Source of the DNA: Cerasicoccus arenae
Lineage (GTDB): Bacteria > Verrucomicrobiota > Verrucomicrobiia > Opitutales > Cerasicoccaceae
Assembly: GCF_014651635.1 (NCBI RefSeq)
Contig: NZ_BMXG01000025.1
Span: forward strand, 1-58,947
Reading direction: 5' to 3'
DNA: 58,947 bases
The translations under genes were made by a program, and so were the position numbers. Of the stretch, positions 1 through 58,947 are shown in pieces (the first letter of the stretch is position 1; each line of letters begins with the position of its first letter). The notes below the pieces were generated by a model, which was not told where the DNA came from, searched no databases, and saw only the letters and a program-made list of their open reading frames with translations.

Positions 1-30
1 CCAACCCCATAACCCTCCCCCCCCTCACTC

Positions 31-936
31 ATGGAACCCATCCAATATTTCAATCGCTACACCGGCCAAATCGAGACCGAGCAAGTTTTCGGCGAACAAT
101 GGCTAGCCTGGGCCTACGGCACGCCGCTAGGCCGGCTGACCGTAGAACTCGCCGCCAAGCGCGTGTGGTTCTCCCGTTGGTATGGCTGGAAAATGAGCCG
201 CCGAACCAGCGCAAGCCGCGTATTCCCGTTCATCAAGCAATATGGCTTGGACATCGCAGAGTTCCGCAAGCCGCCGGACTATTTTGCGAGTTTCAACGAC
301 TTCTTTACCCGCCAACTCAAAGACGAGGCGCGCCCCATCGACAACGATCCCGCCAGCGTGGTCTTCCCCGCCGATGGCAGGCATTTGGGCTGGGCGGACT
401 CCTCGGCGGTCAACCAAGTATTCGTCAAGGGCCAGTCCTTCGACTTAGACGCCCTGCTCGGCGACTCAGCACTGGCCTCAAAATTCCGCGGCGGCGCTCT
501 AGTGCTCTCCCGCTTGTGCCCGACCGATTATCACCGTTTTCATTTCCCGGCTGAAGGCGTGCCTGACGCCCCCCGCCAAAGCCCACGTACCATCCCCGGC
601 CCCCTGTATTCCGTCAACCCCGTGGCCCTCCGCCAGCGCATCGAAATCTTTTGGACCAACCGCCGCGTGGTAACAATCCACCACAGCGAGAACCACGGAG
701 ACATTGCCTTGATCGAAGTCGGCGCAACCTGCGTGGGCTCTATCCAGCAAACACATGTCCCCGGCCAATGGACGGCCAAAGGCGGCGAAAAAGGTTATTT
801 TGCCTTTGGTGGCTCCAGCACAATCACGCTTTTCGAGCCGGGAAAGATCGTTCTGGATGAAGACTTACGGGCCCATACCGCAGCCGGACGCGAGCTTTAC
901 GCCCGCATGGGCGACCGGATGGGCCAATCTGCCTAG
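31..936 (+). CDS. psd: Phosphatidylserine decarboxylase proenzyme
   Basis: Converts phosphatidylserine to phosphatidylethanolamine at the inner membrane, the last step of PE synthesis. The 301-residue product shows the family triad: Asp115 in FPADGR, His168 in the DYHRFHFP stretch, and the self-cleavage site GGSST (Gly261-Ser262), where the serine becomes the pyruvoyl group of the small subunit. The N-terminal FNRYTG stretch and the overall length fit the Clostridium/Chlamydia-like Psd branch. The sequence before the start is C-rich with no Shine-Dalgarno. The gene is convergent with the ADP-ribosylglycohydrolase gene; no terminator hairpin was found in the 49-base gap. Confidence 0.93.
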   Translation: MEPIQYFNRYTGQIETEQVFGEQWLAWAYGTPLGRLTVELAAKRVWFSRWYGWKMSRRTSASRVFPFIKQYGLDIAEFRKPPDYFASFNDFFTRQLKDEARPIDNDPASVVFPADGRHLGWADSSAVNQVFVKGQSFDLDALLGDSALASKFRGGALVLSRLCPTDYHRFHFPAEGVPDAPRQSPRTIPGPLYSVNPVALRQRIEIFWTNRRVVTIHHSENHGDIALIEVGATCVGSIQQTHVPGQWTAKGGEKGYFAFGGSSTITLFEPGKIVLDEDLRAHTAAGRELYARMGDRMGQSA

Positions 937-985
937 TGCCCACGGAACCGCCAACCTTGCCAAGAAATGTATGGCCGAATGGGAC

Positions 986-1942
986 TTACTTACCCGCCAT
1001 TTCGCGAGAGGCCGTGTAAAGCCGTTCCGCCAGCCGGATGATTTTCTTCCGGTAGACAATCGTGTCGCGCCAGGCATCAGGAATCCCACCAATGCCATAG
1101 TATGCCCCCGCCAGCTGGCCATAGACGGCAGCGGTGGTATCGGCATCCTCACCCAAGTTAACCGCAGCTAACGCACCATCGGCGAAATTGTTTGTGCTAG
1201 CAAAGGCCCACATCGCGGCTTCAAGACAGGCAACGACCTCCCCCCTCCCCCGTATGGCCGGAGGGGCTTTATCCCAATAAGAACCTCTGGCAACCGACTC
1301 AATCTCGCCAGTCAAGGGCTGGCTCAACCAGCTACCGCGCACTGGTGAATAACCAGGCATCAGCAACTCTTCCTTACTCACGCCCTGAACGGCACCCACA
1401 ATGAGCGCGCCAAAATAACGACAAGCGTCGATGCAAAGCCTCGTGGCATGCGTCAAGCGACTGCTCTCACCAGACATCAAAAGCGCCTCCTTAGGCTGCT
1501 CCATATAATAGAGCGGTACCGGTGCCAAACGCATCAGGGAACCATTGCTAGAGCTGGCCTCCGAGGTCAGTCCAGCAAAGGGAGCACCTTCGGCCTCATA
1601 ATATTCGATCGCCGCACGAGTAGTCGCACCAATGCCAAACGCCGCCTCACGGCAGCTCCAATAGCCCGCCCGCCACCACTGGCGAATGCGGTCCATAGCG
1701 TCAGGTGCGTCAAAGCCGTTACGAGCCACAAGGCTCTCGGCCAAGCACATCGCTAACGAAGTGTCATCCGTCCATTCTCCGGGCTCGATCTGGTGAAAAC
1801 CGCCCCCGGAAAAGTTGCTTACTTTTGGAAACATGCCCGGCGCGAGTCCTTCCACCGGTGCCCCAAGCGCGTCCCCAATGGCCAAGCCCAACAGACTGCC
1901 GTAGTAACGTTCGAGTGGATCCATCCCTTCCGCCATACCCAC
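986..1942 (-). CDS. ADP-ribosylglycohydrolase family protein
   Basis: A 318-residue member of the DraG/ARH family, which hydrolyses ADP-ribose from proteins or related substrates with a binuclear Mg/Mn centre. Visible signatures are SLLGLAIGDALG near the N-terminus, the metal-binding EWTDDTS, NGSLMR in the middle, and NLGEDADTTAAVYGQLAGA near the C-terminus, which carries the second Asp pair. No ADP-ribosyltransferase partner is nearby, so the substrate cannot be predicted. The start could equally be Met3 or Met7 (MDPLERYYGSLLG). It may also be a crystallin-like or metabolite hydrolase of the same fold. Confidence 0.88.
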   Translation of the reverse strand: MGMAEGMDPLERYYGSLLGLAIGDALGAPVEGLAPGMFPKVSNFSGGGFHQIEPGEWTDDTSLAMCLAESLVARNGFDAPDAMDRIRQWWRAGYWSCREAAFGIGATTRAAIEYYEAEGAPFAGLTSEASSSNGSLMRLAPVPLYYMEQPKEALLMSGESSRLTHATRLCIDACRYFGALIVGAVQGVSKEELLMPGYSPVRGSWLSQPLTGEIESVARGSYWDKAPPAIRGRGEVVACLEAAMWAFASTNNFADGALAAVNLGEDADTTAAVYGQLAGAYYGIGGIPDAWRDTIVYRKKIIRLAERLYTASREMAGK

Positions 1943-2002
1943 ACTGTAAGCTAAGTCAGTGCCAATTCAAGAACGGAAAATCCGCCCCCCCTGAGCAAAC
2001 CA

Positions 2003-2290
2003 CTACGTTTTCGGCATTTCACACAGTTCGGCTGAGCCGCCATGCACGAGAACCGGATGTTGCTTGAGCAAATCTACGATTTGCTGCTTATTCTCGGCAT
2101 CAAAACGCATGTAACCGACAATGTGATCGGAGGACGGAGCCGAGGGCTCCCCTAGCATACAGCGTTCCCCAATAGCGCTACCACCATTGAACAATCCACT
2201 TGCTCGAGCCGCGCAAAAAAAGGTTTCCCATTCCTCCGCAGTCGATTGTGTTTTCGCGTTTCCGTGGATGAACAGGATATATTGTTTCAT
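2003..2290 (-). CDS. YCII-like small protein coupled to thrS
   Basis: A 95-residue protein whose start overlaps the thrS stop as ATGA, so translation is probably coupled. It begins MKQYILFIHG and ends GGSAELCEMPKT, a pattern like the YCII-related dimeric ferredoxin-fold proteins that end in a Gly-rich strand plus an E(L/I)xExP tail. Function is unknown; the family includes putative dehydratases or small-molecule binders. Co-transcription with a tRNA synthetase gives no clear functional hint. The family assignment is by eye and moderate. Confidence 0.7.
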   Translation of the reverse strand: MKQYILFIHGNAKTQSTAEEWETFFCAARASGLFNGGSAIGERCMLGEPSAPSSDHIVGYMRFDAENKQQIVDLLKQHPVLVHGGSAELCEMPKT

Positions 2291-4209
2291 AGCGAATTCC
2301 CCTCTGCCAACGCTTTAGCAGCTATCTTTGATTTAAGTGTGGCAATGGCTTCGTCCACTGAAACCGTGCCTTCAATACCCTTGCCAATGCGAGAGCGGAT
2401 CGAGACATTTCCAGCTTCGGCCTCCTTCTCGCCACAAACGAGCATGACTGGAACGTGGTCCATCTCGGCACGACGGATCTTGGCACCGAACTTTTCGTCA
2501 TGGCGGTCAATACTAGCCCGAATACCTGCGTCTTTGAGCTTGGCCAAAAGATCGTTGGCGTAATCGGCTGTCTTGTCCGAGATCGGTAACACACGGACCT
2601 GCTCCGGCGAAAGCCAGAGCGGAAAATTGCCCGCAAAGTGTTCGATCAGCACGCCGCAGAAGCGTTCCATCGAGCCGAAAGGAGCGCGGTGGATCATCAC
2701 TGGGTGGTGCGGCTGATTATCTGCGCCGATGTAGGACAGGTCAAAGCGGACAGGCAGCACATAGTCGATCTGCACGGTGCCGAGTTGCCATTCGCGGCCA
2801 ATGACGTCCTTGACCACGAAGTCGATCTTCGGACCGTAGAAAGCCGCCTCTCCAGGCTCCTCGGTGAATGGTACGCCAAGGGTGCTGGCGGCACGGCGAC
2901 AGGCATCTTCTGCCTTATCCCATTTTTCGGCGTCGCCGGTAAACTTGCTGCTATCAGGATCACGCAGCCCAACGCGTACGCGGTAGTCATGCATGCCAAG
3001 CGTGGTAAGCACCGTTTTGACGAGAGACAGGCAGCCCATCACCTCGTCGCTGACTTGATCCTCGGTGCAAAAAATGTGGGCGTCGTCCTGGGTGAAACCG
3101 CGCACGCGGGTCATCCCGTTTAATTCACCAGACTGCTCCCAGCGATAAACGGTGCCAAATTCCGCCAAACGTAACGGCAGATCACGATACGAGTGCTGCT
3201 GAGAGGCAAAAATCTTGATATGGTGCGGACAGTTCATCGGCTTCAGCATGAAACCATCCAGAAGCTTGGTCGGGTCCATCGTGCGTTCGATGCCGATAGT
3301 TTCGCGGCCAGTGCGGCGATTGATTTCCTCCGCAAAATGCGGGGAAACGGCTTCCAGCCGCGCCGTCAGTTCGGCGCAGGAGCATCCCTCGTGTGCAATG
3401 CGTTCGAGGGCATCTGGCTCAGCGATGGCGGGGAATTGCGATTCCTTATAATACGGAAAATGGCCCGAAGTTTTGTAAAGCGCGAGCTTGCCGATGTGCG
3501 GTGTGAAAACCTGATCGTAGCCCTGTTTACGGAGTTCGTCGCCAATGAACGTCTGGAGTTCTTGCCGGATAATGGAGCCTTTGGGTGTCCAAAGGATCAA
3601 GCCTTGGCCGACGTCTTCATCGATAACAAATAGTTTCAGATCTCGACCGATCTTGCGGTGATCACGGGCCTTTGCCTGCTCAAGCGCGTCAAGGTATTGC
3701 TCCAATTCTTCCTTGTTGGGGAATGCTGTGCCGTAAATGCGCTGAAGCTGCTTATTCTTCTCGTTACCACGATGGTAGGCACCAGCAATACTCAGTAGCT
3801 TGAAGGCCTTAATCTTCTTCGTGTAATTGACATGGGAGCCGGCACACAGGTCAATGAACTCACCGTTGCGGTAAAACGAAATCGCATCACCCTCGGGAAT
3901 GTCTGCGAGACGGCCGAGCTTGTAGCGCTCCTGCCCACAGCCTTTGATAATTTCCACGGCCTCGTCGCGGGTGACTTCCTGACGCTCGAAACGCTGGTTT
4001 TCCTTGATGACGCTTTTCATCTCGGCCTCGATCTTTTCGAGGTCTTCAGCGCTCAACTTCTGGTCGAGGTCGAGGTCGTAATAAAAACCGTTATCTGTGG
4101 GTGGCCCGATGTCGAGCTTGGCCTCGGGAAAGAGGCGCAGTACTGCGGTCGCCAGCACGTGAGACGCACTGTGCCGCAACTCTTCGAGCGGAGTCATCTG
4201 GGCTTTCAT
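2287..4209 (-). CDS. thrS: Threonyl-tRNA synthetase lacking the TGS domain
   Basis: Charges tRNA-Thr. The preferred start is the ATG at 4209 (MKAQMTPLEELRHSASH), 15 codons inside the longest frame, giving 640 residues. The N2 editing domain starts almost at once and keeps its HSASH (HxxxH) and CAGSH (CxxxH) motifs, so Ser-tRNA editing should work. Class II motifs are present: YRWEQSGEL with MTRVRGFTQDDAHIF (motif 2 region) and MIHRAPFGSMERFCGVLIE (motif 3). The anticodon-binding domain occupies the last ~110 residues. Two oddities: the usual ~60-residue TGS domain is missing, and a ~55-residue insertion lies between the HFPYYKESQFP stretch and MLKPMNCPHH in the catalytic core. A sigma70-like promoter lies upstream. 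Confidence 0.95.
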   Translation of the reverse strand: MKAQMTPLEELRHSASHVLATAVLRLFPEAKLDIGPPTDNGFYYDLDLDQKLSAEDLEKIEAEMKSVIKENQRFERQEVTRDEAVEIIKGCGQERYKLGRLADIPEGDAISFYRNGEFIDLCAGSHVNYTKKIKAFKLLSIAGAYHRGNEKNKQLQRIYGTAFPNKEELEQYLDALEQAKARDHRKIGRDLKLFVIDEDVGQGLILWTPKGSIIRQELQTFIGDELRKQGYDQVFTPHIGKLALYKTSGHFPYYKESQFPAIAEPDALERIAHEGCSCAELTARLEAVSPHFAEEINRRTGRETIGIERTMDPTKLLDGFMLKPMNCPHHIKIFASQQHSYRDLPLRLAEFGTVYRWEQSGELNGMTRVRGFTQDDAHIFCTEDQVSDEVMGCLSLVKTVLTTLGMHDYRVRVGLRDPDSSKFTGDAEKWDKAEDACRRAASTLGVPFTEEPGEAAFYGPKIDFVVKDVIGREWQLGTVQIDYVLPVRFDLSYIGADNQPHHPVMIHRAPFGSMERFCGVLIEHFAGNFPLWLSPEQVRVLPISDKTADYANDLLAKLKDAGIRASIDRHDEKFGAKIRRAEMDHVPVMLVCGEKEAEAGNVSIRSRIGKGIEGTVSVDEAIATLKSKIAAKALAEGNSL

Positions 4210-4247
4210 GGGATTTACTTCGTTTGAGCTTTCAGAAAAAGCAGAGG

Positions 4248-4276
4248 ATAACAATGGATTCCGCTGTCGCTGTCAA
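4248..4276 (-). promoter_or_regulatory. Predicted sigma70 promoter of thrS
   Basis: On the minus strand TTGACA (4271-4276) is followed after exactly 17 bases by TGTTAT (4248-4253), about 38 bases before the preferred thrS start at 4209. The -35 is perfect and the -10 matches four of six consensus bases. The position supports the internal start, because the longest frame's start at 4254 would overlap the -10. Confidence 0.5.
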
Positions 4277-4371
4277 CCTGTGTCCACCCCATTACGGCAC
4301 CTAAATTGCTACTTTCCGCATTTGACGCGGCGTTTTGTGCCGTTACCATGTGGCGTAATCTCCTGCCATTT

Positions 4372-5046
4372 ATGAAAGTTCATTATTTCGCAACAGCCCT
4401 AATCGGCGCAATCTGTATTTCGGGTTGCACACAGCAACACGATGACCCGGCGCTAGCCGGATTCCACTCAACAATGCTAGGTGACGCTGGCGTGTTCTCA
4501 ATCAAGGACGCTGATGCCCTAAAGGGCTACGATTCGATTTATATCAAATCGGTGACGGCAAATCCCTCCGCTGGAGCACGTAATTTGGATCCCAGTGAGA
4601 TTGCGGCCTTGGAATATGCTCTGCAAGGTGCGATCAAAAGCCACATCGGCGGAGCCCTACCCATCGTAGAATCACCAAGTGTAAACAGCCTGAGTTTGGT
4701 GGCGACAATCAATGAAGTCGAAGGACTGTCTCCACTTAACGGTGCCACCATCACGGCCAATAACCTTGCAGATAACGCTAATCATTATGGAGCCGGTGCA
4801 GCAGCAGGCATAGGAACCTTTGACAGCCAAATCTCCGGCTCAACCTTGCGAGTCAGCCGTATCCAAGTGAAAATAGAACTACTTGGCTCCAATGGGGAAA
4901 TGCTCGCAGTGTTCTCTGACAGCAATTTCGGCAGTGATATCGAATACAGTGCCAGCGGTATAACCAACTGGTCGCGGGTATCGGACGCATTTAACCGCTG
5001 GTGCAACGAACTTGGCAGCCAGTTAGCTAATGCGACAGCTAAATAG
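4372..5046 (+). CDS. Putative lipoprotein, DUF3313-like
   Basis: Starting at 4372 (MKVHYFATALIGAICISGC) the product has a clean lipoprotein signal peptide with lipobox ISGC, then ~205 residues. The layout resembles the DUF3313-type secreted lipoproteins: a YDSIYIKSV strand, a helix following DPSEIAALEYAL, a strand with LSLVATINEVEG, and RVSRIQVKIELLGSNGEML near the end. That pattern is common in periplasmic lipoproteins that tally an outer-membrane component. No enzymatic residues are evident. Upstream in-frame starts would bury the signal peptide. It is divergent from thrS and ends just before a bidirectional terminator. Confidence 0.75.
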   Translation: MKVHYFATALIGAICISGCTQQHDDPALAGFHSTMLGDAGVFSIKDADALKGYDSIYIKSVTANPSAGARNLDPSEIAALEYALQGAIKSHIGGALPIVESPSVNSLSLVATINEVEGLSPLNGATITANNLADNANHYGAGAAAGIGTFDSQISGSTLRVSRIQVKIELLGSNGEMLAVFSDSNFGSDIEYSASGITNWSRVSDAFNRWCNELGSQLANATAK

Positions 5047-5082
5047 ATTATTCAGCCACGATATCTTAAGTCTCCGCTTATC

Positions 5083-5119
5083 AAAAAAACCGCAATGCAT
5101 CGTGCATTGCGGTTTTTTT
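5083..5119. terminator. Bidirectional rho-independent terminator
   Basis: A perfect 17-bp inverted repeat (AAAAAAACCGCAATGCA, loop TCG, then its complement) ends in a T-run on both strands. It lies between the convergent lipoprotein gene and the giant phosphoesterase gene and would stop transcription from both. Confidence 0.9.
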
Positions 5120-5165
5120 ATAAATAGAAGGAATTACGGGGTCGGACCGAATTTCCGATTCGGCA

Positions 5166-8100
5166 TTACTCCTCAGTAACTCCGCGAATAATCTGCCATT
5201 TGTAGAATGATTGCCCCTCACCAATCGGCAATATGCGCTCGACTGGAACTCCCGACGGAGACCAATTTTCAAGGTCCTGACTCTGCCATAGTTGAATGCT
5301 CACTTCGACTTCAGTGCCGTTAGCATTGAAAATCGATTCGGCACCGAATCCACCCAGAGCATCGCGGGTGTATAGGCCCCACTCGGATTGTGCGTCATGG
5401 CTATTGATCAACGCGGCAATCAAGCTATCTCGTAAATCGTTATTAGGGCTGAGAGGATCTAAGCCGTGATCGACTTCAACTCCGTCGTCGAACAGGTCAC
5501 CATCCGTGTCAGCCAGCAACGGGTTCGTTTGCTCAGCTTGCTCTTCAATGTTCGTGAGACCATCGTTATCGGGGTCATCACTCGCAGAGTAATCCAAGGA
5601 ACCAAAACGTTCTAATTCCCAGCTATCGGACAGCCCATCCTTATCAGTATCGATGATATTCATCGCGATTGCGAAATCGCCCTGATAGTCGAGTCGAGCC
5701 CACACCTGATTACTATCCACATCCACACCCCAAGAGCCGACTGGGTCAGAGGCCAAAGGAGCGCGTAGCAATGGATCTGTGGCAGCAGTTCCGAGAATCG
5801 CCTTGGTTGCATTCAGCCAATTACCTGGATCAGCATCGCCAGTATCTTCGTCTAAGAAAGCAACAATCGTCAGGGCCTCCTCAATTGCAGGAGACATAGC
5901 GCCGTCGTCGTAATCAAGAACCAGTGTGTATGCGTCGCAACGGTTGCGACCCGGTGTTTCACGCATACCATTCAAGCTCACGATATCAGAGACGATATCC
6001 CGACCATCGGCAGCATACCAATCATCACGTTTCCACCAACCAGTTGTGATGTTGCGATACTGACCAAACGAAGTCGAACCGTAAGAATGCGTCGTCGCAT
6101 CACTGTTAACACCGTCAATGACTCGGACACTTGTTCCGAGGAAACCTTCCACTTCCGGCGCGCTATCCATGATGTTGCGATCATTGTAATTTTCACCCGA
6201 TGCAACAGTGAACTGTAAGCCATTACGCGAGTAGGTGTAGGCGTCCCAGACCGACCAGTCATTGAATGTTCCATTACCATCAGTGTCCGGCGACATGTAT
6301 GTCTCAACACTTACAAACGGCCCATTGATCGTCACCAGCAAATAGGCGATCGGACGTCCGGCAATCGTCGTACTGTCGATCAGGCAATTAATATGCTGAT
6401 CTTCGACAGGGCTACGGCTCAGTGCGTAGAATTTTTCCGACGCCGAACCGCAAGTGAAGTTGAACATATAAGGCTTGTTGCTATCGCTCAAGTTGATCGC
6501 CATCGAGCGGTCATAGATGTGATTATGCCCACTGAACCAACCATCAATTTCATATTGTTTGCCCGCTTCGATATACGGCTCTGAGCCTCCAGAAACGAAC
6601 TCGCTCATCGCTGGGTGAAGGGCTGAAGCAAACAAACCGGAGTGTGAAAATCCGAAGATATGCGCACTTGGATTCGTGCTACGAATCTCAGCGAATTTTT
6701 CAGCAACCCAGTTGGAATAATTCTCAGCTGCACCACCGTTCCATTGGTCAACCGCGACGAAGAAGGTGTCATGACCAGCATCGTAGACATAGCAGAAGTT
6801 GCTATTATTCGGCGAAGATTCACTACCACCCGGGACGTCACTCGGATCAATGACCGCCCCATCACCTGAGAACAGGTATGGAAACGCTGCCGCCCAAGCC
6901 GACACATTGCTGGAAGTATGCTGATAGGCGTTGGAGTCATGATTGCCACGCACTGGATAATATCCAATGCCATTCTCGGCCAATGGATTGACGAGCAAAG
7001 CCTTCAAGTCTTCCAACTGAGCAAACTTCGTATCGCCATTGGAACTGTTACCATCCGTGATATCACCCACATGAATGATGAACTTCGGCGCATGTGCGAT
7101 AAACTGTGCAGCGATCGCACTGGCTTCATCGACTGGCACCCCGTTCGTGCTTCCCTGTGTGTCAGGAATAACACCGAAGACCAACGCTTCGTCATTACCA
7201 GGCATCGAAGCGCGCGCTAGTTCAGCAGGCTCATCAACAAAGATATGTAACTCCGCCGTTGTCCGCCCATCGTCGTTATCAGTAACGGCGACGATAAATA
7301 CGTTTAAGCCGACGTCTGTCACTCCAGGCGTGCCACTCAACGATCCATCAGGATCAATGGTCAGCCAGTCCGAGCCACTAACCTTACTGAAGAACATCTC
7401 ATCACCGTCGGCATCACTAGCTTGATCCGCAATCGAAGCCGCGTAGGCGTCACCTGAACGACCATCCGGTGCGTCGATTTCCTGATTATTGAAGATCGGT
7501 GCATTTGGATCGAGCAGCGAAACAAGGTTCAAGAACAGGTCAAAACCAAGGTCTGAGCTCGTGCCATCGCGATTATGAATTTCCACTGCAAGAACGTTGT
7601 CACCCACGACCAGATAGTCAGGCTCAACCGTAAACTCATAGAAGTTGCTTTCCGCAGAACCAGAAATAATTTCAGAGGAGAATGTCTGATAATCAATCGC
7701 ACCTGCTGGCATATTATCCCGAATGACTTCTTGGCCGTTCAGATAAACGATAACACCGTCATCCCGCAGAATACCGAAATCAAGCGACTTCACCGCATCA
7801 ATATCCGCCACGTCAAAATGTGTGCGGAAGTAATAGGTAATGTGCTTATTCTGGTCATCTGAACCGTAGCTAAGAACGGTTTCTTCATCGCCGTCGCCAA
7901 AGCCCAACTGAGCCGCTCCGGTTGCCCAAGCAGAATCATCAAACGCAACTGCGCTCCATGCCGTCCCTTGGTCCGAACCATCATCAAGATATTTCCAATC
8001 ATAGCCTGCAGCAATCACTTCTTCGCTGATCGTGGGTTGATTCGAATCCTCGTTAATAACTGTCAAGCTCAGGTCAAAGCTTAGGTCTGAACTCGAAGCG

Positions 8101-11100
8101 CTACCGTTGTGCAATTCGACCGCAATCACGTTTGTCCCTACGAGTAGTTGATCCAGTGAAACGGAGAATTCAAAATACGTTTCTTCCTCAGAGCCACTAA
8201 TCGCATTCGAAGCATAGGTCTGATAGCCAACCGCACCGCTTGGCATATTGTCGCGAATGACTTCTTGGCCGTTGAGGTAGATCACGACGCCATCATCACG
8301 CAGGACTTCGAAGAACAGCGATTCAATGCCTTCCAGCGAATCAACTTCAAACGTTTTGCGCAAGTAGGTCGTGACATACTTATTGCCAGAATCCGGACCA
8401 TAGCTAATGACAGTCGTTTCATCACCATCTCCATAACCTAATTGTGCGGCACCGACACTCCAGCCACTGTCGTCGAAATCAACATCCAACCAACCCGTGG
8501 AATCCTGATTGGAGCCGTCATCGAGATAAGCCCAAGTATCTCCCTTTTCGATTACGGTCCCCAACGGTTCGCTGATTGAATCTCCGCTGGCATACGCCGT
8601 AATGTGATCAGGAGAAACGCTGCTGGCAAAAACACGTAGCTCATCGATGAGGCCATTGAATCCGTAGTCCGAGCTAGCGGTCATATTACCAATCCGGAAT
8701 GGACGGTCGGTGCTCAGAGTGCTTTGCAGCGTTTCGATTGTAACTGCAGTGCTAGCGACCTTTTCACCATTAACATAAAGTGCAACTTCTTCGCCAGGAA
8801 CAAAAACACCAGCCACATGCACCCAGCCATCCGTAGTTCCAACTGAACGTGTTGTCAGATTGACCGTGTCAGTCGCCGTGTAACCCGATCCACCAGAAGA
8901 AACTTGGAAGCTTAATTGGTGAGATCCTGAAGTCGTCGTTTTAAGCACGTATTGATCATTACTTGGACCACCAGATTCATCGATACCGGCAATAACTCCG
9001 TAGTTGCTCACCCCTACCGGCTTAACCCAGGCCATAACCGTCACCGCGCCAGTAATGTTTAAAAGCCCGGGTGTTCCCGCAACGACTTCATCACCAGAAA
9101 ATCCAGTAAACTGAAGCGCATTATTTAGCTTACCGGTTGTCCAACTGGTCGAACCTAAGATAGTGCCAGTGAGACCGTTGCCAGAATAATCGCCAGTTTC
9201 GCTGCCGGCACCTTCGTCAAATGGCCAGTAAGCGACCAAACCAGGTGCCTCTCCCTCGATCGCATCTGCTTCACCGGAAGTCGCCGAAGATGTGACCGAC
9301 CAACCAGTCTGCCGACTGGATGCGACTCCTGCAATTCGGTAAGTGTAGGTCGAGTTGGGAACTAGAGACGTGTCCGTATAAGTTGTTACGTCGCCCGCTA
9401 GGCTGCCAGTTACCAATTGAAATTCGCCGCTATCGCCATAGCGACGTTCTAATACCAAGCGATCAAACACTTGACCATCCAGGTTCCAAGTCAGCACGAT
9501 TTCGTTGCCTTCGCCAGTAGTCGAATTCAGGTCAATGATCTGGCCTGTAAGGAAGCCAAGCTCGACCGAAACCACTGCGGACCAATCCGAAGCATTTTCC
9601 GAATCATCCAACGCACGAATCCGATAAAGATATTCCACACCGCTAACAGCATCAGTATCGATATAGCTAACTTGGTCCGCAGTTAATATCGCAACAGTCT
9701 CATAGCTGGTATTCTCACCAACGGTACGCTTTTCCAGCTCAAGTTCGGTGACATCCAAATCTGCGATTACATCCCAACTCAGGCTAACGCCCACTCCACC
9801 ATCAATTGCAGCTAGACCAGTTGGCGTATCCAGGCGAACCAAAGACTCGGTGGGAAAATAAAGCGTGCGGCTCGGCTCCCGGCCTTCACCTTTGACTTCA
9901 ATGCGGTCTGTCCAGATTTCAATCTCGGCGTAAGCGGTGGTATCCGCAGTTTCCACCATGCCTTCAAGATTGATGTAGTGAACACCAGCATTTTCACCGT
10001 ATGCACCGCCATGGTTATGACCATTCATCCATGCACGAACATTTGGATAATCGGCGATCAGATCAATTAATACGCCAGCTTGTGGGCTTATGTGTGCTGT
10101 GCCAGGAGGGTAAACCGGATAATGACTGAAAAGGATAACGGATTCGTTATTCGCTAAGGCCAAGTCTAGCCCATCGCGCAACCAAGCCAGTTGCTCATCA
10201 CTGTGAATGCCGTAGCCAGCATCATTGCCGTCCAACACAAAGAAGCGCCAACCATCGATCGCATAATCATAATAATTCGATGGAATCTTCATCACCTCGA
10301 CAACTTCCGCCAGCGTATGACTACCAATCGACAAGTCATGATTACCCACCACATGATAGGCCGTATGAATGATGTCATCCCAAATGTCCATCATCACAGT
10401 ATAGCTATTGAAATCGTCATCGATAAAGTCGCCCAGACAAATGACGAACTCAAGGTCACGGGCATTAAAATCAGTCACCATTACAGGTAGTTTCTGCAAG
10501 CTGTTGCGATAGTAACGCGATCCAGCCGTAGCAGCATCCTTGTATTGTGGATCGGCCACCGCACCAAATGAAAATAGGTATTCGCCCTCGACGACTACAT
10601 CGCTGTCAGCCAGCTCCTTCAATGCATCTGTGGTAAGCGCTGATCCGTAAACACGCACATCATCGATAGCTCCGTTGAAACCAAATTCCCCGTCACTGGT
10701 CATATTACCAATGCGAAACGGAATGCTCTCGCTCAATGTACTCTGTAGCTCAGTCATCTCCGTAACAGTCTGAGCGACCTGCACGCCATTTACATAGATG
10801 GTTACCGACTCACCGGGAGAAAATACACCAGCTACATGAATCCAACCATCAACATCGGCGGAAGCGCGATCAACAATTGAGATCGAATCAGTGGCAGTTA
10901 CGCCGACTCCACCAGCACCAGTCGCTTGAAAGCTCAAGTAGCTAGTGCCCGATGCAGTCGTCTTAAGCACATACTGATCATTCGCTGCACCACCCGACTT
11001 ATCGATCCCTGCAATGACACCATAGTTACTCATGCCAGCCGGATGAACCCAGGCAGCAACTGTAACTGCACCTGTGAGGTTTAGTTCCGGCTGCGCACCG

Positions 11101-12002
11101 ACCACAACTTCGCTTTCGCTATCTGGAGCAGTTTGTATGGCACCTCCATCGAGGCCTTCAGTCCATGTCGCATTGCCCTGAAGCGTTCCCACGATGCCAT
11201 TGACAGAGTCTGTCGCAGTCGTGCCTTCTCCTTCATTAAAATTCCAAAATGCGACTAAGTCATCACCGCTCACTTCAGCACCCGCAAATTCGGCGATCGC
11301 GTTCGCTTCAACGGCCTCATTAAAGATGCGTATCTCATCCAGCGCACCATTAAAACCGTAGTCGAAACTGCTCGTCATGTTGCCAATGCGAAACGGGATA
11401 CTCTCGCTCAACGTGCTTTGTAATTCCGTCATTGATGTCGCCGTCCGCGCAATCTCTTCGCCATTGATGTAAATAATGACTGCCTCACCGGGCGAGAAGA
11501 CGCCAGCAACGTGAATCCAGCCATCATCATCGGCTGCAGCTCGGGCCACAATCGACTGATTATCAGTAGCAGTTACACCCACGCCACCAACACCAGTTGC
11601 TTGAAAGCTCAAGTAACTGGAACCCGCAGCAGTGGTCTTCAAAACAAATTGGTCATTCGCCGCACCACCAGATTTATCAATGCCAGCAATGATGCCGTAA
11701 TTACTAGCTCCAGCAGGTTTGACCCAACCCATTACGGTCACCGCACCAGTGATGTTCAACGCACCGGGATTACCCACCAGAACCTGGCTATCAACATCCC
11801 TCACAGTCTGGATTGCCGAACCGTCCCAGCCCGCCACCCAAGTAGCGTTGCCTTGTAGGTCACCGATTAATCCATCAATGGAATCTGTCGCAGTTATGCC
11901 GCTGCCCTCATTGAAATCCCAATGAGCGACTTGATCCGCATAACCGGTTATCGAGAATGCGCTAAGACAAGCGCAGAGAAGTGGAATCGTTTTAAGCTTC
12001 AT
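5166..12002 (-). CDS. Giant secreted LamG / dual metallophosphoesterase protein
   Basis: 2278 residues with a signal peptide (about 1-22, ending ITGYA-D). Domain order by eye: LamG 1 (~23-240), LamG 2 (~248-468), calcineurin-like phosphoesterase 1 (~478-720; D484-P-Q, G524-D, GNHD 553-556, S626-H-Y-P, GHNH 661-664), two fibronectin III domains (~725-816 and ~820-908), LamG 3 (~922-1140), two jelly-roll/galactose-binding-like modules (~1150-1320 and ~1325-1505, both with LRDDGV...YLNGQEVIRDNMP), a putative Ig/cadherin-like module (~1510-1600), phosphoesterase 2 (~1608-1900; D1614, G1646-D, GNHD 1686-1689, S1786-H, GHNH 1825-1828), and acidic thrombospondin type 3-like repeats (~2118-2190). LamG 1 and 2 are near copies, so the gene grew by duplication. 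Both enzyme modules keep the metal ligands. It probably acts outside the cell on phosphoesters such as nucleotides or phospholipids, with LamG and Fn3 modules binding glycans. No PEP-CTERM tail is seen. Confidence 0.9.
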   Translation of the reverse strand: MKLKTIPLLCACLSAFSITGYADQVAHWDFNEGSGITATDSIDGLIGDLQGNATWVAGWDGSAIQTVRDVDSQVLVGNPGALNITGAVTVMGWVKPAGASNYGIIAGIDKSGGAANDQFVLKTTAAGSSYLSFQATGVGGVGVTATDNQSIVARAAADDDGWIHVAGVFSPGEAVIIYINGEEIARTATSMTELQSTLSESIPFRIGNMTSSFDYGFNGALDEIRIFNEAVEANAIAEFAGAEVSGDDLVAFWNFNEGEGTTATDSVNGIVGTLQGNATWTEGLDGGAIQTAPDSESEVVVGAQPELNLTGAVTVAAWVHPAGMSNYGVIAGIDKSGGAANDQYVLKTTASGTSYLSFQATGAGGVGVTATDSISIVDRASADVDGWIHVAGVFSPGESVTIYVNGVQVAQTVTEMTELQSTLSESIPFRIGNMTSDGEFGFNGAIDDVRVYGSALTTDALKELADSDVVVEGEYLFSFGAVADPQYKDAATAGSRYYRNSLQKLPVMVTDFNARDLEFVICLGDFIDDDFNSYTVMMDIWDDIIHTAYHVVGNHDLSIGSHTLAEVVEVMKIPSNYYDYAIDGWRFFVLDGNDAGYGIHSDEQLAWLRDGLDLALANNESVILFSHYPVYPPGTAHISPQAGVLIDLIADYPNVRAWMNGHNHGGAYGENAGVHYINLEGMVETADTTAYAEIEIWTDRIEVKGEGREPSRTLYFPTESLVRLDTPTGLAAIDGGVGVSLSWDVIADLDVTELELEKRTVGENTSYETVAILTADQVSYIDTDAVSGVEYLYRIRALDDSENASDWSAVVSVELGFLTGQIIDLNSTTGEGNEIVLTWNLDGQVFDRLVLERRYGDSGEFQLVTGSLAGDVTTYTDTSLVPNSTYTYRIAGVASSRQTGWSVTSSATSGEADAIEGEAPGLVAYWPFDEGAGSETGDYSGNGLTGTILGSTSWTTGKLNNALQFTGFSGDEVVAGTPGLLNITGAVTVMAWVKPVGVSNYGVIAGIDESGGPSNDQYVLKTTTSGSHQLSFQVSSGGSGYTATDTVNLTTRSVGTTDGWVHVAGVFVPGEEVALYVNGEKVASTAVTIETLQSTLSTDRPFRIGNMTASSDYGFNGLIDELRVFASSVSPDHITAYASGDSISEPLGTVIEKGDTWAYLDDGSNQDSTGWLDVDFDDSGWSVGAAQLGYGDGDETTVISYGPDSGNKYVTTYLRKTFEVDSLEGIESLFFEVLRDDGVVIYLNGQEVIRDNMPSGAVGYQTYASNAISGSEEETYFEFSVSLDQLLVGTNVIAVELHNGSASSSDLSFDLSLTVINEDSNQPTISEEVIAAGYDWKYLDDGSDQGTAWSAVAFDDSAWATGAAQLGFGDGDEETVLSYGSDDQNKHITYYFRTHFDVADIDAVKSLDFGILRDDGVIVYLNGQEVIRDNMPAGAIDYQTFSSEIISGSAESNFYEFTVEPDYLVVGDNVLAVEIHNRDGTSSDLGFDLFLNLVSLLDPNAPIFNNQEIDAPDGRSGDAYAASIADQASDADGDEMFFSKVSGSDWLTIDPDGSLSGTPGVTDVGLNVFIVAVTDNDDGRTTAELHIFVDEPAELARASMPGNDEALVFGVIPDTQGSTNGVPVDEASAIAAQFIAHAPKFIIHVGDITDGNSSNGDTKFAQLEDLKALLVNPLAENGIGYYPVRGNHDSNAYQHTSSNVSAWAAAFPYLFSGDGAVIDPSDVPGGSESSPNNSNFCYVYDAGHDTFFVAVDQWNGGAAENYSNWVAEKFAEIRSTNPSAHIFGFSHSGLFASALHPAMSEFVSGGSEPYIEAGKQYEIDGWFSGHNHIYDRSMAINLSDSNKPYMFNFTCGSASEKFYALSRSPVEDQHINCLIDSTTIAGRPIAYLLVTINGPFVSVETYMSPDTDGNGTFNDWSVWDAYTYSRNGLQFTVASGENYNDRNIMDSAPEVEGFLGTSVRVIDGVNSDATTHSYGSTSFGQYRNITTGWWKRDDWYAADGRDIVSDIVSLNGMRETPGRNRCDAYTLVLDYDDGAMSPAIEEALTIVAFLDEDTGDADPGNWLNATKAILGTAATDPLLRAPLASDPVGSWGVDVDSNQVWARLDYQGDFAIAMNIIDTDKDGLSDSWELERFGSLDYSASDDPDNDGLTNIEEQAEQTNPLLADTDGDLFDDGVEVDHGLDPLSPNNDLRDSLIAALINSHDAQSEWGLYTRDALGGFGAESIFNANGTEVEVSIQLWQSQDLENWSPSGVPVERILPIGEGQSFYKWQIIRGVTEE

Positions 12003-12524
12003 TTAATTATCCGTTGCCGCACTTCAAACCAACCAACAAAAATCCATTAAATAATGGGGTTTTGCCAATTGACCCGAGGAAGTGAAAAGAGGAACCAACG
12101 AAAAAAGCTTTCAACAGATTGAGTCAATGTACGTGACCTGAGCTTAACGAAGAAGGCGATTTTGTCACCCATGTCACTGCAACGCCACCTCCACGCCTCC
12201 ATAGCGTAACGTAAGACGCCTCCTCAACTTGACCAGACAGGGAAATCCGACGGAAAACGCCAATATAAGCTAGCTTGTGACAGGAATGAAGAAAACGTAA
12301 CTTATCGACTAGAAACACACCATTGATCAAAGTCACCCATCAAGCATTACCCGTTCATAAACGTGAGGCCCTGCTATTCACCCCGTCCATATTTGCATTT
12401 TCAAATCAGATTCGGCAATTTTGTTAGATTCAGTTCACTCGAACTGCATCTGTTTGCATTTTGATTACTGCAAGCATGTCCATGCCTTATTTGCTAGTAA
12501 TTGACTTTTAATGCCTTGATCGAG
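12003..12524. other. Intergenic region upstream of the giant phosphoesterase gene
   Basis: 522 bases without a convincing gene. A 70-codon open frame on the minus strand (12124-12336) has an unconvincing composition and no recognisable domain. The region should hold the promoter of the phosphoesterase gene, but I could not pick a clear -35/-10 pair. A single CTGTCACA on the minus strand near 12280 resembles half of a Pho box but has no partner at the expected spacing. Confidence 0.5.
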
Positions 12525-12609
12525 TGGTACCCAGGGTGGGGGTCGAACCCACACTCCTCTCGGAAACGGATTTTGAATCCGTCGCGTCTGCCAATTCCGC
12601 CACCTGGGC
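12525..12609 (-). tRNA. tRNA-Leu (anticodon CAA)
   Basis: The minus strand folds as a class II tRNA with encoded CCA. The acceptor GCCCAGG pairs with CCTGGGT (G1-U72), the D-arm contains GAATTGGCAGACGC, the anticodon stem ACGGA/TCCGT encloses loop TTCAAAA giving CAA (reads UUG), and the T-arm is GTGGG TTCGACC CCCAC. The variable arm is short but of the leucine type. 85 bases, complete. Confidence 0.97.
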
Positions 12610-12775
12610 CCTCGTGGAATATTGGAAAATGTATTGGTCTTGGCTGCTTGTAAAGCAACTTTATTCATACGTTTTTCAACGCCACCCTCCCCTATTACTC
12701 GATCACCCTGCTCGACCGCACTAATCGGAATTGAAAAACGCGCCCTAAGGCACCGAAGGATCGCTCGGAAAAGCC

Positions 12776-13999
12776 TTACTCGTAGCGCAGGGCGTCGATT
12801 ACTGGCAGACGAGCGGCCTTAATCGCTGGGAATACGCCTGAGCAAAAGCCAACGATCATGCTAAACAGGAAGCCCCAGCCCATCGCTTTGGCCGACAGCG
12901 CAACATGCCCGGTGTCCTCCGGCATCACGCTACGCAGCAGCTCGACCAGCCCCACGCTCGCGATTATTCCGAGCAGCCCACCAATAACGCTGATCACCAG
13001 CGCCTCTGCCACGAACTGGATGAAAATGTCGCCCCCGCGCGCACCCACTGCTTTGCGGATGCCAATCTCGCGGATGCGCTCTGAAATCGATGCGAGCATA
13101 ACGTTCGCAATCCCAATGCCCCCCACCAACAACGTAATCGCGGCAACCCCGCCCAGCGAGTAAACGAATGAGCGCTCAAGCTTCTGAAACTCCTCCAGCT
13201 CCTCAGTTCGTGTTTCCACGGCAAAGTCCTTGATGCCTCGATGCGTGACCAGCAAGGTGCGCTCGATCTGGTCAGTAAGCACCGGGATGTCCTCCATTCT
13301 TTCAGCTTGAAGACCCAAGTCTTGGATCGTGTCGTCGTCCGGTTCCGCGAAGTAATGAATCGCTGTGGATATCGGAATAAACGCCACCCGTGATCGCGAC
13401 CAAGAGCCGGTATCGTCTGGTTCCAACACACCAATGACGGTGAAGACGATACCCCGAGTGCTCACTGTTTTCCCCAGCGCATCTGCCGCATTGCCAAACA
13501 GAGTGCGGGCATTGCGGTTGGCTAACACGATCACGCGGTTTCGTTGCTCAACATCCCAATCCGAGATCAATCGTCCACCCGGCAAAGTGGAAAATCGCTC
13601 GATTTCAAAAGTTTCAGGGGTTGTCCCACGCATACGAACCCACTCGCGCTTAGTGTCACTTTGCAGGCGACTCCAGTCGACGTTTTTTTCCGCTGATACA
13701 CGACGCGCACTGGGCACCGCAGCCTGCAATGCGTAATAATCTTTCATCGTACGCTTGGGGGAGCGGTGGGCAATGGCCTCCTGCTCCATGGGTGGCTCAG
13801 CGCGCTCAATCTCCAGCTTTTCAATGCCGCCCGTGCCCTCAAATGTTTTGCGAAAGCCCGACATCATACCTTCGACGACACCCACCATAGCCACCAGCGC
13901 CGCAACGCCCAGGATGATGCCAATCATCGACAGTAGACTACGAAACTTGTGCGTGCCGATCTCTCGAACACCATGGATAATTGCACTACCAATAATCAT
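12776..13999 (-). CDS. ABC transporter permease, MacB/FtsX type
   Basis: A 407-residue membrane subunit of the MacB/LolC/FtsX superfamily. It has an N-terminal membrane helix (residues ~20-45, MIGIILGVAALVAMVGVVEG), a large periplasmic MacB-PCD-type domain (~50-270), and three C-terminal helices in an FtsX domain (~280-400) with the typical ISERIREIGIRKAVGARGGDI stretch after the first. The start overlaps the ATPase stop as ATGA. It is the last gene of a TolC, adaptor, ATPase, permease operon, so it should form the transmembrane mechanotransmission unit of a tripartite pump exporting a peptide, lipid or macrolide-like compound. The ATPase is separate, unlike E. coli MacB. Confidence 0.9.
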   Translation of the reverse strand: MIIGSAIIHGVREIGTHKFRSLLSMIGIILGVAALVAMVGVVEGMMSGFRKTFEGTGGIEKLEIERAEPPMEQEAIAHRSPKRTMKDYYALQAAVPSARRVSAEKNVDWSRLQSDTKREWVRMRGTTPETFEIERFSTLPGGRLISDWDVEQRNRVIVLANRNARTLFGNAADALGKTVSTRGIVFTVIGVLEPDDTGSWSRSRVAFIPISTAIHYFAEPDDDTIQDLGLQAERMEDIPVLTDQIERTLLVTHRGIKDFAVETRTEELEEFQKLERSFVYSLGGVAAITLLVGGIGIANVMLASISERIREIGIRKAVGARGGDIFIQFVAEALVISVIGGLLGIIASVGLVELLRSVMPEDTGHVALSAKAMGWGFLFSMIVGFCSGVFPAIKAARLPVIDALRYE

Positions 14000-14685
14000 T
14001 CGGAATGCCCTCCCTCTTCCGTTCCAACCAAGTGGCCGTCGCGCACAAGAATGATTGACCGTGCATGCTGGGCAACTTCCAAGTCATGCGTCACAATAAT
14101 CAGCGTCTGCCCTTCGTCCACCAAGGCGTCAAAAAGCTCCATCACGCGCTCCACATTTTTGGTGTCGAGATTCCCCGTCGGCTCGTCCGCCAGAATCAAC
14201 TTGGGCTGGTTTACCAGAGCACGCGCAATGGCAACACGCTGACGCTCGCCGCCGGAGAGTTGGCCTGGTCGGTGCTCGATACGATGGCTCATACCCACGC
14301 GGTCCAGTGCCTCACGTGCCAGGTCATTCGCATTGCGTGCTTGGCGGGCATAGTCCAACGGTAGCCGGACGTTTTCCAGTACGCTCAGTCGCGGCAGCAG
14401 ATTGAACGTTTGAAAAACAAAGCCCAAACGGTTCGCACGATACCAAGCGCGCTTAGACGGGCTAAGCCGCGAAACATCGTCTCCATCGAACAGCATCGTA
14501 CCCGAGGTGGGAAAATCCATGAAGCCCAGCAAATGCATGAGCGTGGACTTGCCCGAGCCGGACGGCCCCAGCACCGCCGCATAAGAACCCGCCTCAATGT
14601 CCAGCGTAACACCATCGAGCGCCTTCACGGTTTCGTCGCCCATGCGGTAATGCTTGCGAATTTCTTGGAGTTCAATGAGGGCCAT
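13996..14685 (-). CDS. ABC transporter ATP-binding protein, MacB/LolD type
   Basis: A 229-residue nucleotide-binding subunit of the LolD/MacB family. Walker A GPSGSGKST (40-48), signature LSGGERQRVAIARAL, Walker B LILADEPTG, followed by the D-loop NLDT and the switch His in IIVTHD. It powers the neighbouring FtsX-type permease, with which it overlaps by four bases. It starts 29 bases after the adaptor gene. Paralogue specificity (lipoprotein release versus efflux) cannot be read from the ATPase alone; the adjacent adaptor and TolC genes favour efflux. Confidence 0.93.
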   Translation of the reverse strand: MALIELQEIRKHYRMGDETVKALDGVTLDIEAGSYAAVLGPSGSGKSTLMHLLGFMDFPTSGTMLFDGDDVSRLSPSKRAWYRANRLGFVFQTFNLLPRLSVLENVRLPLDYARQARNANDLAREALDRVGMSHRIEHRPGQLSGGERQRVAIARALVNQPKLILADEPTGNLDTKNVERVMELFDALVDEGQTLIIVTHDLEVAQHARSIILVRDGHLVGTEEGGHSE

Positions 14686-14714
14686 GATCGAGCGAGGTGC
14701 AGTGCGAAATGAGA

Positions 14715-15803
14715 TTAAGAATCCGCCGACGGGCCAATGCCTTCGGGGAGTGTGAGGCTGACAACGTCGCCCTTATCCAGACCAGACTTTACCTCCACGT
14801 GATGCACGTCGCTGAGGCCCGTTTCGACACTGACTTTTTCCCACTGGCCTTCTCCCTTTTTCTTATAAGCCACAAAGCCTTCCTTCGATTTAAAGAGCGC
14901 CGTCGGGATCACCACGGTAACGTCGTGCACCTCGGCAATGGGCAGCGTGACCGTCGCACTGATGCCGGGCCGGATGCGTTCGTCGCCCGCTTCAAACGTC
15001 ACCAGCACACGGAAAATACGTTCGTTGCCCTCGCTCTCGGCATAGCTGAATATCTGCGACACAACGCCGGTAAACTCCTCCTCCGGCAAAGCGTCAAAGG
15101 TGATCCGCGCCGCCATGTCTGGCTTGATTTTATTAATGTCCAACTCGTTCACTTTGGTGCGAACGTGAAGCTTCAGTAGGTCATTAATCGTCATCAGCGT
15201 AGTGCCTTGGTTAACCGATGTGGCACCCGTGATGACCTGCCCGGGGTTTAGGTCAAAGTTGCCCACCACGCCTTCATGCGGGGCGCGAATGGTGGTCTTG
15301 GCCAAATTCTCACTGGCTTTATCCAAACGAGCCTGGCGGACATCCAGCTCGATTTTCATCAACCCAAGTTCCGTTTTGGAATCGAGGAAATCCTTTTCAT
15401 TGGTGAAGTTTTTCGCGCGCAAATCTTCCAGCCGTGCATAATCGCGTTGCGCTTGTTCGAGCCGCAGTGCCTGAGCTTCGTAGAGACGCTTGGCTTCTTC
15501 CAACTCGGTCAAACGCTCCGTTTTCTCTAACTCCAAAAGCACCTGCCCGCTCGCGACTTTTTCTCCGTCCTTGATGTGGATCGTTTCAATGCGCCCCGTG
15601 ATTTCGGAACGCACTTCGGTGGAGATGACGGGCTCGACGTAACCACCCGCCGTGACGACATCTTCGATCGAGCCAATATCGACTTCGGAAGTCTGAGGCG
15701 GCTTCGGGCGCGACTTGGTGGATTCGTTTTCCAAGCGGCTCCAGGTCCACCAGCCTCCGGCGATGAGGAGGCCAATGATGATAATTGTGGGCAGGTGTTT
15801 CAT
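14715..15803 (-). CDS. Membrane fusion (periplasmic adaptor) protein, MacA/HlyD type
   Basis: A 362-residue adaptor linking the inner-membrane ABC unit to the outer-membrane TolC channel. It has an N-terminal membrane anchor (LPTIIIIGLLIAGGWWTW, residues 4-21), a lipoyl half-motif (IHIKDGEKVASGQVLLELE), a coiled-coil hairpin (~95-175, rich in E, L, R and K), the second lipoyl half (TTIRAPHEGVVGNFDLNPG), and beta-barrel and membrane-proximal domains. The start overlaps the TolC stop as ATGA and is preceded by GAGGAGA. The hairpin length fits MacA rather than long HlyD adaptors. Confidence 0.92.
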   Translation of the reverse strand: MKHLPTIIIIGLLIAGGWWTWSRLENESTKSRPKPPQTSEVDIGSIEDVVTAGGYVEPVISTEVRSEITGRIETIHIKDGEKVASGQVLLELEKTERLTELEEAKRLYEAQALRLEQAQRDYARLEDLRAKNFTNEKDFLDSKTELGLMKIELDVRQARLDKASENLAKTTIRAPHEGVVGNFDLNPGQVITGATSVNQGTTLMTINDLLKLHVRTKVNELDINKIKPDMAARITFDALPEEEFTGVVSQIFSYAESEGNERIFRVLVTFEAGDERIRPGISATVTLPIAEVHDVTVVIPTALFKSKEGFVAYKKKGEGQWEKVSVETGLSDVHHVEVKSGLDKGDVVSLTLPEGIGPSADS

Positions 15804-17683
15804 TCGTATGTCTCCTCTGGTCCTAAATAAGTTTCAATAAGCGCATTGGGCGTCGCACCGTAATCGGCGGGCAGTTCCGCTGGATCAGCGTTAAAGCGTT
15901 GAAAATCGGGGGCAGGCCAAAGTTCTTCCTCGAGCGCAGCAATCGGGTCGGGAGAGGTCTGGGTGTCATCGTCCACCTCGTCCCAAGTGAAGCCGTGCCG
16001 CGCTAGCAGACGACCATCCAAGCGGGCCAGCAAAACAACCGCTTCGCGCAGGTCGTAGAGTGCGGACAGGTGGCGGAGCTTGGCGTCGTCAAAGTCACGC
16101 TGGGCTTCCAGCACATTGCGGAAATTAGAAAGCCCGGCGTCATAACGCGCACGCTCTTGCTCGAAGCTCTCCGCATTGAGCCGCAGCGAGGCGCGGGTGG
16201 TTGCCAGACGCTCGCGGCCAGATGCAATTGAGCGCCAAGCCAGACGCAGCCGACGCAACAGCTCTTGCTGGATTTCTGCGAGTTGGGTTTCCGCTCGATA
16301 AATTGAGCGAACGGATGAGCGTAGGCGCGCTTCCTCGGCCCGCATGCCCCAAGGCAAGCTCAGCTCCAGCCCCACATTCCAATCGTAACCCCGCGTCTCA
16401 AACGCGCTCTGGTAGGCGACCGTTGCGTTGGACTCACGGCCCAGAATCCCTGCCCCCGCGTAGACATCGAGATCCGGCAGCGTGTTGTTCGTGGCGACCA
16501 CGCGGTCGACTTCCAACTGGCCAATCAGCTCCAGTTGAATCTGGCTTTCCATGTCACTGGCCAAGGCACCCGTTACGCTCTCCCGAAAAGGCGGGAGCAG
16601 CGGGTCATTTTCAGGAAGCGGCTCCACATCGAGCGGCTGAAGCGTTTCGGAATAGAGAATGCCCAACACCGAGCGCAAACGATCTTCCGCATTGTCAGCG
16701 GTTTCCTGGGACAAGATGACTTCCTCACTGCGAGCAGCAAGTGAGGCCTCCGCCTGGAGGACGTCCAGCCGGGTCGCCAAGCCAACGCGTTCGCGCTCAA
16801 TATTTTCCTCCAGCAAGGATTTAGCGAGCCGGAGATTGGAAATGAAAAGCGCCTGACGCTGCCGGGCGGCAGCCAAATTCCAATAAGCAATTTCGACATT
16901 TGCAATGAGATCCAGCACTTCGCGGCGAACCGTCAGCCGACTGGAACGCAGACCAATCTGCGCCCGCGTGACCGCAGCCAAATTAACCGCCTCTCCGAAG
17001 CCCGCCAGCAGCGGTTGCCGCACCTCAAAGCCCAGGCGAGACGAAAAGTCCGGGTTGAGCAGCGCATTGGTCGAGTTCGTGGTGCCACGATTAAGTCGCG
17101 TTTCCAGCGCCACTTCAGTGCCCGTGGTAAAACGTTTGCCCACACCAAGATTAAACTGCTGGTCCGCATTGATCGCACGCCCAGAAGCAACACCCGCCAG
17201 TGAGGTAGACGGCGGTGAGGCATTTTCGCCCGCCGTGAGCGATGCGCTAAGGTTTGGATCAAAGGCTGCTTCCGCCACGGTAATGTTGTCCTGAGCCAGC
17301 CCAGGCGAATAGCGTGTAATGCTCAGGCCAAGGTTCTTGGCCAACGCCACGTCAATGGACTCGCGCAACGACATCTGCATCGGGGCAATATCGGCGTCGA
17401 TATCCATGACCAGCGGGCTATTGCGCACCAACTCCAGAATATCCAGATCGGCCGACAACCCCTCAATAAACGAAGGCCCCGACGGCGAAGACGCATTCCA
17501 CGCATCCAGAGCGGCCCGCCCCGGCTCGACTGCCTCATCACTCGCCGAGACCTCAGTCTGCATGGGTGATGCAGGAATGGTAGCCGGGCTCTGCGGGTCA
17601 TCCGCCTGCGCGGTTAGGGCCACGAAAGCGCCAAGCATCCACCAAAGGGGCTGGAAACGGCCAAACAAGCTAGAATGAAACAT
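15800..17683 (-). CDS. TolC-family outer-membrane efflux protein
   Basis: First gene of the export operon. The preferred start is 17683 (MFHSSLFGRFQPLWWMLGAFVALTAQA), which exposes a signal peptide; the longest frame adds 20 residues ahead of it. The ~627-residue product has the two OEP repeats of TolC-like channels, with long heptad-rich helices such as LAAARQRQALFISNLRLAKS in the first half and the FEQERARYDAGLSNFRNVLE stretch in the second. It is longer than E. coli TolC because of an N-terminal extension (~30-130) of low complexity. Trimeric outer-membrane duct by family. No Shine-Dalgarno is obvious at either start. Confidence 0.88.
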   Translation of the reverse strand: MFHSSLFGRFQPLWWMLGAFVALTAQADDPQSPATIPASPMQTEVSASDEAVEPGRAALDAWNASSPSGPSFIEGLSADLDILELVRNSPLVMDIDADIAPMQMSLRESIDVALAKNLGLSITRYSPGLAQDNITVAEAAFDPNLSASLTAGENASPPSTSLAGVASGRAINADQQFNLGVGKRFTTGTEVALETRLNRGTTNSTNALLNPDFSSRLGFEVRQPLLAGFGEAVNLAAVTRAQIGLRSSRLTVRREVLDLIANVEIAYWNLAAARQRQALFISNLRLAKSLLEENIERERVGLATRLDVLQAEASLAARSEEVILSQETADNAEDRLRSVLGILYSETLQPLDVEPLPENDPLLPPFRESVTGALASDMESQIQLELIGQLEVDRVVATNNTLPDLDVYAGAGILGRESNATVAYQSAFETRGYDWNVGLELSLPWGMRAEEARLRSSVRSIYRAETQLAEIQQELLRRLRLAWRSIASGRERLATTRASLRLNAESFEQERARYDAGLSNFRNVLEAQRDFDDAKLRHLSALYDLREAVVLLARLDGRLLARHGFTWDEVDDDTQTSPDPIAALEEELWPAPDFQRFNADPAELPADYGATPNALIETYLGPEETYE

Positions 17684-17869
17684 TATGGGGAAATTGATCA
17701 AAGCCTTCAAAAACAATGCACGTATCACTAGATCGCCAGCCAATTCACCATATTTTTAATCGAACCCTTTGACTAGCTAACCGCAGGCTGACAAATTCGC
17801 TCTCCCACCACCTTGGTCGAAAACAAGTGCGCCCCCCCAACAAACATCCATTTCACTTAAATTTCCCAT

Positions 17870-17939
17870 ATTGAACAATGTAAGACGGTGATTAAAGGAA
17901 TGAGCGCTGCAAACGAATTGATCCACGTCTTTGTTCCGC
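17870..17939 (-). other. attC-like recombination site a (after VOC gene)
   Basis: Begins one base after the VOC stop. Outer boxes GCGGAAC and GTTCAAT flank an imperfect hairpin: AAGACG pairs with CGTCTT, and TGGATCAA faces TTAATCAC with unpaired bases on one arm only. One-sided extrahelical bases in a palindrome that directly follows a gene are a hallmark of attC sites. One of the best folds in the array. Confidence 0.55.
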
Positions 17940-18323
17940 TTACTCGCTCCAGAAAAATCCAATAATATTCCCGTCGGGGTCAGAAATATAAAACTCCTTC
18001 CCATAGGGCATCTTTCTTAATGGCTGAATCACATCGATGTTTTTGCGGCAAATCTCATTATAAACCTCTTCGATATCGAGAACCCCAAAGGTAATATTCA
18101 GGTGTTCATTGGCTCTCATAAAAGCCCTGACACTCTCTGGAACACTGCCTGTTTTCAGGTGGATGGAGTGCCCATTACAGTTGATGCCAGCGTAGAAGTC
18201 TTGATATTTAAAATTCAGTGAAAAACCCAACTCTTCCGTATAAAAACGTATCGCTTGGTCGAGGTCTGAAACCAAGAATTGCGGGCTCATGCAATCTAGC
18301 TTTTTGACAGTTTCCTTTTTCAT
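17940..18323 (-). CDS. VOC-family (glyoxalase/bleomycin resistance-like) protein
   Basis: Starting at 18323 (MKKETVKKLDCMSPQFLVSD) the product is 127 residues with a vicinal oxygen chelate fold: LVSDLDQAIRFYTEELGF is the classic first beta-alpha unit, NGHSIHLK carries the central strand, and YISDPDGNIIGFFWSE is the classic last strand with the metal-binding Glu position. VOC proteins include glyoxalases, dioxygenases and antibiotic-binding proteins, and are common in integron cassettes. The stop is followed at once by an attC-like palindrome. The preceding cassette's frame runs 116 bases into this gene. Confidence 0.85.
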   Translation of the reverse strand: MKKETVKKLDCMSPQFLVSDLDQAIRFYTEELGFSLNFKYQDFYAGINCNGHSIHLKTGSVPESVRAFMRANEHLNITFGVLDIEEVYNEICRKNIDVIQPLRKMPYGKEFYISDPDGNIIGFFWSE

Positions 18324-18735
18324 ATTTTCGATGTAGAATGTTTGAAGTGTGGCACGGCGACAGAGAAGCAATGAGCTTCTTAAGGATCTTCAAGTCTTTC
18401 GGGGCGATTTGATAAACATCTACCACAGCTTTGGAAAGCACTCCGATCTCACCGCTTTTGATGTCAAGTAGCCAGCGATCTGAGAAGCTAACTTTATGAG
18501 TCGAGTTCTTTAAATGGGTGGAGGTGTCGCCCACACGTTTGGAACGAAGAAAAATATCCTGTATCGTCTTGATCTCCTTTGGGTCGTCGAACTCCTGAAC
18601 AACAACAAACTGGTCATCCCATATCTTAACTGCGGGGGACTTGGGATGCAGAACAACCGCCGGACCCGCAATGCAAGCAGCGGCAAATGCAATGAGTAGC
18701 AGCGCAAAGACGAACGGTTTAAGAATGCTCTTCAT
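18208..18735 (-). CDS. Unknown secreted protein of the cassette array
   Basis: 175 residues, not recognised. Residues 1-23 form a signal peptide (FVFALLLIAFAAACIAGPA). The mature part has alternating strands and a basic helix, and the conserved-looking part ends near residue 140. The last ~39 residues are read through an imperfect palindrome and then out of frame through the start of the VOC gene, so the original stop may have been lost or the true end lies earlier. Its start follows attC-like site c by a few bases. More AT-rich than the flanking chromosomal genes. Confidence 0.6.
   Translation of the reverse strand: MKSILKPFVFALLLIAFAAACIAGPAVVLHPKSPAVKIWDDQFVVVQEFDDPKEIKTIQDIFLRSKRVGDTSTHLKNSTHKVSFSDRWLLDIKSGEIGVLSKAVVDVYQIAPKDLKILKKLIASLSPCHTSNILHRKYEKGNCQKARLHEPAILGFRPRPSDTFLYGRVGFFTEF
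18333..18400 (-). other. Possible degenerate attC-like site b
   Basis: On the minus strand TTGAAG near the left end pairs with CTTCAA near the right end, a GAAGC/GCTTC hairpin lies inside, and the segment GCCACACTT matches the right arm of site d. The right box reads ATTCTAC rather than GTTCTAC. Weakest of the set; its left border is uncertain. Confidence 0.3.
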
Positions 18736-18742
18736 TTTATTC

Positions 18743-18794
18743 GGCGAACGTCGAGGATGATCACGTAGAGGAGCGCAGCGACTCGGAGTTGATC
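18743..18794 (-). other. attC-like site c (after HD-domain gene)
   Basis: Boxes GATCAAC and GTTCGCC keep the AAC/GTT triplets. CGAG pairs with CTCG, and an inner GAGtCGC-T-GCGCTC hairpin is present. The end of the HD-domain gene, including its stop, lies inside the site, as is common for cassette genes. Fold is moderate. Confidence 0.4.
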
Positions 18795-19384
18795 ACTCCG
18801 TCTTGATCTGATTTTGAAGGTAGCCATCCGCTTTTTCGGGCTGCGTCCATAATCTGCAAGGCATAAATCCAGAGCTCTTCGGAGCCGTCTTTGATTGTCT
18901 GATTCCTCTCAAACGCCTGCTCGTAGTATACTTGATTCTCAGTCCAAGACCTTCCTTCTCCATTATGATTCTGAATTAAGGGAAGGATTCGATCAAAAGC
19001 ATTTACAAATAACGCTTCTTTGGTGGATCTATGTTCAAACTCCTGCCAAAGCTCAAGGTAAGTCTGAGACAGAGGGCTCGGGAGTATTCCGAAGATTCGC
19101 TTGGCTGCGGAGAGTTCTTTTTCATATTTTCCACTCTGGTCAGCATAGCAAAAGGTATCCCCTGCATCGATCTCTACAACGTCATGGATCAAGGCCATCT
19201 GAATCGCGCGGAAAACATCTAGCTCTGTATCAACAAGAGGAGCGATTGTCATGACGGCCATAGCTAGGCTCCAGCTGTGTTCCGCTGAATTCTCTTTTCG
19301 ATTCAAGCCAATTGGATAACTCCGCCGATCAACAGCTTTGAGCTTTTCCAACTCATTGAGGAAGTTGATTCCGTCTGTAATCAT
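18761..19384 (-). CDS. HD-domain hydrolase (YfbR-like)
   Basis: 207 residues with an HD phosphohydrolase fold resembling the YfbR/HD_3 family of 5'-deoxynucleotidases. Metal ligands: His in ENSAEHSWS (~residue 35), the His-Asp pair in ALIHDVVEIDAGD (~72), and Asp in FVNAFDRILP (~130). The C-terminal residues (NSESLRSST) are encoded inside the following attC-like palindrome. Substrate is probably a nucleotide monophosphate, inferred from the family. It is the most clearly enzymatic gene of the cassette-like run. Confidence 0.85.
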   Translation of the reverse strand: MITDGINFLNELEKLKAVDRRSYPIGLNRKENSAEHSWSLAMAVMTIAPLVDTELDVFRAIQMALIHDVVEIDAGDTFCYADQSGKYEKELSAAKRIFGILPSPLSQTYLELWQEFEHRSTKEALFVNAFDRILPLIQNHNGEGRSWTENQVYYEQAFERNQTIKDGSEELWIYALQIMDAARKSGWLPSKSDQDGVINSESLRSST

Positions 19385-19391
19385 TTCATTT

Positions 19392-19457
19392 TCAGATCGT
19401 CAAAGTGTGGCATGGAGTGAGGCACGAACGGAATTGTCCACTACTGCCTGGATCTAC
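19392..19457 (-). other. attC-like site d (after membrane-protein gene)
   Basis: Boxes GTAGATC and GATCTGA are complementary in their core but carry GATC where the other sites have GTTC. GTGG pairs with CCAC and CA with TG, with one unpaired A on one arm. The stop of the upstream gene lies inside the left box. Confidence 0.4.
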
Positions 19458-19783
19458 GCATCATTTGGTCGGTTGTTTGTGGTTGATCGAGCTCCTCTGT
19501 ATTTTTCAATTTCTGAGTTCACTAAGAATGGCCAGATGATGAATCCGAGTCCACCGAAGAAGGTGAATGCAATAGCAAGCGTTAGGTTCCTCTTTGCATA
19601 GCCTGAACTGATTGATTCTTTTGCCGCCAGATACATTGCGGTGAAAGTCGCGATAATCATACAGAGAAGGATCACCGCTAGAGTGACTCCAGAAATTATC
19701 TCTTCTTCTTTAACGTAATGTCCAACGAATAGCATGATCCAAGTGCTCTTATATAGCGTCATCATTGCTTTCTGCTTATTCAT
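19454..19783 (-). CDS. Small membrane protein of the cassette array
   Basis: 109 residues, not recognised by family. Three predicted membrane helices: ~12-24 (TWIMLFVGHYV), ~29-53 (ISGVTLAVILLCMIIATFTAM) and ~66-90 (LTLAIAFTFFGGLGFIIWPFL). Loops carry EEE and basic residues. Membrane proteins of this size with no known function are frequent integron cassette cargo. Flanked by attC-like sites d and e. It begins seven bases after the right box of site e. Confidence 0.65.
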   Translation of the reverse strand: MNKQKAMMTLYKSTWIMLFVGHYVKEEEIISGVTLAVILLCMIIATFTAMYLAAKESISSGYAKRNLTLAIAFTFFGGLGFIIWPFLVNSEIEKYRGARSTTNNRPNDA

Positions 19784-19790
19784 TTTGTTT

Positions 19791-19870
19791 GTAGAACGCT
19801 AAGAGTAGCTGACCGTCATGGAGCGCCGAAAGGCGCGGAATGAAGGGTCAGCTATCTCGTTTTGTTCTCA
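19791..19870 (-). other. attC-like site e (best-folding site)
   Basis: An 80-base palindrome with boxes TGAGAAC and GTTCTAC. Paired arms are GAGaTAGCTGACC against GGTCAGCTACTC (one extrahelical A), TCAT against ATGA, and GCGCC/GGCGC at the tip with loop TTTC. The stop codon of the upstream gene (TAG) lies inside the left arm. This matches attC architecture closely: R'', L'', variable tip, L', R'. Confidence 0.65.
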
Positions 19871-20382
19871 ATCATTCTTTTGAGGTTACTAATTTCTTTA
19901 ATAATGGCCTCCTTGCCATCGATGAGATAGTCACCTTCTTCATCCATATATATCAAATCGAAATTTGGATTTTTGGAAAAGCTACATTGGTGAACATGCT
20001 CGTAAGCATCCCTTAGCGCTTGGAGGGCGGCAACTCGAAAACGGAGTTTCAAGTCGGAATATACTTCAAGGGCATTTTCTCCATATTCAATTGATGCGAT
20101 TTGATCAGAGATTTCACGGATCATTTCGACACAGGCATTCTTAGGGATGGCTTCATCGAGACAACGGAGTGACCAATCGGCCATCCATTTCTGATTATCT
20201 CTATTCCTGTGTGTCTCAGTGTTTGCACTGATGTAAACCAATCCTTCTTCAATTCCCCCTTCAACGCCAAATGCACAGATAATCCGATCCGAATATTCGC
20301 TTTCGATCCAGCAAAAACACTTATGGCAAATTGCGTTTGTAATTTCCTGGAAACGGAACCAGTCAATGTCCGAAAGTTTCAT
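19852..20382 (-). CDS. Unknown protein, possibly DUF4303-like
   Basis: 176 residues, soluble, with no signal peptide. The N-terminal half has the FRFQEITNAICHKCFCW helix and a strand (IICAFGV) followed by LVYISANTETH, which recalls DUF4303-type proteins with a conserved NTEE-like motif. The rest is acidic helices ending NLKRMIENKTR. DUF4303-like proteins often occur in toxin-immunity gene sets, so an immunity-type role is possible but unsupported here. The last codons lie inside attC-like site e. Confidence 0.65.
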   Translation of the reverse strand: MKLSDIDWFRFQEITNAICHKCFCWIESEYSDRIICAFGVEGGIEEGLVYISANTETHRNRDNQKWMADWSLRCLDEAIPKNACVEMIREISDQIASIEYGENALEVYSDLKLRFRVAALQALRDAYEHVHQCSFSKNPNFDLIYMDEEGDYLIDGKEAIIKEISNLKRMIENKTR

Positions 20383-20388
20383 TTTCTT

Positions 20389-20896
<508 letters not shown>

Positions 20897-20903
20897 TTCT
20901 CTC

Positions 20904-20967
20904 GTAGAACAGGTTAGTATACGCGCACGATGCGATTGTTGCAGGATTTGTCACTGGTTGGTTCAAA
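20904..20967 (-). other. Possible attC-like site g
   Basis: Boxes TTTGAAC and GTTCTAC enclose AGT.AC elements facing each other and a CGCA-TCG-TGCG tip hairpin. The right box is identical to that of site e, but the arms pair poorly. It would mark the leading edge of the visible array. Confidence 0.35.
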
Positions 20968-21576
20968 ACTCATTGAGGCTGATTCAATCAGTGTGGAAGT
21001 GCCTTATCAATATCAATTTGCGGTACGAGGTGACCAATTCAGTGGCGCTTGAGGGGGATTGTGGTGATGAGGCAGCTTTTGGCCGAAAACCTCGCAATAC
21101 ACAGGGCTACTGGGCGATTTGAGCTTAGTGTATATCAAAAACAGCCATCCTAACCGGCGAGATTTGGTCTCAATCCAATGGAGGGCTTCGGGCCGATTTG
21201 GATGTTAACTGAATTTCCGCGCGAATGTTGAGTGGCTGCGGCAATCGCGGTAATTGGCAACCATCCGGTTGCGCTTCGCGATTTTACGGCGATTTTGACG
21301 CGTTCGCCCGAGCAAAACTTTGCTGTAGTTTCCATTTTTTGGCGAAAATAGGCTCAAATGGGGCATAAAAGTATCAGTTTTAAAAAAGGCCAAAAATCCG
21401 CCAAATCCCGTCAATCCCTGATTAATGCTAGCCCACAGCCGATTTAACCATCAAAAAAGACAAAGCCCCCCCCCTCGCGAAATTCATCGCAAAAAATTGA
21501 GTGCCCGAAAATTTATTTTTTAGGAGGCAACTGTGTGGTTAAAAACCATAACTCACACGATCCGGCTGAAATAAAA
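20968..21576. other. Intergenic region without a convincing gene
   Basis: About 600 bases. Short open frames on both strands have no recognisable domain, start signal or coding-like composition. It contains a 10-C tract near 21464, and a hairpin with GTGTG/CACAC arms around GGTT-AAAA-ACC (about 21532-21558) just downstream of the LpxO-like gene, which could end that transcript but has no T-run. No integrase gene or attI-like arrangement was found. Confidence 0.5.
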
Positions 21577-22368
21577 CTATCGACCAGCGCCGACTTTTTC
21601 CGGTGCTTCCTTTTTCTTCTTGTTGGCGTAGAATTTCTTCTCCCACTCCTTCTGGTTCTTGTTCGCCTCTTTGAGATAGGGCGTGTGCTTGGCCAAGTTG
21701 ATTACCAGCGAGTTAAGCCAGTGCCCAAAGCCGCGCTCAGGGCGTTGGAAGTCGACAAAAAGCACCACGCGGACGCCGGGCGTGTCGTTCCAGACCTCAT
21801 GGTCAAAGGAGTCGTCAAAAATCACGCCCTTGCCCTCAGACCAGGAGTAAAATTCATCATGCACCCGAATGCGGCACTGCTCACGCGGCTCCGGCACGAC
21901 CAGCCCCAAATGATACCTCAACACGCCATTGTAGGGCCCTCGGTGCGCCGGTATATGCTTCCCCTCAGACAAGATAGAAAACATGGCAGTCTTCATGCCC
22001 GGAATCTTCCCCAGCGCTTTGATAGTCTCAGGACAGCGGCGACGGTTCTCATCACATTCGATGCCATACCCAGCCAGAAAGAACGTCTTCCAGTGGCTAT
22101 CCGTCGTTATGGTTTCGACTTCTTTGGTGATTTCATGAAAGCTTGGCAAATCCTCTCTATCCTTGAGCACATCTTCGAGCTCAAGGCGGATTTTCTTCCA
22201 ATCTTTTTCAATTTCCTCGGCCCAAGGGAATAAGGAATTATCATAAATGGGCGGATTACCCACCTTAGAAAATTGAATATTACGTGCCTCAACCCAGTCG
22301 ATCAAGGCATCAAAGATCTTGTCGAAGGTGCTGCGGTTCTGCTTGAGGGGAGCTTTTTTTGGTTCCAT
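21577..22368 (-). CDS. LpxO/AspH-family Fe(II)/2-oxoglutarate dioxygenase
   Basis: 263 residues resembling the aspartyl/asparaginyl beta-hydroxylase fold used by LpxO to hydroxylate lipid A acyl chains. Key residues: KHIPAHRGPYNGVLRYHLGL holds the first metal His and the cofactor-binding Arg/His, FDDSFDHEVWN holds the second His, and VRVVLFVDFQRP follows with the 2-oxoglutarate-binding Arg. The C-terminus is lysine-rich (NKKKKEAPEK). Typical LpxO proteins have membrane helices; none is clear here, so a soluble or peripheral enzyme acting on lipid, protein or peptide is possible. Divergent from the exosortase gene. Confidence 0.85.
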   Translation of the reverse strand: MEPKKAPLKQNRSTFDKIFDALIDWVEARNIQFSKVGNPPIYDNSLFPWAEEIEKDWKKIRLELEDVLKDREDLPSFHEITKEVETITTDSHWKTFFLAGYGIECDENRRRCPETIKALGKIPGMKTAMFSILSEGKHIPAHRGPYNGVLRYHLGLVVPEPREQCRIRVHDEFYSWSEGKGVIFDDSFDHEVWNDTPGVRVVLFVDFQRPERGFGHWLNSLVINLAKHTPYLKEANKNQKEWEKKFYANKKKKEAPEKVGAGR

Positions 22369-22498
22369 GATAATGATCTAACAGCGTGCGCGATTTAAAG
22401 CCTGACAGTAAAGAAAACGCGCGAACAAATTTCCACACATTTTTTGCATTCTGGTCACAAGCAAGCAACGCTGAATCAAATCTTCACGAACGATTAAC

Positions 22499-24058
22499 AT
22501 GAACGCCGAACCAAAACAGTCACTAATGCAGCCTTGGACCAATCTGGCGGTGCCAACGCTATTGTGGGTGCTACTCTGGGCGGAGCTCACGCCGGAGTGG
22601 CTGCTCAACGACCAATATGGCTATGGCCTGTTCGTGCCTGTTCTTGGCGCTTATTTGATTTTTCGCCGCTGGGCGGATCGGCCCATGCCTGAACCTAGTA
22701 GCAGGAGCGCTGGCCTGCTCTGGGGGCTGTTAGCGGTAGTCATCATCCTGCTTTACCCTGCACGTATTATTTACAATGCCAATGCCGACTGGCGAGTGCT
22801 CACCTGGGTTCAGGCACTGCTCACCTTAGGGATTACGATCGGTTTCCTGAGCTATTGGGGGGGGAGGCCTTGGATTCGGCATTTCCTGCCCGCGATCATT
22901 TTCTGGCTTTTTGCAAACCCATGGGTGGTCACCATTGAAAAGCCGATTGTGACCGGGCTAATGACCATGGTCGCCAGTTGGGTCGTCGAATCGGCCAACC
23001 TGATGGGCGTCTTCGCCGAACGCAGTGGTAACGTAATCCGGCTCTCCAATGGCTTGGTGAGCGTGGAAGAGGCGTGCAGCGGCGTGCGCTCCCTGCAATC
23101 CACCTTGATGGCATCTTATTTTCTGGGCGAACTCTTACGGTTTACCTGGCCCGTGCGGGGTATGTTAATCACCGCCGCCGCCGCTTTCGCTGTCCTCTTT
23201 AATTATACACGCACGCTTATCTTGACCGTGATCACGGCCCGACAGGGGGGGGAGGCAATGGAACGCTGGCATGACCCGGCTGGCTATATGGTGTTCATAA
23301 TGAGCCTCATGGCGCTGTTGTTGCTCACCGCCTTAGCCCAGTGGCTGCGCCATGACTACCGCGGGGCGATAGATGGTACGCGGCCTCCGGAAGACTACCA
23401 CCCTCGCCTGCTACCAATACAGCCACTGATCTTTGCGATGGTCACAATGCTCGCAACAATTCCGGCTGCGTGGTTTTGGTATGAATGGCGTGAGCAGCCC
23501 ACCCAGTTTTCTGGATGGAATCTGGACTGGGATAATGTCGACGAACAAATCCAATTCGACCCCATCAATCCGCGTATTGAGGAAGTACTCCATTACAGCG
23601 AAGGCTCCCTTGCTCGTTGGAAGGGACCAGGAAAGCTAGAGTGGATGGCGTATTTTTTACGCTGGGATAGTGCCCGTGCAGCCCAACTCGGCGGTATCCA
23701 CCGGCCAGAAGCCTGTCTTCCTGCTGGTGGCTGGGAACTGGTCCGCCAAGATGATAATTTCATTTGGACTAGCCCAGAGGGCCTTGAACTGGTCTTTAAC
23801 ACCTATGAATTCGAAGGAAACGGCGATCACATCTATGTTTTTTACTGTCAATGGGATAAGACAAATTTCCCATACTTTGAAAAAGCAGGACGTCTCCAGC
23901 TAGACCGCCTGACCGACTCTTGGCACGGCGAGAGAAAAGACGGTAAGATCAAGCTGGAAATCTTCGTCTACAATGCACGCACCCGTGCGGAGGCGCTGAG
24001 CGCGCTCAAGGACATCCTCAAAGATTCGATTGAGCCGGAATTGAACCAATCGAGCTGA
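22499..24058 (+). CDS. Exosortase fused to an EpsI-like domain
   Basis: 519 residues. The first ~300 form an exosortase: about eight membrane helices and the cysteine protease/transpeptidase triad Cys193 (VEEACSGVRSL), Arg238 (FNYTRTL) and His258 (RWHDPAGY). After a further helix (~313-333) comes an EpsI-like periplasmic domain (~335-510) with the family signature IHRPEACLPAGGW. Exosortases cleave C-terminal PEP-CTERM-type signals and attach proteins to the envelope or exopolysaccharide. Fusion to EpsI is known in some lineages. No PEP-CTERM substrate or glycosyltransferase gene is visible in this window. Two 8-G tracts lie inside the gene, both in frame. Confidence 0.92.
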   Translation: MNAEPKQSLMQPWTNLAVPTLLWVLLWAELTPEWLLNDQYGYGLFVPVLGAYLIFRRWADRPMPEPSSRSAGLLWGLLAVVIILLYPARIIYNANADWRVLTWVQALLTLGITIGFLSYWGGRPWIRHFLPAIIFWLFANPWVVTIEKPIVTGLMTMVASWVVESANLMGVFAERSGNVIRLSNGLVSVEEACSGVRSLQSTLMASYFLGELLRFTWPVRGMLITAAAAFAVLFNYTRTLILTVITARQGGEAMERWHDPAGYMVFIMSLMALLLLTALAQWLRHDYRGAIDGTRPPEDYHPRLLPIQPLIFAMVTMLATIPAAWFWYEWREQPTQFSGWNLDWDNVDEQIQFDPINPRIEEVLHYSEGSLARWKGPGKLEWMAYFLRWDSARAAQLGGIHRPEACLPAGGWELVRQDDNFIWTSPEGLELVFNTYEFEGNGDHIYVFYCQWDKTNFPYFEKAGRLQLDRLTDSWHGERKDGKIKLEIFVYNARTRAEALSALKDILKDSIEPELNQSS

Positions 24059-24087
24059 GTGGCATGCTTTTAGCTTAGGAAGTCGCC

Positions 24088-24561
24088 GTGTCTGCGATTG
24101 ACAAAGTTGAGCGCCGTGTGCGTAGCATGTTTGACCTTTCTCACGTGATTGGCGTTTTCGTCATGGATATCGAAGGCGACACCTTCGCAAGCATGACCTA
24201 TCCGGGGCTTAACGAGGCTGAGAATGCCGGTAAATACGTCCTAAAGTACTATCAAGGCAACCGCGATTCCATCGGCACAGAGAAGCTAAAATCCCACATC
24301 CGGGGCAGTTTGACCATTCATATGATCCGAGGCCGAGAAGGCGCTGTCGCTATCGCAGCCCAACGCCAAGCCAATCTGCCCGGCATTGAAATCTTAGCCA
24401 AAAAGCTGGCTGGCGATCTAACCTCAGCGGTCATGACCGCCTTGACCGATGCCGCAGTAGTCGATGAGGAGCGTGCTCCTCAAAAGGCGAAACCCAAAAG
24501 CAAGCCGCCAATACCCCTCCCAGAATTGAAGAAAAAGGAGCCAACCTCAACGAGCGCCTGA
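24088..24561 (+). CDS. Unknown protein, possible Roadblock-like fold
   Basis: 157 residues starting at GTG (24088), with TTAGGAAG at Shine-Dalgarno distance upstream. Not recognised with certainty. Residues ~1-115 have an alpha-beta pattern with a DLSHVIGVFVMDIEGDTFAS strand pair and a MIRGREGAVAIAAQRQ strand pair, resembling small profilin/Roadblock-like sensor domains. The tail (~125-157) is Lys/Pro/Glu-rich and probably disordered. It follows the exosortase gene by 29 bases and is probably co-transcribed. Confidence 0.7.
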   Translation: MSAIDKVERRVRSMFDLSHVIGVFVMDIEGDTFASMTYPGLNEAENAGKYVLKYYQGNRDSIGTEKLKSHIRGSLTIHMIRGREGAVAIAAQRQANLPGIEILAKKLAGDLTSAVMTALTDAAVVDEERAPQKAKPKSKPPIPLPELKKKEPTSTSA

Positions 24562-24636
24562 AGCTGGTTTCGTTACATCCGGTGCGTTCACACATCTAAC
24601 TAAATCGACCAAAAGGCCCGCTGTCGCCGAGCCTAA

Positions 24637-25659
24637 CTATCCCTTAAAGTAGCCCTGCTGCTTCTCCGAAATGGGTAAACCAACCTTTGCCATCGCCAGC
24701 AAAATGTCCTCCCATACTAAGCGTTTGGCGGAGTTGGCCTGATTGCGCAGCAAATAGCTTGGGTGGTAAGTAATGATCAACGGCACGCCGGAAAACTCCA
24801 GCCATTGCCCACGAACCTTGCCCATCCTGCGCTCGGGATCGAAGCCCAGTAGACCGTTGGCGGCGGTCAGCCCGAGAGCAACGATCACCTTGGGCTGCAC
24901 GATCTCCAGTTGGCCGATCAAATAAGGCAGGCAGTAATTGATCTCGGCTTCGACCGGTGCCCGATTGCCAAAGGGCTTATCGTGCTCTGGCCGCCAGTTC
25001 ATGATATTGCCGATGTAGGTCTGCTCGCGGCTGACCCCCATCGCAGAAATGATCTTGTTGAGTAGTTGCCCGGCCTTGCCAACAAACGGCTCACCCTGCA
25101 TTTCCTCGTCCTCGCCCGGAGCTTCGCCGCAGAAGAAAATATCCGCATCGAGATTGCCCACGCCAAACACGACTTGCTTGCTCGGACGAAGGTGCTCTTG
25201 GCAAACGGGATCGCCCAAGACATGATCGCGCAGCCAGTTCCAACGCGCCTGCTTGTCTCCCTCGGGCAGCTCAAACGGCGTAGGCGACGGAATTTCTTTC
25301 ACGCCGGGCGGAAGCCCCTGCCCCGCTTTGGCAGCGCCTTTTTTCGCAACTTTCTTTTTCGGAGCCGTTGACGGCGAATCTGACTGCTGGAGGAAATCCT
25401 TGATCACGTCGGCGTTCTGCTTGATACGTGGACGAAGCGAACCCCTGCTTTCAGAGGAGGCCGCCTCAAAAGCAGGTGACGTATCGCGAGCCTGATTTTC
25501 TGGCAGGGCTTCATCGGGTGCGGCAGCACGCAGCTCAGCCACCTTGGCGCGCACGGCGTCCAGCGTACCAGGTTCCAGATAAACAGCGTCCTCCCCCGCG
25601 TCTCGCCAACGCTTGAGTTCATTTACGACTGCTTCCAATTCGACGCGCATGGCATGCAT
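24637..25659 (-). CDS. Uracil-DNA glycosylase, family 4-like, with degenerate Fe-S ligands
   Basis: 340 residues. The C-terminal ~200 form the uracil-DNA glycosylase fold: motif A GEAPGEDEEMQGEPFVGKAG, EAEINYCLPYLIGQLE, and motif B ITYHPSYLLRN, with His binding the uracil. It excises uracil from DNA at the start of base excision repair. Family 4 enzymes normally hold a 4Fe-4S cluster with four Cys; here only two remain (VCQEHLRP and NYCLPY), while the first is Asp and the third is Trp (NWRPEHDKP). The N-terminal ~150 residues are extra: a helical segment plus a lysine/alanine-rich linker. Met4 is an alternative start. Confidence 0.88.
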   Translation of the reverse strand: MHAMRVELEAVVNELKRWRDAGEDAVYLEPGTLDAVRAKVAELRAAAPDEALPENQARDTSPAFEAASSESRGSLRPRIKQNADVIKDFLQQSDSPSTAPKKKVAKKGAAKAGQGLPPGVKEIPSPTPFELPEGDKQARWNWLRDHVLGDPVCQEHLRPSKQVVFGVGNLDADIFFCGEAPGEDEEMQGEPFVGKAGQLLNKIISAMGVSREQTYIGNIMNWRPEHDKPFGNRAPVEAEINYCLPYLIGQLEIVQPKVIVALGLTAANGLLGFDPERRMGKVRGQWLEFSGVPLIITYHPSYLLRNQANSAKRLVWEDILLAMAKVGLPISEKQQGYFKG

Positions 25660-25823
25660 TACAGGCTAAGCAACGCGGCGGGAAAAGAATGAAGTGCAGA
25701 CATTCTAAATTTTATCTTCATTCACTATGCAGAAATATTCACAACCCATTGCGAATAACCTGTGCGCAAGAATCCAAGGTGCAGGCTTGGCGACGAGGTG
25801 GTATTCTGCCAGTTTTCCGGGTT

Positions 25824-26939
25824 ATGCCACGAATTGCGCGCAGTTGCATTGAAACCATCCGCCAGCAGGTCAGTCTGGTGGACGTGGCCGGGGCATATAC
25901 CCAAATGAAGCGTGCCGGGGCGCAATGGCGTGGACTCTCCCCTTTTAATACCGAAAAGACACCCAGTTTTTACGTCCATCCCGAAAAAAACGTCTTCCAC
26001 GACTACTCCAGCGGCAATGCCGGCGATCTTTTCCGCTTCGTTATGCTCAAGGAGAACCTGGGCTTTAACGACGCCATCGAGTTCATCGCCAGTCGCTACA
26101 ACGTCCCTCTCGAATACGACAACGACGGTGCCCCTCCTGAGCGTGCCTCGCTACGCAAAGAACTTTTCACTTTGCACGAAGTCGCGGTTGATTATTTCCA
26201 TCGCGCATTCTTCGCCGATCATCCTGAGGCAGAATTCATTCGTCAGTATTGGACCGAAAAGCGCCATTTCCCGATCGAAGTTGCCCGTGAGTTCAAAATC
26301 GGCTTGGCACCCTCGAATGGCGATGGCTTCGTCAAATACATTGTAGACAAGGGCTTCTCGATGGAGGCGCTGAAGGCCTGCGGACTGCTCTACATCTTCG
26401 ACAATGCGCGTGACGCCTCCCGGGCACGGGCGCGTTTCCGCGGTCGGCTAATGATCCCCATCCGTGACATTCAAGGCCGCGTCATCGCCTTTACCGCTCG
26501 CCAGACCGACCTCACGCCCGACGACGACAGCTCCAAAGAGGCCAAATACGTCAACTCGCCAGAAACTCCGATTTTCTACAAAAGCGGCGTGCTCTTCGGC
26601 CTAGACCACGCCCGCCAGCACATCGACGAATCCAAAGCCTTCGTCCTCGTCGAAGGCCAGTTGGACTGCCTACGCTGCTTCGAACAGGGTGTCCACACCG
26701 CCGTAGCACCACAGGGGACCGCGATCACCGAACAGCAACTCGGCCTCTTGCGCAAATACACGCCCAAGCTGGAAGTCCTACTCGATGGCGACCGCGCCGG
26801 TCAGAAGGGCGCGATGCGCATGCTCCCTCTCGCTTTAGCCGCTGGGTTAGAGGTCTATTTTTTGCCCTTACCAACGGGTCTGGACCCCGACGACTTACTC
26901 CGCGACGGGGGGGGGGGGGGGGCTAGACGCACTCCGTGA
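25824..26939 (+). CDS. dnaG: DNA primase, N-terminal part (frame broken at 16-G tract)
   Basis: Primase makes RNA primers at the replication fork. The preferred start is 25824 (MPRIARSCIETIRQQ); 45 upstream codons are non-homologous. The N-terminal CHC2-like domain keeps PFNTEKTPSFYVHPEKN and SSGNAGDLFRFVM but has lost all zinc ligands (the usual CPFH is SPFN and CFGCG becomes DYSSG). The RNA-polymerase domain follows, then TOPRIM with the FVLVEGQLDC stretch and LLDGDRAGQKG. The frame then enters 16 G (26907-26922) and terminates as [11 protein letters not shown] multiple of three would continue directly into the next part. Likely a sequence error, real frameshift or slippage site. Confidence 0.9.
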   Translation: MPRIARSCIETIRQQVSLVDVAGAYTQMKRAGAQWRGLSPFNTEKTPSFYVHPEKNVFHDYSSGNAGDLFRFVMLKENLGFNDAIEFIASRYNVPLEYDNDGAPPERASLRKELFTLHEVAVDYFHRAFFADHPEAEFIRQYWTEKRHFPIEVAREFKIGLAPSNGDGFVKYIVDKGFSMEALKACGLLYIFDNARDASRARARFRGRLMIPIRDIQGRVIAFTARQTDLTPDDDSSKEAKYVNSPETPIFYKSGVLFGLDHARQHIDESKAFVLVEGQLDCLRCFEQGVHTAVAPQGTAITEQQLGLLRKYTPKLEVLLDGDRAGQKGAMRMLPLALAAGLEVYFLPLPTGLDPDDLLRDGGGGGARRTP

Positions 26940-27666
26940 GAAACGCCTCACAGCGATGAAGTTCGCCGTCCAGTCCTTATTACCAAATATGGGCCAAGCT
27001 ACCCCGCGAGACAAAGCTGCGACCTTGGAAACGCTCTACACAGCATTAGCAGGTTGTGACTCAGCCATCGTCCGGGGGGAATATTTGGACGAGTTGGCGC
27101 ATCTGACCCGCACTGACCGAAGCGCGATGGAGTCTGACTTCCGACAGCATCGCCAACGGGATAATCGCGCCCAAGGCCCAAGACCCTTACCACCTGCACA
27201 AGAAAACAAATCCAATGAAAAATTGACAAGTGCGGAATCTGTTCTATTGTTCGTCGCTTTACACCGGCCGGATTTGGCCCAGTTTTATGCGCAAACCATT
27301 GAACATGAATGGCTTGATCCTTCCAAACGCGACGGAAGGCTCCTTGGCCTTATCCTCGCGGAATCGGAGAATGACCACTGGGAAGGCGTAGAAACACTGG
27401 AACCACTACTTGAAAATGAGGACGAACGGAATTATATATATCAATTGCTCACGCGCGAACTTTCCTTCGAAGATCCGGTCCAAGCTGTTAATGAGTGCAT
27501 CCGACGCATATTTGAGCAGCACCTTAAAGGCGCTCAACAAGCCTTGGAAGAACGCATTTTAAACGCTAATAGCGGAAACCCGGAGCAGACCCGCGCCCTG
27601 CATCACGAACGCATCCGACTTCGCCGCCTTAAGCATCAGCCACCCCAGATAGAATTGCCCACTTAA
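26923..27666 (+). CDS. dnaG: DNA primase, C-terminal part
   Basis: Continues dnaG in the +1 frame from [21 protein letters not shown] directly after the 16-G tract; the first ATG here is 26956. It holds the end of the core and the helical C-terminal domain that in other bacteria binds the DnaB helicase (helices around [19 protein letters not shown] and [20 protein letters not shown]). It ends 19 bases before rpoD, in the classic dnaG-rpoD macromolecular synthesis order. A freestanding protein from 26956 would lack the active site, so an intact DnaG requires indel correction or frameshifting. Confidence 0.85.
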
Positions 27667-27685
27667 TAGTCCACCAAGCAAAATT

Positions 27686-29542
27686 ATGCCGTCCAAACCG
27701 AAAAAGACCGCAAAAAGCAGCACCACCAAATCCACCAAGCCGCAGACCGCAGCAGCCGCGAAGGCTAAAGTCAAGGCGGCCAGCAAGGCGCACGAAATGA
27801 ACGCGCCCGCAGAAAAAGCTGCTGCCAAGCCGGAAGCTCCAGTGAAGAAGTCCGCTAAGGATGTTGCTGCCGCTGCCGAAGCGACCGCTCACCTGAACGA
27901 CAAGATTCGCATCTTGATCCGTACGTCCAAGGAGCAGGGCTACCTGACCGTGCAGAACATCAACGATGCCCTCCCAGAAAGCATCAATAATCCGGAGGAA
28001 ATCGAAAACGTCATTTCCATTCTCGAAAACCTCGAGATCGACATCCTCGACAACGAAGAAGTCGAGAACTACAAGGCCCGCCTCGAAGAAGAAGAAGAAG
28101 AAGAAAGCCGCGTAGCCAATCAGGACATCTTGGACGACCCCGTTCGCATGTATCTGAAACAGATGGGCCAAGTGCCGCTGCTGACTCGCGAGCAGGAGGT
28201 CTCCATTTCCAAGCGCATCGAAAAAGCCGAATCCAAGGCCATGGATGTGCTATTCTCCGTCGGACTGACCACCACTTATCAAATCGATCTGGCCAAAAAG
28301 CTTATCGACCGCGAAGAACGCTTCGACCGCATTGTTCTCGATAAGAAAATCGAAAGCCGCGAAGCCTATTTCAAGTCCCTGCCCGTCCTTATTGAAAAGT
28401 CGGAGGACCTCGAAGCCCGCTGCGAAAAGGCCTGGGCGGACATCCAGAAACACGATGACGGCTCTTCCAACGAGAAGCGTGCTATCACCCGCTTCAAGAA
28501 GTATGAAGGCCAGCTTAAGCCGATTTTCAAAAAATTCTGCTTCAAGATGAAGGTCTTCGAGGAGTTCCTCGACAACCTCTCCCCCACCCTGCGTGAGATA
28601 GAGGACCACCTCGACCACCTCGAAATTTCCAAGAAGGTCCAACAGCGCAAGCACAAGAAGCACGACCCGGCCACCATCAAGCTACGCCTGCATGACATCA
28701 CGCAGATGTATCGCTTTGACGCTGCCGAGATGCTGGAGTTGATCCGCGACGTGCGCCGCAACATGCGTGAGGCCCACCGCGCCAAGACCGAAATGGTCGA
28801 AGCCAACCTGCGCCTCGTGATTTCGATCGCCAAGAAATACACCAACCGTGGCCTCTCCTTCCTCGACCTAATCCAAGAAGGCAACATGGGCCTCATGAAG
28901 GCTGTTGAAAAGTTCGAGTATCGCCGCGGCTATAAATTCTCTACCTACGCCACGTGGTGGATTCGCCAAGCAATCACCCGCTCCATCGCAGACCAAGCCC
29001 GCACGATCCGCATTCCGGTACACATGATCGAGACCCTTAACAAGGTCATGCAGGTTCAGAAACAGCTCCTCCAAGAACTCGGCCACGAGCCGACCCCAGA
29101 AGAAGTTGCTGACGAAATGGACCTCCCGGTCGAGCGCGTGCAGGCGATCATGAAGATGGCCCAACAGCCAATCTCGCTGCAAAGCCCAGTCGGTGACTCA
29201 GACGACACCAACTTCGGTGACTTCATCGAAGACAAGGGTGCCGAAAATCCTTACGACATGACCGCTTACTCGCTCCTACGTGAAAAGATCATGGACGTCC
29301 TCGACTCGCTCACCGAGCGCGAACGCCGCGTGCTGTCACTCCGCTTCGGCTTGGTTGACGGCTACTCCCGCACTCTGGAAGAAGTCGGTCGCCAGTTCAA
29401 GGTCACCCGCGAACGTATCCGTCAGATCGAGGCTAAGGCCCTGCGAAAAATGCGTCACCCGACACGTATCCGCCAACTCCACGGTTTCTTCGAAGGCGAA
29501 ATGGACACCAGCGGCCCCGGCTTCGAGCACTTCAAGAAGTAA
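27686..29542 (+). CDS. rpoD: RNA polymerase primary sigma factor RpoD (sigma70)
   Basis: 618-residue housekeeping sigma factor. After an Ala/Lys-rich N-terminus (~1-65) comes region 1.1-like sequence ([20 protein letters not shown]), an acidic stretch (EEEEEEESR), region 1.2 ([20 protein letters not shown]), a non-conserved insert (~190-340), region 2 ([20 protein letters not shown], then [17 protein letters not shown] for -10 recognition), region 3 and region 4 ([16 protein letters not shown], then [20 protein letters not shown] for -35 recognition). Downstream of dnaG as in many bacteria. Ends ahead of a terminator. Confidence 0.97.
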
Positions 29543-29583
29543 GCTTGTCAATCGCTTCACGGCGGCTCAAACCGCTCACTTTC

Positions 29584-29614
29584 AATCCTCCACCCTCATT
29601 GGTGGGGGATTTTT
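29584..29614 (+). terminator. Rho-independent terminator of rpoD
   Basis: AATCCTCCACC and GGTGGGGGATT pair (one G-T) around loop CTCATT, followed by TTT, 41 bases after the rpoD stop and before the convergent ftsZ end. Confidence 0.75.
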
Positions 29615-29745
29615 AATGCCTCAAGGACAGAACTACTAGGATCAATCCGCAAACGTGATCCCTGCGCCTACCAGCCTTTCCAACCACACACTGTAAATCA
29701 GCAGGAGAAAGATATCGCCTCAAAAACAGGCAGCGCAAATTTGCC

Positions 29746-31044
29746 CTACAAAGTAATCCGCACGCCACGCCGCAAATAAGTCGGCACGTCTAGGTCTTCA
29801 CCATCGAAGATATTGCGCTCGGTGTTGTCGAAAAAACCGCGTTGTTCATCTTCCGCCACGAACAGGAACTCTTCCTGATCGATCTCAAACTGAGTCTGCT
29901 GCCGTTTGCCAAGCTTACTCTCGTGCACCGGACGATTCGAGCCCGCTGCCGAAGTGTCGAAAAGCTCGTCGTCCGTCGTTGCCCGTCGCGTTTGGCGAGG
30001 CTCAGGGCTCGGTGTCGCTTCCACACGAGGCATCACAGGGCGTGATTTACGCTCGGGCCGATAACCAGCCAGATGAGTCGCCCCGATGACACAGATCTCC
30101 ACCGATTGCTGAAAGCTTTCATCGACCACCGCACCGAGAACAATCTGTTCCTTGCTGCCAAATTTTTCGGCAATCGCCGTCATGATCTGGTTGACGTGTG
30201 AGATGCTCAAATCGGTGCCACCAATAATATTGACCAATAGACTGTCTGCACGCTTGGCGAAGCCCGGCGTGTGCAGCAGCGGGCAGAGCGCCAAGTCGTT
30301 TAGCGCTTCTTGCATGAAGTCGTCGCCCTCTCCTCGCCCGAGGCCAAAGAGGGTCTTGCCGCCGCGACCTTGGAAAACCTTGCGCAACATCGCGAAGTCT
30401 AAATTAATCAGGCCCGTTTGCGTAAGCATCGCGCAGATGGATTGCACGCCACGGCCAATCCACGCGTCGGCTTGCGCGAAAGCGTCGAGCACGGTTGCAG
30501 ACTCGTCCATCTGCTGCAGCAGCAAGTCATTGGGTAGCGGGATGACGGCATCGCAATGCGTGCGCATTGCCGCCAACGCGGTCTCTGCCACTTCATGATG
30601 ACGTGCCCCTTCAAAAGTAAATGGCAAGGTGACAAAGGCGATAACCAGCGCTCCCTGCTCCGAAGCCAAGCGAGCAATAACTGGACCCGCGCCGCTGCCG
30701 GTGCCACCGCCAAGACCAGCCACGAGAAAAACCAAGTCCTGCCCATCGACGACTTGGCGTAGTTTTGCCTCGTCTTTTTCGGCCGCATTCTGACCGATCT
30801 CTACGTCACCGCCTGTGCTCAAGCCACGCGTCACTGACTTACCAATCAAAATCTTTTCGCCGATAGGTGAACTATCAAGCGCCTGTGCATCAGTATTGAC
30901 CCCTGCAAGATGCACCTGCTCATGAGGCGTCATCTGCACGCGGTCCACGGCATTCACACCTGCCCCGCCGACACCGATGATTTTCACGCGAACGCCTTGA
31001 GAGTCCAGATCGCCACTAAATGATTTACTGTTTAGTTCGCTCAT
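29746..31044 (-). CDS. ftsZ: Cell division protein FtsZ
   Basis: 432-residue tubulin homologue that polymerises at midcell and organises the divisome. GTP-binding signature GGGTGSGAGP (112-121), N-terminal GVGGAGVNAVD, T7 loop NLDFAMLRKVF. After a variable linker (~330-415) the C-terminal peptide DLDVPTYLRRG fits the conserved FtsA-binding tail. A strong AGGAGGGA lies 8 bases before the start. Last gene of the dcw cluster, 15 bases after ftsA. Confidence 0.98.
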   Translation of the reverse strand: MSELNSKSFSGDLDSQGVRVKIIGVGGAGVNAVDRVQMTPHEQVHLAGVNTDAQALDSSPIGEKILIGKSVTRGLSTGGDVEIGQNAAEKDEAKLRQVVDGQDLVFLVAGLGGGTGSGAGPVIARLASEQGALVIAFVTLPFTFEGARHHEVAETALAAMRTHCDAVIPLPNDLLLQQMDESATVLDAFAQADAWIGRGVQSICAMLTQTGLINLDFAMLRKVFQGRGGKTLFGLGRGEGDDFMQEALNDLALCPLLHTPGFAKRADSLLVNIIGGTDLSISHVNQIMTAIAEKFGSKEQIVLGAVVDESFQQSVEICVIGATHLAGYRPERKSRPVMPRVEATPSPEPRQTRRATTDDELFDTSAAGSNRPVHESKLGKRQQTQFEIDQEEFLFVAEDEQRGFFDNTERNIFDGEDLDVPTYLRRGVRITL

Positions 31045-31059
31045 ACCATGTCCCTCCTA

Positions 31060-32271
31060 TCAGGTTCCAAAAAGTTGTGTTACGCGGCGTAGCAACCCAC
31101 GCTGACGACGCTGCTGCGCGGTGTCATCCAGCGTCTGGCCGGACAGCGCAAAGTGCAGCAGCCCAAGCGCCGTGCAATACTCAGGCCGTTGTAAATTGTC
31201 GTGAACCCAGGAAGGTAGTTCGCCGCGCCGCGCCGGCACGCCCAGTGACTTCTCTGCCGCGACATCAATCTGATCCAGCTGTGAGCCGCCACCAGTTAAG
31301 AGCACGCCCGCAGGCAAATACTTTGCACTACAAAGCTCGCCAGCCTGCTTTTTGACCAATTCAAAAATTTCTTCCACGCGCTCACGAATCACCTGCACGA
31401 GAGCCTGCTTGGGTATGCGCCGATCACCGATCATCTGGTCGCCTACCATCCAGACTTTCTCCTGCTTGTCCTCGGCTTCGAGCACCGCCTTGCCAAAGCT
31501 AAGCTTGAGTTTTTCCGCGTATTTTCGATTCACGCGCAGTCCCAAAGCGATGTCATTATTGATATGATCGCTGCCCACAGGTAGCACGCCGGTTCGAGCA
31601 GCAACACCGTTTTGGTAGATCACCCAGTCGGTCGCGCCTGCGCCGAGGTCAATCACCATCACACCTGCACGCTTCTCCTCGTCGGTCGCGATCACGGTTC
31701 CCGAGGCGATGCTGGATACGATGATGTCTTCCACATTAAGCCCGAATCCATTGATCACGTGGATGTGGTCACGCACTTTTCGCTCGTCGCCGAGCACCGA
31801 CCAGTAGCCAACCTCCAGCTTTTCTCCCTGCATACCCAGCGGTTCACGCGTGGGCCGACCATCGAGTAAGAAGTGATTACGAATGTGGTGAATATAGAGC
31901 CGGTCCTCAGCAAGTTTCTTGTTCTTGGCTTCGGACATCACGCGGTTCATGTCTGCGTCACTCACGCGATTATCACTCGCGCTAACGTTGACTGACGCGC
32001 TGTTGTAGAGCCCTTCCAAGTGGCTCCCGGTCTGCGATAAAAAGATAGCCTCGATCTGCGTGCCCGCACTTTTTTCCGCCCCCATGATCGCTGCGTGCGT
32101 GCTGTTGCTGACCGCCTTGAAGTCGACGATCTCGCCTTTTTTCACGCCCTCAGAGGTAGCATCCTGCTTGCCGATAATGTTTAGGCTCCGGCCGTTGACA
32201 ATGTCGCCAACCAGTACTGTGACTGAGGCGGCACCAATATCGACGGCTCCGATTATTCTACTTTGGCTCAT
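31060..32271 (-). CDS. ftsA: Cell division protein FtsA
   Basis: 403-residue actin-like protein that tethers FtsZ to the membrane. Phosphate-1 motif GAVDIGAASVTVLVG (~8-22), the 1C domain with SHLEGLYNSASVNVSASDN, phosphate-2 MVIDLGAGATDW, adenosine motif GVLLTGGGSQLD, and an amphipathic C-terminal helix GLLRRVTQLFGT for membrane binding. Placed between ftsQ and ftsZ as in most dcw clusters. Confidence 0.97.
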   Translation of the reverse strand: MSQSRIIGAVDIGAASVTVLVGDIVNGRSLNIIGKQDATSEGVKKGEIVDFKAVSNSTHAAIMGAEKSAGTQIEAIFLSQTGSHLEGLYNSASVNVSASDNRVSDADMNRVMSEAKNKKLAEDRLYIHHIRNHFLLDGRPTREPLGMQGEKLEVGYWSVLGDERKVRDHIHVINGFGLNVEDIIVSSIASGTVIATDEEKRAGVMVIDLGAGATDWVIYQNGVAARTGVLPVGSDHINNDIALGLRVNRKYAEKLKLSFGKAVLEAEDKQEKVWMVGDQMIGDRRIPKQALVQVIRERVEEIFELVKKQAGELCSAKYLPAGVLLTGGGSQLDQIDVAAEKSLGVPARRGELPSWVHDNLQRPEYCTALGLLHFALSGQTLDDTAQQRRQRGLLRRVTQLFGT

Positions 32272-32305
32272 GGTGCGGTCGTTCGGTTAGCATTTCAGTT
32301 TGAGC

Positions 32306-33241
32306 TTATCGAAATCGGACAGGCCCTCGCGGCGTAGCTTCGGCCAACTTCACCACCGCGTCCTGCATGGACAAGTCGATGTGGTCGAAACGCTGCCGTT
32401 GCCTTTCCAACTGTTTCAAGATGGTTTCCAATTCAGCGAACTGCTCGTCTAGGTCATTAGGAGAAAAAACAATTGTGTAGCCCTTACTTGTCGTAACAGC
32501 CAAACGTGAGCTGAGAGTCTTGCCGCTCGGGTCAAAGTCCGCCAATGAAACGCTTTCCCACTCGCTCACGCGATCAGGCATCAGCCTGCGGGCATGGTGA
32601 AGGAAATCGGCCACATCACCTATCCCGTCAAGCGGCTGGTAATCTCCATTTTCTTTGCGATGCAAAGTAACACCTGCCACATAAGGTAGTCCGCGAATTG
32701 TATCCGCCGGATAACGCTGCCCTGGATAAATATCTCCCTCGTAGGAGATCAAACGCATAAACTTTTTACCCGAAGAGTCTTGCAGTACCATACGTAACAC
32801 TGGCTGGCGTTCAGCAATGCGGATGCGCAACGCGTCCGGAAACACGCGCTCGACCAACACGGAGCGGACTTGGCCGTTGTCGCGCAGAGTGCGTTGGATT
32901 GCCTCAATGTCGACGGCCATCAGCTCGATATTCTCCGGCAACGAAACTTGCTGGTTGAGCCACTGCTCGTCGAGCACGCCATCAGTTTCTAGATAAACGG
33001 CACGCATGCGTTCCGAGCCACCAGCCATCAAGCGGGAAAAAGATTCACTGCGAAGATATTTCACCCCGCCCCAGATCGCACAACTCAGCAACGCAAATGT
33101 AATGAGGCCGCCCAAAAACTTTAGATTAATCATCCATCGCCGCTTCCGCGCGTGGGTAGTCACCGCACGCCCGGAAAAGCTTTGCTGAATGCTTCGCCAG
33201 GTGCTCGGTGCGTTGGACTTACTGGTAGTTTTTTTGGCCAT
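32306..33241 (-). CDS. ftsQ: Cell division protein FtsQ/DivIB
   Basis: Starting at 33241 (MAKKTTSKSNAPSTW) the product is 311 residues: a basic cytoplasmic tail, one membrane helix (about residues 43-62, LKFLGGLITFALLSCAIWGG), a POTRA-like segment (SLPENIELMAVDIEAIQRTL with the VERVFPDALRIRIAERQPV strand) and a beta domain. It links the Z-ring to septal peptidoglycan synthesis. The longest frame adds 30 basic residues but would overlap ddl. Assignment rests strongly on position between ddl and ftsA. Confidence 0.9.
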   Translation of the reverse strand: MAKKTTSKSNAPSTWRSIQQSFSGRAVTTHARKRRWMINLKFLGGLITFALLSCAIWGGVKYLRSESFSRLMAGGSERMRAVYLETDGVLDEQWLNQQVSLPENIELMAVDIEAIQRTLRDNGQVRSVLVERVFPDALRIRIAERQPVLRMVLQDSSGKKFMRLISYEGDIYPGQRYPADTIRGLPYVAGVTLHRKENGDYQPLDGIGDVADFLHHARRLMPDRVSEWESVSLADFDPSGKTLSSRLAVTTSKGYTIVFSPNDLDEQFAELETILKQLERQRQRFDHIDLSMQDAVVKLAEATPRGPVRFR

Positions 33242-33243
33242 GA

Positions 33244-34173
33244 TCAGGTAGCGGCGCGTGCTTGCACTGCGCGCACGATTGCGGGTTCGACCATTCTTCT
33301 CACCAGAGGTTGGAAACCCAGCCCAATGCAACTTGCGCTTTTGGGCAGGAGGCTGGTGGGCGTCATGCCAGGAATGGTGTTAATTTCCAAGAAGTAGGGC
33401 CGTTCGTCAGACGTGATGATAAAATCTAATCGAGCAAAATCGCGGCAACTGCAAGCAGCAAAAGCATTCTCGGCGAATGTTTTTACTTTGCAAGCCAAAG
33501 TTTCGTTAATGTCAGCAGGGTAAAGGTACTCGGTGGCACCGTTAGTGTATTTATGCTGAAAATCATAGACCCCGCTTTTAGGGCGAATTTCCACGATGCC
33601 CATCGCTTTTCCATCAAGCAGACCGATAGTCATTTCCCGCCCAGTGATGAACTGTTCCGCCATCCAATGACCGTCCTTGATCTGCTCCAAAATGGCTGTT
33701 AACTCGTAGCGATTATGCGAGATATGGACACCTACGCTGCTGCCACTGTCCGTCGGTTTGAGCACTAAGTGATCACCCAGCGACGCCATAATGATGTCAG
33801 CTGAAGGCTTACTTTTGGCAATAAAGGTGAGGTCCTTCGCGCGTTCAAATCCACTCTCCGCAATAGTGGCTTTGGCGTTAATTTTGTGTATGCACAAGGC
33901 GCTTGATTCCGCCCCGCAGCCCGCGTAGGAAACGCCAGCTTTGTCCAGCAAAGCTTGCAGCTGGCCATCCTCACCGAAGGGACCATGCATCGCAGGAAAA
34001 ACAACCGTGCGCTCGGAATCAAGCGGCGGCAAATGGTCGTAAGCAAGGTCGATAAGCTCGACGTCGTAAAGATTCCCCAGCGCCTCGGCGACCGAACGGC
34101 CAGTAACGCGGGAAACTTCAGCCTCTGGTGAGTCTCCACCACAAAGCACGGTGACATGTTGGCGTTCGCTCAT
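33244..34173 (-). CDS. ddl: D-alanine--D-alanine ligase
   Basis: 309-residue ATP-grasp enzyme making D-Ala-D-Ala for the peptidoglycan stem. Signatures: CGGDSPEAEVSRVTG at the N-terminus, HGPFGEDGQLQALLD, the glycine-rich loop KPTDSGSSVGVHI, and FLEINTIPGMTPTSL with the Mg ligands at the end. The start overlaps the murC-murB stop as ATGA. The C-terminus ends three bases before ftsQ's start. Confidence 0.96.
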   Translation of the reverse strand: MSERQHVTVLCGGDSPEAEVSRVTGRSVAEALGNLYDVELIDLAYDHLPPLDSERTVVFPAMHGPFGEDGQLQALLDKAGVSYAGCGAESSALCIHKINAKATIAESGFERAKDLTFIAKSKPSADIIMASLGDHLVLKPTDSGSSVGVHISHNRYELTAILEQIKDGHWMAEQFITGREMTIGLLDGKAMGIVEIRPKSGVYDFQHKYTNGATEYLYPADINETLACKVKTFAENAFAACSCRDFARLDFIITSDERPYFLEINTIPGMTPTSLLPKSASCIGLGFQPLVRRMVEPAIVRAVQARAAT

Positions 34174-36341
34174 AGGACATCCTTCCAGTTGTGACCAACC
34201 AACAATGCTTCGGGCTCCAGCTCGACGCCACGTTCACGGAGGACAACAGCGCGGATCTTTCGAATCAACGCCAGTACATCCGCAGCAGACGCGCGATTGC
34301 GGTTAATAATAAAATTCCCGTGCACCATGGAGACCTCCGCCCCGCCGATGCGATGCCCCTTGAGGCCCAACTCATCGATCAATTTCCCCGCGTGGTTGCC
34401 CGGAGGGTTCTTAAAGATACAACCAGCACTTGGCTCCCGTGGCTGAGACTCCTTACGCCGTCCGGCGTAGGCGTCCATCTGCTCACGAATCGAATCGCCT
34501 GGAGTCGATGCCCCTGAGCGCAAGACAGCACTGAGCGCCATGGAGTCCAACAGCTCATTGCAACAACGGTATTCCACGTGAAAATCTTCACTCGGCAATT
34601 GAGCAATTTCTCCGCTCGGTGTCATGAATTCAACGCTTTCGACCACGTCAAACATCCAGTTGCCCATCGCCCCTGCGTTCATGCGTAACGCACCGCCCAA
34701 GGTACCTGGGATGCCTTCGAGAAATTCAAATCCACCGAGACCTTGTTTAGCCGCCAAGCCGCAGAGTCGCTTCAGTGGCAAGCCTGCGCCAACGTTCACC
34801 CGACCATTATCCAGCAACGTGAATTCGCGGAAACCCTCACCGCGCAAACTAATGACCAATCCCGGAAAGCCCTCGTCGGCCACAATGAGATTCGAGCCTC
34901 GGCCCAAGGCAAACCAAGGCAGGTTACTTTGTTTGGCAAAGTATAGCAGTTGCTCAAGGTCATCCGTACCATCGGGCTCAGCGTAAAAACGTGCAGCTCC
35001 ACCAACGCGAAGCGTCGTCTTGCCAGCAAGTGGCTCACCTAAAGTCAATTTGGTATACAAGGAAAGCTCTTCGCGCCAATCATCCGCAATTTGCCAGTCT
35101 CTAGCAAAACGGCGAGCCAGCTCGTCAATATCTCCCGCACCAATAAACAGTACCGTAGCTGGTCGTGAACCACGGATAGCTTGGTCGAGTACACGGGGTA
35201 AATCATCGGGGGTAAGTACCGGCCAGTCTTGACCACTGGCATCGACAATCGCTTCGCTCTTACCAGTTACGATCGGGGCCTCACTCGCTGCATAAACGGG
35301 CAGCAACATGACGTCATCCGCGGAGCTCAACGAGCGTGCAAACTCCGCCGCAAACTGGCGGGTGCGAGTGTAGCGATGCGGCTGAAAAATGACAATCTGA
35401 CGCCCTGGCCATTCACTCCGTGCGTGCTGAAGCAGCGCAGTTACCTCGGTGGGATGGTGTGCGTAATCGGCCAACAGCGTGACGCCACGTGTTTTACCAA
35501 TAATGTCCTGACGGCGGCGAATCCCGGGGAAATCGGACAGTAAGCTCAGCGAGACTTCAGCGCCAAGCTCACGAGCGGTAGCCAAGGCAAGCGCACTGTT
35601 GGATGCATTGAAACCCGCCGACGATTGGCAACGAAGCGCCTTATTCGAGGGTGCAATGTGGTTAAGCACTTCGCAATCCTCCGGGATAATAACATAGTCC
35701 TGCGTGCGAGCAAAGAGGCGAACAAATGCGTCGCGCAAATCCGATTCCTGAGCGTAGCGATCGGCGTGATCCCAATCAAAATTAACCGCAACAGTGATGT
35801 CCGGAGCAAATCCTTCCACGGTGCCATCGCTTTCATCAACTTCAGCAATAATCCATGGACTTTCAGCACAATATTTTGCCGGAGAAAGATCGCTACGGAA
35901 CAACCCTCCGAGCAAATAACCACAAGGAAAGCCCACCTTCGTAAGCAAGTGAATGAGCAGCCCTGTCGTGGTCGTTTTACCGTGACTTCCCACAACGGCA
36001 ACCAGTTGACGCCCCTGCACCACCTGGGCCAACAGCTCGCCACGACGCAAGACCGACGCACCTCGGCTACGAGCATCGATAATTAATTCGTGATCATCAC
36101 CAATCGCACTGGAACGCACAACCAACGTAAATGAGTCAGGCAATACCGGACTCAACTGAACGCCATGTTCGCGGAGCAGCACCTTCATTTCAGGACGTAA
36201 GCAATCGTCCCAACCGGTCACTGAGACACCAGCCTGAGAAAGATAGATCGCAAGTGGGGCCATGCCCATGCCACCCACGCCAAGCATATAAACAGCGTCG
36301 GGCAGGCAGGAGGAAGCTGGCTCTGTCATCATCTCAATCAT
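34170..36341 (-). CDS. murC-murB: MurC-MurB fusion protein
   Basis: 723 residues joining two steps of the pathway. The N-terminal ~445 are UDP-MurNAc:L-alanine ligase: MLGVGGMGMAPLAIYL (Rossmann start), ATP loop GSHGKTTTTGLL, EVDESDGTVE, and the NFDWDHADRY stretch. The C-terminal ~275 are UDP-N-acetylenolpyruvoylglucosamine reductase: TTLRVGGAARFYAEP, LGRGSNLIVADEG for FAD, GIPGTLGGALRMNAGAMGN, and the catalytic SAGCIFKNPPGN. MurB normally acts just before MurC, so the fusion couples consecutive reactions. murG's stop overlaps the start as ATGA; Met5 is an alternative. Confidence 0.95.
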   Translation of the reverse strand: MIEMMTEPASSCLPDAVYMLGVGGMGMAPLAIYLSQAGVSVTGWDDCLRPEMKVLLREHGVQLSPVLPDSFTLVVRSSAIGDDHELIIDARSRGASVLRRGELLAQVVQGRQLVAVVGSHGKTTTTGLLIHLLTKVGFPCGYLLGGLFRSDLSPAKYCAESPWIIAEVDESDGTVEGFAPDITVAVNFDWDHADRYAQESDLRDAFVRLFARTQDYVIIPEDCEVLNHIAPSNKALRCQSSAGFNASNSALALATARELGAEVSLSLLSDFPGIRRRQDIIGKTRGVTLLADYAHHPTEVTALLQHARSEWPGRQIVIFQPHRYTRTRQFAAEFARSLSSADDVMLLPVYAASEAPIVTGKSEAIVDASGQDWPVLTPDDLPRVLDQAIRGSRPATVLFIGAGDIDELARRFARDWQIADDWREELSLYTKLTLGEPLAGKTTLRVGGAARFYAEPDGTDDLEQLLYFAKQSNLPWFALGRGSNLIVADEGFPGLVISLRGEGFREFTLLDNGRVNVGAGLPLKRLCGLAAKQGLGGFEFLEGIPGTLGGALRMNAGAMGNWMFDVVESVEFMTPSGEIAQLPSEDFHVEYRCCNELLDSMALSAVLRSGASTPGDSIREQMDAYAGRRKESQPREPSAGCIFKNPPGNHAGKLIDELGLKGHRIGGAEVSMVHGNFIINRNRASAADVLALIRKIRAVVLRERGVELEPEALLVGHNWKDVL

Positions 36342-37432
36342 GCGGGGTCTGCGGCGATACTCGCCATGTCTTTCACAATTCGGTCGACGGGATTAGCACG
36401 GTCGAGACGTTCGAGGTTTTCCCTGAAACGTTTGATCAACCAATCATTAAAAATCAGGTCCGTCACCTCGCCCAATAAACGGTCTAGCTCGGACTCCTGC
36501 ACGACCATGGCTCCACCTTGCTGTTCGAGGAACTGTGCGTTGGCCATTTGATGATCGTCGGCGGAGTACGGATACGGCACCAGAATAGAGGGTAGTCGGC
36601 ATCGAGCAAACTCTGCAATGCTACCTGCCCCCGCACGTGCAACAACGAGATCCGCAGCGCTCAGCGCAACTGCCATGCTGTCGACAAAAGGAGTAAATAC
36701 TGCCCGTGCAGTCTGACCGTCAGACGAAATCCGTTCGATTGCGCCACCCGCAGTCTTATTCAGACCAGTGATGCAGTACACGCTAATATTGTCCTTGGCC
36801 AGTGCCTCAAAGTTATCCGTCACCCAAGTATTGAGCGCAGTGGCACCTTGACTACCGCCAAGAATCAGCAACAGCTTACCCGTAACATCCAGTCCGAGTT
36901 TGGCGCGCGCTTCGTCTTGTGGCATGCGCTGGATTTCCTTGCGAATTGGATAGCCACAGTGGTGGATCATTCGACGCGGCAGACCCTTGATGTTCACACC
37001 AGGCGGCAGATACACACGGCGGGCGAATCCGGCCAGCATACGGATTGCGCGCCCCGCCCGTCGGTTGGCCTCGTGCAACATCACCGGAACTCCTGTTAAG
37101 AAGGCAGCAAAGACTGCGCCCACTGTTAAGAACCCACCAAAGCCAATAACGGCGTCGGCCTTAAACTCACGCATGAGTTTCATCGTAAAAACCAGTGCGC
37201 GAATTTGCTCGATGTTGAATTTAACGAACTTCACTGGGCTCATGGAGAACCCCATACCCGGCGAGCGGGCATACTGAAGCTGCGGATAATTCTTAACCAA
37301 TCGAGAGTCGACGTCCTTATTGCTAATAATCAAGCGGCAATGATGGCCGCTCTCTTGCAATGCTTCGGCAATAGCAATACCCGGTGCCAAATGACCACCC
37401 GTTCCACCGCAAGATATGACAAAGTTGCTCAT
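36338..37432 (-). CDS. murG: Lipid II synthase MurG
   Basis: 364-residue GT28 glycosyltransferase adding GlcNAc to lipid I at the cytoplasmic face. It shows the GxGGHLAPGIA-type N-terminal loop (SCGGTGGHLAPGIAIAEAL), GFGGFLTVGAVFAAFLTGVP with the HEANRRAGRAIRML acceptor-binding stretch, the second loop ILGGSQGATALN, and ARAGAGSIAEFARCRLPSI for UDP-GlcNAc. Overlaps ftsW's end and murC's start by four bases each. Confidence 0.97.
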   Translation of the reverse strand: MSNFVISCGGTGGHLAPGIAIAEALQESGHHCRLIISNKDVDSRLVKNYPQLQYARSPGMGFSMSPVKFVKFNIEQIRALVFTMKLMREFKADAVIGFGGFLTVGAVFAAFLTGVPVMLHEANRRAGRAIRMLAGFARRVYLPPGVNIKGLPRRMIHHCGYPIRKEIQRMPQDEARAKLGLDVTGKLLLILGGSQGATALNTWVTDNFEALAKDNISVYCITGLNKTAGGAIERISSDGQTARAVFTPFVDSMAVALSAADLVVARAGAGSIAEFARCRLPSILVPYPYSADDHQMANAQFLEQQGGAMVVQESELDRLLGEVTDLIFNDWLIKRFRENLERLDRANPVDRIVKDMASIAADPA

Positions 37433-38583
37433 AGCTCGCGGGGTTTAAGTAGAGGTGAAGCAGACCAACTCGCCAAGCAATTGAAGAGTAGCCCAATGAG
37501 GACAAACATCGTTACCAAATTCGTGCCGCCGTAGCTGATAAAGGGCAATGACATCCCCTTGGTCGGCAATAGCCCAGTCACCACACCCATATTGATGAGC
37601 GCTTGCATCGTCAAGAAAAGCAAAGCTCCGGTAGCCAGTAAAAATTGGTACAAATTAGGTGCCCGCCGTAGCGCCAGCACGCCAATCGTGAAAATTGCCG
37701 CAAACAGGCAAACTACAGCCGACGTTGCCAACAGGCCAAGTTCTTCGCCAATAACGGGGAAAATAAAATCCGTATGTGCCTCCGGTAAAAAGAACAATTG
37801 CTGACGCCCCTGCCCCAGCCCAACGCCAGGCACACCGCCAGCGCCAAAGGCCAAAATGCCCTGCCAGAGCTGGTAACCGCTATCGGCTTTATTGGCCTCC
37901 ACGTCCAGAAACGACGTGATGCGACGAAGACGCACGGGATCCAAATACACCGCGACACTGAAACCGACCACTCCGATGACCGCCGAAGGAACCAGATACC
38001 ACAATCGCGCCCCCGCCAGAAACATCATGGCAAAACCAACTCCACCGCAGAGAGCCGCAGTGCCGAAATCCGGTTGCAGAAAAATCAACCCGCACGTCAA
38101 ACCAATCGCCATACACGGAACGAGGAAGCCAGTAATGAGATTTGTCACTTGGCGCTGCCGCGTCCCGTAATAATGCGCCATCCAAATGATCATTGCGATC
38201 TTGGCTAGGTCAGACACTTGTAGGCGCATCGGCCCCAAGTCTAGCCAACGGCGAGCGCCATTAACCTCCACTCCGATTTGCGGCACGACCACCAGTCCCA
38301 ATAGAACGAGCACGCCAGCAGCAATGAAATGGCTGCACTTGCCAAGCCAATCGAGGCTCACCAGCGCCGCAACCAAACCCGATGCTAGTGCGATGCCCAG
38401 CCAGATAGCCTGCCGACGAAATAAATAATATGCGTCTTGATCGATGATCTTATTGTGGGACTGGCCAGCGCTGGTCAGCATAATCAACCCCAGCGCAGTC
38501 AGCACAGTCACACAGGCCAGCAACGCCCACCCCGCACCGGGACGGCGCAAGTAACGGATCGTTTGCTGGCCAACATGAGTCAT
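37429..38583 (-). CDS. ftsW: SEDS peptidoglycan glycosyltransferase FtsW
   Basis: The start at 38583 (MTHVGQQTIRYLRRPG) follows the LysM gene's stop directly (TAAGATG), giving 384 residues; the longest frame would run 18 codons into that gene. About ten membrane helices, with SEDS signatures GARRWLDLGPMRLQVSDLAK, the catalytic-region loop with GRQQLFFLPEAHTDFIFPVI, and MSLPFISYGGTNL. Polymerises septal glycan strands with FtsI. Confidence 0.96.
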   Translation of the reverse strand: MTHVGQQTIRYLRRPGAGWALLACVTVLTALGLIMLTSAGQSHNKIIDQDAYYLFRRQAIWLGIALASGLVAALVSLDWLGKCSHFIAAGVLVLLGLVVVPQIGVEVNGARRWLDLGPMRLQVSDLAKIAMIIWMAHYYGTRQRQVTNLITGFLVPCMAIGLTCGLIFLQPDFGTAALCGGVGFAMMFLAGARLWYLVPSAVIGVVGFSVAVYLDPVRLRRITSFLDVEANKADSGYQLWQGILAFGAGGVPGVGLGQGRQQLFFLPEAHTDFIFPVIGEELGLLATSAVVCLFAAIFTIGVLALRRAPNLYQFLLATGALLFLTMQALINMGVVTGLLPTKGMSLPFISYGGTNLVTMFVLIGLLFNCLASWSASPLLKPREL

Positions 38584-38584
38584 C

Positions 38585-39763
38585 TTAATTTGCGGGGGAT
38601 TGAACGACTGGTGCGTTCTCAATATCAAACTCGTCAATTTCTACGACCTCTTCAGTGAACGGTACCGAAGGCTGAATCAGCAGCGGCGGATTCGTGTTAT
38701 TGCCTGATACTGGTGGTGTAATCTTTATCGTCGGCTTTGGCGCGGGGGGTCCAACTGGCTCCAGCCCGGTCGGAATCGAAAGCACTTGACCAACACGCAG
38801 ACGACGTGGGTCCGAAATCCCGTTGGCCACCATGATGTCCTTGACCGGAACACTGTAGCGCTTGGAAATGCCACCCAATGTGTCACCGCTGGCAACGATA
38901 TAAGTGACCTCTCCGTCAGCGTTTGGCACTCCAACCACAGGCGCGACTTCAGGCTCACCTTGTGGAATCAGTAGTGACTGGCCCACATAAATACGGTCGC
39001 TGGCCAGACCGTTGGCACTGATAATTGCGCGAACGGTCGTGTGGTTCCTACTGGCAATACCTGATAGGTTATCTCCAGATTTCACCGTGTACTGCGTGCC
39101 TTCCTCATCAATAATAGCAGAGGAATACTGTGGTCCTTGGCTAACTACGGGGACCGAAACCTCACCATCTGAGTCAGTGGGAATGATGATTGCTTGACCG
39201 ATTTTAAGCTGGTTCGCCGATGCGCGGGTGAAACCATTGACGGCCATCACATCACTCAGGCTTGCGCCATTTTCTCGGGCTATCTTCGAGAGCACATCGC
39301 CTTTCTTAACAATGTAGGTCTTGCCGGCCGACGTGGATCGGCTCGAATACGTCGAAGCAGGTGGAGCTAAAACTGTCGTTTTTGTGGGGCGCACGGTGTT
39401 AAAGCCAGCCACGCTGCTGTCCTCGATCGGACCACTCGGCAGTGGGTCAGCAACATAGGCCTCAGTGATACGCTCTTCGGCCACAATCACCTTGGGCTGC
39501 GCGGAGTCGCTAATATTCCAGTCCGGCCGGGTGGGTGGGTAACGAGTCTGGCCGCCAGACTGACTGGCAACGGCATTCGGGCGAGATGGTCCACCTGCCG
39601 GACGGTATGGCTGCTCCTGCACATGACCGGGCTCACCAACTGGCTCTGCAGCGGCGGCGTTCGTATGACCGGTTTCCGAGGCGCAACCGGGCCCGACAAA
39701 CATCGCAGTAATTACTACCGCATGCAGGCCGAGGACGATGGTGAAAATATGGGCGAGTTTCAT
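38585..39763 (-). CDS. LysM-repeat envelope protein (position of chlamydial nlpD)
   Basis: Preferred start 39763 (MKLAHIFTIVLGLHAVVITA), which avoids overlap with murD and exposes a signal peptide ending FVGPGC, a weak lipobox. Three LysM domains: TYIVKKGDVLSKIARENG (~residues 150-195), QYTVKSGDNLSGIASRNH (~225-270) and TYIVASGDTLGGISKRYS (~285-330), joined by Pro/Ser-rich linkers; the tail is Pro-rich. LysM binds glycan strands. There is no M23 peptidase domain, unlike NlpD/EnvC amidase activators. The place between murD and ftsW matches nlpD in the Chlamydia dcw cluster, suggesting a division role. Confidence 0.92.
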   Translation of the reverse strand: MKLAHIFTIVLGLHAVVITAMFVGPGCASETGHTNAAAAEPVGEPGHVQEQPYRPAGGPSRPNAVASQSGGQTRYPPTRPDWNISDSAQPKVIVAEERITEAYVADPLPSGPIEDSSVAGFNTVRPTKTTVLAPPASTYSSRSTSAGKTYIVKKGDVLSKIARENGASLSDVMAVNGFTRASANQLKIGQAIIIPTDSDGEVSVPVVSQGPQYSSAIIDEEGTQYTVKSGDNLSGIASRNHTTVRAIISANGLASDRIYVGQSLLIPQGEPEVAPVVGVPNADGEVTYIVASGDTLGGISKRYSVPVKDIMVANGISDPRRLRVGQVLSIPTGLEPVGPPAPKPTIKITPPVSGNNTNPPLLIQPSVPFTEEVVEIDEFDIENAPVVQSPAN

Positions 39764-39774
39764 AACAATTTTAT

Positions 39775-41082
39775 TTACGGTTTGACGCATTGGGTGACGG
39801 TAGTTGCTGGCGTCGCGCCCTTCAAACTCAAAACCGCTCGCCTGAAGCATTCACCTCGGTCGGCATAGCTGGTAAATTGGTCGTGGCTCGAAAAGCCCGG
39901 GCTTAGTAGGATATTGCCCCTATTAGGGTGATGTACCCAAGCGTCTTGGACTGCACTTGTAAGCTCTGGTGAGCGGTGGACCGTGACCCCGGCATTGCTC
40001 AGGGCCACCGATAAATCAGCCGCGGATTCTCCAATCAGACATGCGTAATTGATTTTAGGCGCAATGCGTTGCGCAAATGCTGTAATGTCTCCGCCCTTGC
40101 GACGCCCCCCCCCTATCCAGACAACTGGTCCGTCCATTGCAGCCAACGCGGCCTCAGCAGCATGAAAATTTGTCGCCTTGGAATCGTCCCAGAAACGCAC
40201 GCCATCGTATTCGGCTATCAGTTCCAGTCGGTGCGCGGGTAGATCAAAGTTGTAAGCGGCCTGCTCAAGTATCGATAAATCCAGGTGCTCCGACTCCCAA
40301 TAGGCGCGGGCAAGCCCGTAATTTTCCCGTTGGGGTGGCCCGGCGAAAGGACTGCCCGCCGGAGACGAAACACCAGCCTCGTCGACCACAATGGTGTAAC
40401 TCGGCAAAACAAATCCCAAACGATCAGCCCATTCCACCACGCTCCGACCAACAATTAAACGAGGACGACGTAGCCGCTCGATTAACCGCCATTTGGCCGA
40501 GAAATACTGTAACATCGAGCCGTGACGCTCTAAGTGATCTTCAGCAAAATTCGTCCACAACACAGCCTGAGGACGCAATGCGCGGAGACCCTCCGCTTGA
40601 AAAGAACTGACTTCGCATACCGCAACCGTGTGCTCAGCGCCACCAGTTTCAAAGAACCGTGACAGCGGAAAGCCTACATTGCCCGCCGCAAAGGAGTCCG
40701 TCCCCGACTGCTTGAGGGCGTGGACAAGGAACTGGGTAAGCGTGGTCTTGCCATTGGCACCCGTAACGGCGACCAATGCACCTGGCCAATAAAGCGAAGC
40801 AAAATCGAGCTCGCCATAAATGTCGGCGCCAGCTTGCCGCGCGCGCTCCAACCACGGATGGTCAGGCTTGAATCCCGGACTGTAAATTACAAGGCGATGA
40901 TGCTGGGCATCCCGTTCGGTGAAATCTGTTTTCGCACTATGTGCACCCTTTTCGTCGAAGAGGTTTACCCATGCGCCTTGGCTCCGCAGCAGCGCCTGTG
41001 CCCCCTTCCCACTCACACCGGCACCCAACACAGCGGCTGGGCCGTCATGTAGATTGGGAAGCTGATTGGTGAGCGTTGACAT
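39775..41082 (-). CDS. murD: UDP-MurNAc-L-Ala:D-glutamate ligase MurD
   Basis: 435-residue Mur ligase adding D-Glu. N-terminal AAVLGAGVSGKGAQALL, ATP loop TGANGKTTLTQFLVHAL, central EVSSFQAEGLRALRP, and NFHAAEAALAAMDGPVVWIGGG with KGGD in the C-terminal domain. The gene has a 9-C tract that reads in frame as Gly-Gly-Gly on the coding strand. Ends 11 bases before the LysM gene start. Confidence 0.96.
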   Translation of the reverse strand: MSTLTNQLPNLHDGPAAVLGAGVSGKGAQALLRSQGAWVNLFDEKGAHSAKTDFTERDAQHHRLVIYSPGFKPDHPWLERARQAGADIYGELDFASLYWPGALVAVTGANGKTTLTQFLVHALKQSGTDSFAAGNVGFPLSRFFETGGAEHTVAVCEVSSFQAEGLRALRPQAVLWTNFAEDHLERHGSMLQYFSAKWRLIERLRRPRLIVGRSVVEWADRLGFVLPSYTIVVDEAGVSSPAGSPFAGPPQRENYGLARAYWESEHLDLSILEQAAYNFDLPAHRLELIAEYDGVRFWDDSKATNFHAAEAALAAMDGPVVWIGGGRRKGGDITAFAQRIAPKINYACLIGESAADLSVALSNAGVTVHRSPELTSAVQDAWVHHPNRGNILLSPGFSSHDQFTSYADRGECFRRAVLSLKGATPATTVTQCVKP

Positions 41083-41083
41083 G

Positions 41084-42184
41084 TTAACGGATCTTGAGTG
41101 AGGCCAGACCGATGAAAGCGAAAATCAGCGACAATATCCAAAAGCGAATCACGACCTTGGATTCATGCCAGCCAGCAAGTTCAAAATGATGATGGATCGG
41201 TGCCATCCGGAAAATGCGTTTGCCAGTAAGTTTGAACGAACCGACCTGTAAAATGACTGAAACCGCCTCCATCACAAAAATGCCGCCGACAATGATTAAC
41301 GTGACCGGTTGGTGCACCATGAAGGCGATTGCGCCGATCAGTCCGCCGAGCGCCAGCGAACCAGTGTCGCCCATAAAAACTGTCGCTGGGTGCGAATTAT
41401 GCCAGAGAAAGGCCAAGCTACCGCCCACAAGCGACGTGCAAATAACCGCCAGCTCGCCCGTCCCCGGTATATAGCTGAGCAAAAAGTAATCGGCAATTAT
41501 CCGGTTGCCCGAAGCATAGGCCATTAGTGCGTAGGTAATCGCCACGGTGACGGTACAGCCGATCGCCAAACCATCGACCCCGTCGGTCAGATTGATCGCG
41601 TTGCTCGAGCCTGCCAATACGAAGAAAAAGAAAATAAACGCGAACCAAAGCGGCATCGATTCAATCAGCGGAAACTTGTAAAACGGAACCCAAAGCTGGA
41701 CCATCTCGTTGCGCGTCTCAGAGTTGCCCAATAACAAGCCAAGTGCGAGGAAGGTCAATAACGCCTGCCCAGCCAATTTCCACCGACTAGCCAGCCCAGC
41801 ACTGCTTTTTTTCGTTACCTTCAGATAGTCATCGAAGAAACCAATCGCGGTCAGCCCAGCATAAACAATAAGCGCCGTGATGACATAAACATTGGGCCGC
41901 GCCCAGAGAATTGAGCTGCCCGTAACGGCGGCAAAAATCATCAGCCCGCCCATTGTGGGCGTGCTTTTTTTACTCGCATGCAGCGCGGCCAGCTTGCCAA
42001 CTTCACTTGCGTTGCGAAGCGCCTGCTCGGCCTTGAGCCGACGTAAACGATCAAAAATATGCGGTGCGATAATGAAGCCAACGCACAACGCAGTCGCGGC
42101 GGCCATCATCATACGAAAGGTGATTGATCCGAAGAGGCGAAACGGTCCCCACAGATGCTCCAAATGCTCCAGATAAACTAGCAT
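41084..42184 (-). CDS. mraY: Phospho-MurNAc-pentapeptide translocase MraY
   Basis: 366-residue integral membrane enzyme making lipid I. About ten helices; STPTMGGLMIF, the aspartate-rich AIGFFDDYLKVTKKSSAGL, AINLTDGVDGLAIGCT, VFMGDTGSLALGG, and PIHHHFELAGWHE, which holds the HHH motif. Start overlaps the murF end by seven bases. Confidence 0.97.
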   Translation of the reverse strand: MLVYLEHLEHLWGPFRLFGSITFRMMMAAATALCVGFIIAPHIFDRLRRLKAEQALRNASEVGKLAALHASKKSTPTMGGLMIFAAVTGSSILWARPNVYVITALIVYAGLTAIGFFDDYLKVTKKSSAGLASRWKLAGQALLTFLALGLLLGNSETRNEMVQLWVPFYKFPLIESMPLWFAFIFFFFVLAGSSNAINLTDGVDGLAIGCTVTVAITYALMAYASGNRIIADYFLLSYIPGTGELAVICTSLVGGSLAFLWHNSHPATVFMGDTGSLALGGLIGAIAFMVHQPVTLIIVGGIFVMEAVSVILQVGSFKLTGKRIFRMAPIHHHFELAGWHESKVVIRFWILSLIFAFIGLASLKIR

Positions 42185-43584
42185 GCTGCGGCCTCCTTTT
42201 GCTTCAGTACACCCGCAGGTAAAAGAGCTTCCAACGCATAGGCCCGGCTACCCTTGAGGAAGAGTGCTCCAGAAAAACCGTCCACGGCGTCATGTGCGGA
42301 AGCTGTATCGATGGCCAAAGTCAATTGCGCGGGCTGGGCACCTGCTTCGCGTAAACCGTCGGCATAAGCTTCCCCTTCGTCGCCAACCAACACCGCACGA
42401 TCCTCTGGCCGGAAGGTTAGCTCAGCACCTACTTTTCGATGCATAAGTTCGGTCGAATCTCCGAGTTCTTTCATTCCACCGAGCACGTAAAGGCGTGGCA
42501 TTTCAGGCGGCGTAAGAGCAGCAAATGTATCGAGTGCATCGCGCATCGAGGCTGGGTTGGCGTTGTAGCAATCCACGTAGTAAAGGTTATCTTGAAAATG
42601 GTAAACGGCACCGCGGTCTGCGCCAGGCTGCCAGGTGAGCAAACGCTGCTCGATACTTGGCCATTTTGCGCCGCAACGTATCGCAGTCAGCACAGCAAGA
42701 ACGACGTTGGATACCATACCAGAAGTCAATACCGCGTTGATGACAAACTGGCCTGCGAACAATGCGGAGAAAATCTGCACGCGCGTAGTTTCGCCTTCAC
42801 GGAAAAAGCGAAAACAACTGCGGTACTCCGTATAATCTAAAGCTGGCGATTCCTCGCAAGTTTCGCAGACGGCAAAAATCTCTCCAGAAAAATGATGAAA
42901 GGCCTCGTATTTCAGACAGTCCCCCCCACAGAACAGCGATGCGCCCGGCACCGCAAAACGGATAAGCTCAGCCTTTTCGTGGGCAATATTTGCCATGCTC
43001 CCGAGTTTTTCCATATGCGCTGGGCCAATCATGGTCACCACAGCAAAATCAGGCGCAATCATTCCGCCAAGCACCGTCATTTCGCCGGGCTGATTGATGC
43101 CTGCTTCGACCACCGCATACTCGTGTTTATCGGGATCAATCGAAGTCAGCGTCAGCGGAACCCCGAGCGTGTTGTTGAGATTTTTCTCCGTCCTCAGGCA
43201 CGAGGCACCGAGCAGGTGTGCGAGAAGATCCTTGGTCGAGGTCTTGCCGCAGCTCCCCGTTACACCAATCACCTTACCGGAAAACGCATGACGGTGTTGG
43301 TGGGCAATAGTCTGAAAGGCCAGTAGCGAATCCTCAACGACTAATTGCGGAAAATAAATATCCTCCCGTGGGTTGCTTACGAGAGCAGCAGCCGCACCCG
43401 CGTCTCGCGCCGAAGCGAGGAAATCATGGCCGTCGCGCTGTTCCGTTTTGAGCGCAACAAAGCAATCGCCCGGTCGAAGCTTCCGGGTGTCGTGGCAGAA
43501 GCCACGGATTTCCGTGTTTGGCTGGGCCCCCATCCACTGGCCCGTGGTCCATTCGGCTAGCAGTTGGGGCGAGAAGGCTGGCAT
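42178..43584 (-). CDS. murF: UDP-MurNAc-tripeptide:D-Ala-D-Ala ligase MurF
   Basis: 468-residue Mur ligase completing the pentapeptide. N-terminal TEIRGFCHDTRKLRPGDCFV, ATP loop TGSCGKTSTKDLLAHLL, KNLNNTLGVPLTL, EAGINQPGEM, and DCYNANPASMRDALDTF, typical of MurF. Start overlaps the murE stop by one base. The product is the UDP-linked pentapeptide used by MraY, encoded next. Confidence 0.95.
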   Translation of the reverse strand: MPAFSPQLLAEWTTGQWMGAQPNTEIRGFCHDTRKLRPGDCFVALKTEQRDGHDFLASARDAGAAAALVSNPREDIYFPQLVVEDSLLAFQTIAHQHRHAFSGKVIGVTGSCGKTSTKDLLAHLLGASCLRTEKNLNNTLGVPLTLTSIDPDKHEYAVVEAGINQPGEMTVLGGMIAPDFAVVTMIGPAHMEKLGSMANIAHEKAELIRFAVPGASLFCGGDCLKYEAFHHFSGEIFAVCETCEESPALDYTEYRSCFRFFREGETTRVQIFSALFAGQFVINAVLTSGMVSNVVLAVLTAIRCGAKWPSIEQRLLTWQPGADRGAVYHFQDNLYYVDCYNANPASMRDALDTFAALTPPEMPRLYVLGGMKELGDSTELMHRKVGAELTFRPEDRAVLVGDEGEAYADGLREAGAQPAQLTLAIDTASAHDAVDGFSGALFLKGSRAYALEALLPAGVLKQKEAAAC

Positions 43585-45155
43585 CAGTGGGGTCGGAGTT
43601 TTTTGAGATTGAGCAGCTCCCGGGCTACTTGACGGTCGTCAAACGGGAGAACGGTGTCAGCAAATTCTTGGTAGGTTTCGTGGCCCTTACCCGCGATCAG
43701 CACACAATCTCCCGGCTGGGCAGCCTCAAGCGCCAAGCTGATTGCGCGACGGCGGTCATCAACGAATTCGATGCGGTCTGCGTCAGTCACGCCAGAGCGC
43801 ATGTCGGTGAAAATCGCCTCTAACGCTTCGCGACGTGGGTTGTCGGCAGTGGCCCAAGCAAAGTCTGCCTGCTCTTGGACAGCGGTCGTCATCAATGGGC
43901 GTTTTTCGCGGTCACGGTTGCCGCCACAGCCAAAGACAACAAGCACCCGTCCAGGGGTAATTTCACGCAGCATCGTCAAAGCGTTACGGAGCGCATCGTC
44001 GGTGTGGGCGTAGTCCACAAGGACGGGAAATGATTGGCCGGCGTCGATGCGTTCCATCCGACCGGGCACACCAGGAAAAGTTTCGATGCGCGGCAGCAGG
44101 GAGCCAATATCGCGCCCCATCGCAGCGCAAATAGAGAGCGCGGCGAGCAAATTACTGATATTATATTTCCCGGCCAATTCAGTGGAGATTTCGGCCTCCC
44201 CCTGCCCCCACGTCAAGGTGAACACGCTACCAGTTGGTGACAGTTTGATGGCGGTGGCACGAATTTCGGCGTCCTCGCTGACTCCAAAGGTAATCACGCG
44301 GGTCTTCGCTTCCAGATCAGCGGCCAATTTTCGACCGTGCGGATCATCCACATTGACCACGGCAACCTCCGGCTTGTTGCCCGTTTCACCCGTGAAAAGT
44401 CGTTGCTTAACGTTGTAATACTCCTCCATTGACTCGTGGTAGTCAATGTGGTCCTGAGTCAAATTTAAGAACGCGGCCACGGGCAAACGCAGCCCACGCA
44501 CGCGCTGTTGATCAATAGCGTGTGAGCTGACCTCCAAAACGGCGGAGTGACAACCCTCGATCCGCATCTGGTCGAGCATCGAATAGATATCGACGGATTC
44601 GGGCGTGGTTTTATAGCTGGGCAGCGTGCGGCGACCTAAATCATAACGCACGGTGCCGATCAGGCCGACCGTGCTGGGCACATCCGCCAGCAAATGCTGG
44701 GTGAGCATGGAAACCGTTGTCTTGCCGTTGGTCCCCGTAATCCCGACTAGCTCCAAGGCACGGTCCGGATGATCAAAGAAACGTCCTGCAATTTCAGCTA
44801 ATGCGACTCGAGCGTCTTTAACATGCAAGTACGGCACGCTCAGGCGGGAACCCGGCGGACGTTCGCAGACAATGCCTACGGCACCGCGGTCAATCGCTTC
44901 TTCTACGTAAAGTGAGCCACTGGTGTTTGCACCATCGATTGCGAAGAACAAAGCACCCGGCGTCACACGACGGCTGTCAGTGATCAGGCACGTAATGGGC
45001 ACATCGCTGTTCCCCGAAAATTTAATCTGCTCCACGCCGTGGATCAGTGCGCGCATGGTGCGCTTGGCCGCCATAGCGCCGCCAGATCCTGGACCATTGG
45101 TCCGCATCGTCATTCCCCAGCTAAGGGTGTTTTCCAGAGAAGCAAATCCGATCAT
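43584..45155 (-). CDS. murE: UDP-MurNAc-dipeptide:meso-diaminopimelate ligase MurE
   Basis: 523-residue Mur ligase. ATP loop TGTNGKTTVSMLTQHLL; NLTQDHIDYHESMEEY; the specificity motif DNPR (438-441) predicts meso-diaminopimelate as the amino acid added; GKGHETYQ near the end. The start at 45155 overlaps the ftsI stop as ATGA, which favours it over internal ATGs, although the first ~30 residues are not conserved. Implies mDAP-type peptidoglycan. Confidence 0.96.
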   Translation of the reverse strand: MIGFASLENTLSWGMTMRTNGPGSGGAMAAKRTMRALIHGVEQIKFSGNSDVPITCLITDSRRVTPGALFFAIDGANTSGSLYVEEAIDRGAVGIVCERPPGSRLSVPYLHVKDARVALAEIAGRFFDHPDRALELVGITGTNGKTTVSMLTQHLLADVPSTVGLIGTVRYDLGRRTLPSYKTTPESVDIYSMLDQMRIEGCHSAVLEVSSHAIDQQRVRGLRLPVAAFLNLTQDHIDYHESMEEYYNVKQRLFTGETGNKPEVAVVNVDDPHGRKLAADLEAKTRVITFGVSEDAEIRATAIKLSPTGSVFTLTWGQGEAEISTELAGKYNISNLLAALSICAAMGRDIGSLLPRIETFPGVPGRMERIDAGQSFPVLVDYAHTDDALRNALTMLREITPGRVLVVFGCGGNRDREKRPLMTTAVQEQADFAWATADNPRREALEAIFTDMRSGVTDADRIEFVDDRRRAISLALEAAQPGDCVLIAGKGHETYQEFADTVLPFDDRQVARELLNLKKLRPH

Positions 45156-46933
45156 CGTAAGTCCTCCGAGAGGGCCATTAGTGGGCTTTCCGGCTCCGGC
45201 GGAATGCCGAGATGCTGGATACAGTGTTCCGCAATATTCCGAAAGACCGGTGCCGCCACCACACCGCCATAGCCGACACCGCGCAATTGCGGGTCATCGA
45301 CCACGACCGTTATGACTAGACGCGGGCTGGACTGCGGAAAAAATCCCACAAATGAGCCTACATGATGTTGGCTGGAATAGCGACCATCGACGATCTTTTG
45401 CGTCGTGCCCGTCTTACCCGCCACGCCGTAGTCTTCGATTGCAGCATCCTTGGCCGTGCCCTCTTTACTCACCACTTTCGCCAGCATATTCGTGAGCTGA
45501 GTAGCTGTGTATGAGGACACCACGCGCGTCCGAGCATCCGGAGAAAATTGAACAATCGTATTTCCGTTTTCGTCAAAAACCTCGCGAACGATCTGCGGTT
45601 TCATCAGCACGCCACCGTTGGCAATCGCGCTCATGGCGAAGTGCACTTGCATGGGCGTCGCACTCACAGCGTGTCCCATTGGCAGGCGTGTAATCGTCAA
45701 ACCGTCCCACTTTTTAACGGGGTGCAAGATGCCGTTTTCCTCTAAATCAAGAGGAAATCCGGTTGGCGAGCCGAAGCCAAAGCGCTGAGCATAATCATAA
45801 AGACGATCTTCACCCAGCTCCAGACCGAGCAATGCAGCACCGCGGTTACTGGACTTGATGACAATATCCGACACGCTTAATTCGCCCAAAGCATGGGAGT
45901 CGCTCGGCAAGCGCAGAGTCCGTCCACGGTATTCTACAGTGGGTTTCGAGCAGTCATACATGCTTTCCGGCGTCACAAGGTCTTCGTTCAGTGCGGCGGA
46001 CGAGGCAACGATCTTAAAGGTCGAACCTGGCTCGTAAATATCGCAGACAGCTCGATTGCGCAAATTATCTACCGGAGTGCTCCAGAACGTGTTCGGGTTG
46101 AAGGTCGGGTAATTTGCCATGGCAAGTACCTGCCCGGTGGCAACTTCACTCACGATCACAGCAACGCCCTTGGGCTTGTATTGCTCAACCACTTTCGCGA
46201 TCTCCTGCTCCACCTTGTGCTGGATGTTCAGGTCGAGCGTCAATTCCACGTTGAGACCAGCGCGCGGCTCAACCTCACGCGAACTGAATTGTGAAAGCTC
46301 GTGGCGACGACCGTCTTTTTCCGACTTCCGCCAGCCATCTTGCCCTGCGAGGTAAAAATCGCAGAAGCGCTCAATACCAGACACTGGCGAGTCCTCTTTA
46401 TTAACAAAGCCCAAAACATGCGCGGCGAGGGTCTCCGATGGATAAAGCCGCTCGTATTTGCGATTACCGTAAACAGCCTTAATTTTGAGCGCCATGACAG
46501 CGTCGTAGGTCTGTTCGTCGACAGAATCCGCCAGCTCAGCCCAACGCACGTTACGAATTTCGGGGCCGTTCGGGCCGTTAACGGTCCGCAAGCGTTGCTC
46601 AAATTTGTCCCAGACTTCTTGCGGGTCCAAACCGAGCAAGCTGGCGACTTCAGGCGCACGCACCATGTCTTCCGGCTGAACCGACTCAGGGTCCACACCG
46701 ATTTCATACACAGCCTGTGTCGAGGCCAAGAGATTCCCACGCCGGTCAACGATGTTACCTCGACGGGCTTTAATTTCCTGAAAACGCTCCCGGTTTTGCT
46801 CTACGATGCGCGCCAACTTCTCGCCCTCGACGAGATGCAGGTGAACGAGGCGTCCGAGCAGGACGACGAAGCACGCGAAAATGACGACGGTAAGAAAGGC
46901 GAAGCGAATTCCAGAAACGTAAGCGCGGTTCAT
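45152..46933 (-). CDS. ftsI: Septal transpeptidase FtsI (PBP3)
   Basis: 593-residue class B penicillin-binding protein that cross-links septal peptidoglycan. N-terminal membrane helix (~8-30, GIRFAFLTVVIFACFVVLLG), a dimerisation domain with RGNIVDRRGNLLASTQAVYE, then the transpeptidase with SxxK at Ser304 (GSTFK), SSN 361-363 and KTGT 507-510. The C-terminus is short, with no PASTA domains. Start overlaps the ftsL-like stop by four bases. Confidence 0.96.
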   Translation of the reverse strand: MNRAYVSGIRFAFLTVVIFACFVVLLGRLVHLHLVEGEKLARIVEQNRERFQEIKARRGNIVDRRGNLLASTQAVYEIGVDPESVQPEDMVRAPEVASLLGLDPQEVWDKFEQRLRTVNGPNGPEIRNVRWAELADSVDEQTYDAVMALKIKAVYGNRKYERLYPSETLAAHVLGFVNKEDSPVSGIERFCDFYLAGQDGWRKSEKDGRRHELSQFSSREVEPRAGLNVELTLDLNIQHKVEQEIAKVVEQYKPKGVAVIVSEVATGQVLAMANYPTFNPNTFWSTPVDNLRNRAVCDIYEPGSTFKIVASSAALNEDLVTPESMYDCSKPTVEYRGRTLRLPSDSHALGELSVSDIVIKSSNRGAALLGLELGEDRLYDYAQRFGFGSPTGFPLDLEENGILHPVKKWDGLTITRLPMGHAVSATPMQVHFAMSAIANGGVLMKPQIVREVFDENGNTIVQFSPDARTRVVSSYTATQLTNMLAKVVSKEGTAKDAAIEDYGVAGKTGTTQKIVDGRYSSQHHVGSFVGFFPQSSPRLVITVVVDDPQLRGVGYGGVVAAPVFRNIAEHCIQHLGIPPEPESPLMALSEDLR

Positions 46934-47451
46934 TGTGATCGAGTCCGGCTGGCCGACTCGTTAACGGTTGATAGAGCAAGGTCGAAAGAAATGGACAACG
47001 GTGACTCCTCCGCAGACGCAGCAGGTGCGGCAGCAGCGGTCGCAGGAAACTCAATCGTAGGCTTCACGGTACGAGCAGTATCCGCGACGGCGATCACCGC
47101 GGGAGTTGAAGCTGGAAGCGTTGGGTCCTGGTAGTCCGCTGGCACCAGCGGCTGGGCACGGGGCATCCACACAATCTGGTCTGGATTAGTTGGACGCAGA
47201 TTGGTTGGCGCACGCGATGTCAAGTATTGCGGACTGTGAGCTTTGGCAATCCGGGCCTCCAACGCAGCAGCTTGGCGTTCGGCCTGAGTAATTTCGGTAT
47301 GAATAGCCTGGGTTTCTTGAGCACTCTTCGCCACGCCCTGACGCAACCACACCACGCCAAACGAGCCTCCGGCGGCGACGACTAAGGTCAGCAGCCCGAA
47401 GGTGAATGCGGTGAAACGGCAAATTTTGATATTTTGCGTATAGTGGGTCAT
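46930..47451 (-). CDS. ftsL: FtsL-like division protein
   Basis: Starting at 47451 (MTHYTQNIKICRFTAFTFG) the product is 173 residues: a short cytoplasmic tail, one membrane helix (~14-36, FTFGLLTLVVAAGGSFGVVW), a coiled coil (~38-70, with AQETQAIHTEITQAERQAAALEAR-type heptads) and a long Pro/Ala-rich periplasmic tail. Sequence similarity to FtsL is always low; the call rests on topology and position between rsmH and ftsI. The Pro/Ala-rich tail is longer than in typical FtsL. Confidence 0.8.
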   Translation of the reverse strand: MTHYTQNIKICRFTAFTFGLLTLVVAAGGSFGVVWLRQGVAKSAQETQAIHTEITQAERQAAALEARIAKAHSPQYLTSRAPTNLRPTNPDQIVWMPRAQPLVPADYQDPTLPASTPAVIAVADTARTVKPTIEFPATAAAAPAASAEESPLSISFDLALSTVNESASRTRSQ

Positions 47452-47610
47452 GGCGAAAAGTGGTTGATTTAACGTTGTTTCCGACGAGCGGACAAAGCGA
47501 CGAACCGGCGCGACACACTCCGCCGAAGTCGGCGAAAGTTGAGTTGCGAGGTAGAGCGGCGCTTGAGCATATCCCAAATGTGATCTGAATTAATGGCAGT
47601 CTTCATAGCC

Positions 47611-48540
47611 TCAGCATTGAGGAGAGAGCAGCTTGCGGACGGCCCGGAGTTTGGCCGACCGACTGCGAGGGTTGGCGGCGATCTCCGCTTCCGAAGCGGT
47701 GACCGGTTTGCGGGTGAGCCGATCCGCGAGCTGAGTTCGCTCGTCTTGCGAGCGGGAGTCACGGCCATGCTCGGGACGTCCAGTGACGCGATTAAAAAAT
47801 CGCTTCACCAGGCGGTCTTCCAGGGAGTGGAAACTGATAACGGCTAGCACGCCTCCCGGCGCGAGTGCCTCGAAGGCCTTAGGCAAAACTTCCTCAATCG
47901 CGCCCAGTTCATCGTTCACGGCAATGCGGATGCCCTGAAACGACTTGGTCGCGGGGTGGATGCGTTCGCCACGACGCTGTGGGCCGATGGCAGCCGCGAT
48001 CAACGCGGCCAGCTTGGCCGTGGATTGCAGTTGGCCGGAGCCTCGCGCATCAAGAATGGCGTCGACCACCCGGCGCCACTTGAGTTCTTCACCGTGGTTG
48101 CGGATAGCGTGGACGACGTCCTCGCGGTTGGCGGTTTCAAGGAACTCGGCAGCAGACACGCCTTGACGCGGGTTCAAGCGCATGTCCGCGGGCGCGTCCT
48201 CGCGAAAAGAGAAGCCTCGCTCAGCCTGGTCTAACTGAAAGGAGGAAACGCCGAGGTCCAAAAGAACCCCGGCGAAACCCGTTTGCGTTAGTTTGTCCAG
48301 TTTGCGGAAATTAAGATCAAAGAACGAAAATTGGTCAGGAAAGCGCTCCCGAAGACGTTCGGCTCGCTCAGCAGCGGCCGGGTCGCAGTCTAACCCTGTC
48401 ACATGAATGCCTTCGCCAACTTCGAGGAGAGCGGTCGTGTGCCCGCCGCCACCAAAAGTGCCATCTAGATACCGACCGGGCTGCATGGGCGCAAAGCACT
48501 CAAGTACCTCGCGAAGCAGCACGGGCAGGTGTCCAGTCAT
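47611..48540 (-). CDS. rsmH: 16S rRNA (cytosine-1402-N4)-methyltransferase RsmH
   Basis: Preferred start 48540 (MTGHLPVLLREVLECF), typical of the family; 21 upstream codons in the same frame are probably untranslated. SAM-binding YLDGTFGGGGHTTALLE, GLDCDPAAAERAERL, LLDLGVSSFQLDQAERGFSF, and ISFHSLEDRLVKRFF near the end. About 310 residues, the usual length. Second conserved gene of the dcw cluster. Confidence 0.96.
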   Translation of the reverse strand: MTGHLPVLLREVLECFAPMQPGRYLDGTFGGGGHTTALLEVGEGIHVTGLDCDPAAAERAERLRERFPDQFSFFDLNFRKLDKLTQTGFAGVLLDLGVSSFQLDQAERGFSFREDAPADMRLNPRQGVSAAEFLETANREDVVHAIRNHGEELKWRRVVDAILDARGSGQLQSTAKLAALIAAAIGPQRRGERIHPATKSFQGIRIAVNDELGAIEEVLPKAFEALAPGGVLAVISFHSLEDRLVKRFFNRVTGRPEHGRDSRSQDERTQLADRLTRKPVTASEAEIAANPRSRSAKLRAVRKLLSPQC

Positions 48541-48562
48541 TTGGCGAAGGAGTGTGGGGCCA

Positions 48563-48766
48563 CTAGCGAAGGTGCAAGACATGGGCGAGGACTCTCCATC
48601 CACGCGCCGATACCTTTATAGAAGGCTCTTCACGGGCTGACCCTTCGATAAAGGGTAAGTCCTGACGGGCAAGCGGGCGGCGCGGCTGGTCAAATTCCCA
48701 GTCGGTAGGTCCTGACCGTTGGCGGCCCAAGACGCCGGCGTTGTAGAGTTGTTTGCTGATTTTCAT
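48563..48766 (-). CDS. Small unknown ORF between mraZ and rsmH
   Basis: 67 codons that fill the mraZ-rsmH gap: it begins 38 bases after the mraZ stop and ends 22 bases before the preferred rsmH start, same direction. The product starts MKISKQLYNAGVL, is basic, has no signal peptide or membrane helix, and is not recognised. No Shine-Dalgarno is seen. It may be a real small protein or only leader RNA. Confidence 0.4.
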   Translation of the reverse strand: MKISKQLYNAGVLGRQRSGPTDWEFDQPRRPLARQDLPFIEGSAREEPSIKVSARGWRVLAHVLHLR

Positions 48767-48804
48767 GTTCGGATGTTCGGTTAAAACTGTGCATTGGATT
48801 TGGT

Positions 48805-49263
48805 TTAGAAGCCCAGATCGGCGAGGATGTCGCCAAGATCGCCGTCTTCCTCGTCGGCATCCGCCACATAGGCGTCGTAGCGATCGGGTGACCAGAGCTG
48901 AAAGAAATTTACGGTGCCCACCAAGACCACCTCCTTGGAGATGTCGGCGTGCTGGAAAAGGCGATCGTTGATGTTGATGCGGCCGCTCTTGTCGAAAGAG
49001 AAACTATCAGCCGATCCCAACAGACGCGTAATGGCCCGACGCCCCTTCTTATCACCGATGCTGATCTTGGAGATTTTCTCCTTCAGCTCGGCAACCATTT
49101 CAGGCGGATAAACCGTCACGCAACCCGCAGGATCGGGGAACGCCAAGTAGGTCTGCTGCTCATCACCATCGCTCCGCCACTTAGACGGGACCGTGAGCCT
49201 CCGCTTGGAGTCCAGATTGTGTCTGAACTCACCTGCATATAGGCCCTGGTTAAAATCGATCAT
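48805..49263 (-). CDS. mraZ: Transcriptional regulator MraZ
   Basis: Starting at 49263 (MIDFNQGLYAGEFRHNLDSK) the product is 152 residues, the usual size. Two SpoVT-AbrB-like MraZ repeats with the DxKxRxxxP motif: LDSKRRLTVPSKWR in the first, and FDKSGRININDRLFQHADI with VVLVGTVNFFQLWSPDRYD in the second. It binds repeated TGGG boxes upstream of its own gene and regulates the dcw cluster; such boxes are visible at 49288-49322. Confidence 0.95.
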   Translation of the reverse strand: MIDFNQGLYAGEFRHNLDSKRRLTVPSKWRSDGDEQQTYLAFPDPAGCVTVYPPEMVAELKEKISKISIGDKKGRRAITRLLGSADSFSFDKSGRININDRLFQHADISKEVVLVGTVNFFQLWSPDRYDAYVADADEEDGDLGDILADLGF

Positions 49264-49287
49264 GGTGAAAAAGGAAGAAACATCAGC

Positions 49288-49322
49288 TCCACTCTCTCCC
49301 ACAAGACCCCACTTTGACCCAC
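49288..49322 (-). promoter_or_regulatory. Predicted MraZ operator (four GTGG repeats)
   Basis: On the minus strand, three GTGGG units and a fourth GTGG follow each other at an exact 10-base period (plus-strand CCCAC at 49318, 49308 and 49298, CCAC at 49289). E. coli MraZ is known to bind TGGG repeats separated by five or six bases upstream of mraZ. They lie 25-59 bases before the start codon, consistent with autorepression. Confidence 0.75.
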
Positions 49323-49391
49323 TCGTCAACGTTTTTCTATTCGTAAATCTATCATCCGTAACGATTTTGGTGCATTTGGGGGCTGATTTTT

Positions 49392-49421
49392 GTGAATAAC
49401 CTGCTAATTACGGTGAATAAC
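49392..49421 (-). promoter_or_regulatory. Pair of DnaA-box-like direct repeats
   Basis: On the minus strand GTTATTCAC occurs twice (49392-49400 and 49413-49421), 21 bases apart. The first extends to TTATTCACA, a perfect match to the DnaA box TTATNCACA; the second is one base off. They lie in the tlyA-mraZ divergent region. DnaA control of division genes is a possible but unproven reading. Confidence 0.4.
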
Positions 49422-49450
49422 TCTCTCATTATAGCAATTCACTCTTTCCC

Positions 49451-50227
49451 ATGGCCTCCCCCCCCCCCCCATCCCACATTCGCGCCGACGAATTACTACT
49501 TTCACAAGGTGAAGTGGATTCCCGCGCTGTGGCCCAACGCCTGATCCGCGCCGGTAAAGTGCTGCGGTCTGACGGATCAGTCGTCAACAAGCCTAGCCAG
49601 AAGCTTCCCGAGGACGAACGACTAATCATCTCTGAGCCCATACGCTTCGTTTCTCGAGGCGGCGACAAGCTGGAGGCCTGGTTCCAAGCCTTCCCGCTGG
49701 ATATCACAGAAATGAATGCGCTCGACGTGGGAGCCTCCACGGGCGGCTTCACGGACTGCCTGCTCCAACGCGGCGCGGCGCACGTCACCGGAATAGATGT
49801 GGGACACGGCCAACTCCACCCCCGCCTCGATGACGATCCACGTGTTGTCAGTCTGGAAGGAATCAACGCGCGCGCACTGGACGAAGTGGAACTGCCGCAC
49901 GAAACCTACCCACTGGTCGTCGCGGATCTGTCCTTTATCTCTTTAAAGAAGGTACTCACGCCAGTCTGGAACCGCGTTGCCCCCAATGGGCGGATTTTTC
50001 TTCTCGTCAAGCCGCAGTTTGAAGCACCCAAGGAAATTGTCACCCGCACCAAGGGCATCATTCGAGATAAAGCTGTCCGTGCAGACGCACTGGCCTCGGT
50101 TCGGGATTACGCCCTTTCCTTGCCTGGTGCGATACTCATCGGTGAGCTCGAATGCCCCATAGCCGGCGGAGACGGTAATCGGGAGTATCTGATCGGTCTG
50201 CAAAAAGCCGCCCAGCCGTCAGATTAA
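49451..50227 (+). CDS. tlyA: TlyA-family rRNA 2'-O-methyltransferase
   Basis: 258 residues. N-terminal S4 RNA-binding domain (~10-70, RADELLLSQGEVDSRAVAQR), then an FtsJ/RrmJ-like methyltransferase (~70-250) with FVSRGGDKLEAWFQ, SAM motif ALDVGASTGGFTDCLLQ, and VVADLSFISLKKVL and LVKPQFEAPKE. TlyA enzymes methylate cytidines in 16S and 23S rRNA and were first named haemolysins. The first codons sit on a 13-C tract that reads Pro-Pro-Pro-Pro in frame; the true start may be further inside. Confidence 0.92.
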   Translation: MASPPPPSHIRADELLLSQGEVDSRAVAQRLIRAGKVLRSDGSVVNKPSQKLPEDERLIISEPIRFVSRGGDKLEAWFQAFPLDITEMNALDVGASTGGFTDCLLQRGAAHVTGIDVGHGQLHPRLDDDPRVVSLEGINARALDEVELPHETYPLVVADLSFISLKKVLTPVWNRVAPNGRIFLLVKPQFEAPKEIVTRTKGIIRDKAVRADALASVRDYALSLPGAILIGELECPIAGGDGNREYLIGLQKAAQPSD

Positions 50228-50247
50228 GCAGGGCAATCCCTAAAAAA

Positions 50248-50280
50248 AACAGCGGCCAATGAAGAACATCGGCCGCTGTT
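50248..50280. terminator. Bidirectional terminator between tlyA and the lipoprotein gene
   Basis: AACAGCGGCC pairs with GGCCGCTGTT around a 13-base loop, with an A-run on the left and T/A on the right. It serves the convergent tlyA and lipoprotein genes. Confidence 0.8.
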
Positions 50281-50314
50281 AAAAAGATCGTTTGTCAGAA
50301 ACTAAATCAGGAAC

Positions 50315-51127
50315 TTACTCCGAGATATCACCCAAGTCCATAATCACAGGCTCTGATTGTGCCTTGGCAGGATCAGCCTTGGCCTCATCGACAGGCGGAG
50401 CTGGTTTGACTGGAGCTGCTTTGGATGGGCCAGCTTGCTCCACTGGCACACTGTTCACTGCTGGCGACTGTGGCGTAGAACCAGACTTGATAACAGGCCT
50501 ACGCAACTCGTCATCCCTTGGGTTCTGATAGGTAACAACGCCGTCGCGGTCCTTAGTCCATTTAATATCGTTGCTGTCTGTGATCATTTCCACGCCGGGA
50601 GCAGGAGCAGGCGCAGTAACTGGTACCGGCGTTGGTGCAGGTGCAGGCTTTAAGACAATGCCCGTATCGCGGGAGGAGCCGGAAGAGCTTTTCATACTGC
50701 GGGAGAGCATACCATAATCAATAGCCCCAGCCTTAGCAGCAGGGGGGGGAGGTGGAGGGGGCGGAATATCAATGACGGTCTCCTCATACTCCTTGATCAT
50801 TTTATTATCGACGACCAATTGAGCAGCGTCGGATTTTTCCTCCGTGTATTTTTCGGCGCTGGCGTTAACCGTGTGGGTATCCCCTTTGGCTTCACGCAGG
50901 GCGATGGCCATATCATCTGGCGTTTTGTAACCCGTGCGCTCGAGCTGAGCGATTAGCGCTTTTTTCTTTTCGCGGTATTCCGGCCAAGACAATTCGCCGT
51001 TCCAATACTGCTCTTTGAGCGGTTTGAGCGCGTGTTCGCGCTTCCACCAGTTATTAACGCCAGTGCAACCACTGAAGCACAGCGCCGTAAGCAAGATCCC
51101 GAATGCAATCCCGTGGAATGATTTCAT
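50315..51127 (-). CDS. Proline-rich lipoprotein of unknown function
   Basis: 270 residues with a clear lipoprotein signal peptide (MKSFHGIAFGILLTALCFSGC; lipobox FSGC, Cys21). Residues ~25-80 form a compact helical domain rich in W, K and E (LKEQYWNGELSWPEYREKKK). The rest is low complexity: an eight-proline run (~125), Ala/Pro repeats (~160-185) and an acidic tail. Such Pro/Ala-rich lipoproteins often span the periplasm. No family recognised. Confidence 0.75.
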   Translation of the reverse strand: MKSFHGIAFGILLTALCFSGCTGVNNWWKREHALKPLKEQYWNGELSWPEYREKKKALIAQLERTGYKTPDDMAIALREAKGDTHTVNASAEKYTEEKSDAAQLVVDNKMIKEYEETVIDIPPPPPPPPAAKAGAIDYGMLSRSMKSSSGSSRDTGIVLKPAPAPTPVPVTAPAPAPGVEMITDSNDIKWTKDRDGVVTYQNPRDDELRRPVIKSGSTPQSPAVNSVPVEQAGPSKAAPVKPAPPVDEAKADPAKAQSEPVIMDLGDISE

Positions 51128-51354
51128 GACAGCAGATTATTTTTAAGTTGAAGCATCCGGGCATGATAGCGAGCCCGTTGCAACCGGAGCAGTTCGTCTT
51201 TAAGTGTCTAGGAGCTAATAAGATAAACGCAAGCTCGCTGTCGGTAGAACCGCTCTTTTTACGAGCATTTGTCAATCAGTCCCTTTTTTGAGACATAAAA
51301 AAACCGGCACAGACTAGGTCTGATCCGGTTTTTTAAAAAGCAAATGCCAGAAAA
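51128..51354. other. Short intergenic region with rpsU terminator
   Basis: 227 bases between the lipoprotein gene and rpsU. It should carry the lipoprotein gene promoter on the minus strand. The only clear element is the rpsU terminator at 51295-51336. Confidence 0.5.
51295..51336 (-). terminator. Rho-independent terminator of rpsU
   Basis: AAAAAACCGG pairs with CCGGTTTTTT, and an inner AGAC/GTCT stem closes the loop. On the minus strand it ends in a T-run, about 20 bases after the rpsU stop. Confidence 0.85.
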
Positions 51355-51555
51355 TTACATACTTTCGTAGCGCTGACGAAGCATGTTGCTGAACGCTGCA
51401 ACCTTACGTTTGCGACGACGCACCTCACAAGGCTTCTCAAAATAGCGCTTGGCGCGGACATCACGGATGACGCCCTCGCGGTCGAGTTTCTTCTTTAAAC
51501 GGCGGAGCGCCTTTTCCATGGGCTCGCCTTTACGGACTTTGACATCAACTGGCAT
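51355..51555 (-). CDS. rpsU: 30S ribosomal protein S21
   Basis: Starting at 51555 (MPVDVKVRKGEPMEKALRRL) the product is 66 residues, the normal S21 length; the longest frame adds 22 unrelated residues. Basic, with KKLDREGVIRDVRAKRYFEK and VRRRKRKVAAFSNMLRQR. S21 binds the 16S rRNA 3' end and helps initiation, and is not universal in bacteria. Monocistronic, with its own terminator. Confidence 0.96.
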   Translation of the reverse strand: MPVDVKVRKGEPMEKALRRLKKKLDREGVIRDVRAKRYFEKPCEVRRRKRKVAAFSNMLRQRYESM

Positions 51556-51670
51556 AGGTGTTTGAAAGTGTTTGTGTGGGAAAAAGGAGAGGATAAAGCG
51601 CCATCCTGGCCACTGCGTCAAGGACTAATTAATGACGATTTGCGAAAGATAAAAGACGTACTGAGAATAA

Positions 51671-51733
51671 CGAATTGCGAATCTGGACGTAGCAGAGAAC
51701 GATCATCCCCCATTCGCCAATAGTCGCAATTCG
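51671..51733. repeat. Imperfect inverted repeat in rpsU-trmH gap
   Basis: CGAATTGCGA (51671-51680) and TCGCAATTCG (51724-51733) are perfect complements separated by 43 bases; further AATTGCGA-like words lie on both sides. Could be a small palindromic repeat element or a regulatory site. Only one copy is in this window. Confidence 0.4.
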
Positions 51734-51765
51734 CGTTTTGCGATTCATAATTTCCAATTCAACCT

Positions 51766-52494
51766 ATGCCCAATCCCGTTCTGGACCCCCTCCCCGACTC
51801 CTTGGTCGACGCCCTCGAAGTGCTGCCCCGCGATGCGCTGGCGGCGTTACGCGAAGAATTAATCGCCGAACGCGCCCACCCGCGTCGTCTCACTGAAATG
51901 CAACGCGTGCTCGGCGAACGCACCCGCTGGCTGAGCGTTGTTCTGGAAGACATCTATCAACCCCATAATAGCTCTGCCGTCCTGCGCACCTGCGAATGCT
52001 TTGGCGTGCAGACCGTCCACGTCATCGAAATGGAGCGCAAGTTCAAGGTCAGCAACCAAGTCGCCATGGGCGGTGCCAAATGGATCGACCTGGAGCGTCA
52101 CGCCGACACCACCACTTGTCTCGATCAACTCCGCGCCGGGGGCTACCGCCTTGCCGCAGCTACCCTGCGCGAAGACGCCATCCCGCTGGACGCCATCCCG
52201 CTAGACAAGCCACTCGCCGTTCTGATTGGCCACGAACGCAAAGGTTTAACCGAGGAAGCTCACGCCGAAGCCGATATCTGGTTTCGTCTGCCAATCCACG
52301 GCTTCACGCAAAGCTACAATCTCTCCGTTTTCAGCTCACTGTGCCTCTACGAACTCACCCAACGCCTCCGCGCCAGTACCCTCCCCTGGCGGCTCAGTGA
52401 CGAGGAACAGGAACGCACCCTGACACGCTGGCTCTGCCAGGACGCCAAGTCCGTACAATACACCGCTCAAGGGTGGCTGAGAAAACACTCTTAG
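51766..52494 (+). CDS. trmH: tRNA (guanosine-18-2'-O)-methyltransferase TrmH
   Basis: 242-residue SPOUT methyltransferase. The sequence VLEDIYQPHNSSAVLRTCECFG is the TrmH motif 1 (conserved Asn and Arg), LIGHERKGLTEEAHAEAD is motif 2, and the knot IHGFTQSYNLSVFSSLCLYE is motif 3 with the Ser-x-Asn pair. The N-terminal ~50 residues and C-terminal helices fit TrmH (tRNA Gm18) better than RlmB. Start at MPNPVL. Convergent with, and three bases from, the next lipoprotein gene. Confidence 0.9.
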   Translation: MPNPVLDPLPDSLVDALEVLPRDALAALREELIAERAHPRRLTEMQRVLGERTRWLSVVLEDIYQPHNSSAVLRTCECFGVQTVHVIEMERKFKVSNQVAMGGAKWIDLERHADTTTCLDQLRAGGYRLAAATLREDAIPLDAIPLDKPLAVLIGHERKGLTEEAHAEADIWFRLPIHGFTQSYNLSVFSSLCLYELTQRLRASTLPWRLSDEEQERTLTRWLCQDAKSVQYTAQGWLRKHS

Positions 52495-52497
52495 CCG

Positions 52498-53454
52498 TCA
52501 ATCCCGCCGAGAAACTGTGCTCATCTCGCTGATTTGCACGTGAAACACCTCGCGCTGCTCGTTCGTTATTATGAGCGTATCGGCATCGAGAAACGCCACA
52601 GCCTCAGCCTGCCCGGCGCGAATCGGCATCCAAGAGACAGCTCCCTCAAATATACGCGCGCCGTCGCTCGTTGGCGGAGTGAAAACCCAAACGCCAGAAT
52701 ACGAGAGCACCGCCACACGTTGGCCGTCGTTCCAACTCGCCGCCCCGGTAACCATGCCGCGGAGGTTTCCCTGGGCCAGCAGGGTCAGTGCGTTGGACTC
52801 CGTTTCGTCGCGCGAATCCAGTCGGTAAAGGGTCGTCATCGTGTCGTCGCGGTGTTTGGTCAGCAAATAGATTTTCCCCTGGGCGACAAACATGGCCTCG
52901 CAATCGTAATTCTTCTCCTCTGGCGGGAACTCTTTTTGATCTGGAAAATGAAAGATCCAGCGGGCCGTTGCATCGGCGGTGGTTGCTGTCGCCGGATCTG
53001 GCATCGGCACTTGGTAGATAGACAAGTCGCGGCGATGATTATTGTTGTTGCCGAAGGCACCGATCAGCAAATTGCCACGAAAGTCCTCCGCCAAGTCCTC
53101 CCAGTCCACGTTACGCGCATTAGTAATGACTACACCGCTCTTGCCTGCTTGGCCGACCAGTTTGCCATAGGCGTCGATTGCGAAAACACGCGCCCGGTCA
53201 CCGCTATCGTTTTGTGTCCAGAAAACGCCTGACTCGCTTGCTTGCGCCAAACCGGAGGATTCGTTGATAACCGATGGCAGCTTACCCGCCACCTTAAGCG
53301 GGACCGGTCCCCGTCGCGGCACATCAAAAAACACATCACGCGTCAATGGCTCCGGTGCTCCCGAAATCACCGCAGTTGGTGCCTCGGTGTTTGTGCAACC
53401 AGCCAAAATCCCCCCAATGGCGAGCGCCAGTATCATTGTCTTCATTTTATTCAT
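52498..53454 (-). CDS. Putative beta-propeller lipoprotein
   Basis: Starting at 53454 (MNKMKTMILALAIGGILAGC; Met at 53445 is an alternative) the product has a lipoprotein signal (lipobox LAGC) and a ~295-residue body of strand repeats: SGVFWTQNDSGDRARVFAID, DWEDLAEDFRGNLLIGAFGN, EAMFVAQGKIYLLTKHR, SGVWVFTPP and EAVAFLDADTLIITNEQR. The repeat spacing and the NDSGD/EDL words suggest a phytase-like or SdiA-regulated-type beta-propeller. Function unknown; outer-membrane or periplasmic anchored by lipid. Confidence 0.75.
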   Translation of the reverse strand: MNKMKTMILALAIGGILAGCTNTEAPTAVISGAPEPLTRDVFFDVPRRGPVPLKVAGKLPSVINESSGLAQASESGVFWTQNDSGDRARVFAIDAYGKLVGQAGKSGVVITNARNVDWEDLAEDFRGNLLIGAFGNNNNHRRDLSIYQVPMPDPATATTADATARWIFHFPDQKEFPPEEKNYDCEAMFVAQGKIYLLTKHRDDTMTTLYRLDSRDETESNALTLLAQGNLRGMVTGAASWNDGQRVAVLSYSGVWVFTPPTSDGARIFEGAVSWMPIRAGQAEAVAFLDADTLIITNEQREVFHVQISEMSTVSRRD

Positions 53455-53506
53455 CAGTCTTGCGGGAAGACTGGACAACGCGACAACCCGCGCAAATCAT
53501 TTCGCT

Positions 53507-54346
53507 ATGAGAATCCCCATCGAAGACGCACTCGAAGATGTTATCGCAAAAGCTCAATCCGGGCTGGGCCTCTCCGACGGTCAGCTCGACGAGCTATGCG
53601 GCATTGACCGCGACGCTATCCGCCGTTTGCGCCGAGGCAAATTTGACGCTGCTGTGGTACGAGGCATTGCGCCAAGCTTGGGTCTTTGCACTGACGCCCT
53701 CATTGCGCTAGCTGAAAAGTCCTGGTATCCTGACCCGATTGAGGTTGAGGGGCTCGTCTGCGTGAACCTGCCCTACCCGATCCCCAGCTACCCTGAAATG
53801 TCCGTCAACGCCTACCTGATCGGAGACCCCGCCAGCGGCCAAGCGGCCGTTTTTGACAGCGGGGCCGACGCCACACCCTTGCTCGACGTCCTCCAACGCA
53901 ACGGCTGGACGCTTCAATCCATTTTCCTCACCCACACGCATGAAGACCACATTGAGGCCTTGCCTCAGCTCAAGTCAGCCCTCGTACCGGGCGGCAGCGT
54001 TTACGTCCACACCAACGAATTGCTTCCGGGCGCACAACCCCTCCGCGACGGCCAGGTCTTTAAAATCGGCGAACTGGAAATCCTTGCCCGTGAAACCAGT
54101 GGACACTCACCCGGCGGCACAAGCTACGTTATCCAAGGGCTGGCGCGCCCCATCGCTGTAGTAGGCGACGCCCTCTTTGCCGGATCAATCGGCGGCGTGC
54201 GCGCCAACTATCCTCTCGCGCTAAAAATGATCCGCGAACGCCTCCTTTCCCTGCCTGCTGAGACCGTGATTTGCGCGGGCCACGGTCCGCTAACCACGGT
54301 GGGTAACGAACGCAGCCGCAATCCCTTCTTCGCAGCTAATTCCTAA
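53507..54346 (+). CDS. Metallo-beta-lactamase-fold hydrolase with HTH-like N-terminus
   Basis: Starting at 53507 (MRIPIEDALEDVIAKAQSGL) the product is 279 residues; upstream in-frame codons overlap the opposite gene. The N-terminal ~70 look like an XRE-type helix-turn-helix (LSDGQLDELCGIDRDAIRRL, then LGLCTDALIALA). The rest is a glyoxalase II-like MBL domain: HxHxDH as THTHEDHIEAL, His in SGHSPGGTSYVI, Asp in VVGDALFAG, and His in CAGHGPLTTVGNER. It probably hydrolyses a thioester or ester; whether the N-terminal part binds DNA is unknown. Confidence 0.85.
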   Translation: MRIPIEDALEDVIAKAQSGLGLSDGQLDELCGIDRDAIRRLRRGKFDAAVVRGIAPSLGLCTDALIALAEKSWYPDPIEVEGLVCVNLPYPIPSYPEMSVNAYLIGDPASGQAAVFDSGADATPLLDVLQRNGWTLQSIFLTHTHEDHIEALPQLKSALVPGGSVYVHTNELLPGAQPLRDGQVFKIGELEILARETSGHSPGGTSYVIQGLARPIAVVGDALFAGSIGGVRANYPLALKMIRERLLSLPAETVICAGHGPLTTVGNERSRNPFFAANS

Positions 54347-54461
54347 GCACAGATAAATCAACAACACCGCATTTAGGCCAACAAGACGCCTTAGCCAATA
54401 AAGGATGTAAGCTTACGAAAAACCGCGAAAAGATTTGGCACCCGCCAGCAATACGCGTACC

Positions 54462-54482
54462 GTTAACGCATTGAACGTTAAC
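54462..54482. promoter_or_regulatory. Paired GTTAAC sites upstream of ferritin
   Basis: CGTTAAC occurs twice with a 15-base period (GTTAAC at 54462-54467 and 54477-54482), 13 bases before the ferritin start. Each unit is itself a palindrome. Possible operator; it does not match a classical Fur box. Confidence 0.3.
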
Positions 54483-54495
54483 CCAACTTTTTATT

Positions 54496-54993
54496 ATGAA
54501 AATTAGCGACTCCGTGGCGGCGGCCATCAATACGCAAATCAACAACGAGCTCACTTCTTCTTATCTCTACCTGTCGATGTCGGCGTGGTTCGAGACGCAG
54601 CCCTATCCAGGCTTCGCCCAGTGGATGCTCAAGCAGAGTGAAGAAGAACGCGTTCACGCGATGAAATTTTTCGGCTACCTCAACGACCGAGGCGGCGTGG
54701 TCAGTCTGGAAGCGATTGCTCAACCGCAACCAACCTTTTCCAAGCCACTGGAAGCATTCAAACTTGCTCTTCAAAGCGAAGAAAAGACCACCAACCAGAT
54801 CCACCACATCTACGAAGTTGCCGACGAAGCAAAGGATTACGAAACCCGTCATTTCCTAAGCTGGTTCCTGCAAGAACAGGTCGAAGAAGAAAAAACCGCC
54901 TCGGATTGGGTCCAAAAACTCACCCTCGCAGGCGAACACGTCAACGCCCTCTTCAACCTCGATCACGACGCCGCCACTCGGCAAGACATCTAG
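54496..54993 (+). CDS. ftnA: Bacterial non-haem ferritin
   Basis: 165 residues, 24-mer iron-storage protein. All ferroxidase residues align with E. coli FtnA: Glu18, Tyr25, Glu51, His54, Glu95, Gln128 and Glu131. Helices ISDSVAAAINTQINNELTSS, SEEERVHAMKFFGYLND and HFLSWFLQEQVEEEKTASDW fit the four-helix bundle. Stores iron and limits Fenton chemistry in the cytoplasm. Single gene ending at a long terminator hairpin. Confidence 0.95.
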   Translation: MKISDSVAAAINTQINNELTSSYLYLSMSAWFETQPYPGFAQWMLKQSEEERVHAMKFFGYLNDRGGVVSLEAIAQPQPTFSKPLEAFKLALQSEEKTTNQIHHIYEVADEAKDYETRHFLSWFLQEQVEEEKTASDWVQKLTLAGEHVNALFNLDHDAATRQDI

Positions 54994-55021
54994 CACCGAA
55001 CAAGATACGGTCTTTTTTTAG

Positions 55022-55090
55022 CAAGAGATCGCAGAGAACGCAGAGCTTACTTATAAGGCTACTGCAATCTTTGCGGTCTCTTGTTTTTTT
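55022..55090 (+). terminator. Terminator of the ferritin gene
   Basis: CAAGAGATCGCAGAGA pairs with TCTTTGCGGTCTCTTG (G-T pairs) across a ~31-base loop, followed by TTTTTTT. About 30 bases after the ftnA stop. Confidence 0.7.
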
Positions 55091-55172
55091 ATCATCTTGC
55101 TCTGCTCCCTCCGCGACCTCCTCTTAAAACCATATCTGGCCATAGCAAAAGCCCCTTTTCACCGGACACAAA

Positions 55173-55201
55173 AAATCCCGGGCCATGATGACCCGGGATT
55201 T
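55173..55201 (-). terminator. Terminator of the transaldolase gene
   Basis: AAATCCCGGG pairs with CCCGGGATTT around a nine-base loop; on the minus strand T residues follow. About 30 bases after the tal stop. Confidence 0.85.
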
Positions 55202-55229
55202 ATTATAAATATATGCGTCGAACGACTCC

Positions 55230-56201
55230 TTACAGAGCAGCAACGATCTTGTTCTCCAGCTTGACGATGTCTTGGCCGAACTTGCGAATGCCTTCGGACA
55301 GCTTTTCCGTCGCCATTTGATCTTCGTTGAGCATCCAGCGGAATGCCTTCTCGTCGATGTCGAGCTTCTCGATGTCAGCTTCCTTCGCGGAATCAGCACA
55401 GAGCTTTTGCTCCAGCGTGCCTTTGTTGGCGGCCAACTCAGCAAGGAGCTTAGGGCTAATGGTGAGCAGGTCGCAACCTGCCAGCTCAATGATTTCGCCG
55501 GTGTTGCGGAAACTTGCGCCCATAACCTCCGTCGCGTAACCGAACTTCTTATAGTAAGTATAGATCTGCTGGACGGACTGCACGCCTGGGTCTTCGGCAC
55601 CTGCGAAGTCCTTGCCCGTGTCCTTCTTATACCAGTCGAGGATACGGCCGACAAAAGGCGAAATGAGCTGTGCGCCAACTTGCGCTGCACCGACGGCTTG
55701 TGCCATGGAGAAGAGCAGCGTCATATTACAGTTGATGCCTTCCTTCTTAAGGATTTCTGCGGCCTTAATGCCCTCCCAAGTCGAAGCGAGCTTGATTAGG
55801 ATACGTTCGCGGGAAATGCCGTTCTTTTCATAGAGGGCGATAATTTCCTTGGCGACCGAAACGCTGCCATTGACATCAAAGGACAGACGGGCGTCGACTT
55901 CGGTCGAAACGCGGCCTGGAACGATATTCAGAATTTTCGAACCAAAAGCGACGAGCAGGTCGATCATCACCTGGCGACTCAGGGCGTCACCAGTCAGGCT
56001 GGAGCCCTTGTTGTCGGCAATGGCTTTATCAAAAAGAGGGGCGTATTCGGGCATCTCGACCGCCGTGTAAATCAGGGTCGGATTAGTCGTCGCGTCCTGC
56101 GGCTGATATTCTTTCATCGACTCGAAATCACCGGTATCGGCAACCACCTTGGTGTATTGCTTCAGGGATTCGAGTTGGTTCGAGGCTGTTTGGGTGCTCA
56201 T
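55230..56201 (-). CDS. tal: Transaldolase
   Basis: 323-residue class I aldolase of the non-oxidative pentose phosphate pathway, moving a dihydroxyacetone unit between sugar phosphates. [18 protein letters not shown] at the N-terminus, [13 protein letters not shown], and the Schiff-base Lys137 in [32 protein letters not shown] and [14 protein letters not shown] complete the E. coli-like subfamily. Full length. Confidence 0.97.
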
Positions 56202-56277
56202 GATTATGATTTTTTATAGATAAGGCAGTATGGCCGTTGTTGTTGTTCAAACGCCAGCGTGTCCCTCTAAGATGAGA

Positions 56278-56700
56278 TCATTGCGCGTGGGACTTCAACC
56301 TTTTAGCAGCAAAAACTGCCAAAATACCCCAACCAGCCAGAAAACATGCACCCCCCAACGGCGTAACTGGGCCTAGCCATTTTGGGCCACCCAACGCCAG
56401 CCAATAGAGCGACCCGCTGAAAAGGACCACACCCACTCCGAAAAACCACGCCGCCAAACCAATGGTGCGACCACGAGACAGCTCCACTGGCCGAAACGAC
56501 AGCGCCAGCAGCGCCAATGCATGCCAGAACTGGTAGTCCACCGCCGTCTTCCAGACATCGAGCATGTCGTGAGATTCGAGCGTAGCTTTGAGGCCGTGAG
56601 CTCCAAAAGCACCCAGTAGCACAGATAGAAACGCAAAAACAGCCGCCGCCAAAAAAATGCGCGGAGAGCAGTTAAGAGTTGAACAATTATGGTCAGACAT
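56278..56700 (-). CDS. DUF423 family membrane protein
   Basis: Starting at 56700 (MSDHNCSTLNCSPRIF) the product is 140 residues with four membrane helices; upstream in-frame codons (to 56889) are not conserved-looking, and Met at 56712 is an alternative. The FLSVLLGAFGAHGLKATLES signature and the FWHALALLALSF and TPLGGACFLAGWGILAVFA stretches are typical of DUF423/YgdD-type inner-membrane proteins, whose role is unknown. Confidence 0.88.
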   Translation of the reverse strand: MSDHNCSTLNCSPRIFLAAAVFAFLSVLLGAFGAHGLKATLESHDMLDVWKTAVDYQFWHALALLALSFRPVELSRGRTIGLAAWFFGVGVVLFSGSLYWLALGGPKWLGPVTPLGGACFLAGWGILAVFAAKRLKSHAQ

Positions 56701-56910
56701 ACAGATATTCATTGGTTTTCGGGAAAAAATGGCCGTAAACAAGCCATTTATGCCAATATGGGAAACATTCCATGAGAAACGGCATACGACATGCTGAAAG
56801 ATAACTCGAAAAAAAACTTGAAATTTTGAACGTTTTTTGGAAATGTTCGTCTTGCTGAGCCTAACCAGCTCATAAAACCTAGCAAACAAAACCTAACTGA
56901 CACACATATC

Positions 56911-57780
56911 ATGAAAAAGACCATCGCGACTATCGCCATCATCGGCGCCGCAACGGGTGCATCTGCTGACTTCCTCAGCGATCTGTCCATCAGCGGTACC
57001 TTTGATTTCGAAACCGAATACGTCTACCGCGCTTCCAAGCTCGCTGACCAATCTTTCCAACCTAGCGTTGAGTTCGGCTACCCAGTTCTGGGCGGCGACC
57101 TTTATGCAGGTGTTTGGACCAACCAACCGATCACTCCAGCTACCACTGCAATCACCGTTGGTGGTATTCCAGTCGGAACAGCTCGTGCCGGTATCGGTAA
57201 CGAAATCGACTTCTATGCTGGTTATGCATACCCAGTGACCGACATCTTCACCGTTGATCTTGGTGCTACCTATTACTGGTACCCTGAGTCGGCTGGTGCT
57301 GGTGCCATCAACCACACCACTGAAGTTTATTTCGGTGTGTCGGCTGACGTCCTCCTGAGCCCTGCCGTTTATTTCTACTATGACTTCGACCTCAAGCAGA
57401 CTCTGGTTGAGCTTTCGATCGGTTATAGCCTGGACCTCGGCGAGTACCTCGGTGCTGAAGGCCTGTCCATCGACACAGGTGCATACTTCGGTCTGCTCAA
57501 CACTGGTGACACATCAGGCGGTTCCGCAACCAACTTCATCCTGAATCCACCAGTTGCTGGCTTGACTGCACCTGTTGATAACAGCAATGGCTACACCTAC
57601 GGTGGTGTAACTGGCGACCTCGTTTATGCATTCAGCGAAAATGTCTCCGGTTCCATCGGTGTTCGCTGGTCCATCAACAACGACGGCGACAGCGGCACAT
57701 TGGCTGGCAACGGTCCTGCGAACTTCTTCGGTTCCGCTTCCCAGGTCTGGTTCGGTTCGACCCTCGGCTTCTCCTACTAA
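56911..57780 (+). CDS. TorF-family putative porin
   Basis: 289 residues with a signal peptide (MKKTIATIAIIGAATGASA) and a beta-barrel: alternating aromatic strands such as SISGTFDFETEYVYRASKLA, EIDFYAGYAYPVTDIFTVDL, VYFYYDFDLKQTLVELSIGY and a C-terminal GSTLGFSY ending in Tyr, as outer-membrane proteins do for BAM recognition. The start of the mature part fits the Gcw_chp/TorF putative porin family. Rich in ggt and aac-type codons, suggesting high expression. Followed by a strong terminator. Confidence 0.85.
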   Translation: MKKTIATIAIIGAATGASADFLSDLSISGTFDFETEYVYRASKLADQSFQPSVEFGYPVLGGDLYAGVWTNQPITPATTAITVGGIPVGTARAGIGNEIDFYAGYAYPVTDIFTVDLGATYYWYPESAGAGAINHTTEVYFGVSADVLLSPAVYFYYDFDLKQTLVELSIGYSLDLGEYLGAEGLSIDTGAYFGLLNTGDTSGGSATNFILNPPVAGLTAPVDNSNGYTYGGVTGDLVYAFSENVSGSIGVRWSINNDGDSGTLAGNGPANFFGSASQVWFGSTLGFSY

Positions 57781-57815
57781 TATAGTAGTTAGCTGAGTTT
57801 CGACTCAACACTTTC

Positions 57816-57847
57816 AACCCGCGCTGGTCTTCCAGCGCGGGTTTTTT
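57816..57847 (+). terminator. Terminator of the porin gene
   Basis: AACCCGCGCTGG pairs perfectly with CCAGCGCGGGTT around loop TCTT, followed by a T-run, 36 bases after the porin stop. Confidence 0.92.
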
Positions 57848-57894
57848 CTTTTCCCCATGCTCGAAATGCATTTTGCTGTCCCGCTTTCCCACTC

Positions 57895-58947
57895 ATGAGC
57901 GACACTCCTTCCAACGACTCCCCCATCCGCAAACTCATCGTCGAACTCGGCGACCGCAGCTACCCGATCTGGATCGGGAGCGATGTGAGCGAGATGCGAA
58001 ATCAGGAGCTTGATCAAGCCGGAGAAGGCGCGTTGCTCATTGACCAGCAGCTAAAAGATGGATTCCAGCTAAAATCCGGCTTCACCATTCCCGTCTATCC
58101 AAACGGCGAAACAGCAAAATCAATGAAGCTGCTTGGTGAAATCTACGAACACCTGGCCACCAATGGCATCGGGCGTGATGGATTCCTCGCCGCAGTCGGT
58201 GGCGGAGTCACCGGTGACCTTGGCGGATTCGCAGCTGCCAGTTACTTGCGTGGCATTGATTTTTACCAGATCCCCACGACCCTCCTCGCCATGGTCGATA
58301 GCTCTGTAGGTGGCAAGACCGGCATCAATATTTCCGCTGGCAAAAACCTAGTCGGCGCATTCTGGCAGCCCCAAGCAGTCTATATTTCGACACAGTATCT
58401 TCAGACGCTTCCAGCCTGGGAATTCTCCGCTGGCATGGCAGAAGTCATCAAATACGGCATGCTCTACGACCCCGCGCTTTATGATCAACTAACGCAGTTG
58501 GAAAAGCCGCTCGCTTGGGATCATCCAGCGCTACCCGACGTCATTTACCGCTGCTGTGAAATCAAAGCTGAGATTGTCAAAGACGACGAAAAGGAAACGG
58601 CTGCCACTGGTGGACGCGCATTATTGAACCTCGGCCACACCTTCGCTCACGCCATCGAGAATGTCGCGGGCTACGGCACTTACTTGCACGGCGAAGCCGT
58701 CGCAATCGGCCTTGTCCTCGCGGCCCGTCTTTCCGAAGAACTCACCAAGGCCGGACGCCCCGGCTTCAGCATTACCAGCGAAGACGTCGCCAGTGTAACG
58801 GATTTGATAGCACGTTATCATTTACCAACCGACCTACGCTCCGTCCTCAAACGCCGCAGTCGCGTGGCAGATTACACTTGGGCAAAGACAGCTCCAGCAT
58901 CCCCCCCCGCCGCTACCGCCGAAGACTGCCCCCCTGACGCCCCCCCC
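57895..58947 (+). CDS. aroB: 3-dehydroquinate synthase, cut by the window end
   Basis: Second step of the shikimate pathway. Open to the window end: 351 codons from ATG 57895. NAD-binding GGGVTGDLGGFAAASYLRG (~99-117), PTTLLAMVDSSVGGKTGIN, GMAEVIKYGMLYDP, and Zn ligands in LNLGHTFAHAIENV and LHGEAVAIGLVL. The product matches the family up to RYHLPTDLR, then becomes SVLKRRSRVADYTWAKTAP and a Pro/Ala-rich stretch instead of the usual DKK segment, so the last ~100 bases may carry an indel or low-quality sequence. Confidence 0.92.
   Translation, partial: MSDTPSNDSPIRKLIVELGDRSYPIWIGSDVSEMRNQELDQAGEGALLIDQQLKDGFQLKSGFTIPVYPNGETAKSMKLLGEIYEHLATNGIGRDGFLAAVGGGVTGDLGGFAAASYLRGIDFYQIPTTLLAMVDSSVGGKTGINISAGKNLVGAFWQPQAVYISTQYLQTLPAWEFSAGMAEVIKYGMLYDPALYDQLTQLEKPLAWDHPALPDVIYRCCEIKAEIVKDDEKETAATGGRALLNLGHTFAHAIENVAGYGTYLHGEAVAIGLVLAARLSEELTKAGRPGFSITSEDVASVTDLIARYHLPTDLRSVLKRRSRVADYTWAKTAPASPPAATAEDCPPDAPP

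Follow-up and report, generated by a model that had tools for sequence, protein, structure and literature searches.

Homopolymeric runs in bacterial genomes

A survey of 99 prokaryotic genomes found a general under-representation of poly(C) and poly(G) tracts longer than 2 bases (PMC2831843). Where long G runs are described in bacteria, they vary in length and switch genes (PMC2831843). Long homopolymers are also slippery for RNA polymerase (PMC3711429); the available part of that paper makes no mention of dnaG or primase. For a coding poly-G run in mycobacteria, slippage has been put forward as the source of an extra protein isoform (PMC7835394), and the accessible part of PMC2831843 mentions that polymerase slippage provides a rescue in Buchnera.

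Cerasicoccus, a member of the Opitutae, consists of non-motile aerobic cocci, as summarized in the portion of PMC10288369 available. The stretch of Cerasicoccus arenae DNA analysed here, termed the window, is 58,947 nucleotides long and contains a primase gene, dnaG, that changes frame at a run of 16 G.

The primase gene and its frame break

Primase is essential in bacteria. In the window, its gene is laid out as follows:

25824..26939, + strand: first dnaG frame, with a CHC2-like domain, DNAG_N and TOPRIM, then an out-of-frame end and stop (reading frame and profile matches)
26907..26922, + strand: run of 16 G between the two dnaG frames (16 nt, versus 15 nt in the congener G002)
26923..27666, + strand: second dnaG frame, with the remaining primase core and the C-terminal domain (frame reading and comparison with G002; weak PF10410 match)

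The first frame runs from the ATG at 25824 to 26939 (371 codons), and the second reads on from 26923 to the stop at 27664-27666. The part before the tract is identified as dnaG by TIGR01391 at 313.4 bits, which passes the curated NCBIfam cut-off of 283.6, and it contains CHC2, DNAG_N and Toprim_2, the last at 274-359 of 361. The part after the tract gives no match in an NCBIfam search; its only match is to PF10410 (DnaB_bind), at 19.8 bits, slightly below the cut-off of 20.6. There is a single dnaG match in the whole genome, and the assembly contains no continuous dnaG ORF through the core and the C-terminal domain, the frame changing within exactly 16 consecutive G residues at 26907-26922. 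The window contains 25 matches to GGGGGGGG, more than expected by chance: 100 shuffles gave 1.83 on average and never as many as 25. Thus, the claim of a previous sequence-only reading, that a 16-G tract splits dnaG into two frames, is borne out. That reading also assigned TOPRIM to one frame and the C-terminal domain to the next. One point needs correction: the break falls directly after TOPRIM, yet within the RNA-polymerase core. In the solved structure of the Aquifex core (2AU3, 407 residues), another 73 residues follow the last one matched.

The N-terminal domain (25824-26120) differs from that of Aquifex DnaG in that all four CHC2 zinc ligands are replaced (NCPFH..FKCFGC in Aquifex, LSPFN..FHDYSS in the window). 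Ser is found for the first Cys in all 32 rows obtained from 35 loci, some of these loci being one record twice, and outside the window's family most rows retain one Cys (for example, FKCFSS). Because the loss of zinc ligands is common to the family, it is not a sign of dnaG decay.

The sequence-only reading had suggested that tract length be compared with that of relatives, and this was done. A dnaG match is present in 53 of the 54 genomes searched, the window's genome included, and in 50 of the 52 other genomes dnaG is open over 611-780 aa. Shorter genes are found in G023 (489 aa) and G053 (373 aa), the latter starting at base 2 of its contig. A motif scan for the tract position recovered 18 of 30 loci, including that of the window. 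Only the window has a G run there; the other 17 loci have at most 4 consecutive G within the printed stretch. In three congeners, the position is occupied by five codons (KGAGA, QGADA, QGANA), or 15 nt, and the frames are open. The closest named matches, two of the 5 loci found, are Cerasicoccus frondis (88%) and C. maritimus (86%).

G runs across the genome and the order

The 4.13-Mb genome contains 265 overlapping G12 matches, 132 on one strand and 133 on the other. There are 331 runs of at least 10 G preceded by another base, which is C in 75 cases, A in 186, and T in 70. On contig C1 (383 kb), G/C runs number 19 at length 7, 33 at length 8, 11 at length 9, 14 at length 10, and 10 at length 11, with a tail reaching 20 and more. 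A/T runs on this contig fall off steadily and none is as long as 10; the excess is confined to G:C. The G-run spectrum takes off at about 8, and this dip at 7 followed by a rise at 8 would be in keeping with growth of G runs once they pass a certain length. In the congener G002, no G/C run of at least 8 was found in 400 kb and three were found in 1.6 Mb, and its whole genome (5.1 Mb) has no G12 match. Given the general under-representation reported in PMC2831843, the window's genome is unusual by that yardstick. The unusual feature is the abundance of G runs, even within housekeeping genes, which lay outside the view of the sequence-only reading.

Any G12 match at all is present in 93 of 273 genomes of the order; few genomes are rich, and these are spread over families. 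Counted as overlapping positions, in assemblies that differ in quality, the richest are G232 (565), G095 (293), the window's genome (G000, 265), G220 (250), and G143 (209). As G232, G095, G220, and G143 belong to different families and are comparable in G12 or richer, the trait is patchy. A search for literature on G-run richness in this bacterial group, in which subscription papers were mostly out of reach, yielded nothing on point. The main text of PMC12699852, as far as available, contains neither "Verrucomicrobi-" nor "poly-G".

Several genomes or contigs have G runs distributed unevenly between strands. In G093, all 138 overlapping G12 positions lie on one strand (0 against 138), a set that may be an artefact, and G001 has 4 against 52. 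Within the window's genome, runs of at least 10 G are biased to one strand per contig, with 12 of 13 on the + strand of C6 and 19 of 24 on the - strand of C8, which suggests a link to replication or gene direction.

The window contains a second long run:

49458..49470, - strand: 13 G, read as 13 C in tlyA just after the start codon (run search)

The TlyA-like ORF (49451-50227) is open in the assembly, and its product begins MASPPPPSHIR. The 13-C run at the start of this gene (window 49451-49480) is a candidate on/off site.

Various causes of the run excess were considered and rejected. Loss of mismatch repair does not explain it: this genome and the three congeners all carry mutS and mutL in open frames. 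Loss of a DinG-type helicase fares no better, with two PF13307 matches here and likewise in three congeners. Among 85 runs of at least 8 with full flanks (C1 and the window), no flanking motif was found except a preferred preceding A. A general preference among Gly codons was rejected as well, since single conserved Gly residues are encoded by GGG equally often here and in the congener (shares of 0.13 and 0.12). Where three or more conserved Gly follow one another, the share is 0.16 here and 0 in the congener. GGG-GGG pairs are above expectation in both genomes (7 versus 2.45 here; 3 versus 0.69 in the congener).

Reading frame at short and long runs

A total of 223 runs of at least 8 were considered for comparison with homologues in G002. 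The comparison covers the 37 that have a G002 ORF on both sides in the 1.6 Mb of G002 compared; the other 186 are without a G002 ORF in those 1.6 Mb and were left out. Runs of 8-12 are in frame in 29 of 30 cases. The sole exception is a 9-G run in nadC, where the compared stretch also spans the frame-breaking 16-G run of that gene. Among pairs in which both flanks are at least 60% identical, many short runs sit where the congener has Gly-Gly or Pro-Pro encoded with other third bases; in FVIIGGGATGLG, for example, GGG GGG GGG is found where the congener has GGC GGC GGC. Other short runs lie in poorly conserved stretches, and their residues differ from those of the congener. Within 18 runs of at most 12 whose length is unchanged, 35 of the 44 GGG/CCC codons are synonymous with the congener's, corresponding mostly to GGC, GGT, and CCG. 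Judged from these alignments, the short runs look real and under selection, and the 29 of 30 in frame argue that selection on the frame is strong in general.

Longer runs lose the frame. At lengths 13-14, 2 of 3 runs are in frame relative to G002, the exception being the 13-G run of gcvP, which falls in the HGGGGPG stretch of the congener. At 15 or more, in a class of 4 genes only, none is in frame: dnaG, ilvD, and nadC, each with 16, and a gene with a run of 20, which we read from its sequence as VWA-like. The nadC gene has a single match in the genome. By Fisher's test, the difference between runs of 8-12 and those of at least 13 has a p value of 5.6e-5 without the confounded nadC 9-G row and 2.7e-4 with it; for pairs with at least 60% identity, counted by hand, it is 20/21 versus 1/6 (p=4.3e-4). 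A homologue-free test based on ORF length is weaker, with 75/85 runs of 8-12 in frame versus 6/11 of those of at least 13 (p=0.013), and over four cut-offs its p value ranges from 0.0066 to 1. In this test, all 3 informative runs of at least 15, including that of dnaG, are out of frame, while 6 of 8 runs of 13-14 are in frame, one of those out being the tlyA run, which lies at a gene start where the test is ill-suited. Codon composition, a weak and noisy measure, gives 65 in and 11 out for 8-12 versus 8 in and 3 out for at least 13, with no clear contrast. Because several runs of 13-14 look in frame, frame loss is not general above 12; the out-of-frame 13-G run of gcvP indicates that lengths can be off below 15 too.

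The assembly fails beside long runs. Contig C1 contains three N gaps, and each has a run of at least 14 no more than 60 nt away. At least 8 of 50 runs of at least 13 have a contig end within 100 nt; by our own arithmetic (126 ends x 100 nt in 4.13 Mb), the expected number is about 0.15. The ends concerned are the starts of C1, C2, C4, C12, C14, and C41 and the ends of C18 and C27; the window itself ends in C8. Most simply, the assembly did not resolve run lengths of about 15 or more.

Explanations for the frame break

Together, these observations argue that the G run in dnaG is real, that its length was probably miscounted in the assembly, and that living cells probably have an in-frame dnaG and an intact primase. 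The run is a genuine long G homopolymer, one of hundreds in the genome, located in what appears to be a tolerant loop of the primase core directly after DPDDLLRD, where congeners have five variable codons. The reads, presumably short, would have been unable to fix the lengths of runs of about 15 or more, and the assembled 16 would be a counting error or else the consensus of a run that varies in length. Most living cells would then carry dnaG in frame and make one normal primase. Since long runs are out of frame, short ones are in frame, and N gaps and contig ends occur at long runs, the counted length is untrustworthy. In addition, dnaG, ilvD, nadC, and gcvP are all out of frame at once, which makes several real breaks unlikely. 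Thus, among the options raised by the sequence-only reading, an error in homopolymer length is favoured by the finding that several housekeeping genes lose the frame at long runs and keep it at short ones, and by the gaps and contig ends at long runs.

An unlikely alternative is that the frameshift is real and that slippage by RNA polymerase generates mRNAs of mixed lengths, some of them in frame, as for the poly-A runs of Buchnera. The reports of slippage cited at the outset are in keeping with this idea, and genes that are out of frame at long runs only would be expected if long runs were tolerated. However, failure of the assembly at long runs accounts more simply for the same pattern, and the in-frame state of 29 of 30 shorter runs speaks for generally strong selection on the frame. 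It is similarly doubtful that a mutational bias toward G:C runs in this lineage, under which a run of about 8 becomes an attractor and grows, has filled essential genes with hypermutable tracts and left dnaG, ilvD, nadC, and gcvP truly out of frame in much of the DNA and rescued at the level of mRNA by expression that tolerates slippage.

There is also little reason to expect that the run is hypermutable and variable in length and that an out-of-frame variant from a mixed culture was assembled; in its extreme form, this would be a contingency switch. The 16 G are far above the length of about 8 at which the spectrum takes off, and a long homopolymer that sets the frame does lie in the coding region, which is one criterion for a contingency locus. 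The length-variable G runs reported elsewhere in bacteria likewise fit this explanation. However, the named cases here are housekeeping genes, not surface genes, and dnaG is present in single copy. Switching off a single-copy primase would be lethal, and the variable switch envisaged in the earlier reading is accordingly improbable for this gene.

It is very improbable that the G runs are largely artefacts of base calling, in which real bases were overwritten by G. Platforms that read G as an absent signal can overcall it, and many short runs are equal in length to the congener sequence that they replace. However, the runs respect the protein, in that 35 of 44 GGG/CCC codons carry the residue of the congener, a match that base-calling errors are not expected to produce. 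The equal numbers of G12 on the two strands also argue against an artefact, as does the density of runs on C1, which is 155 per Mb in aligned conserved coding sequence versus 222 outside it.

Finally, the idea of dnaX-like slippage, a programmed frameshift that yields a short and a long DnaG, can be dismissed almost completely: the run where the frames overlap does look slippery and is soon followed by a stop, but none of the 17 recovered relatives has the run and the slippery site is not conserved, a single frame is open throughout in 50 of 52 relatives, the 100 nt downstream show an unremarkable fold, much like that of shuffled sequence (z -1.05; equalled or exceeded in stability by 32 of 200 shuffles), and the short product would miss part of the catalytic core.

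Comparison with known systems

In draft genomes, housekeeping genes that seem to be interrupted by long G runs call for caution, as they are probably miscounts. With hundreds of runs here and almost none in the congener, this genome offers a testable case for the accumulation of G runs of at least 8, and the same contrast bears on what it costs to have hypermutable sites within essential genes.

Like Helicobacter, Campylobacter, and Neisseria, this genome has many long G/C runs, some of them within genes and frame-changing (for H. pylori, PMC2831843). Unlike in those genera, the runs here lie in housekeeping genes, are in frame when short, and coincide with Gly-Gly and Pro-Pro codons; A/T runs of at least 10 are not in excess. 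Buchnera is similar in having a homopolymer-rich genome with genes out of frame at poly-A runs (PMC2831843). In the present case, however, the runs are G:C, the lineage is free-living (PMC10288369), and short runs are in frame. The frdB-frdC locus of Mycobacterium bovis and BCG provides another parallel, with a coding G run of 10 to 22 that changes the frame and for which slippage has been proposed; unlike here, this is one locus at a gene end, re-sequenced, and not a genome-wide excess (PMC7835394). The resemblance to dnaX consists in one replication gene with two possible products, but the dnaG of the window has neither the conserved slippery site nor the downstream structure.
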